From contig JAGBQM010000010.1 in assembly GCA_017632855.1 (NCBI GenBank), positions 1 through 54,314 on the forward strand: a stretch of 54,314 nucleotides of DNA. The letters run 5' to 3'. Every line of letters starts with the position of its first letter. Within the stretch, counting starts at the first letter, position 1. Position numbers and translations under genes: made by a program. Origin of the DNA: Aeriscardovia sp. (GTDB lineage: Bacteria; Actinomycetota; Actinomycetes; Actinomycetales; Bifidobacteriaceae). The notes beneath the pieces are model-generated. The model was not told where the DNA came from and searched no databases. It saw nothing but the letters and a program-made list of their open reading frames with translations. Below, piece after piece: positions 1-54,314 of the stretch.

Positions 1-89
1 GCGCCCGCGCCCAGGGCAGGGCTGGTGCGATCCTAAAGCGTACCTGCCAGATCACCGTAGTGGTTTCTTCGGAAGAAGGGGTTCGTTAA
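1..89 (+). CDS. rplV: 50S ribosomal protein L22 (3' end only)
   Basis: Only the last 28 codons are in the window; the gene begins upstream. The frame reads ARAQGRAG, then [10 protein letters not shown], and stops at 87-89. This is the conserved C-terminal beta-hairpin end of L22, the protein that lines the peptide exit tunnel of the large subunit. Its stop codon overlaps the ATG of rpsC by one base (TAATG), as expected inside the S10 operon. The call rests on the C-terminal motif plus position directly before rpsC. Confidence 0.88.
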
Positions 90-907
90 TGGGTCAAAAG
101 ATTAATCCGCTCGGCTTTCGCCTCGGAATAACGGAATATTACAGGAGCCACTGGTTCTCCGCTTCCAACGTCAAGGGCGAAAGATACAGGGATTTTGTAG
201 GCGAAGACGACAAAATCCGCCGCATCGTTTTCGAGCGTCTGCAGAGGGCGGGAGTGTCTAAGATACTCGTGGAACACACCAAGGAAAGGGTAAGGGTCGA
301 TATCTACACTGCCCGCCCGGGCCTGGTTATCGGCCGCAGGGGAACGGTAGCGGATCAGATAAGGGTTGAGCTGGAGAAACTGATTGGAAAACAAATACAG
401 CTCAATATTCATGAGGCCAAGAGTCCCGCCATCGACGCCCAGCTGGTTGCCCAGTCCATAGCCGAGCAGCTCGTCAACAGGGTGATGTTCCGCCGCGCCA
501 TGAGGAAGGCACAAAGAGACGCAGTGGCCGCGGGAGCCGACGGAATCAGAATCAAGCTCTCCGGACGCCTCGGAGGAGCGGATATGAGCCGTTCCGAGTT
601 CTACAGGGAAGGGAGAGTACCTCTCCAGACTCTTAGGGCCCTCATAGATTACGGCTTCTTTGAGGCCCGCACCACTTACGGCCAGATTGGCGTCAAGGTA
701 TGGATTTACAAGGGCGACATGACCGAAAAGCAGTTTGACCTTAAGCAGCTCCAGGCCGCCAGAAGCGGAAGGATTAAGCGCGACGGAAGAAGGCCGCCCC
801 GCCGACCTAGGACTTCAGATCCTGCAGCTCAGGCTCCCAAGATTCCCGCCGACGAGCTCATAGCCCAGGAACCCACCCCCACCGGGGCAGAGGAAGTAAA
901 GGAGTAG
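89..907 (+). CDS. rpsC: 30S ribosomal protein S3
   Basis: Binds 16S rRNA in the small-subunit head and helps form the mRNA entry channel. It begins with the family signature [14 protein letters not shown]. An N-terminal KH RNA-binding domain (about residues 39-110, with [10 protein letters not shown] near residue 75-84) is followed by the S3 C-terminal domain (about 120-205). The last 60 or so residues are a Pro/Arg-rich then acidic tail ([10 protein letters not shown]) beyond the conserved core. At 272 residues it is longer than the 210-235 of most bacteria, as is usual in Actinobacteria. It starts on the rplV stop codon and is followed four bases later by rplP. Confidence 0.97.
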
Positions 908-911
908 GAAC

Positions 912-1328
912 GTGCTGATTCCAAAGAGAGTAAAGTACCGCAAGCAGCACCGCCCTGGCAGGAGCGGAATGTCGAAGGGCGGAAACGAGCTTACCTTCGG
1001 AGAATTTGGCATAAAGGCAATGGCCCCGGCTTATATGACTAACCGTCAGATCGAGGCGGCCCGTATTGCAATCAACCGCTACATAAAGCGCGGGGGAAGG
1101 GTTTGGATTGACGTCTTTCCGGATCGACCCCTCACCAAACACCCGGCGGAGTCCAGGATGGGCTCCGGAAAGGGCAGCCCTGAATTTTGGATTGCCAACA
1201 TCAAGCCGGGAAGGATTCTCTTTGAGATAGGGGGAGTCCCTGAGGCGGCAGCCAGGGAGTCTCTTAGGCGGGCTATTGATAAACTACCTATGAAGTGCCG
1301 TATAGTCAGTCGTGAGGGAGAAGCTTAA
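912..1328 (+). CDS. rplP: 50S ribosomal protein L16
   Basis: L16 sits near the A site and peptidyl-transferase centre of the 50S subunit. The 138-residue product has normal length and carries the N-terminal family motif [20 protein letters not shown] and the [12 protein letters not shown] loop. It starts with GTG at 912, four bases after rpsC ends. A downstream start would remove the conserved [11 protein letters not shown] segment. Its stop overlaps the rpmC ATG by one base. Confidence 0.97.
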
Positions 1329-1636
1329 TGGCTGCGAAAACTCAGGAATTTTCCATCTCTTCTTTGCAGGAGAAGACCAGCAAGGAACATGAAGATGTCA
1401 TCAAGAAGGCCAAAGAGGAGCTCTTCAATCTCAGATTCCAGAGCGTGACCGGAAGCCTTTCCAACTCCTCCAGGGTAAAGAAGCTGCACAAAGGCGTAGC
1501 CCGTATGAACACCCTCCTAAGAGAGAGGGAGCTGGGGATCATAGAAGAGCCCGCCCCCAAGGAAACCGACAAGGGCAAGAAGAAGAAGGAGACTTCTGAG
1601 GCGCCCGACGACGCCAAGGATGCGGAGAAAGCATGA
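1328..1636 (+). CDS. rpmC: 50S ribosomal protein L29 with long charged C-terminal tail
   Basis: L29 is a small helical protein near the exit tunnel that contributes to the SRP/trigger-factor docking site. Residues from about 14 to 78 form the usual two-helix fold ([16 protein letters not shown], then [19 protein letters not shown]). About 25 further residues are Lys/Glu/Asp-rich (for example [11 protein letters not shown]) and fall outside the common 60-85 residue length. The stop region overlaps the rpsQ start by four bases (ATGA). Confidence 0.95.
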
Positions 1637-1905
1637 GCAAAGTGGAAAGCAAAGAGCGTAACGGGCGCAAGGTCCGCAGGGGATACGTAGTTTCCGACTC
1701 CATGGACAAGACCATCACTGTGGCCCTCGAGCATAAGAGCGCCCACCCACTTTACGGGAAGGTCGTACGCTCCACCAGCAAGGTTAAGGCTCATAATCCC
1801 GAAAACGAGGCCCGCAAGGGGGATCTTGTGGTAATCATGGAGACTCGCCCCCTGTCCAAAACCAAAAGATGGCGTTTGGTCAAGATAGTGGAACGCACCA
1901 AGTAG
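1633..1905 (+). CDS. rpsQ: 30S ribosomal protein S17
   Basis: S17 is an OB-fold protein that binds helices 7 and 11 of 16S rRNA during early 30S assembly. The 90-residue product shows the family hallmark [18 protein letters not shown] (about residues 14-31) and [17 protein letters not shown] at the C-terminus. It starts with ATG inside the last codons of rpmC, so translation is likely coupled. A 22-base gap with an AAAGGAG ribosome-binding site follows, before rplN. Confidence 0.97.
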
Positions 1906-1927
1906 TGTTTCAACTAAAGGAGAATTA

Positions 1928-2296
1928 ATGATTCAACAAGAGTCACGTCTGCGTGTGGCTGACAACACGGGTGCCAAGGAGATTTTGACCATCCGAGTTC
2001 TCGGAGGTTCAAAACGCCGCTATGCGGGCCTGGGCGACGTGATAGTCGCTACGGTAAAGGACGCCATACCGGGCGGAGCCGTGAAAAAGGGCGACGTGGT
2101 GAAAGCCGTCGTAGTCAGATGCGATAAGGAAACTCGCCGCCGCGACGGATCCTACATACGTTTCGACGAGAATGCCGCAGTGATTTTGGGCAACGGCAGT
2201 GAGCCCAAGGGAACTCGTATTTTCGGACCCGTAGGCCGCGAGCTGCGCGAGCGCAAATTCATGAAGATAGTTTCTTTGGCTCCGGAGGTGATCTAA
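1928..2296 (+). CDS. rplN: 50S ribosomal protein L14
   Basis: L14 forms part of the interface between subunits (bridges B5 and B8). The 122-residue length is standard. Motifs include [18 protein letters not shown] at the N-terminus and [15 protein letters not shown] near the C-terminus. AAAGGAG lies about six bases before the ATG. The stop codon (2294-2296) abuts the TTG start of rplX. Confidence 0.98.
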
Positions 2297-2635
2297 TTGG
2301 TAGCCAAGCTCAGGAGCGGAGATCTGGTAAAGGTCATTTACGGAAAAGATCGCGGCAAGCAGGGCAAAATCCTGAAAGTCCTTCCCAATGGAAGGATCGT
2401 GGTAGAAGGCGTGCAGATAGTCAAGAGGCACAAGCGCGCCCAGGAAGAAGGCCAGGAAGCCGGAATCGTGTCAATGGAGGCCAGCATCGACAGGTCCAAC
2501 GTAATGCTGGTGGATCCCGAAACCGGCAAGCCCACCAGGGTGGGAGTGTCGATAAAGCGCGAAGTGAGGGGCGGAAAGGTGAAGACCACCCGTACCCGCA
2601 TTAGCAAGAAATCAGGTAAGGAGATCAAGGTATGA
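2297..2635 (+). CDS. rplX: 50S ribosomal protein L24
   Basis: L24 is an early assembly initiator that binds 23S rRNA domain I through a KOW motif. Residues 5-35 ([20 protein letters not shown]) are the KOW/SH3-like core, and NPETGKP-like [11 protein letters not shown] follows near residue 75. The only in-frame start that keeps the KOW domain whole is TTG at 2297, directly after the rplN stop, with GGAGGTG just upstream. The 3' end overlaps rplE by four bases. Confidence 0.96.
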
Positions 2636-3207
2636 GTGAAGTGGACTCTGCCGAATTGTTCGCTCGTCCTAGATTGTACCGGGAATACAAGGATGAAGTG
2701 GTCCCGGCTCTGAAGGGTGAGTTCAAGTACGAGAACCCCATGCAGGTGCCTGCCATCAAGAAGGTAGTAGTTACCATGGCCTTGGGAGAAGCTGCAAGGG
2801 ACTCCAAACTCATAGATGGAGCTATTTCCGACCTTACCCTCATAACGGGCCAAAAGCCTGCAATTTCCAAGGCGAGGAAGTCCGTAGCCCAGTTCCACTT
2901 GCGCAAGGGTCAGACGATAGGCGCCTTCGTAACCTTGCGCAAGGATATGATGTGGGAGTTTTTGGATCGCCTCATCACCCTGGCCATCCCCAGAATCCGC
3001 GATTTTCGCGGATTGAGCCCCAAGCAGTTCGATGGCAGGGGCGATTACAACTTCGGCCTCACGGAGCAGTCTATGTTCCATGAGATTGATCCGGACAATA
3101 TCGATCACCGCAGGGGCATGGACATAGCGATAGTCACCTCCGCCAAAACCGACGAAGAAGCCCGCTTTATGTTCAAGCGCCTGGGCTTTCCTTTCAAGGA
3201 GGAATAG
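2632..3207 (+). CDS. rplE: 50S ribosomal protein L5
   Basis: L5 binds 5S rRNA and contacts the P-site tRNA and S13 (bridge B1b). The 191-residue product has the hallmarks of the family: [16 protein letters not shown] (about residues 43-58), [15 protein letters not shown] and [20 protein letters not shown]. Length is within the 179-190 range typical of bacteria. The ATGA overlap with rplX suggests coupled translation. The next gene, rpsN, begins two bases after the stop. Confidence 0.97.
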
Positions 3208-3209
3208 AA

Positions 3210-3395
3210 TTGGCGAAAAAATCACTTATAGCCAAGGCCAAAAGGAAGCCTAAGTTTCCCGTTCAGGCCTACACGCGCTGCCAGATTTGCGGCAGGCCCC
3301 ATGCAGTTTACCGCGAGTTCGGGCTGTGCAGGATCTGCTTTAGAAACAAGGCCCACGAGGGCCAGCTCCCCGGAGTTATGAAGTCCAGCTGGTAG
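3210..3395 (+). CDS. rpsN: 30S ribosomal protein S14, zinc-binding (type Z)
   Basis: This is the short, zinc-binding form of S14 (61 residues against about 100 for the zinc-free form). Four cysteines form two CxxC pairs, CQIC (residues 24-27) and CRIC (40-43), that coordinate one zinc ion. The C-terminus ends in the universal LPGVMKSSW-like motif. The start is TTG at 3210, with the AAGGAGGAA ribosome-binding site at the end of rplE. A zinc-independent paralogue, if present, lies elsewhere; none is seen here. Confidence 0.97.
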
Positions 3396-3454
3396 ATCCC
3401 AAAACCATTGAAGGTCTATGAAAATAGAAACCGCAACGAGAAAGTTTTAATTTT

Positions 3455-3853
3455 ATGACAATGACAGATCCAATCGCAGACATGCTGACCAGGATTCGCA
3501 ACGCCTGCGCCGTGAAGCATGAACAGGTGGCGATTCCCTATTCAAAGTTCAAGGAAGCTATTGCCGAGATCCTGAAAAAAGAAGGATACATAGCTTCCAT
3601 AGCCGTAGAGGGGGAGGGGATTTCCAAAGCCCTCGTTCTCGGCCTCAAGTACACTTCCAATTCGGAAAGCAGCATAAGGGGAATCAAGCGCGTTTCCAAG
3701 CCCGGACTTAGAAAGTATGCGAAGAGCGACAACCTTCCCAAGCCTCTGGGAGGACTGGGCATAGCGATAATCTCTACCAGTTCCGGCCTTATGACGCAAA
3801 GAGAGTGCCGCAGGCAAGGAATAGGCGGCGAAGTTGTCGCCTATGTGTGGTGA
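3455..3853 (+). CDS. rpsH: 30S ribosomal protein S8
   Basis: S8 binds helix 21 of 16S rRNA and in several bacteria represses the spc operon. The 132-residue product contains [14 protein letters not shown] at the N-terminus and [20 protein letters not shown] near the C-terminus. Two in-frame ATG codons lie two codons apart (3455 and 3461); the second matches the usual MTDPIADM start. No clear Shine-Dalgarno sequence is visible in the AT-rich 59-base gap before it. Confidence 0.97.
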
Positions 3854-3862
3854 GGGGGCAAG

Positions 3863-4405
3863 ATGGCATCGCATATAGGTAGACTTCCGATCGCCCTTCC
3901 CAAGGACGTAGAGCTTACGGTCGAAGGAAACAAGGTTACGGCCAAAGGGCCCAAGGGCGTCCAGGAATGCGTCATTCCTGAAGGAATTGAGATTAAGCAG
4001 TCACAGGGATCGATCGAGGTCATTCCTGCCGATCCGAGCGCGAAAGGCGCTTCCGCCCGCCACGGTTTGGCCAGGGCGCTGGTGGCTTCCATAGTGCAGG
4101 GCGTCAGCTCCGGATTCGACAAGAAGCTTGAAATAATCGGCACCGGCTACAGAGTCACTGCCAAAGGTCCCGATCTCAACTTTGCCCTGGGCTACTCCCA
4201 CGACATCCCCGTTAAGGCTCCTGAAGGCATTACCTTCACCGTAGCCGATGCCACGCATTTGACGGTGAGCGGCATGAACAAACAGCAGGTTGGAGAAGTC
4301 GCGGCCCAGATCCGCATGCTGCGCCCCCCTGAGCCTTATAAGGGCAAGGGTATTAGGTATGCCGGCGAGCACGTTCGCCGCAAGGCCGGAAAGGCTGGAA
4401 AGTAA
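3863..4405 (+). CDS. rplF: 50S ribosomal protein L6
   Basis: L6 lies near the GTPase-associated region of the 50S subunit. The product is 180 residues, the standard length, with two repeated alpha/beta domains. It starts [15 protein letters not shown] and carries the C-terminal signature [29 protein letters not shown] sequence precedes the ATG. The stop codon overlaps the rplR ATG (TAATG). Confidence 0.98.
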
Positions 4406-4776
4406 TGTCGGTCAAAGTTTTTGGCAAGGGCACCCTGGCGGCCCGCCGCCGCAGGCATTTAAGCATCAGGAAGAAAGTCTCAGGCACTCCCGAAAAGCCG
4501 CGCCTGATCGTAACCCGCTCCAACCGCAATATCGTGGCCCAAATGGTAGATGACGTGCATGGGGTGACGCTAGTAAGCGCTTCCACCCTTCAGGCTCCCT
4601 TTAAGGATTTTGAAGGCAGCAAAGTCGAGGCGGCTAAAAAGGTGGGACTTCTTCTCGCTCAGAAGGCTAAGGAAGCCGGAATCTGCGACGCTGTTTTCGA
4701 TCGCAACGGATATAAGTACCACGGCCGCGTAGCGGCGCTTGCAGACGGAGCCCGTGAAGGAGGACTGAAGATATGA
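4405..4776 (+). CDS. rplR: 50S ribosomal protein L18
   Basis: L18 binds 5S rRNA and helps attach it to 23S rRNA. The 123-residue product has the basic N-terminal arm [20 protein letters not shown], the core [18 protein letters not shown], and the terminal [20 protein letters not shown] segment of the family. Translation is coupled to rplF at the 5' end (one-base overlap) and to rpsE at the 3' end (ATGA). Confidence 0.98.
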
Positions 4777-5468
4777 CAGAAGAAGTCAAGGACGAGGCCG
4801 AAGAGGTTTCCTCCACTTCCGCTGCCCCTGAAGAAGAAGCTCAGGACCGCAAGGATGCGGGACGGCGCCGCAAGCGCAGAAGCGCCCGCAGGGAGCGCTC
4901 TGAAGCAAAAGACGAGCTTATGAGCAGGGTGGTTTCCATAAATCGCGTTTCCAAAACCCACAAGGGCGGAAGGACTATGAGCTTTGCCGCTTTGGTAGTG
5001 GTCGGAGACGGAAGGGGAGCTGTAGGTGCCGGCACCGGAAAGAGCCGCGAGGTCCCTGCAGCCATAGCCAAGGCCGAGAGCGAAGCGAAGAAGAACATGA
5101 TAACCGTGTGCAGGCTTCGCGGAAGCATTCCCGAGCCCGTCATGGGACACGATTCTGCCGGAAAGGTCCTTCTTAAGCCCGCGGCCCCCGGAACCGGCGT
5201 TATTGCCGGCGGATCCGTTCGAGCCGTTCTTGAGTGCGCAGGCATTTCCGACATCCTGACCAAGTCCATGGGCTCTTCCAACCCCATAAACACCGTCAGG
5301 GCCACCATTAACGCCCTGGAGCAGTTGGAGGATCCTATTGAGATAGCCAACCGCAGGGGGCTGAGCCTGCGCGAAGTGGCTCCCGCCAGCATTCTGCATG
5401 CCCTTCAGGATGAAAAGGACGCGGCTAAGAAGGAAAGCTCCGAATACAGGGGAGGCGAAGCTGAGTGA
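4773..5468 (+). CDS. rpsE: 30S ribosomal protein S5 with N-terminal extension
   Basis: S5 acts in decoding accuracy and the mRNA helicase activity of the 30S subunit. The S5 N-terminal RNA-binding domain begins near residue 47 ([19 protein letters not shown]), and the C-terminal domain includes [20 protein letters not shown]. Before it lie about 45 extra residues: a strongly acidic stretch, then a basic one ([12 protein letters not shown]). The product is 231 residues against 160-200 in most bacteria. The start overlaps rplR by four bases. Confidence 0.97.
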
Positions 5469-5644
5469 AGAAGCTAGAAGTCACCCTGATAAAAGGTTTT
5501 TCCGGATGCACTAAGAGTCAGAAGGACACCGCGCTTTCACTGGGCCTTCACCGCATAGGCCAGAGCGTGGAGATTGAAGACAGCCCGGCCTACCGCGGAA
5601 TGCTGAGGACTGTCGCCCATCTCGTCCGCGTGGAGGAAAAGTAA
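5465..5644 (+). CDS. rpmD: 50S ribosomal protein L30
   Basis: A short gene between rpsE and rplO. It starts with GTG at 5465 inside the end of rpsE and encodes 59 residues, the usual size for L30. The product begins [20 protein letters not shown] and continues with [20 protein letters not shown], which matches the family fold (a split alpha/beta with a conserved GML-R turn). Its stop overlaps the rplO start (TAATG). L30 is a peripheral 23S rRNA-binding protein. Confidence 0.95.
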
Positions 5645-6096
5645 TGACAGAAAAAATCCTGCAGATAGGAGATCTGCACCCGGCTCCCGGGGCGAAAAAG
5701 GCCCCCCAGCGCGTGGGCAGGGGAGAAGGCTCCAAGGGCAAGACTTCAGGCAGGGGAACCAAGGGTACCAAAGCCCGTTATCAAGTCAGGCCCGGATTTG
5801 AGGGCGGAGCGCTCCCTCTCTACATGCGCCTTCCGAAGAAAAGGGGATTTAGAAGCCCCTTCCACAAGGAATATCTGGCCATAAACCTTTCCGTGCTCTC
5901 CAATGCCTTCCCCAAGGGGGGAGTCATTGACGAAGAGAGTCTGGAAAAAGCGGGCATTTTGCGCCGTGGACAGGTTCCCAAGATTTTAGCTCAAGGAGAT
6001 GCTTCGGCAGCCTTTGCCGTGAAAGGCGTTAAGGTCTCTGCGGCAGCTGCCGAAAAGATTAAGGCCGCCAGCGGAAGCGTAGAAGAATCCAAATAA
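5644..6096 (+). CDS. rplO: 50S ribosomal protein L15
   Basis: L15 is a late assembly protein with a long basic arm that reaches into 23S rRNA. The 150-residue product has the signature RVGRGEGSKGKTSGRGTKG (about residues 23-42), GFEGGALPLYMRLPKKRGF, and a globular C-terminal part. It overlaps rpmD by one base and ends the spc block before a 75-base gap that leads to secY. Confidence 0.98.
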   Translation: MTEKILQIGDLHPAPGAKKAPQRVGRGEGSKGKTSGRGTKGTKARYQVRPGFEGGALPLYMRLPKKRGFRSPFHKEYLAINLSVLSNAFPKGGVIDEESLEKAGILRRGQVPKILAQGDASAAFAVKGVKVSAAAAEKIKAASGSVEESK

Positions 6097-6104
6097 ATCT
6101 AAAG

Positions 6105-6142
6105 ACTCTCGTTATAGTTTTAAGACTGACGGGAGTTTTTAT
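6105..6142 (+). terminator. Weak hairpin with T-rich tail between rplO and secY
   Basis: ACTCTC at 6105-6110 can pair with GGGAGT at 6131-6136 (one G-T pair) across a 20-base loop, followed by TTTTTATATTTTT. The stem is short, so this is at best a partial terminator or an RNA processing site that sets secY and adk levels apart from the ribosomal genes. Confidence 0.3.
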
Positions 6143-6171
6143 ATTTTTAATCCGAATAACTAGGAGAGAAT

Positions 6172-7506
6172 TTGAGGACGCTGATTCAGGCCTTTCGAAC
6201 CAAAGAGCTGAGAAATAAAATCCTTTTTACCATAGGCATAATAATTATCTATCGCATCGGCGCCTATATTCCGACTCCCGGAGTGGATTATAGGGTGATT
6301 CATGCCTGCTTAGCCAAGACTTCAAGCATTAATTTCGTGAGCCTTATTAATTTGTTTTCCGGAGGCTCTCTCCTGCAGCTTTCAGTCTTTGCGCTGGGAA
6401 TTATGCCGTATATAACGGCTTCCATTGTGGTGGAGCTTTTAAGGGCGGTAATACCGCGCTTCGAAGCCTTGCACCGAGAGGGGCAGGCGGGAGAAGCCAA
6501 ACTTACCCAGTACACCAGGTACATGACCATAGGCCTGGCCATCCTGCAGTCTGCCACCATAATAGTCACAGCCAAAAGCGGAGCCCTGTTTAACTACTCC
6601 TGTTCGCAAAGCGTAATTCCCAACAACTCCATCTTTTCCCTTATTCTGATGGTGCTGGTTATGACTGGCGGAACCGGCCTGATAATGTGGATGGCAGAGC
6701 TTATTACCGAAAAAGGGATAGGCCAGGGCATGAGCGTCCTCATCTTCATCTCCATCTGCGCAGGCTTTCTTCCAAAGCTTTGGGATATCGGCCGTTATGA
6801 CAACTGGCTCAAATTCTCGATAGTTCTGGCCGTATTGATTGCCGTGATAATCTTCGTCATTTTTGTCGAGCAATCGCAAAGAAGAGTGCCTGTGCAATAC
6901 ACAAGGCGCATGATAGGCAGAAAGATGTACGGAGGGACTTCTACCTACATCCCCCTGAAGATAAACATGTCGGGAGTGATACCTCCCATCTTCGCCTCTT
7001 CAATTCTTGCCATTCCCACTTTGATAGCACAATTTGGAAATACCGAGCAAAGCTGGGTGAAGTGGGTGGACAGAAACCTTGGAGTGACGACTTCGGCTTG
7101 GTATATAGTCCTTTATGCCTTCATGATCATCTTCTTCACCTTCTTCTACGCCTCCATCACTTTTAACAGTAACGACATCGCAGACGACATGAAGGAGTAC
7201 GGTGGGTTCGTCCCGGGCATAAGGGCGGGCTACGAAACCAGCAGATATCTGTCTTTTGTAATGAACCGGCTGGATACGGTGGGATCCATATATCTGCTGT
7301 TCGTGTGTTTGATCCCGACCATGCTCATAAGGGCGTTGGACCTGGGTACCAGCCTTCCCTTTGGAGGAACTACCATCCTCATCATCGCAGGAGTCGGGCT
7401 TGACACCCTTCGCCAGGCCGCCGCCCAGGTCAGGCAATTCCAATACAAGGGCTTTTTGGTTCCAAAGCCCGTACCTTCCGAACCGATTCCCGTCGAAAGC
7501 GAATGA
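6172..7506 (+). CDS. secY: Protein translocase subunit SecY
   Basis: Central channel of the SecYEG translocon in the cytoplasmic membrane; it passes unfolded exported proteins and inserts membrane proteins. The 444-residue product shows about ten hydrophobic helices, the N-terminal FRTKELRNKILFTIGI segment, the plug-region motif INLFSGGSLLQLSVFALGIM, and the loop QYTRRMIGRKMYGG. The TTG start at 6172 follows TAGGAGAG and keeps the usual N-terminus. Its last four bases overlap adk (ATGA). Confidence 0.98.
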   Translation: MRTLIQAFRTKELRNKILFTIGIIIIYRIGAYIPTPGVDYRVIHACLAKTSSINFVSLINLFSGGSLLQLSVFALGIMPYITASIVVELLRAVIPRFEALHREGQAGEAKLTQYTRYMTIGLAILQSATIIVTAKSGALFNYSCSQSVIPNNSIFSLILMVLVMTGGTGLIMWMAELITEKGIGQGMSVLIFISICAGFLPKLWDIGRYDNWLKFSIVLAVLIAVIIFVIFVEQSQRRVPVQYTRRMIGRKMYGGTSTYIPLKINMSGVIPPIFASSILAIPTLIAQFGNTEQSWVKWVDRNLGVTTSAWYIVLYAFMIIFFTFFYASITFNSNDIADDMKEYGGFVPGIRAGYETSRYLSFVMNRLDTVGSIYLLFVCLIPTMLIRALDLGTSLPFGGTTILIIAGVGLDTLRQAAAQVRQFQYKGFLVPKPVPSEPIPVESE

Positions 7507-8078
7507 AAGGAAAAATGAACCTAATAATCATGGGGCCCCAGGGAGTGGGGAAAGGAGCCCAGTCAGACGATCTGGCCCGCATTTACGACATACCCCACAT
7601 CTCCACCGGGGAAATCTTCCGCAAGAATATAGCCGAAAAGACCGATCTCGGGAAAAAAGTGTCTGCCTACATAGAAAAAGGCGAGCTGGTACCCGATGAG
7701 GTGACAGGAGAAATGGTTTTTGACCGCCTCAGCCAGCCGGACGCCCAAAAGGGATGGATTTTAGACGGCTACCCCAGAAATGCGAAACAAAGCGAGGATT
7801 TGGACAAGTGGCTTAAAAAGAACGGAAAAAAGCTTGATGCCGTAATCCTTCTTGAAGCGGATAAAGACGTCATATCTTGCAGCATACAAAAGCGAATCCG
7901 GGAAGAGGGAAGAAGCGACGACAAGCCTGAAGCCATAGCCGAAAGGCTTGCAATCTATGCAAGGGAAACCAAGCCTCTAATCGACTACTACGGCAATGAG
8001 GGCCTCCTCAAAAAGGTCAATGCGGAGGGGGATGTGGCCAGCGTTACGAAGGCTATCCGAGAAGCTATAGAAAATTAG
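7503..8078 (+). CDS. adk: Adenylate kinase (short, LID-less form)
   Basis: Cytoplasmic enzyme converting ATP + AMP to 2 ADP. The P-loop GPQGVGKG lies at about residues 11-18 and the AMP-binding motif HISTGEIFRKN at about 36-46. GWILDGYPRN, an adenylate kinase signature, is near residue 85. At 191 residues it is the short type: the LID segment between RIREEGR and the last helix lacks the inserted zinc or beta-hairpin domain. Coupled to secY by a four-base overlap. Unlike most actinobacterial clusters, no methionine aminopeptidase gene follows. Confidence 0.96.
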   Translation: MKGKMNLIIMGPQGVGKGAQSDDLARIYDIPHISTGEIFRKNIAEKTDLGKKVSAYIEKGELVPDEVTGEMVFDRLSQPDAQKGWILDGYPRNAKQSEDLDKWLKKNGKKLDAVILLEADKDVISCSIQKRIREEGRSDDKPEAIAERLAIYARETKPLIDYYGNEGLLKKVNAEGDVASVTKAIREAIEN

Positions 8079-8149
8079 TATTTTTTTATGATAGAATTAT
8101 ATAGAAGTGTGTGTGCACGTGGAGCTCTTTTCGGAAACTGCGAGGGAAT

Positions 8150-8368
8150 ATGTCGAAAGATGGCGTGATAGAGGTTGAAGGAAGGGTTGTGGAAGCCCTT
8201 CCGAATGCGATGTTTCGAGTGGAACTTGAAAATAAGCATATAGTACTCGCCACCATCTCGGGTAAAGTCAGGAAAAACTATATCCGCATACTTCCTCAAG
8301 ACCGGGTGGTGATAGAAATGAGCCCCTACGATCTGACTCGCGGACGCATCACTTATCGTTACAAGTAA
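8150..8368 (+). CDS. infA: Translation initiation factor IF-1
   Basis: IF-1 blocks the ribosomal A site and assists IF-2 and IF-3 during initiation. Starting at ATG 8150, the product is 72 residues, exactly the family length, and reads [20 protein letters not shown] with the S1/OB-fold core and the end RGRITYRYK. The frame is open further upstream, but the conserved N-terminus sets the start. The 71-base gap after adk is AT-rich (TTTTTTTATGATAGAATTATATAG) and probably holds a promoter. Confidence 0.96.
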
Positions 8369-8378
8369 GGGTATACCC

Positions 8379-8492
8379 ATGAAAGTCAAACCGAGTGTCA
8401 AACGAATTTGCAGCCATTGCCGCATAATTCGCCGCCATGGCATAGTCATGGTGATTTGTACCAATCCGCGCCACAAACAGAGGCAAGGATAA
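8379..8492 (+). CDS. rpmJ: 50S ribosomal protein L36
   Basis: Encodes 37 residues, the smallest ribosomal protein. It is the zinc-binding form: Cys11, Cys14, Cys27 and His32 make the zinc site, within the pattern ICSHCR then [13 protein letters not shown]. It lies ten bases after infA and before the long leader of rpsM, the standard infA-rpmJ-rpsM order. Confidence 0.95.
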
Positions 8493-8627
8493 ACTTCCGC
8501 ACTTTGCGAAAATAGGGCATCAGCCGCTTAAAGGGCGTTACCTTTTTGTACCTCAGGCGCGGAGGCTTGAGCCGCTTTAAAGCGGAAGGTTGGTGCATAA
8601 CCTCCGTATATAAGGAAAGACAACGAA
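8493..8627 (+). promoter_or_regulatory. Structured 135-base leader before rpsM
   Basis: This untranslated spacer holds several stems that exclude one another. AAGCGG (8580-8585) can pair with CCGCTT at 8524-8529 or sit in the local palindrome CCGCTTTAAAGCGG (8572-8585). AAGGT (8586-8590) can pair with ACCTT (8540-8544), while AGGTT (8587-8591) can pair with AACCT (8599-8603). The ribosome-binding site of rpsM (AAGGAAAG, about 8615) follows. In many bacteria the alpha operon is autoregulated by a ribosomal protein at this position; whether that happens here is inference. Confidence 0.4.
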
Positions 8628-9005
8628 ATGGCACGTCTTGCCGGAGTTGATATCCCCAATGGAAAAAGGATCGAAATCGCCCTCACCTATATCTATGGCA
8701 TAGGGCGCACGAGGGCCAAGGAAACCCTGGAAGCCACCGGGGTAAATCCCGATACCCGCGTGAAGGATCTCACAGAAGATCAGCTGATTGCGTTGCGCGA
8801 TTATCTGGAAAACAACTACAAGATAGAAGGAGATCTTCGTCGAGAGGTAGAGGCCGATATACGCCGCAAGATCCAAATCAATTGCTACCAGGGCCTCCGT
8901 TGGAGGCACCACCTGCCCGTGCGCGGACAGCGCACCAAGACGAACGCCCGCACCCGCAAGGGAGTGAGGCACACCGTGGCTGGTAAGAAGAAAGCCACAA
9001 AGTAA
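8628..9005 (+). CDS. rpsM: 30S ribosomal protein S13
   Basis: S13 sits in the 30S head and contacts L5 and the P-site tRNA (bridges B1a/B1b). The 125-residue product starts [20 protein letters not shown], carries a helix-hairpin-helix-like region ([12 protein letters not shown]), and ends in the basic tail with [13 protein letters not shown]. Its leader region is unusually long and structured compared with the other gaps in this operon. Confidence 0.98.
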
Positions 9006-9032
9006 TTATTTGGCAATTGGAATTGAGGATTA

Positions 9033-9431
9033 ATGGCTACTTCTAAACAATCTGTGCACAAAACAAAGCGTAGGATCCACAAGTCCGTACCCATTGGGCA
9101 GGCGCACATCAAATCTACTTTTAACAACACTATAGTCTCTATCACCGATCCTTCCGGAGCCGTTTTGGCCTGGGCTACCGGCGGAGACGTCGGCTTCAAG
9201 GGTTCGAGAAAGTCCACTCCCTTCGCCGCCGGAATGGTGGCCGAAGCCGCAGCCCGAAAGGCCATGGAGCAGGGCGTCAGGAAAGTCGACGTATTTGTGA
9301 AGGGGCCGGGATCCGGCAGGGAAACCGCCATCCGCTCCCTCCAATCTGCAGGCCTGGAAGTGGGATCCATAACCGACGTGACCCCTCAGGCCTACAACGG
9401 CGTAAGGCCCCCGAAGCGCCGTCGTGTCTAA
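9033..9431 (+). CDS. rpsK: 30S ribosomal protein S11
   Basis: S11 forms part of the 30S platform near the E site. The 132-residue product contains [20 protein letters not shown] (about residues 23-42), [20 protein letters not shown], and the C-terminal [18 protein letters not shown]. All are diagnostic for S11. The next gene is rpoA; rpsD, found here in many actinobacteria, is absent. Confidence 0.98.
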
Positions 9432-9457
9432 ATCAGACGAGAAAAATCTGGCTAAAA

Positions 9458-9475
9458 ATACAGGCCGGCCTGTAT
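9458..9475 (+). repeat. Perfect 18-base palindrome upstream of rpoA
   Basis: ATACAGGCCGGCCTGTAT is perfectly self-complementary over 18 bases. It lies in the 71-base gap between rpsK and rpoA, 27 bases before the GTG start. With no poly-T tail it does not look like an intrinsic terminator. As DNA it could be a dimeric repressor site, and as RNA a tight hairpin affecting rpoA expression. Confidence 0.6.
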
Positions 9476-9502
9476 CCGGTCTAGATCGAAAGGATTGAAA
9501 AG

Positions 9503-10516
9503 GTGCTTATTGCACAACGTCCGACGGTGGCTGAGCAAGTACTTAGTCCCCAACGATCACGCTTTACCATTGAGCCGCTGGAACCTGGATTCGGCTATAC
9601 TTTGGGCAATTCGCTTCGCAGGGTCCTTTTGAGCTCCATTCCCGGGGCGGCCGTCACCTCTATCCGTATAGCAAACGTCCTTCACGAATTTTCCACCATT
9701 CAGGGCGTCAAGGAAGATGTGACAGAGCTTATTTTGAACATCAAGGGCATAGCTCTGACAAATGAGTACGACGAACCCGTGGTGATGTATCTGCACAAAA
9801 GCGGCCCCGGAGAAGTGAAGGCTGGAGACATTACTCCGCCTGCAGGGGTAAGCATATGCAATCCTGATCATCATCTTGCCACTTTGGCTGAAGACGGATC
9901 CCTTGAAATGGAGTTCACGGTTGAAAGGGGGAGGGGATACGTCTCTGCCGAGATGAACGAGCAGGAAGGCCAGGAAATCGGACGAATCCCGATAGATTCA
10001 ATCTATTCCCCCGTATTGAAGGTTAGCTACAAAGTTGAGGCCACCAGGGTCGAGCAGCGCACGGATTTTGACCGCCTGATAATGGACGTGGAAACCAAGA
10101 GTTCAATCTCTCCCAGAGACGCCATGGCCTCGGCCGGATCTACCCTAGTAGAACTTTTCGGTCTATGCAAAGACCTGAACAGCTCTGCGGAGGGAGTGGA
10201 ATTGGGAGCGGCGAGGGGATCGTACAACGGTCAGAACGTCATTCCCATAGAAAACCTCAATTTGACCCAGCGTTCTTACAACTGCCTCAGGCGAGAGGGG
10301 ATCTTAAGCGTAGAGCAGTTGATTAGCCACAGCGAGCAGGATCTCCTGGAAATTCGCAATTTCGGAATCAAATCCGTAGACGAACTCAAGGAAAAGCTGG
10401 CTGAATTGGGCTTGTCTCTTAGGGCGTCCTCTGAAGGCTTCGACAGAAGAAACCTTGAAAAGGATATGTCTTTCTATAGTCCTGACAGTCCAGAAGATAA
10501 CGATGAGAATATGTAG
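9503..10516 (+). CDS. rpoA: DNA-directed RNA polymerase alpha subunit
   Basis: The alpha dimer is the scaffold for polymerase assembly and contacts UP elements and activators. The N-terminal domain contains [20 protein letters not shown] (about residues 28-47) and the dimer/beta-contact segments to about residue 230. The C-terminal domain (about 245-310) has [18 protein letters not shown] and [16 protein letters not shown]. At 337 residues the length is typical. The start is GTG at 9503 with AAAGGATTGAAAAG upstream. Confidence 0.98.
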
Positions 10517-10534
10517 TCTCTAAAAGGAGAGATA

Positions 10535-11083
10535 ATGCCACAACCGAAAAAAGGGCCTCGCCTGGCCTCAAGTCCGGCTCACGAGAGGCTCATGCTCGCC
10601 AATATGGCCACCAGCCTTTTCAAGCACGAGCAGATAACTACTACTCTGCCCCGCGCCAAGAGGCTCCAGCCCCTGGCCGACAGGCTTATAACCTTTGCAA
10701 AGGGAGGCACTCTTGCCGATCGCAGGAGAGTTATGCGCCTAATCCGCGACAAATCCGTGGTCCACAAACTTTTCACCAATATCGCCGACCGTATGGAAGG
10801 GCGAGAAGGCGGATACACGAGGATAATTAAAATCTCCCCGCGAACCGGAGATAACGCCCCTATGGCCATTATCAGCCTTGTGACCACTGAAAGCCCCAAG
10901 AATGCCTCCCTTAAAGAGGCGGAAAGCGCCATGAGGCTGGCAGAGGATGCCGCAGCCGTGGGAGAAGAAAAGCCCATGGAGGAAGCCGGAGAGGCCGTGA
11001 AGGAAGAAACGGCCGAAGAGGCTGAAGAAAAATCCGAAGCGGAGAATGAATCTGCAAAAGAAAAGGAAGAAGAGAAAAAGTAA
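10535..11083 (+). CDS. rplQ: 50S ribosomal protein L17 with acidic tail
   Basis: L17 surrounds the exit tunnel opening. Residues 1-118 are the conserved domain ([60 protein letters not shown]). About 60 C-terminal residues are almost entirely Glu/Lys/Ala ([20 protein letters not shown]). The tail makes it 182 residues against about 120 in E. coli; long tails are common in actinobacteria. It ends the alpha operon before a strong terminator. Confidence 0.96.
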
Positions 11084-11097
11084 TTTTTCCTTTCTTT

Positions 11098-11122
11098 GGG
11101 GGGGCAAATCCCCCCTTTTTTT
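11098..11122 (+). terminator. Intrinsic terminator of the ribosomal superoperon
   Basis: Seven G (11098-11104) and six C (11110-11115) form a GC-only stem around a CAAAT loop, followed by seven T. It lies 14 bases after the rplQ stop and 11 bases before the truA ATG, so it should separate truA from most ribosomal transcripts, with some readthrough likely. Confidence 0.92.
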
Positions 11123-11133
11123 ATTATTGAATC

Positions 11134-11958
11134 ATGCGCATAAAGGCTGAATGCTCTTATAACGGCTCATCTTTCCACGGCTGGGCCAGACAAGCTGGTC
11201 AAAGAACCGTGGAAGGGGAGATAGAAAAAGCTCTTTTTACGATTTTAAGGTCGGAAATAAAAATTCAGGCGGCAGGCAGAACTGATGCCGGAGTCCATGC
11301 CGAAGAACAGATTTTTCATGCGGATTTGCCCGATTTGAATGGACGGCTTTCAGACTTTTACTACCTTGCCAACCGGCTAAACTGCCTTTTGGGAAAAGAC
11401 ATAGTTTTAAGAAAAATAGAACCGGCTCCCGCCGGATTTGACGCACGATTTTCCGCCCTCAGCCGCACTTATGTTTACAGGTGCTCTCCCGGGCGAAGCT
11501 CGAGGGCGCTTTTGCTCAATGGATTCGTGTGGGATTTAAATTTCACCCCGGATTTGGATCTTCTAAATTCCCTCTCATCCAACATTGTGGGTTTAAAAGA
11601 CTTTGCATCCTTCGCCCTCCCAAATCCCGGAGGCACCACCATAAGAAAAGTTGAAGAGGCCTGTTGGCATAGGGAAACGGAAGGCTGCGAAAAGGGGATT
11701 ATCAAATTTACCATACGTTCGGATGCTTTTGCCCGAAAAATGGTGCGTTTTTTGGTAGGGGCCCAAATTTGCGTCGCAGCCAATAAAAAACCTGAAAACT
11801 GGTTTTTGGAGAAATTTTCGCTATCTAGGGACTTTCCGCCTCTGGCCCCGGCCCATGGATTAACGCTTGAAAAAGTGGAATATCCAAAAGACGATATGCT
11901 CAAAGATCGAGCCCGCATCACCAGGGCGGTGAGGCGCAAAGAAGAACTTGGCGGTTGA
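11134..11958 (+). CDS. truA: tRNA pseudouridine(38-40) synthase TruA
   Basis: Converts uridines 38-40 in the anticodon arm of many tRNAs to pseudouridine. The 274-residue product starts MRIKAECSYNGSSFHGWARQ. The catalytic aspartate is Asp51 in the motif GRTDAGVHA. ARFSALSRTYVYR and the C-terminal FLVGAQICVA segment match the second half of the fold. It begins only 11 bases after the ribosomal terminator. Its last ten bases overlap the 3' end of a tRNA-Ser gene on the other strand. Confidence 0.97.
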   Translation: MRIKAECSYNGSSFHGWARQAGQRTVEGEIEKALFTILRSEIKIQAAGRTDAGVHAEEQIFHADLPDLNGRLSDFYYLANRLNCLLGKDIVLRKIEPAPAGFDARFSALSRTYVYRCSPGRSSRALLLNGFVWDLNFTPDLDLLNSLSSNIVGLKDFASFALPNPGGTTIRKVEEACWHRETEGCEKGIIKFTIRSDAFARKMVRFLVGAQICVAANKKPENWFLEKFSLSRDFPPLAPAHGLTLEKVEYPKDDMLKDRARITRAVRRKEELGG

Positions 11959-12037
11959 AGGGAGATTCGAACTCCCGGAAGCCATAAGCTTCATACGCTT
12001 TCGAGGCGTACTCTTTAGACCACTCAGACATTCAACC
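11949..12037 (-). tRNA. tRNA-Ser (anticodon CGA)
   Basis: Reading the minus strand from 12037, acceptor GGTTGAA pairs with TTCAACC at the 3' end. The anticodon loop CTCGAAA sits on a TACGC/GCGTA stem and gives CGA. A long variable arm and the T-loop motif GTTCGAATC are present, as in class II serine tRNAs. The discriminator is G and CCA is encoded (11949-11952 read GCCA on the minus strand). The CCA end and first acceptor bases lie within the last codons of truA. Confidence 0.93.
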
Positions 12038-12090
12038 AGTGCATAGCACTCCGGCAATTTTTGCACTAAATTCTCACTATTTCAAGTATT

Positions 12091-12127
12091 TTGCACTTGA
12101 TAGTTTTCTTTGCATATGTTTTAATAT
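12091..12127 (+). promoter_or_regulatory. Candidate promoter for the tRNA-Tyr/Thr/Met-rpmG unit
   Basis: TTGCAC (12091-12096) is followed after 18 bases by TATGTT (12115-12120). Alternatively TTGATA (12097-12102) pairs with TAATAT (12122-12127) at a longer spacing of 19. Either would start transcription about 20-30 bases before the tRNA-Tyr gene. Identified by eye, so the exact hexamers are uncertain. Confidence 0.4.
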
Positions 12128-12150
12128 CAGAGTACACTTTTGAGTGCAGC

Positions 12151-12231
12151 GGTGGGTTTCCCAAGTGGTCAAAGGGAGCTGACTGTAAATCAGCCGCGGA
12201 AGCTTCGCAGGTTCGAATCCTGCACCCACCA
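12151..12231 (+). tRNA. tRNA-Tyr (anticodon GTA)
   Basis: The acceptor stem GGTGGGT pairs with ACCCACC and the discriminator is A. The anticodon loop CTGTAAA on a TGA/TCA-closed stem gives GTA (Tyr). There is a long variable arm (CGCGGAAGCTTCG region) and the T-loop GTTCGAATC, as expected for bacterial class II tRNA-Tyr. CCA is not encoded. Only one base separates it from the next tRNA. Confidence 0.95.
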
Positions 12232-12232
12232 C

Positions 12233-12304
12233 GCCTCAGTGGCTCAGTGGTAGAGCACCTCCTTGGTAAGGAGGAGATCGTGAGTCCGATTCTCACCTGA
12301 GGCT
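12233..12304 (+). tRNA. tRNA-Thr (anticodon GGT)
   Basis: The acceptor stem GCCTCAG pairs with CTGAGGC, and the discriminator is T. The anticodon stem CTCCT/AGGAG holds the loop TTGGTAA, giving GGT (Thr). The D-arm GGCTCAGTGGTAGAGC and the T-arm are standard. CCA is not encoded. The gene lies between tRNA-Tyr and tRNA-Met in one short array. Confidence 0.95.
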
Positions 12305-12309
12305 CTTAT

Positions 12310-12383
12310 GGCGGGATAGCTCAGCTGGCTAGAGCGTACGACTCATAATCGTAAGGTCAGGAGTCCGAGTCTCCTTCCCGCTA
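12310..12383 (+). tRNA. tRNA-Met, elongator (anticodon CAT)
   Basis: The acceptor arm is GGCGGGA paired with TCCCGCT, with a G1-U72 pair and discriminator A. The anticodon loop CTCATAA on an ACGA/TCGT stem gives CAT. The paired first base pair and the lack of three G-C pairs under the anticodon point to the elongator rather than the initiator form. CCA is not encoded. rpmG starts 35 bases downstream, so the tRNAs and rpmG probably share a transcript. Confidence 0.93.
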
Positions 12384-12417
12384 CTTTTTAAATCGTCAAG
12401 TTGTTCAAGAGGGATAG

Positions 12418-12588
12418 ATGGCAAGCAAGAACAGTGATATCCGCCCCAAGGTGACGCTGGCGTGCACGCAGTGCAAAGAGCGCAACTACATAACCAAGAA
12501 GAACCGCAGGAACACTCCCGACAGGCTTGAACTCAAGAAGTACTGCCCGCGCTGCAAGACCTCCACGGTCCACAAAGAGACTCGTTAA
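12418..12588 (+). CDS. rpmG: 50S ribosomal protein L33 (zinc-binding)
   Basis: Encodes 56 residues, typical for L33. It has two cysteine pairs for zinc: CTQC (16-19) and CPRC (43-46). The body reads [28 protein letters not shown] precedes the ATG at 12418. The position after a tRNA array and before murB resembles the order in bifidobacterial genomes (from memory). L33 binds near the E site of the 50S subunit. Confidence 0.96.
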
Positions 12589-12599
12589 GAGCTGCCCCT

Positions 12600-12624
12600 C
12601 CGGCCCGGCTGAGGCCGGTTTTTT
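12600..12624 (+). terminator. Intrinsic terminator after rpmG
   Basis: CCGGCC (12600-12605) pairs with GGCCGG (12613-12618) around a seven-base loop and is followed by six T. It lies 11 bases after the rpmG stop and would end the tRNA-rpmG transcript before murB. Confidence 0.85.
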
Positions 12625-12647
12625 GTATCCTTTTACGCAGGGGAACG

Positions 12648-13793
12648 ATGAGAAAATCTTTCTACAAAAATGCGAAGTTTTCCGATCTGACCACTATCAA
12701 AGTGGGGGGAAATATAGAGCGCTTCTTTCAGCCGGCTAGCAAAGCCAGTTTCATAAGCCTGCTTTCCGAAGAGAGAGGTCCTTTGTTTATCCTCGGCTCA
12801 GGATCCAACACTTTGGCGTCTGACGCGGCATTTTCCGAAACCGTCATAAGGACCAGGTTCGGCGGAGTGGAGTGCGTAAAAAAGGAAAACGGCAAAACCT
12901 GCATAAGGGCGGACGCGGGCGTAATTTGGGATGATTTCGTAAGAACCTGCGTTCAGCTTGGCTTGAAGGGGGTTGAGAACCTGTCAGGCGTTCCGGGCAC
13001 CGTGGGGGCCGCCGTAGTGCAAAATATCGGGGCCTACGGCAGCGAAGTGTCGGAAAGCGTAAAGGAGGTGGAGGTGTGGGATAGGGAAAAAGAAAAGGCG
13101 CGCATTCTAACAAACTCCGACATGGAGTTTGGATACAGGACCTCCCTGATTAAAGAAGACATAAAGTCTCAGCCGCCTTATGCTCCGAATCCGCGCTTTG
13201 TGGTCCTTTCCGCTCTTTTTTGCCTGTCATCCAATAACTTTGCCCCGATAAAGTACGCAGGCATTGCAGAATACCTCAAAAAGCCGATGGGATACGTAGA
13301 AAAGCTGGGGGATATAAGAAGGGCGGTACTGAGCGTAAGAGGCGCGAAAAATATGCTTGAAGACCCCGTTCGCTATAAATCCAAGCTTATGGCGAACATG
13401 ATGCCGGAACGTTTGAAGGAAATCCCCATTCCCGATTCTCCAAATCCCGACAGGGCAAGCTGCGGGAGCTTTTTTACAAACCCCGTGGTTTCGCGCCAAA
13501 AGGCGATGCTGCTTCCGCAAGATGCCCCGAAGTTTCATGTTCAAGACATGGTAAAGCTTTCGGCCGCATGGCTGATAGAGCAGGCCGGATTTAAAAAGGG
13601 ATACCCTTTGCAAACAGATCCGAATGCGAAAGCATCTCTTTCCACCTCCCACGCCTTGGCCATTACCAACAGGGGATCGGCTACAAGCCGGGATGTAATG
13701 AAGCTTGCAGACAAAATAAAGAAAGCGGTTTGGGAAAAATTTGAAATAGATTTGGCTCTTGAACCCGTTCTGGTGGGATTGGAGGAGAAATGA
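12648..13793 (+). CDS. murB: UDP-N-acetylenolpyruvoylglucosamine reductase
   Basis: FAD enzyme that uses NADPH to reduce the enolpyruvyl group, making UDP-MurNAc for peptidoglycan synthesis in the cytoplasm. The FAD-binding (PCMH) domain includes LGSGSNTL (about residues 49-56) and GVENLSGVPGTVGAAVVQNI. GAYGSEV and YRTS are conserved in MurB. The catalytic serine is Ser274 in CGSFFTNP. The C-terminal domain carries LIEQAGFKKG and the end SRDVMKLADKIKKAV. At 381 residues it fits the long actinobacterial form. Its last four bases overlap the ferredoxin gene. Confidence 0.95.
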   Translation: MRKSFYKNAKFSDLTTIKVGGNIERFFQPASKASFISLLSEERGPLFILGSGSNTLASDAAFSETVIRTRFGGVECVKKENGKTCIRADAGVIWDDFVRTCVQLGLKGVENLSGVPGTVGAAVVQNIGAYGSEVSESVKEVEVWDREKEKARILTNSDMEFGYRTSLIKEDIKSQPPYAPNPRFVVLSALFCLSSNNFAPIKYAGIAEYLKKPMGYVEKLGDIRRAVLSVRGAKNMLEDPVRYKSKLMANMMPERLKEIPIPDSPNPDRASCGSFFTNPVVSRQKAMLLPQDAPKFHVQDMVKLSAAWLIEQAGFKKGYPLQTDPNAKASLSTSHALAITNRGSATSRDVMKLADKIKKAVWEKFEIDLALEPVLVGLEEK

Positions 13794-14098
13794 CCTATGT
13801 CATCGCCTACCCTTGCGTAGACGTGAAGGACAAATCATGTCTGGAAGTGTGTCCCGTAGATTGCATTTATGAAGGCGAAAGGATGATGTACATCAATCCT
13901 GACGAATGCATAGACTGCGGGGCATGCGAAGCCGTCTGCCCGGTTCAGGCCATCTTCTACCAAGACAGCCTCCCCAATGACTGGAAATGGTTTGAAGAAG
14001 CGAGCGAATCCTTCTTTGAAACTGAAAAGGAGCCTGGAAAAGTATATGAAGATCCCGAAAAGGTACGCGAACTCCCCCGAAAGGGAGAAAAAGCTTGA
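13790..14098 (+). CDS. fdxA: Ferredoxin with 3Fe-4S and 4Fe-4S sites
   Basis: Small cytoplasmic electron carrier of the bacterial 7Fe type. The first cysteine set is C9, C17 and C21 with the wide C-x7-C spacing of a 3Fe-4S site, plus C25. The second is C40-x2-C43-x2-C46-x3-C50 in CIDCGACEAVCP. The 102-residue length and start TYVIAYPCVDVKDKSC match actinobacterial FdxA/FdxC. It is coupled to murB by ATGA, which may link reductant supply to the same transcript. The redox partner cannot be told from sequence. Confidence 0.93.
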   Translation: MTYVIAYPCVDVKDKSCLEVCPVDCIYEGERMMYINPDECIDCGACEAVCPVQAIFYQDSLPNDWKWFEEASESFFETEKEPGKVYEDPEKVRELPRKGEKA

Positions 14099-14104
14099 AA
14101 AAAG

Positions 14105-14191
14105 CGGAGACCGGGAGATTCGAACTCCCGGGCGGCGCAAGCCGCCAACACCTTAGCAGGGTGCCCCTATCGACCACTCAGGCAGGTCTCC
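14105..14191 (-). tRNA. tRNA-Ser (anticodon GCT)
   Basis: On the minus strand from 14191, acceptor GGAGACC pairs with GGTCTCC and the discriminator is G. The anticodon loop CTGCTAA on a CACC/GGTG stem gives GCT. A GC-rich variable arm (GGCGGCTTGCGCCGCC) and the T-loop GTTCGAATC mark it as class II serine. CCA is not encoded, unlike the nearby Ser-CGA gene. It is convergent with fdxA, whose stop is six bases away. Confidence 0.94.
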
Positions 14192-14382
14192 AACGAACGG
14201 ACCATATCCGTGGAAATTATGATATCAAATACGGAAACGTAGATCAATATCTAATTTTTGTTCAAGTCTTAAACATTAATTAACTTTTTAGATTTTGGTA
14301 AAAAACACACAAACAAGATCCTAAAAAGGTAATATTACAATGTATTATTTTTGCTCTATTTTTCTAGAGATAAGGAGAAAAT
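14192..14382 (+). promoter_or_regulatory. AT-rich 191-base gap, probably divergent promoters
   Basis: No open frame of note. The stretch is much richer in A/T than its surroundings and must hold the promoter of the rightward serine-rich protein gene and that of the leftward tRNA-Ser(GCT). No hexamer pair is clear enough to name. AAGGAG at about 14372-14377 is a strong ribosome-binding site for the gene at 14383. Confidence 0.35.
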
Positions 14383-14979
14383 ATGGCAGATGAAAAGAAT
14401 CAGGCCACTGAGCCCCAAGCTCAGGAGCCGAAAGTAGAATGGGTTGCGGTTCTAGTTTTGTCAATTATAGCCGTAGCCGTTTTGATCGTAGGCTTCTCTG
14501 TATATATGGCCCGCAAGATCAATGAGTACCAGGATCAGCAGAAGATGGCTGAGAAAAAGGCTGAAGCAAAGCAGGCTGCACAGGCTGCCACGATTTTCAC
14601 CAAGGTCATTGATATGAAGGCCACTGCAAATGGACCTGCCGTAGCCACCGTTGATATTGACGGCACTAAGACGAGCTACACCTTCACCGACACCTGGACC
14701 AAGACCGAAGATGTCAAGGTTTCCCAGGATCTCGAAAAGTATGATGCAACTCAGGATGCGGTTGTAGTCTCCGTTAAGGCTCAGTCTCCTTCAACCTCTT
14801 CTTCCTCTTCCTCTTCTTCGTCCACCAGCAGCTCTTCAAAGAGCTCTTCCTCTTCGTCCTCCTCTTCATCCTCTTCAAAGGTTTCCATAGAGGCCAGCGA
14901 AAGCGGAAAAGCTATAGCCCAGAGCAGCGGGTCTGATCACGCCACCCTTTCCGTAACGGTTGGGGATGTAGCCAAGTAA
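14383..14979 (+). CDS. Membrane-anchored serine-rich protein of unknown function
   Basis: I do not recognise a family. The 198-residue product has an 18-residue polar start, then one membrane helix at about residues 19-41 (VEWVAVLVLSIIAVAVLIV), positive residues after it (ARK), and a Gln/Lys/Ala-rich stretch (about 44-70) that could form a coiled coil. A small domain (about 75-130) is followed by a tract of 27 Ser in 31 residues (135-165) and a 33-residue end. There is no signal peptidase site or sortase motif. It looks like a single-pass protein with a linker-like serine spacer, but the orientation in the membrane is uncertain. It stands alone between a promoter region and a terminator. Confidence 0.8.
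   Translation: MADEKNQATEPQAQEPKVEWVAVLVLSIIAVAVLIVGFSVYMARKINEYQDQQKMAEKKAEAKQAAQAATIFTKVIDMKATANGPAVATVDIDGTKTSYTFTDTWTKTEDVKVSQDLEKYDATQDAVVVSVKAQSPSTSSSSSSSSSTSSSSKSSSSSSSSSSSSKVSIEASESGKAIAQSSGSDHATLSVTVGDVAK
14785..14877 (+). repeat. Poly-serine codon tract (TCN/AGC)
   Basis: Thirty-one codons hold 27 serine codons of five kinds (TCT, TCC, TCA, TCG, AGC), interrupted by one Pro, two Thr and one Lys. Mixed codon use suggests the tract is kept for its protein property rather than being a fresh triplet expansion, yet runs of TCT/TCC could still slip in frame. Confidence 0.85.
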
Positions 14980-14988
14980 AGACGGCTC

Positions 14989-15020
14989 AAAAAAATCCCA
15001 GATTGCTCTGGGATTTTTTT
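14989..15020. terminator. Bidirectional terminator between converging genes
   Basis: A/T-flanked stem: ATCCCAGA pairs with TCTGGGAT around TTGC, with A-runs on the left and T-runs on the right, so it works for both strands. It sits between the serine-rich protein gene (plus) and the small membrane protein gene (minus). Confidence 0.92.
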
Positions 15021-15024
15021 ATGC

Positions 15025-15255
15025 TTAGTATTTTCTCTTTTTAACTTTTACCCTGTGTTTGCGGGGGACCTGGTTATAGGTTCCCACCCAAACCCAAAAA
15101 TCTATAAATAGGCATATTGCAGACGCTATTGCCGCCAGTCCAAGCAGTCTCTCCCCTCCATGGAAAAGCAGGTTATGAAGCGCAATCGCTATGGATCCGG
15201 CCAAGCCTATCAGGACGCATATCATTCCTACCAGGGCTTCTACCCTATCGCTCAT
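15025..15255 (-). CDS. Small two-helix membrane protein, unknown
   Basis: Product of 76 residues if it starts at the ATG at 15255 (MSDRVEALVGMICVLIGLAG). A TTG 14 codons upstream (15297) would also be in frame but overlaps the preceding gene by 32 bases. Two hydrophobic helices (about residues 8-28 and 36-56) are followed by a very basic tail (PRKHRVKVKKRKY). No family recognised. It lies 10 bases after the DUF2974 gene and probably shares its transcript. The function is unknown; the tail suggests a cytoplasmic C-terminus. Confidence 0.6.
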   Translation of the reverse strand: MSDRVEALVGMICVLIGLAGSIAIALHNLLFHGGERLLGLAAIASAICLFIDFWVWVGTYNQVPRKHRVKVKKRKY

Positions 15256-15265
15256 AATTTCTATC

Positions 15266-16510
15266 TTAATCTTTAGTTCCAACCTCTTTATGGGCAAACG
15301 CCTTTACGAGAGGAAGCTGAAAAAAGGCGATATTGGCCAGATCCTGGAAGAATTGGACCATTGATTCCCTAAGGCTTGGAGGAAGAGTGCGAAACTGCCT
15401 GTAAAGGCGCGGCAGGGCCGCCTTGAAATCCGAAAAGATGTCGTCAAAGTCCGTATATCCGGCTGCGGCAATTGAATCGAAAAGGGTATCTATAAAAACT
15501 TTCTTTCCCGCAGCATCGTATTTATTTATCCATCTGTTGAAAGTGGAACCTATATAAGCTGCAAGGGGAGCGATTTTTTCGGCCGTGTTAAATTGCAGGT
15601 TTTTTTTGAATTGCCAACTTATCGGGTAGTGCTGCTTTATTCCCGAAGCGTTGCTTTTTACTATGGAATAATGGACGCTCGAGTCCAGAAGGGAACCTAT
15701 AAAGGAAAATTCCGGGACTATTTTGTGGATCTTCGCCTCTATTCTTTTAAATCCTTTGGTTTGCAGAAAATCGCTGTTGAACCCGGGGCCGTCCAAAGAG
15801 TAAATGGCTAAAATTCTGTCCTGCACTTCCGGAGGGCATACGCTGGAGGCGTAGATTGCAAGATTTCCACCTTTGGAGTGGCCGCCAAGTATCACCGCCC
15901 CATGCCAGGACTGAAGCAGCTGCGAAAAATAAGTGGCTGCGACTTTCTGGGAGTGGACAGGGCACAAAAATCCCATTTCATAGTTGTCTTTCCAGCCCCG
16001 CACGGTGCTGTCTGTACCTCTGAAGGAAATGAATAATATTCCGTTTCCAAGGTCGGCTGTAAGGGCGCAAAACCTTTCGGGATCGCTTTTATCCTCCGGC
16101 TCGACTAAGTTTGACAGCCTCACTTCCCTGAACCTGGGACTTTCACCGAGAGCCCTTACCATGTCTATGCAAAGGTCCGGGTTCACTACGTCATACACCA
16201 TCGAGTGGTAAAGCTCTCTTCTCAACAAGTCCTTTATCGGTACCGGATTGGGCTTTACCAAAGGCTGAGGGGCGGATGCGGACTTAGTGGAAATATCTTC
16301 CCCTACAGGGGTTTCAAAAGTCCATGAAGCCTCTTGTCTAAAGAAGTCGTCCAATTCGCCCTGTTCTACGAATTTCGGTATGAAATCCGGCATATGCATA
16401 TAGGGGAGCTGGCAGAATGCTACAGCATCCCTGGCGTTAAAGCGAAGCTGTGAAAAGGGCCGCTCTTCGCCTTCGATGTAGTCGATTACAGACAGCTGTT
16501 TTCTTACCGT
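15266..16510 (-). CDS. DUF2974-family alpha/beta hydrolase with non-standard start
   Basis: Belongs to the DUF2974 (Mbeg1-like, lipase-related) family. Seen: FISFRGTD, a nucleophile elbow GHSKGGNLA, and a downstream SLDGPGFN. These fit an alpha/beta-hydrolase serine esterase, though the substrate is unknown. The first ATG (16399) would drop a conserved family N-terminus. Upstream in frame, the sequence reads VRKQLSVIDYIEGEERPF then FNARD, typical of DUF2974, and is bounded by a stop at 16514-16516. Between that stop and 16399 there is no ATG, GTG or TTG. The best start is ACG at 16508-16510, eight bases after AGAGG. Length from there is 414 codons plus stop. Expressed with the small membrane gene; divergent from adnA. 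Confidence 0.8.
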   Translation of the reverse strand, partial: TVRKQLSVIDYIEGEERPFSQLRFNARDAVAFCQLPYMHMPDFIPKFVEQGELDDFFRQEASWTFETPVGEDISTKSASAPQPLVKPNPVPIKDLLRRELYHSMVYDVVNPDLCIDMVRALGESPRFREVRLSNLVEPEDKSDPERFCALTADLGNGILFISFRGTDSTVRGWKDNYEMGFLCPVHSQKVAATYFSQLLQSWHGAVILGGHSKGGNLAIYASSVCPPEVQDRILAIYSLDGPGFNSDFLQTKGFKRIEAKIHKIVPEFSFIGSLLDSSVHYSIVKSNASGIKQHYPISWQFKKNLQFNTAEKIAPLAAYIGSTFNRWINKYDAAGKKVFIDTLFDSIAAAGYTDFDDIFSDFKAALPRLYRQFRTLPPSLRESMVQFFQDLANIAFFQLPLVKAFAHKEVGTKD

Positions 16511-16518
16511 TTTTTATA

Positions 16519-16525
16519 CCTCTTT
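16519..16525 (-). promoter_or_regulatory. Ribosome-binding site before the ACG start of the DUF2974 gene
   Basis: AAAGAGG on the minus strand lies eight bases upstream of the ACG at 16508-16510, the ideal spacing. No similar site precedes the first ATG at 16399. It supports initiation at the ACG position. Confidence 0.55.
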
Positions 16526-16565
16526 GTAAGTAGAATATTCCACAAATGCATTTTGAAGGGGGACT

Positions 16566-19500
16566 ATGTCCAATTCTTTAAGTTTAGACCAGGCAGTTGA
16601 AAAGGCTCAGGAGGCCATAGAAAAAAGGGGGGCGCTTCGCTTTTCGGGAAGATGCGGAGTAGGGAAAACCAGTCTTTGCGAAGAAATACTCGAAAAATAT
16701 AAAGAGGAAGTCCTTAAAGGCGCTGCTTTCATGGTAGCTCCATGGAGCCGTGAAGCTGTAGACATTCTAAGCGATAAGGTACTTTCAAAGCTTTTGACCC
16801 ATGAAACCGGGATTTACGCCACAGATCCCAGACCTGTTAAAACCCCTGCGGCTCTGGCCTTCGCGCTTTTGAAAAAAAATAATGAAAATATTCGGCTCTT
16901 GGACGTTTCCGATCAAACTAAGCTCATTTCCGAGGTAATAAAGAAAATTGTAGTGCAGGTAAGCGCAGGGAATGAAAGCAATTCTGGCGGCATATGTATG
17001 AAACTGAGAGAATACATCCATTCCGACAATTCTCAGTTGGAGATTGGCGCCACTACGGATTCCAAATTCGAGAAGGTATTTCTGGCTCCCCAATTTATAA
17101 CCAAGCTCAGGGAAATTTTTGCAAGATTCAGCGAATTGGGCATCGGACTTGAAGATAAAGACATTGTTGGGTTTGAAAACAATTTGAAAGACCTTGAATT
17201 GGAAGAAGACAGAAGGCGGCATGCGTGCCTTAGCTGGGAAATTGTGCAGGATCTCAGGTCTAGGTATGTTGCTTCTATTGAGGAGAACTATCCAAATTAC
17301 TATGACAATTCCTACATGCTGCTCGAATGCAAGAGAAAAGTTGAATCCGGATATATGGATGGAAACCTTCCAAAGCTCGTTGTAGTCGATGACTGCCAAG
17401 ATTTGAATTTGGCCACTTTTGATCTTTTGGAAGCATTGCATTTAAAGGGAGTCCCCCTCATATTCGTTGGAAATGACGATGAATCGGTACAAAATTACAA
17501 AGGCGCCTTCCCTGATGTCTTGTCAATTTTGGAAACGAAAAACTTCGAAGGTCCATATTCGCTGGAGAATGAGGATGTGCCTGAGGCGAAATTCCTGCAA
17601 GATACGTCTAAGAATATAGGATCATGGTTCCAATTTATGGGAACACCTATCAAAGAGGCGGCTAGAACCGCAAAAGGGTACGCGCCTCTTGGTTCTTTCA
17701 GATATGTAATAACTAAATCTGAAGAAGAAGAGATCGCCCTGCTTAAAAACGAGATTTTAAGCTGCAAAATTGAAGAGAAAAAGGAATGGGGGGATCTGGC
17801 CGTAGTCGCCAACGACAATGCCTTCTTAAAAAGGATTGGGGAAGATTTAGATAGGGATGGCATTCCATTCAAGTACACCGCCGTTAATGACGAGTCAATT
17901 AAAGACAGCCCAATAATTAAGGGAATGCTCGCGCTTATGCAGCTGGCCTATTACGCTTCGGGGCAGGAATCGGTTCAGGCTATGCGTCAAAATGCCTTTT
18001 CCCTGGCAGTAGCCGCGCTTCAGTCTCCCCTGTTTGAAAGTGCGAAAACTGCGCAGATTTTTATTGCCAAAAATATTTTTCAGGCTGTCCTATCGTCCTT
18101 GGCATCAGCGCGAAATCAAGATAGTGGGCAGCCTAATGATATTTTTGAAAAGTTTTCAGCCTTTAAAAAGTGGCTTGACTGGACCGAGGTCGCAGAAAAG
18201 GACAAAAACCTCGAGGCATTTTTTGCTTTTCTTCTCATTAACCCTTCCGACAGGGAAAAGATTTTCAAAGCATTGGAAGCCGATGGCGAAAAGAGGAACA
18301 ATTTCCGGGATTTTGAGACGTTATTCGAATTACTGGATAAGGCCAAGGATATAAACAGCGTTCCGGAACTTTTCTGCAATCTTTGGGAGGGGTGCGGACT
18401 TCGCTACAAGTGGCAGAGTCGCGCTCTTAAGGGAGGGGCAAAATCCGTCGAAGTCAACGAGTGGCTGGATCAGCTTATACGCCTTCAAGATTTAGCGGAT
18501 ACGGGCAAAGAAGGGGAAAGCATTCCGAACTTTCTGAAACGGGTATCCAACTCTTATATAGAGTCCGATTCTTTAGCCCAGGTCGCGCCCAAAGATGACA
18601 GAATCACCCTTTCCTCGCCCTCAGGCTTGCAGTCGAAAAGGTACAAAAAGGTATGGGTAGCAGATGTGCAGGAAAAGGTCTGGGATAAATATGTTATAGA
18701 AGAGTTATTTGATACCCACCTTCTGGAAGCTGTAGCTACAAAAGACCGTGTGGACAAAATAGCCCCCCGATTTCTTCCTAAAGATGTACGAGAAGTTAGG
18801 GATCGCTTTGAAGTTGAGGAAAAATACTCGAATTGGCGTAGCTTCTTAGTAGCTTCTTCCAGATCCGATGGGGAAACCGTATTTTTGGCAGTTTCCGATC
18901 AGGAACATGCCCCGTTTTATGGCGTAAATTCCCTTATTGCGATAGGGGGCACCTGCCCATTCTTCCCAAACAGTCAATCCGAGCTGGAGCTAGGACGCCT
19001 TACGACCGAAGGAATGGCGGCATACTGCAGATCCAAATTGGCAAAGGCAATTTTAGAAGGGAACTCGGAAATGGCAGACGACGCTGCTAACGCATTACGA
19101 ATGCTAATGCGAGCCGGGGTGGAAAAAGCCGATCCGAAATCTTGGAATTTCACGCGTGCCGCAAAGCCTGAGTGCTCCAATGAAGATTCGGGAAAGAATA
19201 TATATCTGAAGCCTTCAGGTGTAGATGGAATTTGGAACACTCCCGTCAGACAAACCCTTCAAAATAATGAGGGGCCTACAAAGTCTGAATCTCAGATGCA
19301 GTTTGGGACTACTATTCACGCTTGCGCGCAATGGGCGACTGAGGAAGGGAAAGATCGCAGCGAAAGGGAAGAGCAACTTAAAGAGGAGTTGCTAAAGCAC
19401 TTTAAAGAGCTGCAGGATGAGCAGGCCGACCTGAGCAGCCTTGATAGGGGAAACTACGAACGAAAAGCCAGAAAAGCCATGGCTAATTTGGCTACATATT

Positions 19501-20432
19501 TTGCCACTACCTGCGATCCTGAAAAATCAGAAGCTTGCCCTTCTGAATTAAAGGATGTTCCTCCTCTGGAAAAAGCATTTGCAGAGCAGCGTCTAGAAGC
19601 AAACTTCACTATTGAAAACATTTATGAAATGGCAAAACGGAGCGACGCCTTTAGAGGCATGGATTTTACTGAAGACGAATTTATTGAGGCTATGGAAATC
19701 CTTGGGAATTTTGAAGGTCTGGCATCGGTGAAAGGTAAGAAGATTTGCTTGACAGGCACAATTGATCGCTTGGAGAGGCGCGAGGGAGGTAAAACCTATG
19801 TGATTGACTATAAGACAGGGTCTAGCTACTGCAATGGCATAAAAGATGTTTCCGATCTGCAGTTATTCTGCTATCAGCTGCTTTTACACTTCAATAAGAG
19901 TTCTGAAACAAAAAAGAAATATGGAGATCGCGCAGCCAGGTCAATGCTGTTTTCGGTGGAAAAGGAGCCATACCCCGCTTCATCTAAAGATATGACCCCC
20001 GCCAATAAGGGCGATTATAACTACGAACATTATTATCAGCCATGCATATTCGACATATCTGGAACAAAATTTAATGAGGCCGAGAACGATCGGAAAAAGC
20101 CTCTGACAAAGAAAGGAGATGTGCGGGAGGGCACGCCTATTGCGGGATCTATGCCGGAAGCGGCCATAGAATCAGACAATCGCGTGCTACGAGCCCTAAA
20201 TATCCAGGGCAAAACCGAAAGAGGATATGAAAAAGATCAGGAAACCTGGCTGCCGTGGGTTTTCTACATGTTTGCCAAGTTCTTCTATGCGGTCAGGTAT
20301 GTGAATGCATTGCAGATTCAAATGAGGGAAATAGACGAAGGTGACAGCGCTCACCACCTCATAGAAAAGGCAATGACAATATACGGCATGGCGGAAAAAG
20401 TGAACGGTACTAAGGAAGATTACGATGAATAA
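16566..20432 (+). CDS. adnA: AdnA-like UvrD-family helicase/nuclease subunit
   Basis: Probable first subunit of the actinobacterial AdnAB complex, which resects double-strand DNA ends for recombination. The 1288-residue product has an N-terminal SF1 motor with P-loop GRCGVGKTS (about residues 28-36). Motif II is DDCQD (275-279) in place of the usual DExxD. The C-terminal PD-(D/E)XK nuclease shows GTIDRLERREG and VIDYKTG (Asp1081, Lys1083), then LQLFCYQLLL. The changed motif II suggests a weak or accessory motor, which fits AdnA of mycobacteria as I recall it. Length exceeds the roughly 1050 residues of mycobacterial AdnA. The eight-base overlap with the next gene and the adnA-adnB order support the call. 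The exact subunit naming is inferred. Confidence 0.82.
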   Translation: MSNSLSLDQAVEKAQEAIEKRGALRFSGRCGVGKTSLCEEILEKYKEEVLKGAAFMVAPWSREAVDILSDKVLSKLLTHETGIYATDPRPVKTPAALAFALLKKNNENIRLLDVSDQTKLISEVIKKIVVQVSAGNESNSGGICMKLREYIHSDNSQLEIGATTDSKFEKVFLAPQFITKLREIFARFSELGIGLEDKDIVGFENNLKDLELEEDRRRHACLSWEIVQDLRSRYVASIEENYPNYYDNSYMLLECKRKVESGYMDGNLPKLVVVDDCQDLNLATFDLLEALHLKGVPLIFVGNDDESVQNYKGAFPDVLSILETKNFEGPYSLENEDVPEAKFLQDTSKNIGSWFQFMGTPIKEAARTAKGYAPLGSFRYVITKSEEEEIALLKNEILSCKIEEKKEWGDLAVVANDNAFLKRIGEDLDRDGIPFKYTAVNDESIKDSPIIKGMLALMQLAYYASGQESVQAMRQNAFSLAVAALQSPLFESAKTAQIFIAKNIFQAVLSSLASARNQDSGQPNDIFEKFSAFKKWLDWTEVAEKDKNLEAFFAFLLINPSDREKIFKALEADGEKRNNFRDFETLFELLDKAKDINSVPELFCNLWEGCGLRYKWQSRALKGGAKSVEVNEWLDQLIRLQDLADTGKEGESIPNFLKRVSNSYIESDSLAQVAPKDDRITLSSPSGLQSKRYKKVWVADVQEKVWDKYVIEELFDTHLLEAVATKDRVDKIAPRFLPKDVREVRDRFEVEEKYSNWRSFLVASSRSDGETVFLAVSDQEHAPFYGVNSLIAIGGTCPFFPNSQSELELGRLTTEGMAAYCRSKLAKAILEGNSEMADDAANALRMLMRAGVEKADPKSWNFTRAAKPECSNEDSGKNIYLKPSGVDGIWNTPVRQTLQNNEGPTKSESQMQFGTTIHACAQWATEEGKDRSEREEQLKEELLKHFKELQDEQADLSSLDRGNYERKARKAMANLATYFATTCDPEKSEACPSELKDVPPLEKAFAEQRLEANFTIENIYEMAKRSDAFRGMDFTEDEFIEAMEILGNFEGLASVKGKKICLTGTIDRLERREGGKTYVIDYKTGSSYCNGIKDVSDLQLFCYQLLLHFNKSSETKKKYGDRAARSMLFSVEKEPYPASSKDMTPANKGDYNYEHYYQPCIFDISGTKFNEAENDRKKPLTKKGDVREGTPIAGSMPEAAIESDNRVLRALNIQGKTERGYEKDQETWLPWVFYMFAKFFYAVRYVNALQIQMREIDEGDSAHHLIEKAMTIYGMAEKVNGTKEDYDE

Positions 20433-23400
20433 AAATACAGATGAGCAGGATAAAATCATGCATTCTGATGCCAAGCATCTGTTGGTAGTTGCCGGCGCAG
20501 GAAGCGGAAAAACTACAACGCTTATAAAGCGCATCCAATATCTTCTCGAAAAAGGAGTTCGCCCCCAGTCCATCTTAGGTTTGACTTTTACCGTAAAGGC
20601 CTCGTTGGAATTGGCCAGCAGATCTGCCGAAGCGTCGGAATCAAGGGATGGAGCCATCAGGGTTCAGACATATGACGCATTCGTAGAGGGCATAGTCAGG
20701 CAGTACGGGCTGTTGATTGGAGTAGAACCGCAAATGGCGCCGCTGTCGGATGCGGGGATTTGCCAGTGTATAGCGAACGTGATGGAAGAAAATTCGGATT
20801 CCATCAACGAGTGTTTTGATGAGATCGCGGAGGAAAATCCAAATTACACCCTTCCTTCATTGACTCCCTATGCAAACTCATATTTCAAAGATCTTCAAAC
20901 AGAGATAAAAGATTTTACCGGTGGGGCCCTCAACTTCCTTATAGATGAAAAACATCTCAGTTTCAAAGAGGCCGTCGAAAGTACGGAAGTTTGGAACGAT
21001 CGCTGGATTGATTCGCTTAATCGGCTTTTGGAAACTTCAGAAGATAAAGATGCTAAAGCCAATTTGAAAACCCTTCTTTGCAATGCAAAACTTAGGAAAC
21101 TAGTAATATACCTTTCAAAGCAATATGCGGCCCTGAAAGAGAAAGAGGAGCTGGCTGAGTATGGAGACTTTACAGTCTATGCTTTAAGGCTGGTATCCGC
21201 ATTCCCGTCCATCGCCCAGGCCTATAGAGATAAATACCGCTATGTTTTTCTGGATGAATATCAGGATACTAACCATACGCAGGGCGTTTTGATAAAACTC
21301 CTTTTCGGCGGAGATGATACTGAGGTATGCGCCGTGGGAGATCCTCAGCAGGCAATTTACGGATTTCGGGGAAGCACGCCGGGCGCATTCAGATATTTTG
21401 AAAAGGAATTTAATGTAAGCGAAACTAATGATAATCTGCTCCGTTTGTCAAAGACTTTTCGGAATAAAGAGAATATTGCAGATCTCGCCAACTGCATAAC
21501 TAAACATTTGCCTGAAGAAGAAAGGCAGGATCTTACTGCTAATCCCGGAAACGCAGAAATATGCGCCCTTTCGTACAAGGACAAGGGAGATTGCGGAGGC
21601 CCGAGGGCTGTTTGGAAATTTGTAGAAAATGAACGTGGAAAAGGTAATCAACAAATAGCTATTCTGGGACGCAAAAATAAAAATCTTCAACAGTATAAAG
21701 ACTTTTTGGAAGAGAAGGGCATAGCCTGCGCCTTGACTGGAAGCACTGCCTTTGATAACGAAAATCCCATAGCGAGAGACTTAAAGAATTTTCTGTCCGT
21801 ATGTTCCGATCCTTTTGCGTCTCTTCAGGCGGAAGATTTGCTCACTTCTCCGCGTTACGGGTTGCCTTTGGATATTTTGCGCCAGCTGTCGCGAAAGGTT
21901 GCGTGCCTAAATAAAACTCTCAATGAAGAGAGTCATATGACTGAACCTGACAATCAGGGCAAAAAGCAGCCTCCTCTCCCTCTAGTCACTCTTCCCTTGT
22001 ACTTATTGACAGGATCCTATCCTTTGCCGCCTTCTGAGGGAATATTGGAGAGATTTAGAAAAGATCTTCAATTGGTAGCCTCGGTAATTCCTCAGGGAAT
22101 TGAAGAAACTGTAGCTGCCGCATGGAAAACTTTGGATTTCAATGCTGACATAGGCATCGCAGAAGCGCTTTTGAATAATTTGCCCTATACGAAATTCACT
22201 TTAGAAGACGTATTGGCGGCAGTCAAAGCTTACGAAGCAGATCTTCCGTCAGATAAAGCAGCTTCTCTTCAAGGCTTTTTGGGATGGATTGAAAATTATG
22301 AGAAACCCATGAGGCAGGGCGCCTCTTCCGGTGACGTTGTAGACATCATGACCATTCATCAGGCAAAAGGTCTCGAGTGGGACAGCGTTGCTGTAGTTGG
22401 AATGGAAAAAATCCCTGAAAAACAAAGTTTTAAAGAGGGGGGATTTGAAGATAACTCAGATTCATATTGGAAAAAAATGTGGATTAATTCCTGTAGTGCT
22501 GTCCCCGGCAATCTAAGGGCAGATTTGAATGATTGCGATCCTGATTACCGCGCAGCCTGCGAGCAGTTCAACGATCCGGACAACTATCCCACCATCGGCG
22601 ATCTTTCCAGATGCATAGACAATCTTTGCCGCGAAGAAATCCGAAGAGATGAGATAGAAGAAGCCCATACCGCGTATGTGGCTGTGACTAGAACTAAAAG
22701 CGATCTTTTATTAGTGTCGAAATGTCCCAACACTTTTGACGAATCCCACCTGAGAAATAAGGAGTATAGCGGGGAATTCTGGGTGGATGCCGTCAACTAC
22801 ATTATGATCGATCAATGCTGCCCGCACAATGTCAGCAGCGAACAATGGAATGCTGGCATGCATTCTGCAAATAGCTTGGGTTTCGCGCTCTACTCCACCG
22901 ACAAATCCGGCGAAGGGCTTGAGAAGGCAATAATCGGCGAACTTGAAAAGCCATGGGATGACGCTGCAGAAAACGAATACGTATGGCCGCTGCAAATTAA
23001 AGAGGGCCTCAGGACAATATTGGTCCGAAGCGCGGATCGGGTTCTCAGCGCGTCCGGAGAAAAGCAATCGGATCTAAATCGATTGGCAAAAGAAATTCTG
23101 AATTTCTATTCCGCATCGAACGCGAAAAAGAGCTTAAAAGAGCAATTCGCGGAATTGGAAAAAACCAAGCAGCTTTCCGCCACTTTCGTACAATGGCTCG
23201 AGAAAAACCCCCGCAGCGCCATGCAATCCGTGATAAGGCCTATGCCGCACGGCTCTGAACAAAAAGCTGAGGCCGGAACTGAATTTCATGCATGGGTGGC
23301 AACCCATTTGTTAAATCCTTCAAACGAATGGCAGTGTAAGATTAAAAGCGAATACGAAGAAGAGATATCCCAGTGGAAGGATGTTTTTCTCGCTTCTAAA

Positions 23401-23799
23401 TGGAACAGAAGAAAACCATTCTGTGCAGAGGAGTCTTTCACTGTTCTCGTCCCCGGAATACTTGCCCCCATTACGGCAAAGATGGATGCGGTCTTCAAAG
23501 GAGATTTGAAGGGTGACAATCTAAACTCCATGCTCACAATCGTAGATTGGAAGACCGGAAGCATCCCCGAAACGGATGATGAGAAAGACGAGAAGCTGCT
23601 CCAGCTGGAAATCTACCGCCTCGTGCTATCCAGAGCGTTAAAGAAGGACATAAAAGACATAGATGCATGCCTTTATTACCTCTCGGAAGGGGGATGTCAA
23701 ATTCCAGCCCTGCCCATGAACGAGGAGGATATTATTGAAAAAATTACAAGTATAGAGGGCATGGCGGCTTTGTCAGATGAAGTGCAAGAAGAAGCTTAG
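20425..23799 (+). CDS. adnB: AdnB-like UvrD-family helicase/nuclease subunit
   Basis: Second subunit of the AdnAB-type end-resection machine. The 1124-residue product has intact SF1A helicase motifs: GAGSGKT (24-30), LDEYQDT (Asp277-Glu278), GDPQQAIYGFRGS, and the late motifs TIHQAKGLEWDSV and AYVAVTRTKSDL. The C-terminal nuclease has VDWKTGS with Asp1041 and Lys1043 and a following LQLEIYRLVLS. With all motor residues present, this is the likely driving motor, while the upstream partner is degenerate. The start overlaps adnA by eight bases, so a 1:1 complex is expected. RNase J follows 30 bases downstream. Confidence 0.87.
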   Translation: MNKNTDEQDKIMHSDAKHLLVVAGAGSGKTTTLIKRIQYLLEKGVRPQSILGLTFTVKASLELASRSAEASESRDGAIRVQTYDAFVEGIVRQYGLLIGVEPQMAPLSDAGICQCIANVMEENSDSINECFDEIAEENPNYTLPSLTPYANSYFKDLQTEIKDFTGGALNFLIDEKHLSFKEAVESTEVWNDRWIDSLNRLLETSEDKDAKANLKTLLCNAKLRKLVIYLSKQYAALKEKEELAEYGDFTVYALRLVSAFPSIAQAYRDKYRYVFLDEYQDTNHTQGVLIKLLFGGDDTEVCAVGDPQQAIYGFRGSTPGAFRYFEKEFNVSETNDNLLRLSKTFRNKENIADLANCITKHLPEEERQDLTANPGNAEICALSYKDKGDCGGPRAVWKFVENERGKGNQQIAILGRKNKNLQQYKDFLEEKGIACALTGSTAFDNENPIARDLKNFLSVCSDPFASLQAEDLLTSPRYGLPLDILRQLSRKVACLNKTLNEESHMTEPDNQGKKQPPLPLVTLPLYLLTGSYPLPPSEGILERFRKDLQLVASVIPQGIEETVAAAWKTLDFNADIGIAEALLNNLPYTKFTLEDVLAAVKAYEADLPSDKAASLQGFLGWIENYEKPMRQGASSGDVVDIMTIHQAKGLEWDSVAVVGMEKIPEKQSFKEGGFEDNSDSYWKKMWINSCSAVPGNLRADLNDCDPDYRAACEQFNDPDNYPTIGDLSRCIDNLCREEIRRDEIEEAHTAYVAVTRTKSDLLLVSKCPNTFDESHLRNKEYSGEFWVDAVNYIMIDQCCPHNVSSEQWNAGMHSANSLGFALYSTDKSGEGLEKAIIGELEKPWDDAAENEYVWPLQIKEGLRTILVRSADRVLSASGEKQSDLNRLAKEILNFYSASNAKKSLKEQFAELEKTKQLSATFVQWLEKNPRSAMQSVIRPMPHGSEQKAEAGTEFHAWVATHLLNPSNEWQCKIKSEYEEEISQWKDVFLASKWNRRKPFCAEESFTVLVPGILAPITAKMDAVFKGDLKGDNLNSMLTIVDWKTGSIPETDDEKDEKLLQLEIYRLVLSRALKKDIKDIDACLYYLSEGGCQIPALPMNEEDIIEKITSIEGMAALSDEVQEEA

Positions 23800-23829
23800 A
23801 GAAAGCTGCACCCTTACAAAGAAGGAATT

Positions 23830-25620
23830 GTGATAAAAAAACCTAGCAGCGGTCCTGCTCCCGTCGAAAGAACCAGGGCCCGCAGAAAACCCATAGCGAG
23901 GAAAAAGTCGGATTTTCTAAGGAAAAAGCCGGACGAAGAGCTGATAGCGCCTCCCGCCTATAGGCGCGGCTCCATGAGGGTGGTCGCCTTGGGGGGTCTG
24001 GGGGAGATCGGCCGCAACATGAATACGATAGAGTACAACGGCCAAATCCTCCTCATAGACTGCGGCGTGCTTTTCCCTTCGGAAAAGCAGCCCGGGGTGG
24101 ACCTTATTCTTCCTGATTTTGACTATATCCGCCCCCGCCTCGACAAGGTGCAGGCCTTAGTCCTCACTCACGGCCACGAAGACCACATAGGGGCCGTGCC
24201 CTATCTTTTGAGGGAAAGGCCCGATATTCCCCTTATAGGCTCCAAGCTCACTTTGGCTTTGGTGGAGGCGAAGTGCGAAGAGTTCAAGCTAAAGCCAAAA
24301 TGCATAGAAGTTAAGGACGGCCAGGAAGTCAAAGCCGGAGTATTCGATCTTCGCTTCATCTCCGTGACGCACTCCATACCTGACGCTCTGGCCGTAGTAG
24401 TTACAACCCCTGCCGGAAAAATCATAGATACCGGAGACATGAAGATAGACCCGCTCCCTCTCGACAAGAGGCTTACAAACCTTCGCGAGTTTGCAAGGGA
24501 GGGAGAAGAAGGGGTAGACCTTCTCATGATGGACTCCACAAACGCCGAAGTTCCGGGGTTTGTGAAGCCCGAAATTTCAGTGGCTCCGGCTCTTGATCTC
24601 GCATTTTCCGAAGCCAAGGGAAAGATTGTGGTGGCCAGCTTTTCCAGCCATGTCCACAGGGTCCAACAGGTAGTGGATATCGCCTGCAAGTACCACAGGC
24701 ACGTGGTGTTTGTGGGGCGCAGCATGGTGAGGAACATGCAAATCGCATCCGACCTGGGATACTTGAAGCTTCCTAAAGACGCCGTTGTAGACATAAAGGA
24801 CGTGGGCAAATACAGAGACAACCAACTGGTCTACATCTGCACGGGATCCCAAGGCGAGCCTCTTGCTGCTCTGGGCAGGATCGCAAACGGCGAACACAGA
24901 GACATTGAGGTCGGAGACAACGACACGGTGATCCTGGCAAGCTCCCTAATCCCCGGAAACGAAAAAGAAGTCTACGGAATCATAAACAAGCTCGTAAACC
25001 TTGGAGCGCGGGTAGTCAACAGGGACAATGCCTCCATTCACGTTTCCGGCCACGCGGACGCCGGAGAACTCCTGTATATGTACAACATCGTCCAACCCAA
25101 AAACGCTATGCCCATCCACGGCGAAGCCCGCCACCAGCTCGCCAACGGGCTTTTGGCCATAAAAACGGGAGTGGACCCCAAAAACGTGATTCTGGCCAGA
25201 AACGGCGATGTAGTGGATCTCTACAAGTCCAGGGCCTCAATCGTGGGGTCGGTCCCCTGCCAGTACGTGTACGTGGACGGATCCAGCGTGGGAGAAGTGT
25301 CTGAAGAAGAGCTTGAAAAGAGAAGGCAGCTAAGCACCGACGGCTACGTTTCCGCGTTTGTACCGGTTGACTTGAAGAAGTGTAAAGTTGTAGGAGAAGT
25401 CAGCGTTTCCGCCAGCCCCCTGCTCCAGCGCGAAGTGGATCTGAAGAGGATTCAGGAGATAGCCGCGGATGCAGTAGGAGCGGGGATGCAGGGAGGAGAG
25501 AAGAGCACAAAGAAGCTAGAGCAGGAGCTGAAGCGCAGCTTAAGCGCATACCTGGGGAGAAATTCCCAGCGAAAGCCCATAATCATTCCAGCCGTAAGTT
25601 CGGTCGGTTCAGTAAGATAA
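23830..25620 (+). CDS. rnj: Ribonuclease J
   Basis: Metallo-beta-lactamase/beta-CASP RNase with endo- and 5'-3' exonuclease activity in rRNA maturation and mRNA decay. The metal site is LTHGHEDHIG (His114, His116, Asp118, His119), with SVTHSIPDA and DTGDMKID supplying further ligands. The beta-CASP part has GSQGEPLAALGRIANGEH, HVSGHADAGEL and PIHGEARH. An N-terminal basic extension of about 45 residues (RTRARRKPIARKK) precedes the catalytic core, as in other actinobacteria. The GTG start at 23830 follows GAAGGAA. The 596-residue length is usual. Confidence 0.97.
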   Translation: MIKKPSSGPAPVERTRARRKPIARKKSDFLRKKPDEELIAPPAYRRGSMRVVALGGLGEIGRNMNTIEYNGQILLIDCGVLFPSEKQPGVDLILPDFDYIRPRLDKVQALVLTHGHEDHIGAVPYLLRERPDIPLIGSKLTLALVEAKCEEFKLKPKCIEVKDGQEVKAGVFDLRFISVTHSIPDALAVVVTTPAGKIIDTGDMKIDPLPLDKRLTNLREFAREGEEGVDLLMMDSTNAEVPGFVKPEISVAPALDLAFSEAKGKIVVASFSSHVHRVQQVVDIACKYHRHVVFVGRSMVRNMQIASDLGYLKLPKDAVVDIKDVGKYRDNQLVYICTGSQGEPLAALGRIANGEHRDIEVGDNDTVILASSLIPGNEKEVYGIINKLVNLGARVVNRDNASIHVSGHADAGELLYMYNIVQPKNAMPIHGEARHQLANGLLAIKTGVDPKNVILARNGDVVDLYKSRASIVGSVPCQYVYVDGSSVGEVSEEELEKRRQLSTDGYVSAFVPVDLKKCKVVGEVSVSASPLLQREVDLKRIQEIAADAVGAGMQGGEKSTKKLEQELKRSLSAYLGRNSQRKPIIIPAVSSVGSVR

Positions 25621-25644
25621 CTCGTTTTTAATAAAAGGAGTGAA

Positions 25645-28254
25645 ATGCCAGGAATGACTTTGACAAGGGTAGAAGCGGCGGCAAGGTCTGAGGCCATAAA
25701 GAACGTCTCTTACGACGTTTATGTCGACATCACCCGCGGAGAGGAATTCTTCTTCTCTCAGTCCACCATAAAATTTGATGCGACCAAGCCTTCCACCTTT
25801 TTGGATTTAATAGCTAAAAAAGTCACCTCGATAGAGTTGAACGGGGAAGCCGTAGACGTTGAAGGCGCCGTGGAAGAGGGAAGGATCAACCTGACGGGCC
25901 TTTCCGATCACAACGTCGTGATCATAAAGGCCTTCTGCCCCTATTCGCATACGGGCGAAGGCCTCCACCGCTCCGTAGATCCTACGGACTCAAAGGTTTA
26001 CCTTTATTCCCAGTTTGAAGTGATGGACTGCAGGAGGGTGTACGCCTGCTTTGACCAGCCTGACATCAAGGCCACCTTCAACTTCGTAGTGGACTCCCCC
26101 ACTTCATGGACGGTGCTTTCCACCACCAAGCCCGCCAACAGGGTCACTTTGGACCGTAATACCGAAAAGGGCACAAGCTCTGAGGGCCTGGAAAGCATTG
26201 ACAGGTGGACCTTTGAAACCACTCCCGTGATGTCTACATACCTCACCTCCCTCATCGCCGGGCCTTACGCCAGCTGGAAGGTCACCCGCCTGATTGACGG
26301 AAAGCACATGGATCTCGGACTTTACTGCAGGCAGTCGATAAAGGAGAGCCTGGGCAAGGACGCTTCCTACATCTTCGACGAAACTGAAAAGGGATTCCAC
26401 TTCTACTCCCAGTGCTGGGGAGTGAGCTACCCCTACGGCAAGTACGATCAGATCTTCGTTCCCGAGTACAATGCCGGCGCCATGGAAAACATAGCCAACG
26501 TCACCATCAGAGACTCCTATGTGTTCCAGTCCAAGGTTTCCCAGGCTTTGGAAGACAGAAGGATCACCAGCATCCTTCACGAGCTGGCGCATATGTGGTT
26601 CGGAGACCTCGTCACCATGAAGTGGTGGAACGACCTGTGGCTTAACGAATCTTTTGCTGAGTTCATGTCCACCCTCTGCGCCGCGGAAGCCACGGAATGG
26701 AAAGACGAATGGGCAACCTTCGCCTGCGGGGAAAAGAACTGGGGCCAGGAGCAGGACCAGCTTCCCACCACCCACCCCATCGTGGCTGACATAAACGACA
26801 TCTCAGACACCGAGGTCAACTTCGACGGCATCACTTACGCAAAGGGAGCCGCCGTGCTAAAGCAGCTGGTGGCTTATGTAGGAAGGGAAAACTTCTTCAG
26901 GGCCATTAACGCCTATCTTCTCGCCCACGCTTACTCCAACGCCACCCTTCACGATCTCCTTTCCGAGCTCAACGCTTCCAGCGGAAGGGATCTGGATTCA
27001 TGGGCGAAGCTTTGGCTGGAGACCAGCGGTATCAACACCCTCACCACGAAGATGGAAACTGACGAAAACGGCATTATAACCAGCTTCAAGATCCAGCAGA
27101 AGCCTTCCGCCGGCAATGGGGTTCTCAGGCCCCACAGGATTGAAATAGGCTTCTACAACCTCGACAAAAACACCGTAAAACGCGAGTGCATGTTCGACGC
27201 CGAGGTAAAGCCCGAAGCCGAAACCGAGATCTTTGAAATAGAAGGGCAAAGCAGGCCTGACTTCATACTCATAAACGACGAAGATCTCACCTACGCCAAG
27301 CTCCGCTTCGATCCCGCCTCCCTCGCTTTCCTTGAGCAGCATATAGCCGATTTTGAAGATCCCTTGGCCAGGGCCATAACCTGCCTCGCCCTTTGGGACA
27401 TGACCCGAGACGGCGAGTATCCGGCAAAGAAGTTCGTGGAAGTCATCTTCTCCCAGCTTGAAACTGAGACCCAGTCCACCGTCTTTAGGACCATGCTTAA
27501 GAACCTTCTCATTGCAGTCCAGGAATACGTGCCTTCAGATGAGAGGGCGAAGATGTTGGAGGAAGCCGATAAGAGGTTCTGGAAGATGGCTGCGAGCGCA
27601 GAACCCGGAAGCGACCGCCAATTCCAGCTTGTAGACGCCTATCTTTCCCTTGGCACCGATCCCGCTTTCGAGAGCAACGCCAGAGGGCTTTTGAGCGGTT
27701 CTGTGACCCTCCCCGGCTTTGAAGTCGACAACAACATGCGCTGGAGCATCGTGATAGCCCTGGCGCACGTGGGAGCGGTAGATCAAAATGAAATAGACGA
27801 GCAGCTTTCCATGGACGAGTCCATTCAAAACAAGGAGTTCGCCTATAAGGCAAGGGCGATCCAGCCTACCAAGGAAGCCAAGGCGTGGGCATGGGATCAG
27901 GCCCTAAACAATCTGAGCCTCACCAACTCCCAGTTGGGATGCGTAGTGACGGGCTTTGCGGGAAACGAGGATCCCGCCCTTTACGAGCCCTATGTGGATC
28001 TCTACTTTGACGACATTAACTCCATTTGGAGCAAGAGGACCTTCCACATGGCCGAAACCCTTCTGGGATCCTGCGTAAGCTACTACAGCCTCTATCCCTA
28101 CAACGCCCCCAGCGCCCAGGTAGTTGCGGCGGGAGAAAAGTGGCTCTCAGACAACCCCTCCGCTCCCAAGGCCCTAAGAGGCATAATTGAGGACAACCTC
28201 GCAAAGTCAAAGAGGCGCATGGCCGTGGAGAAGTACAACAACTCTCTGAAGTAA
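25645..28254 (+). CDS. pepN: Aminopeptidase N (M1 family)
   Basis: Cytoplasmic zinc aminopeptidase that removes N-terminal residues from peptides. The exopeptidase motif is GAMEN at residues 278-282. The zinc site is HELAHMWFGD (His312, Glu313, His316) with Glu335 in LNESFAE. The ERAP1-like C-terminal helical domain fills residues about 530-860. The 869-residue length matches actinobacterial PepN (roughly 850-870). AAAGGAG precedes the ATG, 24 bases after rnj, and a terminator follows at once, so it ends this rightward unit. Confidence 0.97.
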   Translation: MPGMTLTRVEAAARSEAIKNVSYDVYVDITRGEEFFFSQSTIKFDATKPSTFLDLIAKKVTSIELNGEAVDVEGAVEEGRINLTGLSDHNVVIIKAFCPYSHTGEGLHRSVDPTDSKVYLYSQFEVMDCRRVYACFDQPDIKATFNFVVDSPTSWTVLSTTKPANRVTLDRNTEKGTSSEGLESIDRWTFETTPVMSTYLTSLIAGPYASWKVTRLIDGKHMDLGLYCRQSIKESLGKDASYIFDETEKGFHFYSQCWGVSYPYGKYDQIFVPEYNAGAMENIANVTIRDSYVFQSKVSQALEDRRITSILHELAHMWFGDLVTMKWWNDLWLNESFAEFMSTLCAAEATEWKDEWATFACGEKNWGQEQDQLPTTHPIVADINDISDTEVNFDGITYAKGAAVLKQLVAYVGRENFFRAINAYLLAHAYSNATLHDLLSELNASSGRDLDSWAKLWLETSGINTLTTKMETDENGIITSFKIQQKPSAGNGVLRPHRIEIGFYNLDKNTVKRECMFDAEVKPEAETEIFEIEGQSRPDFILINDEDLTYAKLRFDPASLAFLEQHIADFEDPLARAITCLALWDMTRDGEYPAKKFVEVIFSQLETETQSTVFRTMLKNLLIAVQEYVPSDERAKMLEEADKRFWKMAASAEPGSDRQFQLVDAYLSLGTDPAFESNARGLLSGSVTLPGFEVDNNMRWSIVIALAHVGAVDQNEIDEQLSMDESIQNKEFAYKARAIQPTKEAKAWAWDQALNNLSLTNSQLGCVVTGFAGNEDPALYEPYVDLYFDDINSIWSKRTFHMAETLLGSCVSYYSLYPYNAPSAQVVAAGEKWLSDNPSAPKALRGIIEDNLAKSKRRMAVEKYNNSLK

Positions 28255-28266
28255 ACGCCTTTAAAC

Positions 28267-28294
28267 AAAAAAGGAGCTTTTAGCCCCTTTTTTT
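28267..28294. terminator. Terminator between pepN and the aldehyde dehydrogenase gene
   Basis: A-run, GGAGC, TTTTA loop, GCCCC, then seven T. The stem has one mismatch (A-C). The A-run on the left makes it usable from both sides, which fits the converging genes. Confidence 0.75.
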
Positions 28295-28301
28295 ATGCCT
28301 T

Positions 28302-29720
28302 TTACCTCTTAAGGGGAGTATTGCTTATGAAAGACACCAAAGCGTCTTTAAGCTTGTCGTAAGGGGGCATGACAAACCTTAAAGTCTCAGGCCAGAGGGG
28401 CTTGGCCATAACGCTTTTGGTATGGCTAAATTCCAAAAAGCCGGCTTTGCCGTGGTAGTGCCCCATTCCGCTGTCTCCAATCCCGCCGAAGGGAAGGCGG
28501 CTTGAAGAAAGCTGGGCCAAAGTGACGTTAAGCTCCAAAGATCCGCTCTGCGTTTTCTTTTCAAACATTTTCTGTATTTTCGGATTTTTGTCGAAAACGT
28601 AGAGGGCGAGAGGGCTTGGCCTGTCGTTTATAAAGTCTATGGCGTCCACAGCGTCTTTTACGCACACTATAGGGAGTATGGGTCCGAAAATTTCTTCCTG
28701 CATCGCTTTGGAATGCGGGTCGGAATCTACGAGCACGGTGGGGGCGATATAGCGATCGTCTTTGTCAAAAGAGCCTCCAAAAGCGAGGGCGCCCGCCAGG
28801 GGATCGGAGCTGGGGAGGAGGGAAATCAGCCTGTCGAACTGGCGATCGCTTACAATCCTTCCGTAGCTTTCGCTCTCCCTGGGATCTTGCCCGAAGAACC
28901 TTTCGAGGGCTTTGCCTATTTCTTCGGCCAGGGGCTCTGCCAGCTCCTTGCTCGTCAGGCAGTAGTCCGGGGCCACGCAGGTCTGCCCCGCATTTATGAA
29001 TTTGCCCCACGCGATCCTTCTGGCCGCGGCCTTAAGGTTGGTGGAACCCACATAGCAGGGGCTTTTGCCCCCCAGTTCCAATGTGACGGGCGTAAGGGTT
29101 TTGGCGGCCAGCCCCATAAGAATGGATCCCACCTTTTTGCCTCCCGTAAAGAAGAGGCGGCCGAAGTGGTGGGAAAGAAGCTTCTGGTTTACCCCGCGGC
29201 CCCCCTGGAGGACCTGCACCTGGTTTTCATCCATGTATTCGCCCAAAAGCTCTTCCAGCTTTTCGCTGGTGTTGGGGGAAATGTCGGAGGGCTTTAGGAT
29301 TACGGGGCATCCTGCGGCGATCGCATCCACCATGGGCTCCAAAGAAAGAAGGATTGGGTAGTTCCACGGAGAAATTATTAAGGCCACCCCCTCAGGTTCG
29401 CACTTGGTCCAACTGCAGGCGGGCCAGGTGGTCCAAGGGGAAACGAGGTAGTGCCTGGACGCCCAGCACCTCATCCTTGGAAGCACGTAGTTTATTTCAT
29501 TTATCACCAGCCCTATTTCCATCATCAGGGTTTCTTCCCTGGGCTTTCCAAGGTCTTTATGGACCGCCGCGCAAAGCTCTTCGGCGTTGTCTCTGAGCAT
29601 CCTTCTAAGGGCGCAAAGCTGCAGGGCCCTGTGGGCGATAGGGAGGCACTCTTGGGCCCTGAAGCTTTTGGCCATTTTCTCGACCGTTTCGTCTATAGTC
29701 CTCGGACTGGATTCAATCAT
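28302..29720 (-). CDS. Aldehyde dehydrogenase, ALDH3-like
   Basis: NAD(P)-dependent oxidation of an aldehyde to an acid. The 472-residue product shows SPWNYPILLSLEP, the glycine motif FTGGKKVG, LELGGKSP (catalytic Glu region), and the nucleophile motif INAGQTCVAPDYCL. The AGQTCVAPDY form, FGPILPIV, and the C-terminal FVMPPYDKLKDA resemble the ALDH3/fatty aldehyde group rather than the betaine or succinate semialdehyde groups. The ATG at 29720 has AAGGAAG upstream and overlaps the SDR gene by eight bases, so the two are co-translated and may act in sequence (alcohol to aldehyde to acid). The substrate is not known. Confidence 0.9.
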   Translation of the reverse strand: MIESSPRTIDETVEKMAKSFRAQECLPIAHRALQLCALRRMLRDNAEELCAAVHKDLGKPREETLMMEIGLVINEINYVLPRMRCWASRHYLVSPWTTWPACSWTKCEPEGVALIISPWNYPILLSLEPMVDAIAAGCPVILKPSDISPNTSEKLEELLGEYMDENQVQVLQGGRGVNQKLLSHHFGRLFFTGGKKVGSILMGLAAKTLTPVTLELGGKSPCYVGSTNLKAAARRIAWGKFINAGQTCVAPDYCLTSKELAEPLAEEIGKALERFFGQDPRESESYGRIVSDRQFDRLISLLPSSDPLAGALAFGGSFDKDDRYIAPTVLVDSDPHSKAMQEEIFGPILPIVCVKDAVDAIDFINDRPSPLALYVFDKNPKIQKMFEKKTQSGSLELNVTLAQLSSSRLPFGGIGDSGMGHYHGKAGFLEFSHTKSVMAKPLWPETLRFVMPPYDKLKDALVSFISNTPLKR

Positions 29721-30534
29721 TTTTCTTCCTTCCCACAAACTCATCCATACACGAATTTATGCCGAAAATATTTTCTATTCTGTCTGCAAAAAAGACGGGA
29801 GAATTGGCGATGAAGCCGGCAAGCCCCGCGAAAGGAGGGAGAATCAGCCTCTCTTTGCCCTTCTTTATTGCTTCCACTATTTTGTCCGCCACTGTTTCGG
29901 GCTTTAGGATTGGCAAAAGCGCCGGGACTTTTGTTTTAACCCCCTCAAACATCCCCGTGCTTATATAAAAGGGGCACACCAATAGGGTTTTCACCTGGCA
30001 TTTTTCCTTTTTAAGCTCGTTTCTGAGGGATGAATCAAAGCCCACGGCCGCAAATTTGCTGGCGCTGTAGGCCGTAAGGCGGGCGCTGCCTATAAGCCCT
30101 GCCGCCGAAGCAACCGTTACGCTGATGGAGCGCCTGGATTTTTTCAGGTCCTTTAAGAAAGCCTTATTGGTCCAAAACAGGGAAAGCGCGTTTACTTTAA
30201 ACACCCTTTCCACTTCTTTTTCGCTAAGGTCCTCGAAGCGCTTCCCTACTACAACTCCCGCATCATTGACCAAAATGTTTAGCCTGCCCAAAAACCTCAT
30301 GGAAACTTTTGAAGCCCTCATGACCGCATCGAAATCTCCGCAGTCGACTTCAAAGGCCGCGCTTTCCCCGCCCACGTCCGCTATTTCCTTTACGGTCTCT
30401 TTGACCGCAGGCCCGTCTATATCCCACGCCGCCACTTTCGCCCCCTGGGAGGCAAGTTTTTTGGCTATGAGCTTTCCGATTCCGCTGCCGGCTCCCGTCA
30501 CTACGGCTCCGGCCCCCTCAAAATCCGTCTTCAT
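29713..30534 (-). CDS. Short-chain dehydrogenase/reductase
   Basis: NAD(P)-dependent oxidoreductase of the classical SDR type, 273 residues. The cofactor motif TGAGSGIG is at about residues 13-20, NDAGVV (an NNAG variant) near residue 88, and the catalytic set is Ser in TVASAAG with Tyr and Lys in YSASKFA (YxxxK). The C-terminus carries a hydrophobic segment (FAGLAGFIANSPVFFADRI) that may touch the membrane. It is the first gene of a two-gene leftward unit with the aldehyde dehydrogenase. The substrate is not evident. Confidence 0.9.
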   Translation of the reverse strand: MKTDFEGAGAVVTGAGSGIGKLIAKKLASQGAKVAAWDIDGPAVKETVKEIADVGGESAAFEVDCGDFDAVMRASKVSMRFLGRLNILVNDAGVVVGKRFEDLSEKEVERVFKVNALSLFWTNKAFLKDLKKSRRSISVTVASAAGLIGSARLTAYSASKFAAVGFDSSLRNELKKEKCQVKTLLVCPFYISTGMFEGVKTKVPALLPILKPETVADKIVEAIKKGKERLILPPFAGLAGFIANSPVFFADRIENIFGINSCMDEFVGRKKND

Positions 30535-30656
30535 TTCTCTCCTGCCATGCGCCTTTATCTACTCATTTTATGATTGTCCCCGTTAAGCCGGAAAAAAGGC
30601 ATGAAAACTGCAAAAGGTAAAATAGGCTTTAAGATTCAGGAAAGGACAGCGCGCAA

Positions 30657-31367
30657 ATGGCTGTGGACGAAAGCCTGACGAAAATTGTTGAAAAGACAGT
30701 AAAGAGGGCCAAGTGGAGGGGCCTTTCCGTAGTGGAAGTAGGAGATCCGGTTCTGAGAAAAACCTGCGCGAGCTACGAGGGCCAGATAGCCCCTGAAACC
30801 TTTGGAAAGCTGATTTACGCCATGAGGTCGTGCATGCTTTCAAAGCCCGGGGTGGGGCTGGCCGCCCCCCAGGTGGGCCTTCCCCTTTCTTTTGCCATAA
30901 TGGAGGACCATGTGGCCGGAGCCAGAAGAAAAGGCCTGGGAGCCGGAGAGGAATTGAGGGAAGAGGGGAGGATGGAGAGAAGAGGAGACGAAAGGGAGTT
31001 TGCAGAGTTTCCTTTCCTCGTGGCCATAAACCCTTCCTATAAACCCCTGACGTCAAAAAAGGCGTATTTTTACGAGGGCTGCCTTTCGCTTCCGGGCTTT
31101 CAGGCAGTGGTGGGAAGGTACTTGGACATAGAGGCCGAATGGGAAGACGAAAAAGGCGAAGAGCATGCAAGAAAGCTTCATGGATGGCCTGCCCGCATTT
31201 TTCAGCATGAGACGGATCACCTTTCCGGCACCCTTTATCTGGACAAGTGCATAACCAGATCCTTCGCCTCCAACGATAACTGCGAGAAGTTTTTGCTCCC
31301 CTATTCAATTTCAAAGACGAAAAAGGAGCTGGGATTTTCCTTTAAGATGAAAAACGATGAGGACTGA
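30657..31367 (+). CDS. def: Peptide deformylase with charged insertion
   Basis: Removes the N-terminal formyl group from new proteins at the ribosome exit. All three family motifs are present: GVGLAAPQVG (65-74), EGCLSLP with metal ligand Cys142, and HETDH (His184, Glu185, His188). Between motifs 1 and 2 there are about 30 extra residues, mostly charged (about 88-115, GAGEELREEGRMERRGDERE), so the protein is 236 residues instead of 165-220. All catalytic residues are kept. Its 3' end overlaps the next gene by 11 bases. It is divergent from the SDR gene across a 122-base gap. Confidence 0.94.
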   Translation: MAVDESLTKIVEKTVKRAKWRGLSVVEVGDPVLRKTCASYEGQIAPETFGKLIYAMRSCMLSKPGVGLAAPQVGLPLSFAIMEDHVAGARRKGLGAGEELREEGRMERRGDEREFAEFPFLVAINPSYKPLTSKKAYFYEGCLSLPGFQAVVGRYLDIEAEWEDEKGEEHARKLHGWPARIFQHETDHLSGTLYLDKCITRSFASNDNCEKFLLPYSISKTKKELGFSFKMKNDED

Positions 31368-34008
31368 AAGAAAGTTGAATCCGGCGCAGAAAAAGGCCGC
31401 AAAGGAAATGAGGCTTTTGTTTTCCAGGCTTTCGGGCCTGAAAAAAGTTCCTTTCCCCCTCCACCTGCATTTGCTTCGCTTAGGGTTGGGGATAAGCGTA
31501 GGTTACTGCGCCCTTCCCGGAAGGAAGCTTGCCATAGGATTTGCAAAAGGCTCGCGCATCCTTCCTGTAGCTATAGCCGAAAAGAATGAGATAAGGCCGC
31601 TTCCCAGATTGAAAAATCTGGTCAAAAAAGTGGAAACCGTAGTTGTAAGGCCTGACGGGCAAGGGGGAAAGACGGCCCAGATACCGGATTCTTTTGGAAA
31701 TTTCCTCACTTTGGGAAAGGCGAAAAAGGAGGGGGAAAAGTGGGGCCTCGAGGGCATCCGCATGCCCTTGCCCAAATGCTCCCTTTCTTCCCTCTCCATG
31801 CCCGCCCTCCTCTCCACCCTTTTCATGGGAGACTACCTTCCGGCCCTTCTTTCAGGCTTTCCTCTGGTCTCTCCCGAGGAGTCCCTTCCTTACCACTTCC
31901 TCACCCAGTCTTTTGCAAGCGCGGTTTCCAGCATGGAAAAAGAAAGAAAGGCGTGCGAGAAATTCGGCCTTTCCACCTGCGGCTTCGAAAAGGCTGCCCA
32001 TCTTGCCCTTAGCTCTGCGTACCTGAGGGAGGCTCTTTGGAAGCTGCAGGAGGGTTTGGGCGATAAGGAAGTCTTCCGCGATCCGGTTTCTTTGTCCTTG
32101 CAGAATGGGTACTGGGTTTTTTCCTCTTCCTTGCACGAGATACAGGGGAGCATGGATCGCCTTGGAAGCTGCCTGAACCTTTGCCGTTTCGCTTCTTCCT
32201 TCCTCCCTTCCCCTGTGGGGTATTATAGGTTTTTGGATGCCATGGAGGAGGCCTTAAAAAATCCTTTCTCTTCTTCCCCCTTTAAAAGCGATAAGGCGCT
32301 GATGGCGTTTTCCTCGCAAAAAGCGAAAGAGGCATCCGCATCTTCTTTGGATCCCGGCGGCGAATGGGACTTTAGAAAGGCTTTCTTTTCCGTTGCCTCC
32401 CTTTTTCGCCTTCCCTTGGCTGTAGAGTACAGCGTTTGTTTGTCAAAACCTGCAGATAAGGCCGCCCTTCGCCTAAACGTCGGCAAGGCCGACCTCGTGC
32501 CGGAATTTTTAGCTCCCCACCCTTTGGGCAGAAGGTATCTGATCTTCCTTTATTCACTTTCCGTGGCGAAAGCGCTTTGCGCCGTAATTTTCGGAATCGA
32601 CAGTTCCATTAAGGAAGTGGAGCTCTTTATAGAAAGCTCCCCCTTAAATCACCCGTGGGCGATCTCTAGCGCATTCCTGGCAAAAGGGAGCTTCAAAAGG
32701 GAAGACTTTTTAAGGGAGGGAAATGAAAAAGACGCGCAGGCCTTCTTTAACGCCCGCTTTGCGGGGGCGATAGTCAAGGGGCCTTATTTTTCACCTTTGC
32801 CTTCCTCCCCCATTCCCCTCTCCTCTATCGAGTCCGGCCGCCGCTCATGGAACTCCCTGCTGGGAGGCTCCGATCCTTCTTTCGTGCAGCCTATCCATTC
32901 CGCATTTCCTGAAAGCAGCTGGGACGAAGTTCCAAAGAAATTCATCGCGCCTTTGGGAACTTCATTCGTAGCAGACTTGTCTATAGAAAGGAAAAGGGTA
33001 TTGCAGAAAGTCTGCAGCACTTTTGATTCCCTTTTCAGGCTTGTAAAGGAAGACAAGATGAGCAAGGCGAGGGCTATAGAAGAAATCCGCGCCATATGCG
33101 AACTTTTGCCGGATCCCGAATTGAAGCAGGCGGGGCATCTCTCGGGCTCCCTCATTGAGAAAGGGGAAGGCGCCCCCAATTTCGACTTTAGCCTGGAAGG
33201 AGAAGTGGAAAGGGCTCAGGAGGAAGCGGCGAGGCTTTTTAGCGATAGGGACACATCCGCAAAGGCCGTGCAGTTTCTGGAAGAAAAAGTGAAGCGGGCG
33301 GAAACGGGGTTCAACCTTCTTCCCTTGGCTCCTTCGCGTTATTTCGGCACCTATGCGGAAAGGGTCATATATAACAGGCTCCTGGCTTCAAAAGGGGAGT
33401 ATACGGTCCTCCTTCCGAGGGCTATTTTCTCAGCCCACGTCGAGCTGGAAGAAATGATTTCGAAGTTTAACGGCCCAGGAGCCCTGGAACATGCCAACTG
33501 GCAGGTCGTCCACGCCCCCGCCACTCCTCTGTCTCACTTGAACCAGTACAAGGAGCTTTTGCGCCTTCAGGATTTGGAAGCGGCGCAGGCGGCCGCAAGG
33601 AATATGCTGGAAGTGTCGGTAAAAAACAAGCATGTGGCCATGGCCTACAGAAATCTGGGATACTGCTTTTGGATGGAGGGGGATCTGCCCATGGCCTCAG
33701 CCTGCTACAGGCTCGCCGGAGCCATTGACAGCTCCGAAGACCTCATCCGCACCGAAAGCTGGCTTCTGACGAAGTCGGCCCGCTTTTCCCACGCCCCTCT
33801 TCCCGATCCCGGGGAAGTTTTAGGCCTTTTAAACGATCGCTCCATCCCCGTTTACCCGGATCTGCCGGGAATAAAAGTAGCCAAATCGGCCGCGGAAGCG
33901 CTTGTGGATTTCGGCCTGTTTATTCCGGCCCAAAATATTTTAAGTTCCCTTTCCACCCTTCCGGACGAAGGGATTTTAAGCCTCATTGCCTCTTCCCTCT
34001 TCGCCTAA
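31357..34008 (+). CDS. Large protein of unknown function, TPR-like C-terminus
   Basis: I do not recognise the family. The 883-residue product has no signal peptide, although scattered hydrophobic patches occur (LRLGLGISVGYCALPGRKLA near the N-terminus). Residues about 745-800 (MAYRNLGYCFWMEGDLPMAS) resemble one tetratricopeptide unit, with a further helical repeat at the end (LVDFGLFIPAQNILSSLS). This suggests a helical scaffold that binds a partner. Its start ATGAGGACTGA overlaps the def stop by 11 bases, so it is co-translated with deformylase. A role next to N-terminal protein processing is possible but unproven. A 105-base gap without a gene follows. Confidence 0.75.
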   Translation: MRTERKLNPAQKKAAKEMRLLFSRLSGLKKVPFPLHLHLLRLGLGISVGYCALPGRKLAIGFAKGSRILPVAIAEKNEIRPLPRLKNLVKKVETVVVRPDGQGGKTAQIPDSFGNFLTLGKAKKEGEKWGLEGIRMPLPKCSLSSLSMPALLSTLFMGDYLPALLSGFPLVSPEESLPYHFLTQSFASAVSSMEKERKACEKFGLSTCGFEKAAHLALSSAYLREALWKLQEGLGDKEVFRDPVSLSLQNGYWVFSSSLHEIQGSMDRLGSCLNLCRFASSFLPSPVGYYRFLDAMEEALKNPFSSSPFKSDKALMAFSSQKAKEASASSLDPGGEWDFRKAFFSVASLFRLPLAVEYSVCLSKPADKAALRLNVGKADLVPEFLAPHPLGRRYLIFLYSLSVAKALCAVIFGIDSSIKEVELFIESSPLNHPWAISSAFLAKGSFKREDFLREGNEKDAQAFFNARFAGAIVKGPYFSPLPSSPIPLSSIESGRRSWNSLLGGSDPSFVQPIHSAFPESSWDEVPKKFIAPLGTSFVADLSIERKRVLQKVCSTFDSLFRLVKEDKMSKARAIEEIRAICELLPDPELKQAGHLSGSLIEKGEGAPNFDFSLEGEVERAQEEAARLFSDRDTSAKAVQFLEEKVKRAETGFNLLPLAPSRYFGTYAERVIYNRLLASKGEYTVLLPRAIFSAHVELEEMISKFNGPGALEHANWQVVHAPATPLSHLNQYKELLRLQDLEAAQAAARNMLEVSVKNKHVAMAYRNLGYCFWMEGDLPMASACYRLAGAIDSSEDLIRTESWLLTKSARFSHAPLPDPGEVLGLLNDRSIPVYPDLPGIKVAKSAAEALVDFGLFIPAQNILSSLSTLPDEGILSLIASSLFA

Positions 34009-34113
34009 TCTCCACATTTTCTCTTCCCCGCGCGTCGAAACCGTGTTTTCCCTTTTTCCGGTTCCAAAATTATTAAAAAATGCAGTGTAATAAAATGAGG
34101 AAAAGGAGAAAAA

Positions 34114-35271
34114 GTGGGTGTCGTGGTTTTGAGCGCCGTCAGGACGGCAATAGGCAGGTTTGGCGGAATGTTTAAAGACAAGTCTTCCCTGGAGCTCTCC
34201 GTACCCTGCGCCCAGGCCGCCCTCAAACGAAGCGGGATTGATCCTGAAAGGGTGAAAAGGTGCGTTTGGGGAAACGCCATACAGGCCTTTTCAGGGCAGA
34301 ATCTGGCCCGCCAAATCGCCCTTTCTTCAGGGCTTCCCCTCTCCTCCTGCGCCCTTACGCTAAACCAGGTGTGCGGATCCGGCATGGCTGCCGTAAAGAT
34401 CGGAGCGGAGGAGGTCTTGCTTGAAGAAAGCGATGCCGTATTGGTTGGAGGGGTTGAATCCATGAGCAGGGTCCCCTTCTACATGAACCTAAGGTGGGGG
34501 AAAAAATACGGATCCATGGAGGCTTTCGACGGCCTTCAAAAAGACGGGCTATCCGACGCTTTTTCCGGAGAAGCTATGGGAGTAACGGCGGAAAATGTGG
34601 CTGAGAAATATTCGGTTTCCAGATCGCAACAGGATCTTTTCGCCCTTTCCTCCCAAAAGAAAGCGGCTTTGGCCAGGGATCTTGGAGAATTTAAGGAAGA
34701 AATAATTCCCGTAGAAGCCGATGGGGAAAAAAAGGAAATAGACGAGTGCATCAGGCAGACATCCCTGGAAAAGCTCTCCCTTTTGAAGCCGGCCTTTAAA
34801 GAGGGCGGAAGCGTGACGGCGGGAAATTCCAGCCCCTTAAGCGACGGGGCCGCGGCCCTGGTGCTTTGCAGGGAGGAAGTTGCCAGAGATCTGGGCCTTA
34901 CCGCCCTGGCCAGGATAGATTCTTTTGCCCAGGTCGGCTTCGAACCTTCCCTCATGGGCTATTCCCCCGCCTTATCAATGCAAAAACTTTCCGAAAAAGG
35001 CGGCTTTTCTTTAAGCGACGTGGATCTTTTCGAAATTAACGAGGCCTTCGCCAGTCAAAGCGTGGCGGTCATAAGGGATCTGGGCCTGAAGGAGGAAAGG
35101 GTGAACGTGAGAGGCGGGGCCATAGCTTTAGGCCACCCTTTGGGGTGCAGCGGGGCCAGAATACTTGTCACCCTCATCCATGCCTTAAAGTCGCGAGGCC
35201 TTGAGACGGGAGTGGCTTCCCTGTGCGTAGGGGGAGGAATGGGAGTTTCTATGAAAGTGAGTCTGTTATGA
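34114..35271 (+). CDS. Acetyl-CoA C-acetyltransferase (thiolase)
   Basis: Condenses two acetyl-CoA to acetoacetyl-CoA, the first step toward HMG-CoA. The 385-residue length is standard. The acyl-carrying cysteine is Cys87 in NQVCGSGMAAV. His341 in GHPLGCSGAR and Cys371 in CVGGGMG complete the active site, and NEAFA is conserved. The GTG start at 34114 follows AAAGGAG. TAATAAAAT (about 34088-34096) in the gap upstream is a possible -10 region. It leads a chain of six overlapping genes; the ATGA overlap with HMG-CoA reductase ties it to mevalonate synthesis rather than to fat breakdown. Confidence 0.95.
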   Translation: MGVVVLSAVRTAIGRFGGMFKDKSSLELSVPCAQAALKRSGIDPERVKRCVWGNAIQAFSGQNLARQIALSSGLPLSSCALTLNQVCGSGMAAVKIGAEEVLLEESDAVLVGGVESMSRVPFYMNLRWGKKYGSMEAFDGLQKDGLSDAFSGEAMGVTAENVAEKYSVSRSQQDLFALSSQKKAALARDLGEFKEEIIPVEADGEKKEIDECIRQTSLEKLSLLKPAFKEGGSVTAGNSSPLSDGAAALVLCREEVARDLGLTALARIDSFAQVGFEPSLMGYSPALSMQKLSEKGGFSLSDVDLFEINEAFASQSVAVIRDLGLKEERVNVRGGAIALGHPLGCSGARILVTLIHALKSRGLETGVASLCVGGGMGVSMKVSLL

Positions 35272-36572
35272 AGTTTTATGAGCTCACCCCTCAGGAAAGA
35301 AGGAACTTTTTAGAGAGGGAAGGCTACATCACCCACAACGACGCAAGGCTTCTTCGCCTCACCCCACTTCTTCGCGAGTATGCGGCAGACGGGATGATAG
35401 AAAACCAGGTGGGGATAATGGGGATCCCCATAGGCCTTTTGATGGGCCTTAAAGTAAACGGAGACGAGTACAACGTGCCCATGGCCACAGAAGAGCCCTC
35501 CGTAGTTGCCGGAGCCTGCGCGGGAGCGAAAATAGCGCGCGAAAACGGAGGGGTGAACGCCGCAATATGGCCCCTCAGGGTGATTCCTGCAGACATAGTT
35601 TTCCAAAGAGTGTCGCCGGAGCAGCAGGAAGAATTTGAAAAAAAGATTGAGGACCACAACAAGGACATGATGAAAGTCATGCGAAAGTCAGTGCCTACCC
35701 TCACCCATCACAACGGAGGCATAGAAGGGATATCGTGCTTCTCCATCCGCAGAGGGGAATTTTGGAAGGTCCGCCTTTGGATTTGGCCCGGGGAGGCCAT
35801 GGGGGCGAATATAGCCAACAAACTAAGCGAGGCGGAAGCGAAGTACCTAGAAGGCCTTTTGGGAATAAAGCCCTTGGCGGCGATACTTTCCAACGCGGAA
35901 ACGGAAACAGTGGCGTGCTCGGTGGAAATAGATCCCGACACTTTGGAAACCAAAACCGAGCCGGGGCTAAGCATAGCGAGAAAGATAGTGGATCTGAGCC
36001 GCTGGAGCGAAATGGACGACACCAGGGCCGTTACCCACAACAAGGGAATAATGAACGGAGTGGTGGCCTGCGCCCTGGCCAACGGCAACGACACGCGGGC
36101 CGTGGAGGCCGCAGCCCATTGGTACGCTTCAAGGGGAGGGAGCTACAAACCCCTTTCGACATGGTTTTTCAAGCCCGATACCCGAAAAAAGATTCTGGTG
36201 GGCAAACTCTTTATGCCCATGGCCATAGGCAGGGTGGGCTTTTCCATAACTACCCTGGGAACGCCTCAGCTTTGCCAAAGAATTTTGGGAGCCGAAGACC
36301 TTTGGGGGACCCAGAAGGTGTTTGGGGCGGTGGGGCTAGTGCAAAACCTGGCCGCCTTAAAGAGCATAGCTTCGGAGGGAATAACCCAAGGGCACTTGAA
36401 AGTAAGAAGCTACAACCTGGCCAGGGCCGCCGGAGCCCAGGGGGAAGAAATCAAGAAAGTGGCCAAACATATGACGCAAAACTCCAAGCGCACCGTAAGG
36501 CAGGCCGGCATAAAGCTCGCTAAAATGCGCGACAGCGAGATTTTTGAAGACTACGAGGACAAAGATGAGTGA
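35268..36572 (+). CDS. mvaA: HMG-CoA reductase, class II
   Basis: Reduces HMG-CoA to mevalonate with NAD(P)H. The 434-residue product is of the soluble bacterial class II type: ENQVGIMGIPIGLLMGLKVN, ATEEPSVVAGAC (catalytic Glu75 or Glu76), GEAMGANIAN (cofactor region), THNKG (Lys259), GNDTRAVEA (Asp275) and GHLKVRS (His376). The frame is open upstream, but ATG 35268 gives the usual start MKFYELTPQERR and a four-base overlap with the thiolase gene. It overlaps mvaS by eight bases. In principle class II enzymes can run in reverse; the gene neighbours argue for synthesis. Confidence 0.95.
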   Translation: MKFYELTPQERRNFLEREGYITHNDARLLRLTPLLREYAADGMIENQVGIMGIPIGLLMGLKVNGDEYNVPMATEEPSVVAGACAGAKIARENGGVNAAIWPLRVIPADIVFQRVSPEQQEEFEKKIEDHNKDMMKVMRKSVPTLTHHNGGIEGISCFSIRRGEFWKVRLWIWPGEAMGANIANKLSEAEAKYLEGLLGIKPLAAILSNAETETVACSVEIDPDTLETKTEPGLSIARKIVDLSRWSEMDDTRAVTHNKGIMNGVVACALANGNDTRAVEAAAHWYASRGGSYKPLSTWFFKPDTRKKILVGKLFMPMAIGRVGFSITTLGTPQLCQRILGAEDLWGTQKVFGAVGLVQNLAALKSIASEGITQGHLKVRSYNLARAAGAQGEEIKKVAKHMTQNSKRTVRQAGIKLAKMRDSEIFEDYEDKDE

Positions 36573-37734
36573 AGTCGGAATAGAAAGAATCGGCTTCGCC
36601 ACGCCGGGGCTTTACATGGATATGAAAGATCTCGCACGAAGGCGGGGAATAGATCCCGATAAATACACCGTAGGGATAGGCCAAAGCGAGCAGAGCGTGG
36701 CCCCTTCCAGCCAGGATGCGGTGACCTTGGCCGCCGCCGCCGCCAAAGACGCGCTGGAAGGCGAAAGCCTCGAAGGGCTTGACATGATCCTTTTGGGCAC
36801 CGAAAGCGCGGTGGATGCCAGCAGGGCGGCAGCCGTGTATGTGAAAGAACTTTTGGGCCTTCCGGACGCCGTAAGGTGCGTGGAAGTCAAGCAGGCGTGC
36901 TACGGGGCGACAGCTGCCCTTTTCTGGGCTCTCGATTACGTTTCAAGAAGGAAGGACCGCAAAGTCCTCGTCATAGGAAGCGATGTGGCCCGCTACGGCT
37001 TAAATACCCCGGGAGAAGTCACCCAGGGCGCCGGGGCCGTGTCAATGCTTGTCTCCTACGACCCCAAAATCCTGGCAATAGAAGATGACAGCGTCTTCAT
37101 GACGGCGGAAGTGGCAGATTTTTGGCGTCCGCTTTATTCCAATTGCGCCCTGGTAAACGGACGCTACTCCACCCAGATTTATCTTGAGTTCTTCTCCAAA
37201 CTTTGGGAAAGGTACAAGCAAAAGACCGGAAAAGGCGCCAAAGATTTCGAGGCCTTCCTTTTTCACCTTCCCTTTGCCAAGATGGGGCTGAAAGCCCTGA
37301 AAGAAGTCTTAAAGGAAGCAGACGATGCCACTTTTGCCAGGCTCTCCAAAAGGTTTGAAACCTCGGCGGCCTACTCAAGACGGGTGGGAAATATATACTC
37401 CGGATCCCTTTACCTCTCCCTGCTCAGCCTCCTTGAAGGGCAAGCCATGGAACCGGGGTCCAGGATCGCGCTCTTTTCCTATGGATCGGGGGCGGAAGCC
37501 GAGCTGTTTAGCGCCACGCTTAAAGAGGGGTATCTTTCCCGCCTTTATCCTGAAAGGCACCTGAAGATGATAGAGGGAAGGAAACGGGTGACGGTAGACG
37601 AGTACGAGCACCTCTTTTCCGATTTTCCGACTTCTTCTCCCCAGGATTACGCCTGCGACAAAAAATACTTTTCCGGCCCCTTCAGGCTTGTGGGGGTAAA
37701 AGATCAGCAGAGGATGTACGAAGCCGATGAATGA
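36565..37734 (+). CDS. mvaS: HMG-CoA synthase
   Basis: Joins acetyl-CoA and acetoacetyl-CoA to HMG-CoA. The 389-residue product starts MSEVGIERIGFATPGLYMDM. The catalytic residues line up with the Staphylococcus enzyme: Glu80 in GTESAVDASRAAAV, Cys112 in QACYGATAAL and His234 in LFHLPFAKMG. YSGSLYLSLLSLLE is also conserved. The start is the ATG at 36565 inside the end of mvaA; an earlier ATG at 36544 adds residues outside the family. It overlaps ligA by eight bases. With the two genes before it, it makes up the complete upper mevalonate route. Confidence 0.95.
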   Translation: MSEVGIERIGFATPGLYMDMKDLARRRGIDPDKYTVGIGQSEQSVAPSSQDAVTLAAAAAKDALEGESLEGLDMILLGTESAVDASRAAAVYVKELLGLPDAVRCVEVKQACYGATAALFWALDYVSRRKDRKVLVIGSDVARYGLNTPGEVTQGAGAVSMLVSYDPKILAIEDDSVFMTAEVADFWRPLYSNCALVNGRYSTQIYLEFFSKLWERYKQKTGKGAKDFEAFLFHLPFAKMGLKALKEVLKEADDATFARLSKRFETSAAYSRRVGNIYSGSLYLSLLSLLEGQAMEPGSRIALFSYGSGAEAELFSATLKEGYLSRLYPERHLKMIEGRKRVTVDEYEHLFSDFPTSSPQDYACDKKYFSGPFRLVGVKDQQRMYEADE

Positions 37735-40072
37735 AGCGAACGCCGTTCTCGGAACCGATCAGGATGTGGAAGCCCTGTCAAAAATAGATTTGGAAAGGCT
37801 CAGCCTGGAAGAGGCGCAGAAACTGCATAAGGCCTTGGCGGGATTCATAGAGAGAGACAGGAATCTCTACTATAACTCTGTAGATCCCGTGGCTTCGGAC
37901 AACGCCTACGACGTCAGATTGGCCGCGCTTAAGAGAATTGAAGATCTGTGGCCTTCCCTGTCTTCTTCCCTTCCTCAAAAAGTGGGGGCCATGCCTAGGA
38001 CGCGCCCCCTCCTCCACCCCTCCAAAATGCTCAGCCTCGAAGACGTGTTTTCCAAAGAAGAGCTGGAAAAGTGGTACGAAGAAACTTCCTCCATCCTTCA
38101 TGACGATTCTCTTCAGGTCAGCTGCGAAGTCAAAATAGACGGCCTGGCGGTAGATCTGGTCTACGAAGAGGGGATTTTGACTTCGGCCTCTACCCGAGGC
38201 GACGGCTTGGAAGGAGAAGATATCACGGAAAACGCGATGTCCATTCCCTCCATTCCCCAAAAGCTCGCCTTGGAAGGGAGGGCCTCATTCCTGGAAGTTA
38301 GGGGCGAGGCCTTTATGAGGTTTGACGATTTTAACGAGTTAAACCGCGAAAGGGAAAAAGAAGGCAAGCCTCTCTTCGCAAATCCCAGAAACGCCGCCGC
38401 CGGGGCTCTTAGGCAGAAAAACCTGGGGGAAGACCCCTTAAGGAGGCTGACCTTCCTGGCCCATGGAGTGGGCAAGGCGGAGTGGAAGAAAAATCCTCCC
38501 TCCCGCCTTTCTGAAATCTACGACTTTTACCAGGATTGCAATATACCGGTTTCTCCAAACAGGTCTCTTGAGGCCTCTTTTGAGGGGATATGGGAAATGG
38601 CAAAAAGGCTGGGGGAAAAAAGAAACTCCCTGGAGCATCCCTTGGACGGCATGGTGGTGAAAGTAAACAGCCTTTCTTTCCAGGAGAGCCTCGGAGCCAC
38701 TTCCCACGCTCCCAGGTGGGCCGTGGCCTACAAATACCCGGCCCAGGAAGCCCATACCCTTTTGAAGGGCGTAAGCGTACAGGTGGGGCGGACAGGGAAA
38801 GTGACTCCGATAGCGGAGCTCGAACCCGTCCTTTTAGCGGGATCTACCGTCTCGCGCGCCACTCTGCACAACGGCGAAGTGGTGGAAAAAAAGCAGATTA
38901 TGATAGGAGACACCGTCGTCATTAAAAAGGCTGGAGACATTATTCCGGAAGTTATTTCCCCGGTCCTTTCGGCGAGGGATCCTTCACGGGTCCATCCTTT
39001 TTCCATGCCTCAAAGATGCCCCTATTGCGACTCTTTTCTGGTCAAAGGAGAGGAAGGGGAAGGGGTGGATCTGTACTGCCCCAACAGAGAGGGGTGCCCC
39101 GCCCAAATCGTGGGCAGGCTCCTTTACATAGCCGGCAGGAAAATCTTCGATATAGACGAGCTCGGGGAAGAGAGCGCATGCGCCCTGGCGTGGCCTGAAA
39201 AAGGGAGGCCTGAAAACTCTGAACTGTATCGCCCGGGGCTTAAAGAGGTGGAGGAAGGATCTCTTCCAAAAGTTCCCTCCTCCCCCCTTCCCGAAAAACA
39301 ACCCCCCCTGCTTTCAAGCGAAGCGGGACTGTTTTCGCTGAAAGGTGAGGATCTGGCGAAAGTGGAAGTATGGAGGGAAATCCCTTCAGTCAGGACCTTT
39401 GAAAAAGAGGGAAAAAAAGAGAAGCGCATCCTGGGGGGATCCGGCTACTTTGACAGGGTTGCCATCTTTCGCTCCGAATCCGGACGCCTGCGCGCAAATG
39501 CGGAAAAGATGCTGCAGGAAATAGACAAAGCCAGAAGCGTAGACCTTTCAAGATTTCTTTGCGGACTGTGTATAAAGCACCTGGGCCCGAATACCGCAAA
39601 ACTCGTCTCTTCCCGCTTTGCAGGCATAGGGGAAGTGGAAAACGCCGGGCTGGAAGATCTTAAGTCCATTAGGGGCGTGGGAGAGAAGACGGCCCTGGCA
39701 ATATTTAGGTATTTTAAGGCGGCAAAAGACCCGCAAAGCTTTGAAGGGAAAATCTTCACTTCGTGGATTCGAGCCGGACTCGGAAAAAAGGAAGGAACGG
39801 AAGAGGCAGCCGGACCGCTTTTAGGGCTTTCTTTTGTACTCACAGGCACGCTGGAAGGCATGAGCAGAGCCGAAGCGGAAAAAGAAATAGAAAAAGCGGG
39901 AGGCAGGGTGTCCTCTTCGGTAAGCTCTAAAACAAGCTACCTTTTGTCTGGGGAAAATCCCGGATCGAAATTGGCCACGGCGGAGAAACTTGGGATTAAG
40001 ATCATAGGAAAAGAAGAGTTTGAAAAGCTTTTGAGGGGCGAAAGTGGGAAAGTGGATAAAGACGCGACCTAA
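37727..40072 (+). CDS. ligA: NAD+-dependent DNA ligase with bifidobacterial-type insertion
   Basis: Seals nicks in DNA during replication and repair. The adenylated lysine is Lys136 in VKIDGLAVD. The OB fold includes VQVGRTGKVTPIAELEPV. The zinc finger has CPYC and two later cysteines (CPNREGC). A BRCT domain ends the protein (GLSFVLTGTL onward). After the zinc finger, GRKIFDIDELGEE is followed by an extra segment of about 70 residues rich in Pro and Glu before the helix-hairpin-helix part resumes with GLFSLKGEDL. The 781-residue length is above the usual 670. It sits as the fourth gene of the mevalonate chain, and its expression may depend on that promoter. Confidence 0.95.
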   Translation: MNEANAVLGTDQDVEALSKIDLERLSLEEAQKLHKALAGFIERDRNLYYNSVDPVASDNAYDVRLAALKRIEDLWPSLSSSLPQKVGAMPRTRPLLHPSKMLSLEDVFSKEELEKWYEETSSILHDDSLQVSCEVKIDGLAVDLVYEEGILTSASTRGDGLEGEDITENAMSIPSIPQKLALEGRASFLEVRGEAFMRFDDFNELNREREKEGKPLFANPRNAAAGALRQKNLGEDPLRRLTFLAHGVGKAEWKKNPPSRLSEIYDFYQDCNIPVSPNRSLEASFEGIWEMAKRLGEKRNSLEHPLDGMVVKVNSLSFQESLGATSHAPRWAVAYKYPAQEAHTLLKGVSVQVGRTGKVTPIAELEPVLLAGSTVSRATLHNGEVVEKKQIMIGDTVVIKKAGDIIPEVISPVLSARDPSRVHPFSMPQRCPYCDSFLVKGEEGEGVDLYCPNREGCPAQIVGRLLYIAGRKIFDIDELGEESACALAWPEKGRPENSELYRPGLKEVEEGSLPKVPSSPLPEKQPPLLSSEAGLFSLKGEDLAKVEVWREIPSVRTFEKEGKKEKRILGGSGYFDRVAIFRSESGRLRANAEKMLQEIDKARSVDLSRFLCGLCIKHLGPNTAKLVSSRFAGIGEVENAGLEDLKSIRGVGEKTALAIFRYFKAAKDPQSFEGKIFTSWIRAGLGKKEGTEEAAGPLLGLSFVLTGTLEGMSRAEAEKEIEKAGGRVSSSVSSKTSYLLSGENPGSKLATAEKLGIKIIGKEEFEKLLRGESGKVDKDAT

Positions 40073-41246
40073 GGGAGAAGGCGAAAGCGCGCAAGAGGCA
40101 TGCAGGCCCACATCCGATAAAGATGAGCTGAAAATAGAGAGAGAGGCCTTCGAAAAGATAAAGGGCATAATCTCTCCAAGGCTGGGAATTGAAATTTCCC
40201 ACTTTGACATGATTTCCTCGATCAGCGCCGTAAAACGCCGCTCACTCCTCTCCAAGGAAACTACTTACGAAGTAAATGTGGACATAGAAATTCCCGAAGG
40301 GAGCGCGGGGCCGGAGGGGGAATTGGAGGGGGAAATCGCCGCGGCCCTTGAGACCATAGGATCTTCTTTCCTCAAAATCATCCCTTCCGTAAAGCTGCAT
40401 CCCATGGAGAAGTCAAAGCTTGACGTGCTTATGAGCAAGCATGTTTTTTCTCCCCAAAATCCTTCCATTCCCATTCTGGTAGTGGCAAGCGGAAAGGGGG
40501 GAGTGGGGAAATCTTCCATCGCCGTAAACCTGGCGGCGACGTATGCCGCCATGGGCAAAAAGCCCGGCCTGATAGACGCCGACGTATACGGTTATTCCCT
40601 TTCTTCCATGCTTGGGATAAAGGAGCGTCCAAACACCGTAGATTCCATGCTTATCCCGGCGTCGGCATGGGGAATAAAGGCTGTGTCTTTAGGCATGTTC
40701 GCCCCCGACAACAAGCCAATCCTCTGGAGGGGGCCGCGACTTTCAAGGGCTTTTTCCCAATTTATAAACAAAACCCTATGGGATGATATTGGAATTTTAA
40801 TAGTAGACCTTCCCCCAGGCACCGGAGACATGATGATTTCCTGCGCTCAAATGCTTCCTACCTCCTCCTGCCTTTTGGTGACCACTCCCCAGATTTCGGC
40901 TTCCCTCGTCGCTTCCAGGAGCGCCGTGGCGTTCGCCAAGTTCAACGAAAAAATCCTGGGCGTGGTGGAAAATATGGCCTTTTCCGAGGAAGGCGGGAAA
41001 AACGCGTTTCCCTTCGGAAGGGGCGGAGGGGAGAAGGCCGTAGAGATCCTCTCGGAAGCTAGCGGAAGGCATATCCCGCTTTTGGCCAAAATTCCTTTGG
41101 ACTCAGATATTTCGATGCTTTGCGACGAAGGGAGGCCGGCCGTTTTAAATGAGGACGGATCCCTCAGGTCCACTCGCCTGGCCCGTCTTTTTTCTTCCCT
41201 TGCCGAAAAAATAGAAAACCTTGTGAAGGCGGATGAAATCTTGTGA
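40044..41246 (+). CDS. mrp: Mrp/NBP35-family iron-sulfur carrier ATPase
   Basis: P-loop ATPase that probably carries or delivers Fe-S clusters. The Walker A motif of the deviant type, ASGKGGVGKSS (148-158, Lys156), is preceded by an N-terminal region resembling the MIP18/DUF59 domain. LIDADVYGYSLSSMLG and VDLPPGTGD are standard Mrp motifs. The usual C-terminal CPxC cluster ligands are not seen: VVENMAF is followed by SEEGGKNAFPFGRGGGE, with no cysteines there. The GTG start at 40044 lies 29 bases inside ligA; no other standard start keeps the N-terminal domain. It overlaps the TetR gene by four bases. Confidence 0.9.
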   Translation: MGKWIKTRPKGEGESAQEACRPTSDKDELKIEREAFEKIKGIISPRLGIEISHFDMISSISAVKRRSLLSKETTYEVNVDIEIPEGSAGPEGELEGEIAAALETIGSSFLKIIPSVKLHPMEKSKLDVLMSKHVFSPQNPSIPILVVASGKGGVGKSSIAVNLAATYAAMGKKPGLIDADVYGYSLSSMLGIKERPNTVDSMLIPASAWGIKAVSLGMFAPDNKPILWRGPRLSRAFSQFINKTLWDDIGILIVDLPPGTGDMMISCAQMLPTSSCLLVTTPQISASLVASRSAVAFAKFNEKILGVVENMAFSEEGGKNAFPFGRGGGEKAVEILSEASGRHIPLLAKIPLDSDISMLCDEGRPAVLNEDGSLRSTRLARLFSSLAEKIENLVKADEIL

Positions 41247-41746
41247 CAAACCCTACTTTTAACCGTCTTAAAAACCCCAAGAAGGCAGCCATAGAACGGG
41301 CGCTCTTGCTGGAGTTCAGCTCTTACCCCCTTTCAGAAGCCACTGTAAGCAGGATTGTGGAGGAGGCCGGAATTTCCAGAGGTGCTTTTTACGTCTATTT
41401 TTCTGATCTCAAAGATGCGTACTTGTACATTTGCCGGGAGATTATCCGCAGAGTGCACTTGTCAAATCCGGGAAACCTTGAAGACGGCACCCCTGAAAAA
41501 TACATCGAAGCCGTGAAAGCCTTCGTAGGTTCCACGGAGGCCGAGGGGTATATGAAATTTTTCGCCAGAGCCTTTGTAGACAATGCCAAAGTCACCAAAG
41601 AGATTTGGAGGGAAGAGGCCGCCAATCCCATCACATGGGCCGTTTCCCTGCTTTGCCATGAAACCATACGATCCATCTACAAGGGATCGGATGCTAAAGA
41701 GTGCATAGAGCGGCTCCGCTTTGCCCTTTCAAAGCTTTTGGCCTGA
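41243..41746 (+). CDS. TetR-family transcriptional regulator
   Basis: DNA-binding repressor. The 167-residue product has a TetR helix-turn-helix at about residues 28-55 (ATVSRIVEEAGISRGAFYVY) and a short ligand-binding part. The GTG start at 41243 overlaps the mrp stop by four bases, so it is the last gene of the thiolase-to-mrp chain. The efflux gene starts 94 bases downstream on the same strand, and a palindrome typical of a TetR site lies in between. It may therefore regulate the pump and so link it to the mevalonate unit. Confidence 0.88.
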   Translation: MTNPTFNRLKNPKKAAIERALLLEFSSYPLSEATVSRIVEEAGISRGAFYVYFSDLKDAYLYICREIIRRVHLSNPGNLEDGTPEKYIEAVKAFVGSTEAEGYMKFFARAFVDNAKVTKEIWREEAANPITWAVSLLCHETIRSIYKGSDAKECIERLRFALSKLLA

Positions 41747-41790
41747 TTTCTTTTCTCCCTCTTTTCCCTTTCCTGTGCTATATTATTATT

Positions 41791-41809
41791 AATTGACACA
41801 CTGTCATTT
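41791..41809 (+). promoter_or_regulatory. Candidate TetR operator overlapping a -35 box
   Basis: TGACA-CAC-TGTCA (41794-41806) is a perfect inverted repeat, and AA/TT bases flank it on each side to 41791 and 41809. TTGACA, a consensus -35, lies within it (41793-41798). No equally good -10 is seen downstream, but TATATTATTATT lies just upstream. It is placed 32 bases before the MFS start codon. Confidence 0.55.
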
Positions 41810-41840
41810 TTATCCATTCAAGCTGTAAAGAAGGTGTGTG

Positions 41841-43544
41841 ATGAAGGAGAAGGCCAAGGGAAAGCCAAGGGAAAAAGCCGTAGCGTCAAACGGCAGAAGC
41901 CTGTGGCTGGTGCTTTTCGTCATAGCGATGGCCGTGTCCATAATCGTCATGGATTTGACGATTGTAGACGTGTCAATGCCTGCCATGATGACAGATTTGC
42001 ATCTGAGCTTCGCCTCCGTAGAGTGGGTGGTGGACCTTTATTCTCTGGTTTTTGCGTCTCTGCTTATAACGTTCGGCAGGATTGCCGATCACATCGGACG
42101 AAAGAAAATGATGCTTATAGGCCTGGCGGTATTTTTGGCCGGGTCTATCGTGGCCGCCCTCGCCCCCTCCTTGGCCCCCCTTCTGATAGGAAGGTTCATA
42201 CAGGGGGTAGGAGGAGCGATGATCCTCCCTACCACCCTTTCTTCCATTAATACCATTTTCAAGGGCAAGTACAGGGTTATGGCCTTTGCGACTTACGGAT
42301 CGTCTATAGCCGTGGCGGCCGGCGTGGCCCCACTTATAGGAGGCCTGTTTACCACTTATTCGACTTGGCGTTGGGTCTTTTGGTTTGACGTGATAGTGGC
42401 AGGAGTCGTAGGACTTCTCGTATGGTATGCGATACCCGACAGCCGCGGCGAAAAAATTAAAGGCATGTTTGACCTTGGGGGGTTCGTACTTTCCACTCTC
42501 AGCTTTGTCTTTATCGTCTACGGGCTTATAGAAGGTCAAAACTACGGATGGTGGGAGCCTAAAGCCGGAACCAAGCCCTGGGCCGCAGGGCTTAGCCGCA
42601 TACCGTGGGTATTTTTGGCAGGCATCGTAGCCCTGATACTGTTTGTGGTACTGGAAGTGATACTGGAAGATCGCGGAAAGAGCACGCTTATGAGCGTGAA
42701 GCTCTTTAAGTACCGCAGCTTCTCTTTTGGAAACATTGTTTCCATAGTAAATGCGGTGGGAGAATACGGCCTCGTCTTCCTCCTTCCCCTCTTCCTTCAA
42801 AACATCCTCAGGCTTTCGGCCATACAGACCGGATACGTGCTTTGCGTTATGGCCTCCGGAGCGTTCATTTCCGGAGGGTTTGCGACTCCTTTCGTCAAGC
42901 ACACCAGCGCCAAAGCCGTGATTTCCGCAGGCTTTCTCTTTGAAGCCGGAAGCATGGCCGGCTTCTACTTCACGATTCGACCCGGAAACGGGGCGATGGA
43001 GGGCCTAATCTACCTTTGGCTCGCCCTTTACGGAGTAGGTCTGGGATTTGCTTCCGCGCAGCTTACAAGCGTAATCATGATTGACGTTCCCGATTTGAAG
43101 GCGGGGCAGGGAAGCTCTGTAAAGTCGACCATAAGTCAGCTGGCGTCCTCTCTTGCGATAGCGGTGATAGGAATAATTTTTGTAGACTTCCTCTGGGCTA
43201 CGCTTCCTCCCAAAGTAAGCCAGCTTCACCTTCCCGACCAATTTTCCAGAGAGATTAACAACGTCGTCATAGACAGCTCCGGAAGCGCCATTCCCGAGCT
43301 GGAAGGAAGCAGGGAGTACCTAGACGCCCCTGCATCCTTCCAAAAGGACTTCAAAAACAAAATAGATTCAGGATTCACCGAAGGAATCTCCAACACCCTG
43401 GGTGTAGACTCCATTATCCTTCTTTGCGGGGGAGTGGTTTCATGGATACTTCCCAATGAGAAAAAGAGGAAGAAGGTAAAAGAAAAAGAAAGCGAGGCTG
43501 AAAGGGCCGTGAAAGCGGAAGTGCAGACCGCTATGGATCTTTAG
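41841..43544 (+). CDS. DHA2-family (14-TM) MFS efflux transporter
   Basis: Proton-driven drug/H+ antiporter of the EmrB/QacA group in the cytoplasmic membrane. The 567-residue product has about 14 hydrophobic helices. Motif A is GRIADHIGRKKMM (about 70-82), and AAGVAPLIGGLF resembles the antiporter motif C. A long outer loop (LHLPDQFSREINN, then SREYLDAPASFQ) lies before the last helix, as in QacA-type pumps. ATG at 41841 is preferred over the GTG just before it, with GAAGG upstream. It is paralogous to the pump at 44389-46086. The substrate is unknown. Confidence 0.9.
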   Translation: MKEKAKGKPREKAVASNGRSLWLVLFVIAMAVSIIVMDLTIVDVSMPAMMTDLHLSFASVEWVVDLYSLVFASLLITFGRIADHIGRKKMMLIGLAVFLAGSIVAALAPSLAPLLIGRFIQGVGGAMILPTTLSSINTIFKGKYRVMAFATYGSSIAVAAGVAPLIGGLFTTYSTWRWVFWFDVIVAGVVGLLVWYAIPDSRGEKIKGMFDLGGFVLSTLSFVFIVYGLIEGQNYGWWEPKAGTKPWAAGLSRIPWVFLAGIVALILFVVLEVILEDRGKSTLMSVKLFKYRSFSFGNIVSIVNAVGEYGLVFLLPLFLQNILRLSAIQTGYVLCVMASGAFISGGFATPFVKHTSAKAVISAGFLFEAGSMAGFYFTIRPGNGAMEGLIYLWLALYGVGLGFASAQLTSVIMIDVPDLKAGQGSSVKSTISQLASSLAIAVIGIIFVDFLWATLPPKVSQLHLPDQFSREINNVVIDSSGSAIPELEGSREYLDAPASFQKDFKNKIDSGFTEGISNTLGVDSIILLCGGVVSWILPNEKKRKKVKEKESEAERAVKAEVQTAMDL

Positions 43545-43595
43545 CGCAGCGCGCTCTAGTCAAAAAGTGACGCGGTAAGATTAAAATTTATTTGC

Positions 43596-43617
43596 ACCTG
43601 TTCAAATACGCACAGGT
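43596..43617 (+). promoter_or_regulatory. Inverted repeat upstream of the DUF4191 gene
   Basis: ACCTGT (43596-43601) and ACAGGT (43612-43617) form a perfect inverted repeat with a ten-base spacer. It lies 41 bases before the DUF4191 start in a 113-base gap that otherwise holds no gene. It could be a repressor site or a hairpin in the 5' leader. Confidence 0.35.
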
Positions 43618-43657
43618 TTCCATACGCATCCCACGTCATTTAAGGATTGACTAAGCT

Positions 43658-44392
43658 ATGGCAAAAGAAGAAGCCAGAAAAAAGAAAAAAGGCGCCATAA
43701 AGCAGATTGTGCAAATTTATAAGCTCACTTATAAAACCAACAAGTCCCTTCCCTGGTGGATGCTTTTGGCTTTCCTCGTCCCCATTGGGGTAGCCTTGGC
43801 GATATGTTTTGGCGTGAGGTTCACCATTGCCTGGATTTGGATCCTCGTAATCCTGTGCGGGGTGATGGTGGGTTTTTCTGCAGCTTCAGCCACTCTGACG
43901 CAGATTTCGGACCGAGCCGGATATAAAAGGCTTGAAGGCCAGTTCGGGGCCTCTTCAGCAGTATTTTCCACTATTACCAGAGGGGATTTTTCGTTTCCCG
44001 AAGAGCCTGTGTGGATAAACCGAAAGACCAGAGACGCGCTCTGGAGGGGCACGGGCAGGGCCGGAATGTACTTGGTGGGAGAAGGGGACAAAGCCAGGCT
44101 CTCTATTGAAATGGATAAGCAGGAAGCGATACTGCGCAGGGTGGCCCCCGGAAGCAAAATCCCCGTCATAAGGATTTTTGTTGGAAACGGCAAGGGAAGA
44201 ACCCCCATAAGCAAGCTGCGCGGAACGATAATGAGAAAGAAAGCCGCCCTTACGAAAATGGAGCTAAACGAATTGAATGTGAGGCTCACCACCATGCAGG
44301 CAAAGCAGCAGGCCCTTCCCAGAAATGTGGACCCCAATAAGATCAAGGTCAGCAACAGGATGATGAGAAGGAGGAGCGGAGCCGACAGTTAA
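43658..44392 (+). CDS. DUF4191-family membrane protein
   Basis: Actinobacterial membrane protein of unknown role. The 244-residue product has a basic N-terminus (EEARKKKKGAIKQIVQIYKL) followed by TYKTNKSLPWWMLLAFLVPI, typical of the DUF4191 family. Two membrane helices (about 28-48 and 52-72) are followed by a cytoplasmic domain with VWINRKTRDALWRGTGRAGM. In other actinobacteria this gene often lies near glnA or lipoate genes; here it sits between two drug pumps. Its stop overlaps the stop of the converging pump gene. Confidence 0.85.
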   Translation: MAKEEARKKKKGAIKQIVQIYKLTYKTNKSLPWWMLLAFLVPIGVALAICFGVRFTIAWIWILVILCGVMVGFSAASATLTQISDRAGYKRLEGQFGASSAVFSTITRGDFSFPEEPVWINRKTRDALWRGTGRAGMYLVGEGDKARLSIEMDKQEAILRRVAPGSKIPVIRIFVGNGKGRTPISKLRGTIMRKKAALTKMELNELNVRLTTMQAKQQALPRNVDPNKIKVSNRMMRRRSGADS

Positions 44393-46086
44393 TCTAAGGC
44401 CTTTTCCCTTTCCGTCACGCCCTCTATTTCTTCCTCCCTGTCTTCTTCCAACGTTTTTTCCCTCTCTTTTGCAAGCTTCTTTTTTCCGGGGAACCATAAG
44501 CACATCACAAAGCTTGCGGCAATTACGGCAGCCGAAACCAAGGTGGTATCTGCAATTCCGTTTTCAAATCCGCGCTTTATATGGGAGTCTATCGAAGACT
44601 TGTCTGGATTGTGCTCCAAAGACTTTTCAATTTCGGGAATGGAAGTTCCCTGGGTAACTATCACCGAACTCGTCACAGCCTGCTTTTCCTGGCTGGAGAG
44701 ATTCGTGTTATTTACGGCGGAAGGAATTTCAGTCCAAAGGAAGGCCGTAAAAATTGAAGCTATTATGCCCACGCCCAGTGAAGACGCCAGCTGCACGGCC
44801 GTAGATTGGATGGAAGAAGCCTGGCCTCCCCACTTGTTCGGAACCCCGCTCATAAGGATTGCGGAAAGTTGGGCGGAAGTGAGTCCGAGGCCGAATCCGT
44901 AAGCTATCAGCCACCCCCTTATGGCCCATGAGCTCGGAGAGAAGCTGGTTTTAAACAGGAAGAAAATTCCCACCAAAGAAAGGGCCTGAATCGCCATACC
45001 CCAAACGATCACGGTTTTAGTGGAAGTAACTTTGACAAGCGGGGCGGCTAAAAGCCCGGAAACGAGGGAGGCGAAGCCCGTGCAGCACGTCACTTCTCCG
45101 GCCTGCAGGGCGCTCATCCCCAAGACGTTTTGCAGGAATTGCGGGAGGATGAAAAGGATTCCTATTAGGCCCGTCCTAAACACCACCTGCACGGCCACAG
45201 ACAGGGAGAAAGTGTGAATATGGAAGACGTTCAGGTCGATTATGTAGGATTTGCCCCTCTTTACCCTGTAGTTTTCCCAGAAGATGAACAAAACAAGGGC
45301 TATTGCGCCGATAAACAAAATCCAGGGAACAATGGAAAGGCCCAGCCATTTGGCGGATCCCTTTGAAGCGAACCACCATCCCATGGTTTTTCCCTCTATA
45401 AGGCCGTAGACCAAGCCTCCGAATCCTATGATGGAAAGGATTAGGCCCAAAACGTCTAGCCCCTTGAATTTTTCGCCGTAGGTGTCGGGAATCGTAAAAA
45501 GAACGAAAATGGCGCTAACGGCCGCGAGAGGAATTTCTATCCAAAATACCCACTGCCAGCTGGCGTAAGTTACCAGAAGGCCTCCAAGCCACGGCCCCAC
45601 TCCAAACATTGCGCTCATAAGGGAACCGAACAGGGCGAAGGCGAAGATGCGCATGCCTCCCGTGTAGATTGCGTTCATTGTCGAAAAAATAGTGGGAAGG
45701 ATCATGGCCCCGCCTATTCCTTGGACGACTCTGGCCGTCATCAGCATGGCGTAGCCGCCGAATTTGCCGGCCAGAGCCCCAAGCACGCTCCCCAGGGCGA
45801 ATACCACAAGGCCCCATACGAGCATCTTTTTTCTTCCCATCGCGTCGGCTATTCTGCCGGAAGTTACCAGCAGGGCGCAGAAGATGAGGGAATAAATGCT
45901 GACTATCCACTCTCCGTTGGAGGCGTTCAAGTTAAAGACCTGCATTATGGAGGGAAGGGCCACGTTCATTATGGTCCCGTCCATGATTACGGCCGAGATC
46001 GCTACTACCAGCCCTATCAGTGAAAGCCATTTGGATTTCAGCTTTGCCCCTGAGGGCTGTTCATTTTGCCCTGTTTTTTCAGCCAT
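44389..46086 (-). CDS. DHA2-family (14-TM) MFS efflux transporter, second copy
   Basis: A 565-residue drug/H+ antiporter paralogous to the pump at 41841: both share VAISAVIMDGTI-like starts, motif A (GRIADAMGRKKML), VGPWLGGLLVTY as motif C, and a long extracellular loop before the last helix. It ends in an acidic cytoplasmic tail (EREKTLEEDREEEIEG). It is transcribed away from a TetR gene (46220), with a strong inverted repeat in the shared promoter region, the standard layout for a ligand-induced pump. No terminator separates it from the converging DUF4191 gene. Confidence 0.9.
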   Translation of the reverse strand: MAEKTGQNEQPSGAKLKSKWLSLIGLVVAISAVIMDGTIMNVALPSIMQVFNLNASNGEWIVSIYSLIFCALLVTSGRIADAMGRKKMLVWGLVVFALGSVLGALAGKFGGYAMLMTARVVQGIGGAMILPTIFSTMNAIYTGGMRIFAFALFGSLMSAMFGVGPWLGGLLVTYASWQWVFWIEIPLAAVSAIFVLFTIPDTYGEKFKGLDVLGLILSIIGFGGLVYGLIEGKTMGWWFASKGSAKWLGLSIVPWILFIGAIALVLFIFWENYRVKRGKSYIIDLNVFHIHTFSLSVAVQVVFRTGLIGILFILPQFLQNVLGMSALQAGEVTCCTGFASLVSGLLAAPLVKVTSTKTVIVWGMAIQALSLVGIFFLFKTSFSPSSWAIRGWLIAYGFGLGLTSAQLSAILMSGVPNKWGGQASSIQSTAVQLASSLGVGIIASIFTAFLWTEIPSAVNNTNLSSQEKQAVTSSVIVTQGTSIPEIEKSLEHNPDKSSIDSHIKRGFENGIADTTLVSAAVIAASFVMCLWFPGKKKLAKEREKTLEEDREEEIEGVTEREKALD

Positions 46087-46161
46087 GAAGCTCCTAAAAG
46101 ACAGCGATTTAAAGAGAATATGAATTTAAATCAATTTCAAAACGATTAAGGTGTCGTAGAC

Positions 46162-46199
46162 TTAAACAGATTGTATCATAATTTAGACAATTTGTTTAA
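46162..46199. promoter_or_regulatory. TetR operator candidate in divergent promoter
   Basis: Arms TTAAACAGATTGT (46162-46174) and ACAATTTGTTTAA (46187-46199) are inverted repeats of 13 bases with one mismatch and a 12-base spacer. On the minus strand, TGATACAAT (46170-46178) is an extended -10 for the pump gene that overlaps the left arm, so a bound repressor would block it. The TetR start is 21 bases to the right, consistent with autoregulation. Confidence 0.75.
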
Positions 46200-46219
46200 A
46201 TATAGATAAGCTATATTTC

Positions 46220-46840
46220 GTGCCAAAAAGAATGTGGGAGGGATGCGTTCACAGGCTTTATGACGCTTTCTGGTCCCTTTTAGAAGAAAAGCCCTATGCC
46301 CAAATCTCAGTTTCAGAGCTCCTGGCCCGCGCCGGAGTGAGCCGGGGGGATTTTTATTACCACTACAAGAACCTGGTGGATCTGGCGAAATGCGCGGTGG
46401 AAGACGAGGCGAAAAACTGGGATGACTTGACTTCGCTCTTTTTAAATTTTGACGAGAGCAACATAGAAGTGGCAACCGACCAAATCTATTACTATCTTTC
46501 ATCCATCTGCAGGCAAAATTCCCTCAAAGCCAAAAGGCTTTCCATTCTTATTTCCCCCCATGGGAGCATGTACCTTGTAGAAGCCTTCAGGGAGGGGTTC
46601 AAAGATTACATAGTCAGATACAGGAATTTGGATCTCGAAAAATTCAACAATATGCAAAAAATTTTATTTGAAGGAGTAGTGGGCTTTTCCACAAGCCTCC
46701 TCGTTCATCTGGATCTATTGAAGAGCCTGGACAGGGAGGAATTAAACAGCCTTTCCGGTCATTTGGCCTCGATAATATATGCTTCCATAAAAAGTCACCA
46801 ACCGGGGGAGAAGGAAGTTTCGGGCAGTAAAAATATTTAA
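46220..46840 (+). CDS. TetR-family regulator, divergent from the pump
   Basis: The 206-residue product has an N-terminal helix-turn-helix (about 24-55, ISVSELLARAGVSRGDFYYH) and a C-terminal ligand domain with LSGHLASIIY at the end. Start GTG at 46220. It is divergently arranged with the second DHA2 pump and is its likely repressor through the inverted repeat at 46162-46199. Convergent with the DUF3043 gene, whose stop is five bases beyond. Confidence 0.9.
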   Translation: MPKRMWEGCVHRLYDAFWSLLEEKPYAQISVSELLARAGVSRGDFYYHYKNLVDLAKCAVEDEAKNWDDLTSLFLNFDESNIEVATDQIYYYLSSICRQNSLKAKRLSILISPHGSMYLVEAFREGFKDYIVRYRNLDLEKFNNMQKILFEGVVGFSTSLLVHLDLLKSLDREELNSLSGHLASIIYASIKSHQPGEKEVSGSKNI

Positions 46841-46845
46841 CGACT

Positions 46846-47475
46846 TCAGTCCGGCCAGTGTCCGCGCTTTTTCTCTGCAGGCTTGGGCACTCTGAAGCGC
46901 CTTATCTGAATAGCCCTGGAGATGGCGTAAGTAAGAAGCCTTTCTTTGCGGAGGATAGAGCGCTTCCCATCCCACTTTCCGTGCTTTATAAGGCTGCGCT
47001 TTAAAGTGATCCACAAAACCGTAAGGTCTATCAAAACGGCCGCCATGTACACATACATTATCATGGCCAGCACAAACCCCAGAACCGAAGAGAAGGAAGA
47101 AAGGCTGATGGATCCTATAAGCAGGATCAGTGCCACGGGGATGAAGAACTCCCCCAAGTTATACCGGGCGTCTATCCAGTCTCTTGTAAAAGTCCTTATG
47201 GGAGATCTTTCGGCCTTGGGCATGTTGGCAACGTCGCCCGTTTCCATTGCCACATATTCCCTGTCCTGCTTGAGCCTTACCCTTTTTCTTTCTACTTTAT
47301 TTCTTTCCTTGCGATCTTTTGGATCGGGCACCAGGGGGAGGTATGAAAGCTTTTGAGCTTCCTTCCTTTTGAGGGTGGGCTGATCCTTTTTCATTCCCGG
47401 CATTCTGGGCCCAGCAGCCGGAGCGGCTTCTTCTTCGTCCTTTTTTTTCTTAAAGCCCGAGAAATTCCATTTCAC
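46846..47475 (-). CDS. DUF3043-family membrane protein
   Basis: An actinobacteria-specific membrane protein of unknown function (209 residues). The N-terminal half is charged and Pro/Lys-rich (KKKKDEEEAAP, then PTLKRKEAQKLSYLPLVPDP), followed by KAERSPIRTFTRDWIDARYN, a DUF3043 hallmark. Two membrane helices (about 110-130 and 138-160) and a C-terminal basic tail follow. It is divergent from the M20 dipeptidase gene (57-base gap), a pairing that recurs in related genomes as far as I recall. Confidence 0.87.
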   Translation of the reverse strand: MKWNFSGFKKKKDEEEAAPAAGPRMPGMKKDQPTLKRKEAQKLSYLPLVPDPKDRKERNKVERKRVRLKQDREYVAMETGDVANMPKAERSPIRTFTRDWIDARYNLGEFFIPVALILLIGSISLSSFSSVLGFVLAMIMYVYMAAVLIDLTVLWITLKRSLIKHGKWDGKRSILRKERLLTYAISRAIQIRRFRVPKPAEKKRGHWPD

Positions 47476-47532
47476 ATAAAAAAGGTATCCTATAAGCGGG
47501 ACTTGATTTACTTTTTAAGCTGGTGAAGTGCA

Positions 47533-48909
47533 ATGAGTTCTGAAAACGGAAAAAACGAAGCACTTGATGAAATTTCCAAGAAAATAGAAGACAACTGGGA
47601 AAGCTTCGTTTGCGCTTTGGAAAAGAAAATCTCTCTCAAAGCGGTTTCCGCAGAAGGGATAAGTTCTCCTACCATGAAGGCCTCGGCAGAGTTTGTGGCT
47701 CAGTGCCTTAGGGAGGCCGGAATAGACAACGCCCGGGTGGAACAGGCCGTTCAAGGGGACGGGACTCCCGGGGCGTGGGAGGTAGTAGGCCAAAAAGACG
47801 TGGGGTCGGATAAGACCGTTTTTCTTTACGCCCACCACGACGTGCAGCCTGCAGGCGAAGAAAGCGCGTGGAAGACCCCTCCCTTTAAAGGCGTAGTAGA
47901 GGGCGGAAGGCTTTACGGCAGGGGCTCAAGCGACGACGGCGGGGGCATAATGACGCATATGGGGGCCCTCACGGCACTCAAGGGCAACCTCAAGTGCAAT
48001 GTCAAAGTCTTTATAGAAGGGGAAGAGGAGATGGGGTCTCCAAGCTTCCTACCCTTCTTAAACGCTCATCCGGATTACTTTGACGCGGATGTGATGTTTA
48101 TAACCGACTCCAGCAACTGGTCGGCCAAAATCCCCTCCCTCACTTCCTCCCTTCGCGGAAACGTCACCATGGACGTCACTGTAAGGTGCCTTGGGCACCC
48201 TGTGCACTCCGGAACTTTCGGAGGGCCTATCCTTGACGCCAACACCGTTTCGTGCATGCTGGTTTCCAGCTTCTATGACAAAGACGGAAACATCGCAGTT
48301 CCAGGACTCCTCCAGAGCGAACCCATAGGGGGGCTGAAGGAGGATCTGAGTGAAGAGGACTTCAGGAAGGATTCCTCCCTCCTTCCTTCCTGCAGGCTGG
48401 CCGGCAGCGGCTCTTTGGCCTCCCGACTTTGGACAAAGCCCGCCATAGCACTCACGGGAATGGATATAAGGCCGGTAAAGGAAGCCTTTAACCAGCTGGC
48501 AAGCGAGTGCACTTTCAGGCTTTCGGCGAGAATCAGCCCTTTGCAGAAGGCTGAGGACGCCGCACAGGCGTTAAAGGACTTCATTGTAAAGAAGGCCCCC
48601 TTTGGCTGCCAGGTAGAGGTGCGCGTCCTGGAAACCGGCACGGGCTGGGCCATGGATCCGCACAACCCCGTGGCCTTAAAGGCTGAAAAGTGCTTTCAGG
48701 AAGTATTCGGCTGCGCTCCGGAAAACAAGGGCGAAGGCGGATCCATTCCCATGATTCCGATCCTCCAGGCCAAATTCCCGAAGGCTGCCGTCCTTGTAGA
48801 CGGCCCCGAAGATCCTCTCACCAACGCCCACGCCCCCAATGAATCCCAGGATCTTTCCGAGCTTAGAGGAGATATGGAAGCTGAGGCCCTCATTCTTTCT
48901 TCCCTTTAA
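47533..48909 (+). CDS. M20-family dipeptidase
   Basis: Zinc-dependent cytoplasmic dipeptidase or related deacylase, 458 residues. Metal ligands and catalytic residues: AHHDVQP (His101, Asp103), SSDDGGG (bridging Asp134) and EGEEEMGS (Glu162-166, with base and metal ligand). The dimerization domain (about 205-370) is in the expected middle position, beginning near GNVTMDVTVRCLGHPVHSGTFGG. GHPVHSGTFGG fits the M20A/DapE-CNDP-like dipeptidases rather than DapE itself. Start ATG at 47533 with AAGCTGGTGAAG upstream. It is followed one base later by the TTG start of an ECF S component. Confidence 0.9.
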   Translation: MSSENGKNEALDEISKKIEDNWESFVCALEKKISLKAVSAEGISSPTMKASAEFVAQCLREAGIDNARVEQAVQGDGTPGAWEVVGQKDVGSDKTVFLYAHHDVQPAGEESAWKTPPFKGVVEGGRLYGRGSSDDGGGIMTHMGALTALKGNLKCNVKVFIEGEEEMGSPSFLPFLNAHPDYFDADVMFITDSSNWSAKIPSLTSSLRGNVTMDVTVRCLGHPVHSGTFGGPILDANTVSCMLVSSFYDKDGNIAVPGLLQSEPIGGLKEDLSEEDFRKDSSLLPSCRLAGSGSLASRLWTKPAIALTGMDIRPVKEAFNQLASECTFRLSARISPLQKAEDAAQALKDFIVKKAPFGCQVEVRVLETGTGWAMDPHNPVALKAEKCFQEVFGCAPENKGEGGSIPMIPILQAKFPKAAVLVDGPEDPLTNAHAPNESQDLSELRGDMEAEALILSSL

Positions 48910-48910
48910 T

Positions 48911-49507
48911 TTGAAATCGGGTTCGAAGGCGAAAGCCTGGAGGTGGAGGGTTGTAGACATTTCCACGGCCAGCTGCCTGGCCGTGGCCAGCGGCATAGTC
49001 TTTTGGGTCGCAGACTTCCTCCCCTTTTCAGCCCTTCAAACCCTTCTGCCCGGCTTTGGCGGAATCCTGAACGGCCTGTGGCTTTTTGCAGGGCCTCTGG
49101 CGGCGATAATTGTCAGAAAGCCCGGCGCCGCCCTTTATTGCGAGCTTTTGGCCTCCATCCTTGAAGCCCTCATGGGAAATATTTACGGCGGAGCCAGCGT
49201 GATTATCCCCGGCTTCTTTGAAGGCCTGGGCGCGGAAATCGTCTTCGCCCTCTTTTTTTACCGTGTATGGAACATAGCGACCGTGTGCTTATCGTCTATG
49301 CTTTCGGGCTTTTTCTGCTGGGCGGAAAGCTTTTTAACCGATCTTCAGGCCATAAGCTTTTCAGGCCCCTACGGATTGGCCTACCTCCTTTTCACCCTCT
49401 TAAGCTCCCTTTTGACGGGGATTGGCGCATGGTGCCTTTACAGGGCCATCGCCAGAACCGGAGCTCTGGATCGCTTCAGATCCGGCCGGGAAGGCAGAAG
49501 CATATGA
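48911..49507 (+). CDS. ECF transporter S component, YkoE-like (copy 1)
   Basis: Membrane substrate-binding subunit of an energy-coupling factor transporter. The 198-residue product has about six hydrophobic helices. VRKPGAALYCELLASILEAL, GNIYGG and FEGLGAEIVFAL match YkoE (thiamine/hydroxymethylpyrimidine-type S proteins), as does the end YRAIARTGALDRF. TTG at 48911, right after the dipeptidase stop, gives the same length as the second copy. An ATG at 48839 would add 24 residues inside the dipeptidase frame. No Shine-Dalgarno is seen, so translation is probably coupled. The substrate is inferred from family only. Confidence 0.85.
   Translation: MKSGSKAKAWRWRVVDISTASCLAVASGIVFWVADFLPFSALQTLLPGFGGILNGLWLFAGPLAAIIVRKPGAALYCELLASILEALMGNIYGGASVIIPGFFEGLGAEIVFALFFYRVWNIATVCLSSMLSGFFCWAESFLTDLQAISFSGPYGLAYLLFTLLSSLLTGIGAWCLYRAIARTGALDRFRSGREGRSI
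49071..49101 (+). repeat. Direct repeat shared by the two S-component genes (copy 1)
   Basis: The 31 bases here recur exactly at 49780-49810. They encode the same stretch NGLWLFAGPLA/DGLWLFAGPLA. A second exact match of 20 bases links 49454-49473 to 50166-50185. Recombination at either pair would delete about 710 bases and leave one hybrid gene. Confidence 0.9.
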
Positions 49508-49520
49508 AGTACATCCTTTA

Positions 49521-49555
49521 AAAGTGATACCCTTAAATAAAACACGAATCACTTT
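49521..49555 (+). promoter_or_regulatory. Inverted repeat between the two S-component genes
   Basis: AAAGTGAT (49521-49528) and ATCACTTT (49548-49555) are perfectly inverted with a 19-base AT-rich spacer. It lies in the only untranslated gap (121 bases) in this gene chain. A second small hairpin, AGGC-TTTGGGC-GCCT, lies at about 49587-49601. No thiamine riboswitch consensus (CTGAGA or ACCTGA cores) is visible. A protein-binding site for a substrate-dependent regulator is possible. Confidence 0.45.
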
Positions 49556-49628
49556 GCGCTCTCGTCGTTCTACGGGGAATTGGAGAGGCTTTGGGCGCCT
49601 TTGAGTATCGCCTTTAGGGGATGAAGGT

Positions 49629-50225
49629 TTGAGTTCCAGAACTAATTTCAAGTGGAGAGCCGTAGATATAGCCGTGTGCTCAGTTATAGGCGTGGCTTCT
49701 TCTTTCGTATTTTGGATGGCTGACTTTATACCTCATGACGGCTTGCAGGCGATATTTCCGGGTTTGGGAAGCCTTTTCGACGGCCTGTGGCTTTTTGCAG
49801 GGCCTCTGGCCGCAGTCATAATAAGAAAACCGGGCAGCTCCATTTACGCCCAACTTTTGGCTTCTTTGATAGAAGGAATGATGGGAAACGTCTACGGAGG
49901 GGCCCTGACGATATTGAGCGGATTTATACAGGGCCTGGGAGCGGAAGCCGTCTTTGCCGCCTTCGCCTACAGGCATTGGAATGTATGGATCACAATGCTT
50001 GCCGGAGGGTTTTCCGGGCTCCTTTACAGGGTGGTAAGCTTCCTTACCGATCTGCAGGCCTTCAGCTTCCTTGGGCTTTACGCCATTTCCTACACGGTGG
50101 CCACCGCAATATCCGGAACAGTAATTGCGGGACTGGGCTCGTGGTACCTTTACAGAGCTATCGCAAGAACCGGAGCTCTGGATCGATTTGCATCCGGGAG
50201 GGCCATACGCAAAAAGATCAAATGA
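49629..50225 (+). CDS. ECF transporter S component, YkoE-like (copy 2)
   Basis: The second 198-residue S component, co-linear with copy 1 throughout (W-R-x-VDI start, FPGLGSLFDGLWLFAGPLAA, IRKPGSSIYAQLLASLIEGM, YRAIARTGALDRFASGR). TTG at 49629 follows GGGGA by eight bases. The last helix and the ARTGALDRF end are nearly unchanged, while residues in the putative binding loops differ (for example ILSGFIQGLGAEAVFAA against IIPGFFEGLGAEIVFAL). The two may therefore bind different but related substrates. It overlaps the fused ATPase/EcfT gene by ATGA. Confidence 0.87.
   Translation: MSSRTNFKWRAVDIAVCSVIGVASSFVFWMADFIPHDGLQAIFPGLGSLFDGLWLFAGPLAAVIIRKPGSSIYAQLLASLIEGMMGNVYGGALTILSGFIQGLGAEAVFAAFAYRHWNVWITMLAGGFSGLLYRVVSFLTDLQAFSFLGLYAISYTVATAISGTVIAGLGSWYLYRAIARTGALDRFASGRAIRKKIK
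49780..49810 (+). repeat. Direct repeat shared by the two S-component genes (copy 2)
   Basis: Exact 31-base match to 49071-49101, 709 bases downstream; it marks the tandem duplication of the S-component gene. Confidence 0.9.
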
Positions 50226-52678
50226 ACAAGCAAAACGCAATCCTGTTTAAAGGCTGGGGATACAAAAGGCCCCTTAGGAAGGACTATGTAGTAAGGGGGC
50301 TGACTCTCGAAATAAAGAGAGGGGAAAGGGTCCTTCTCTTAGGATCTTCCGGTATAGGAAAAAGCACCCTCCTTTGCGCTATAGCGGGAGTTCTGGGAAA
50401 TAACGAGGCCTACCTTTCTTCCTCCTCGCAAAGAGAGGATGAAGACGGGGGGCTTACCGAAGGAGACCTGCTGGTTGAAGGCCTCCACCCCCAGCAGGCC
50501 AGGGGACGCTGCGCCCTTATGATGCAGGATCCCGAGGCTCAGATGGTCCTGCAGCGCGTAGGGGACAACGTCGCCTTCGGGCTTGAAAACCTCGGTATAG
50601 AAAGGGGAGAAATCTGGAGGAGGGTGAGGGAGTCGCTGAAGAGAGTGGGGCTTTCGGACATAGAGCTTTCCAGATCCACTTCGCACTTGTCGGGGGGGCA
50701 AAAGCAAAGGGTGGCCCTTGCAGGGGCTATAGCCATGAGGCCCTCCATACTTCTTTTGGACGAACCCACCGCCAACCTCGACCCTAAGGGCGCCAAAGAA
50801 GTCAGCAGGGCCTGCCACGAAGTGCTTAAAGAGGACCCGGCCACGGTAATTTTGGTGGAGCACAGGGCCGACAACTGGTTAGACATCCTCAACCGCGTAG
50901 TCATTTTGGGGAGAGACTCCGAAGGCATGGTAAAAGTCGCCGCCGACGGCACTCCGGACGAAATCTTTTCCGATCCCTCTATAGATTTCGACTCCCTGGG
51001 CATATGGATCCCTTCCAAATTCGCCCTGGCAAAGCTGCAAAGAAAAAGACTTGAAGATCAGATCAGGATCAAAGCCCAATCCGACTTCGATCCGAATTTT
51101 GAAGCCTTGAAAAACCGGGATCTTACCGATAGGGGATCCGGGAAAAACCTCATAACGCCCAGCATAAGGTTTGCAAGGAAAAGGGAGTTTGAAAGGGGGG
51201 AAGTAGTAGTCAGAGCGAAGGGCCTTTCCATCGGCTACAACGGCAAATCCATAGCCGACGACGTTTCTTTCGCCTTTGAAAGCGGGAAGATTACGATTTT
51301 GGCGGGAGAAAACGGGGCCGGAAAAAGCACTCTGGCCATGACGGTATCCGGACTCATGGCTCCGGTGGGGGGAGAGGTGGAGGTCTCCCCCTCTTTGGCC
51401 AGGGGCCTTAAGGGCTCTCCAATTTCTTGGACCAGCCGTCAGCTTTGCAGGAGGATAGCCTACGTATTTCAAAATCCGGAGCACCAGTTTGTGAGAAATA
51501 CCGTGCTTGAAGAGGTAATGGTGGGCTTTTTGGAGACCGGGAGCAAAAAGGAAGAGGCAAGAGGCCTCGCCCACTCCCTGCTTAAAAGGTTCGATTTGGA
51601 TCGCTACTCCGGAGCCAACCCCTATACCCTTTCAGGAGGGGAGAAGCGCAGGCTCACCGTGGCTTCCTCCCTTGCCTCTTCGCCGGAAGTTTTGATCTTG
51701 GACGAACCCACCTTTGGGCAAGACAGGTCAACCTGGCTAGAAATCGTAATGCTGATGCGATCGGTTGCAGACAGCGGAGTGGCCGTAGTGGCCGTCACTC
51801 ACGACAAGGAGCTTATAGAGTTTCTTTCAGACAAAGTCTTGACCATAGGAGACAAAGAAGGGTGCGATATAAGGGTGAAAGGCGCAAACGAGAGGAAGGA
51901 AAAAGAAAGGCCGGCTTCCCTTTCCCCTTTGCTTTCCCGCCTGAACCCGGCCATACGGTTTTTGTGCGCCTTCCTGCTTTCCATTCCCTTGTTTTTGAGC
52001 CTGGACCCCCTCTCGGCGGGATTGGCGCTGGCGCTCGAATTTTTGTTTATGGAAGGGTGCGGCATCTCTTTAAAGCAGGCTTTAAAGCACGTGTGGCCGA
52101 TTTTCGCCATGGCACCGTGGACTTTCCTTGCGGTAGTCATATACGGGAAAAAGGGATCCGTCACATACTTTGAGTGGGGAATGATACATGTGACGAATAA
52201 GTCAGTCTACCTGGCTTTCGCCACCTTCCTCAGGGTTTTGGCCATCGCGGTTCCTGCCGTCCTTTTGGTCTTGGGCATAGATTCTACGGATTTGGCGGAC
52301 GCCGCCAGCCAGATCCTCCGCCTTCCGGAAAGGTTCGTGTACGGAGGCCTGGCCGGCATAAGGCTTTTTACCGTCCTTTCAGACGACTGGCTCCAAATCG
52401 GACAAGCCAGAAGGAGCAGGGGCCTGGGGGACAGAAAGAAGGCGGTCCGCTTCTTTACCCAGTCTTTCTCCCTCCTCATCCTTTCCATCCGCCGTTCGAC
52501 CTCCCTTTCTACGGCCATGGAGGCCAGAGGTTTCGGCGGGGAAGGGAAAAGGAGCTGGGCCAGACTCAGCCGCACTTCCTACAGGGATTGGGTGGCCCTT
52601 TCCGTTTGCGCCCTCATCCCCGCCTCCGCCCTGCTTTTGGCCTATTACTGCGGCACCTTCGCTTTGGGAGGCAAATGA
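50222..52678 (+). CDS. Fused ECF energizing module: two ATPases plus EcfT in one chain
   Basis: An 818-residue protein. ATPase 1: Walker A GSSGIGKS (41-48, Lys47), signature LSGGQKQR from 156, Walker B Asp180-Glu181. ATPase 2: GENGAGKS (Lys368), LSGGEKRR from 470, and LDEPTFGQD. From about residue 575 an EcfT-type membrane domain follows, with several helices and both coupling motifs (ARRSRG at 729-734, AMEARG at 765-770). B. subtilis has YkoD (two ATPases) and YkoC (EcfT) as separate proteins; here one frame covers all. The ATG at 50222 (ATGA overlap with copy 2) is chosen over longer open frame upstream. It energizes uptake through the YkoE-like S components. Confidence 0.9.
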   Translation: MNKQNAILFKGWGYKRPLRKDYVVRGLTLEIKRGERVLLLGSSGIGKSTLLCAIAGVLGNNEAYLSSSSQREDEDGGLTEGDLLVEGLHPQQARGRCALMMQDPEAQMVLQRVGDNVAFGLENLGIERGEIWRRVRESLKRVGLSDIELSRSTSHLSGGQKQRVALAGAIAMRPSILLLDEPTANLDPKGAKEVSRACHEVLKEDPATVILVEHRADNWLDILNRVVILGRDSEGMVKVAADGTPDEIFSDPSIDFDSLGIWIPSKFALAKLQRKRLEDQIRIKAQSDFDPNFEALKNRDLTDRGSGKNLITPSIRFARKREFERGEVVVRAKGLSIGYNGKSIADDVSFAFESGKITILAGENGAGKSTLAMTVSGLMAPVGGEVEVSPSLARGLKGSPISWTSRQLCRRIAYVFQNPEHQFVRNTVLEEVMVGFLETGSKKEEARGLAHSLLKRFDLDRYSGANPYTLSGGEKRRLTVASSLASSPEVLILDEPTFGQDRSTWLEIVMLMRSVADSGVAVVAVTHDKELIEFLSDKVLTIGDKEGCDIRVKGANERKEKERPASLSPLLSRLNPAIRFLCAFLLSIPLFLSLDPLSAGLALALEFLFMEGCGISLKQALKHVWPIFAMAPWTFLAVVIYGKKGSVTYFEWGMIHVTNKSVYLAFATFLRVLAIAVPAVLLVLGIDSTDLADAASQILRLPERFVYGGLAGIRLFTVLSDDWLQIGQARRSRGLGDRKKAVRFFTQSFSLLILSIRRSTSLSTAMEARGFGGEGKRSWARLSRTSYRDWVALSVCALIPASALLLAYYCGTFALGGK

Positions 52679-53484
52679 TGAGGGGAGAAAGGCTCGAAGA
52701 GGGGTCGGCCAGGGTTTCCAAGATCGCTTTTTACGCTTCAAAGGCCGGGTGGAAAAAGAGCGGGAAATTTTTGGCGGAAGGCCCCCAGGCCGTGAGGGAA
52801 GCCATAAAAAGCGGCCTGGCGAAAGACGTTTACTTCGACGAATCCTTAGACCTGCCTGAAGAATTTCTAAAGGGAGAGGGCTCATGGTTCCACCCCGCTT
52901 CCCACAGGGCGATGGAAAAAATCTCCAAGGACTGCCAGGGCGTTTTGGCGGTTGCCTCCTTAAAGGATCTGGAAAGGGATTTTTCCTCTCTCGATCTTTC
53001 AGGCCTCTTTGTAATCTGCGCCCTTTGGCAGGTGAGGGATCCTGGAAACGAGGGGACGATAATCAGAAGCTGCGACGCCGCCGGGTGCAGGGCCGTGCTT
53101 TTGGTAGACGAATGCGCTTCCCCCTTCAACCCCAAGGTGGTCAGAGCCAGCGCCGGATCCATTTTCCACATCCCCTTCTTCAGGTGCTCTGAAGAAGAAT
53201 TGCTGAATTTGAGGGACAGGGCCTCTTTGATCTCTACAAGCGGCAGGGATTTTGATAAAAAGGTGTTGATAGATTCTTCCCCCTCCGCCTTGGAGGGCCT
53301 GGGCTCTATGGTGCTGCTTTTTGGAAACGAAGCCCGAGGGCTTCCGGATAGGCTTATAAAAGAAAGCCGGGCCGTGGCCAAGATACCCATCTACGGCCTG
53401 GCGGAATCCTTAAACCTCTCCTCGGCAGCCAGCATTTTGGTCTACGACGCAGTCAGGAGCCAAAGAATGAAAGGTGAATTATGA
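52678..53484 (+). CDS. SpoU/TrmH-family RNA 2'-O-methyltransferase
   Basis: Methylates ribose 2'-OH groups in rRNA or tRNA with S-adenosylmethionine. The 268-residue product has an N-terminal substrate-binding domain (KFLAEGPQAVREAI) and a trefoil-knot SPOUT domain. Its motifs are motif 1 (VRDPGNEGTIIRSCDAAGCR), motif 2 (LFGNEARGLP) and motif 3 (IPIYGLAESLNLSSAASILV). The TsnR/RlmB-like group is likely, but the target nucleotide is not known. Two ATG codons (52675, 52678) are adjacent; the second is better spaced from GGGAGG. Overlap with pheS (ATGA) follows the bifidobacterial pattern of methyltransferase directly before pheST. Confidence 0.9.
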   Translation: MRGERLEEGSARVSKIAFYASKAGWKKSGKFLAEGPQAVREAIKSGLAKDVYFDESLDLPEEFLKGEGSWFHPASHRAMEKISKDCQGVLAVASLKDLERDFSSLDLSGLFVICALWQVRDPGNEGTIIRSCDAAGCRAVLLVDECASPFNPKVVRASAGSIFHIPFFRCSEEELLNLRDRASLISTSGRDFDKKVLIDSSPSALEGLGSMVLLFGNEARGLPDRLIKESRAVAKIPIYGLAESLNLSSAASILVYDAVRSQRMKGEL

Positions 53485-54314
53485 ATGCGGTTTTCGATTC
53501 TTCCGCCCTCTCTTTTTCCCTGAAGGAGGGGCTGGAGCAAATAGAAGAGGCGCAAAGCTCCCAAGATCTTGAAGCCGTACGTTCCAAGTACTTTGGTTCG
53601 CAGGGCCTTTTTTCCATGGCTTCCAAGTCCATAGGCTCTCTGGAGAAGGAAGAAAGGAAAGAGGCCGGGGAATTTTTCGGCAGGTGCAAAAAGGAATTCG
53701 ATTCCGCCTTCCTTAAGAAGAAAGAAATGGTGGAGGCGAAAGAAGAGGAAGAGAAGCTGGAAAAAGAAAGGGTGGACATGACCCTTCCTTTCACCCGCTT
53801 CCCCTTAGGATCCCTTCACCCCATCACGTTGGTGTCAAGAGAGATTGAGGCCTTCTTCACTTCCCTGGGCTGGTCATTGGGTGAAGGGCCGGAAATAGAG
53901 CACGCCTGGTACAACTTCGACGCCTTGAACTTTCCTTCCGACCATCCCGCCCGCCAGATGCAAGACACTTTTTACATGTCTCCGAAAGAAAGCCGCCTCG
54001 TGCTTAGGACCCAGACCAGCTCCACCCAGGTGAGGGAGATGATTTCAGGATCCCTCCCACTCTACACCGCCTCCATAGGCCGCGTATTCAGGTCAGACCC
54101 TTTGGACGCCTTCCAGTCCCCCGTCTTCCACCAATGCGAGGGGCTTGCGGTAGACGAGGGCCTTTCGGTTTCAGATCTTATGGGCGTCTTGCGCGCCCTC
54201 TCTTCCCGCCTTTTCGGGAAAGCTGAAATCAGGCTGCGCCCCTCCTACTTCCCCATTACCGAGCCCAGTTTTGAGATGGACATGCTCCTTGAAGGGGAGG
54301 AAAAGTGGGTGGAA
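53481..54314 (+). CDS. pheS: Phenylalanine-tRNA ligase alpha subunit (5' part)
   Basis: Charges tRNA-Phe with phenylalanine as part of an alpha2-beta2 enzyme. The first 278 codons are in the window and the gene runs off the right edge. Seen: an N-terminal coiled-coil (about 50-100, KEFDSAFLKKKEMVEAKEEE), then the catalytic core with GWSLGEGPEIEHAWYNFDAL, DHPARQMQDTFY, RTQTSSTQVR and FHQCEGL, and RLRPSYFPITEPSFEMD near the edge. All are class II PheS signatures. Start ATG 53481 overlaps the methyltransferase stop. pheT is expected next, outside the window. Confidence 0.97.
   Translation, partial: MNAVFDSSALSFSLKEGLEQIEEAQSSQDLEAVRSKYFGSQGLFSMASKSIGSLEKEERKEAGEFFGRCKKEFDSAFLKKKEMVEAKEEEEKLEKERVDMTLPFTRFPLGSLHPITLVSREIEAFFTSLGWSLGEGPEIEHAWYNFDALNFPSDHPARQMQDTFYMSPKESRLVLRTQTSSTQVREMISGSLPLYTASIGRVFRSDPLDAFQSPVFHQCEGLAVDEGLSVSDLMGVLRALSSRLFGKAEIRLRPSYFPITEPSFEMDMLLEGEEKWVE

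Follow-up and report, generated by a model that had tools for sequence, protein, structure and literature searches.

The DUF2974 gene and its neighbours

The window, that is, the whole stretch of 54,314 nucleotides analysed here (contig JAGBQM010000010.1), belongs to an Aeriscardovia sp. genome of 767 kb in 41 contigs (G000). A gene of the DUF2974 type is found on its minus strand. The features of this region are the following:

15266..16510, minus strand: Mbeg1-like gene (DUF2974, PF11187), read from ACG, 414 codons plus its own stop (TAA, 15268-15266)
16508..16510, minus strand: proposed start codon ACG, invariant in 6/6 species
16514..16516, minus strand: preceding stop in the same frame, TAA (TGA in two species)
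16519..16525, minus strand: Shine-Dalgarno-like AAAGAGG, 8 nt before the ACG, GAGG invariant in 6/6 species
16397..16507, minus strand: N-terminal codons 3-38, conserved at the protein level, with the first ATG inside the gene (codon 39)
15025..15255, minus strand: conserved membrane-like ORF of 76 amino acids with an ATG start, directly downstream of the DUF2974 gene, found in 5/5 congeners
16566..20432, plus strand: AddB/UvrD-PDDEXK-like gene, divergent, with about 50 nt between both starts

The encoded protein matches Pfam family PF11187 with 238.2 bits (gathering cut-off 21.1), covering positions 2-224 of the 224 in the profile, and this match is found in all six aligned species. NCBIfam gives no match for the window protein. 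The Pfam entry names no activity; the putatively hydrolase-like protein contains the string GHSKGG, which we take to be a nucleophile-elbow-like motif. A sequence search of the PDB only gives a weak match to a putative lipase (7x2p, E 0.49), and an AlphaFold model made from six near-identical rows has a mean pLDDT of 42.5, too low for reading an alpha/beta-hydrolase-like fold from it.

The 76-residue ORF has no Pfam match and is probably part of the same transcript as the DUF2974 gene. In one congener (L034) this ORF has an extra upstream ATG in another frame. A scan of positions 14950-16700 for one promoter type, sigma-70-like, found none, and no terminator was found either. Elsewhere in the window, a DUF3043 gene (PF11241, 46846-47838, minus strand) is apparently divided between two frames, with the break at an A-run near 47515. 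Its counterpart in genome G004 is a single frame of 326 codons; the split may come from an indel in the assembly or be a genuine frameshift.

The start region and its conservation

An earlier note on this DNA had described the DUF2974 gene as having no ATG, GTG or TTG at its conserved N-terminus, with an ACG eight bases from AAAGAGG, and direct reading of the minus strand agrees exactly. The frame opens after TAA (16516-16514), followed by AAA (16513-16511) and ACG (16510-16508); the codons after the stop are AAA ACG GTA AGA AAA CAG CTG TCT GTA ATC GAC TAC. The AAAGAGG element occupies positions 16525-16519. No ATG, GTG or TTG is present in this frame of the window between the stop and the first ATG (16399-16397), which is separated from the ACG by 36 sense codons. 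In the numbering used here the ACG is codon 2 and the ATG at 16399 is codon 39. Given the stop at 16514-16516, any in-frame start further upstream is excluded.

The note had also taken the 36 codons upstream of 16399 for the N-terminus of the family, and they do match members from other genera. We have examined 24 family loci. The anchor motif is found in 14 of them, which correspond to 13 distinct genes (L009 and L031 are the same gene); the 10 loci lacking it are outside this count. All 13 genes have a homologous N-terminus, with an I-x-D-Y-like motif followed by LxxLxY, and in all of them an ATG or GTG is placed 2-4 codons before the first motif. Since these other genera begin with ATG or GTG, the ACG would be a derived but old state of the genus. 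As aligned by eye, the ancestral start point corresponds to Q6, so that the ACG is predicted to add four residues ahead of it.

We have compared the window genome with six congeners. The gene is present in five and was not found in the sixth, G003. The five assemblies that carry it are MAGs named 'Aeriscardovia sp.', obtained from the abomasum or reticulum of goat, yak and water buffalo. Their proteins are 87-96% identical to that of the window, and synonymous sites are near saturation. The ACG is invariant in the six species (five congeners and the window), and none has the C to T change at the middle base that would give ATG. In the alignment of the start region, the Shine-Dalgarno block GAGGTATRAAAAACGG is identical in all six apart from R. 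In L034 and L036 the DNA upstream of this block cannot be aligned with the other species, the block itself being retained. The upstream in-frame stop is also kept in all six, as TAA in four and TGA in two. In the gene as a whole, the six species share an unchanged base at only 14 of 128 four-fold sites; for two-fold sites containing C, the figure is 18 of 85. Values of dN/dS range from 0.02 to 0.07 in the pairs for which they could be computed; three of the 15 pairs gave none because of saturation.

These comparisons bear directly on the explanations offered in the note. A base-calling error at 16508-16510 is refuted, since the same triplet is found in five other, independent assemblies. A recent ATG-to-ACG mutation finds no support and is excluded by the presence of the ACG in every sampled species of the genus that has the gene: where close relatives were to be compared for an ATG at this position, none of the species has one. 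The probability that a sequencing or assembly error, or a recent private mutation, lies behind the ACG is therefore practically nil.

The point at which coding begins may be narrowed down from the codons themselves. Across the six species, codon 2 is always ACG, while the following codons are GTA or GCA (codon 3), AGA or AAA (4), AAA or AAG (5), CAG or CAA (6), CTG, TTA or TTG (7) and TCT or TCC (8). Every change in codons 5 to 16 is synonymous, so coding begins between codons 2 and 5; of codons 1-5, only the ACG is a usable near-cognate start throughout the six species. Codon 7 cannot be a shared start, as it is TTA in three species. L036 has TTG at codon 7 and L033 has GTG at codon 31, neither of which is found in the other species.

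Rival readings and the proposed mechanism of initiation

The reading we prefer, and consider highly probable from the sequence comparisons, is that translation of the DUF2974-like gene begins with the ACG at 16508-16510, and that this is a real, old and conserved start. True ACG initiation was among the options of the earlier note, and it is the one favoured by an ACG found in 6/6 species with a Shine-Dalgarno element at 8 nt. Translation might instead begin further inside the gene, at codon 39 (the ATG at 16399) or at another ATG two codons later, the codons upstream being conserved for some other reason. The ATG at 16399 is the first in frame and is present in all six species, where its Met lies inside a conserved motif. 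Nevertheless, codons 3-38 match the family N-terminus in other genera and evolve as protein (in the 30 aligned codons before any canonical start, compared with one congener, we find 8 synonymous and 2 non-synonymous codon differences), and no purine-rich Shine-Dalgarno element precedes 16399. We regard an internal start as quite improbable.

The ACG might also represent a loss of function in a decaying, barely expressed gene, a reading which fits a small genome (about 0.77 Mb) and the absence of the gene from the G003 sequences searched. It is very improbable in view of the low dN/dS, the frame kept intact in six species and the invariant Shine-Dalgarno element. Even less probability can be given to a start at the ATR located one nucleotide past GAGG, with a +1 shift on the A-run then bringing the ribosome into the frame of the gene. 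This ATR and the AAAAAC after it are conserved, and the codon is ATG in L035 and L036, but it is ATA in the other four species, a spacing of one nucleotide is too short for use of the Shine-Dalgarno element, and a frameshift is required in addition.

In translation from the ACG, the GAGG element, in an A-rich leader, would position the 30S subunit. This element is moderate rather than extended, and the leader is unstructured: the predicted RNA fold of the start region does not differ from that of shuffled sequences in the three species tried (z 0.02, 0.58 and 0.67). The 16S 3' end was not found in the stretches of the genus examined, including a search with Rfam on four pieces. The ordinary initiator tRNA (anticodon CAU) would then pair with the first and third positions of the ACG, the middle one being mismatched, and the protein would begin with formyl-Met followed by VRKQLSVIDY. 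With a mismatch at its middle base, ACG is expected to be a very inefficient start in bacteria. In the simplest mechanism initiation would be weak and limited by IF3, and selection would keep it weak.

We find three tRNAs with anticodon CAU (ARAGORN, in the pieces of G000 examined and the window). A single one, in L085, is of the initiator type: its anticodon stem has three G-C pairs and its first position is unpaired, features which we take to mark it as the initiator. The tRNA-Thr(CGU) is ordinary. An altered initiator tRNA was considered and rejected, as this single initiator-type tRNA is conventional. IF3 is present in the seven genomes of the genus with the core motifs of the family, and inspection by eye of all seven shows no obvious loss.

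Conserved non-canonical starts are a known feature of other genes. The infC genes, coding for IF3, start with AUU, AUC or AUA, which holds their expression low, and they are autoregulated. The DUF2974 gene resembles them in having a conserved non-canonical start (the ATA of infC is invariant in 7/7 genomes of the genus), but its mismatch is in the middle base instead of the third, and no link to IF3 is known. In E. coli, the chromosomal pcnB gene reportedly has an AUU start and is translationally limited; it is a different gene with a different codon. Gvozdjak and Samanta (2020, arXiv) are said to describe bacterial genes which prefer non-AUG starts.

In S. aureus, cvfC1 (AUU), ccpN (AUA) and citZ (AUA) have non-canonical starts with Shine-Dalgarno elements, conserved for cvfC1 and ccpN; the AUU and AUA starts give about 10% of the AUG yield in poor medium, and ccpN up to 30% in rich medium (PMC13009471). 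These genes combine a third-base mismatch with an extended Shine-Dalgarno element, in contrast with the ACG and GAGG found here (PMC13009471). In plastids, rpl2, psbL and ndhD have an ACG at the start in DNA, like the DUF2974 gene, and restore AUG by C-to-U RNA editing; such editing is stated not to be observed in bacteria (PMC9845219). ACG is also named among the starts of very short sORFs in the description of an sORF database (PMC11796252). In the papers surveyed, the longer bacterial genes with conserved non-canonical starts are of the AUU or AUA type. A non-exhaustive literature search found no report of a natural ACG start in a long bacterial chromosomal gene.

By its sequence, the DUF2974 gene belongs with the conserved non-canonical starts: there is no canonical start at its N-terminus, and the near-cognate codon and the Shine-Dalgarno element are conserved in the six species. 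With the S. aureus genes as a model, the ACG plausibly lowers expression and probably serves as a built-in brake on the amount of protein, and its likely meaning is a deliberately weak, IF3-sensitive initiation. The ACG is a single transition away from ATG and has been kept for the depth of the genus, a pattern that points to selection in favour of a poor start codon.

Possible non-canonical starts elsewhere in the genus

In a scan of two genomes, G000 and G004, a coding signature was present in 601 orthologue pairs, and in 560 under stricter cut-offs. The 560-pair scan flagged 163 cases; pairs were retained if their synonymous differences equalled or outnumbered the non-synonymous ones, and 20 of these were inspected. 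A separate filter kept 15 of the 601 pairs. Further cases were picked by hand, a subjective choice; lspA was inspected and is not counted.

Four further genes have no ATG, GTG or TTG at their conserved N-terminus. A class E sortase (L072 from 18007) has ATT after GGAGG in 7/7 genomes, and a membrane protein (L072 5786, minus strand) has ATT after AAGGAGG, also in all seven. A proline/serine-rich membrane protein (L066 from 10290) shows GGGAGGAGAG, then A or C, then ACG in 7/7 genomes. A DUF3516 helicase (L123 from 10285) has ACG in the seven genomes, preceded by ATT (ACT in G003). The last two are weaker cases: read by eye, the start of each lies within the 3' end of the gene before it, which is in a different frame, and this overlap alone is a constraint on the bases concerned. 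The C of each ACG is the third base of an upstream Asn or Tyr codon and is kept in all seven genomes; a T in its place would leave the upstream amino acid unchanged and produce an ATG. As AAC (67%) and TAC (72%) are the preferred codons in this genome, the retained C gives only mild support for these ACG starts.

Rough estimates of the probability that three ACGs all keep their C by chance (0.0095), and that five genes all have a near-cognate codon at Shine-Dalgarno distance (0.0024), ignore the selection of cases and are not significance values. A crude, unselected count over the 601 pairs shows no enrichment of near-cognates at this distance (14/103 near-cognate codons, against 89/647 other identical codons), because much of what lies upstream belongs to other frames or is an antisense shadow.

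As a one-sided control from another genus, 400 kb of G011 were compared with G000 (105 reciprocal pairs) and with G004 (119). On the G011 side the filter gave 3 and 6 cases in the two comparisons, against 6 in G000 and 12 in G004. Most of these are antisense shadows when inspected by eye, with one clear case in G011 (infC) and one in G004 (the helicase); in G011 the helicase gene carries GTG and ATG codons close to its start. This control fits a special genus as well as an ordinary one, and is too small to call the genus unusual.

The start region of infC in the genus is GGAG-AAGTT-ATA in 7/7 genomes (L156, that is, G000:C17, with its congeners among L153-L159), and the ATA is the apparent start of infC. 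We searched 12 loci from other genera of the family, and the nine with the motif have ATC or ATT at this place; the codon follows GGAGTC in six of them and GGAGAC in three. A non-canonical start of infC appears to extend across the family.

These sequences suggest that the DUF2974 start is not alone in the genus. A wider reading, which we consider possible but rather doubtful, is that this reduced-genome bifidobacterial lineage uses ACG, ATT and ATA starts as stable, genus-wide features of several genes, either because start-codon selection is relaxed or as a regulon-like brake under the level of IF3. It would include the DUF2974 gene, the DUF3516 helicase, the proline/serine-rich membrane protein, the class E sortase, the second membrane protein and infC. 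If several genes do share near-cognate starts, the genus would be a natural test of how IF3 and the initiator tRNA set start-codon stringency. In practice, gene callers limited to ATG, GTG and TTG would trim the conserved N-terminus of the DUF2974 protein and place the starts of the helicase and sortase genes wrongly. We should also note that the helicase match in G003 (L184, G003:C9 12734-15241) contains one TGA in its frame, which the other six genomes lack.
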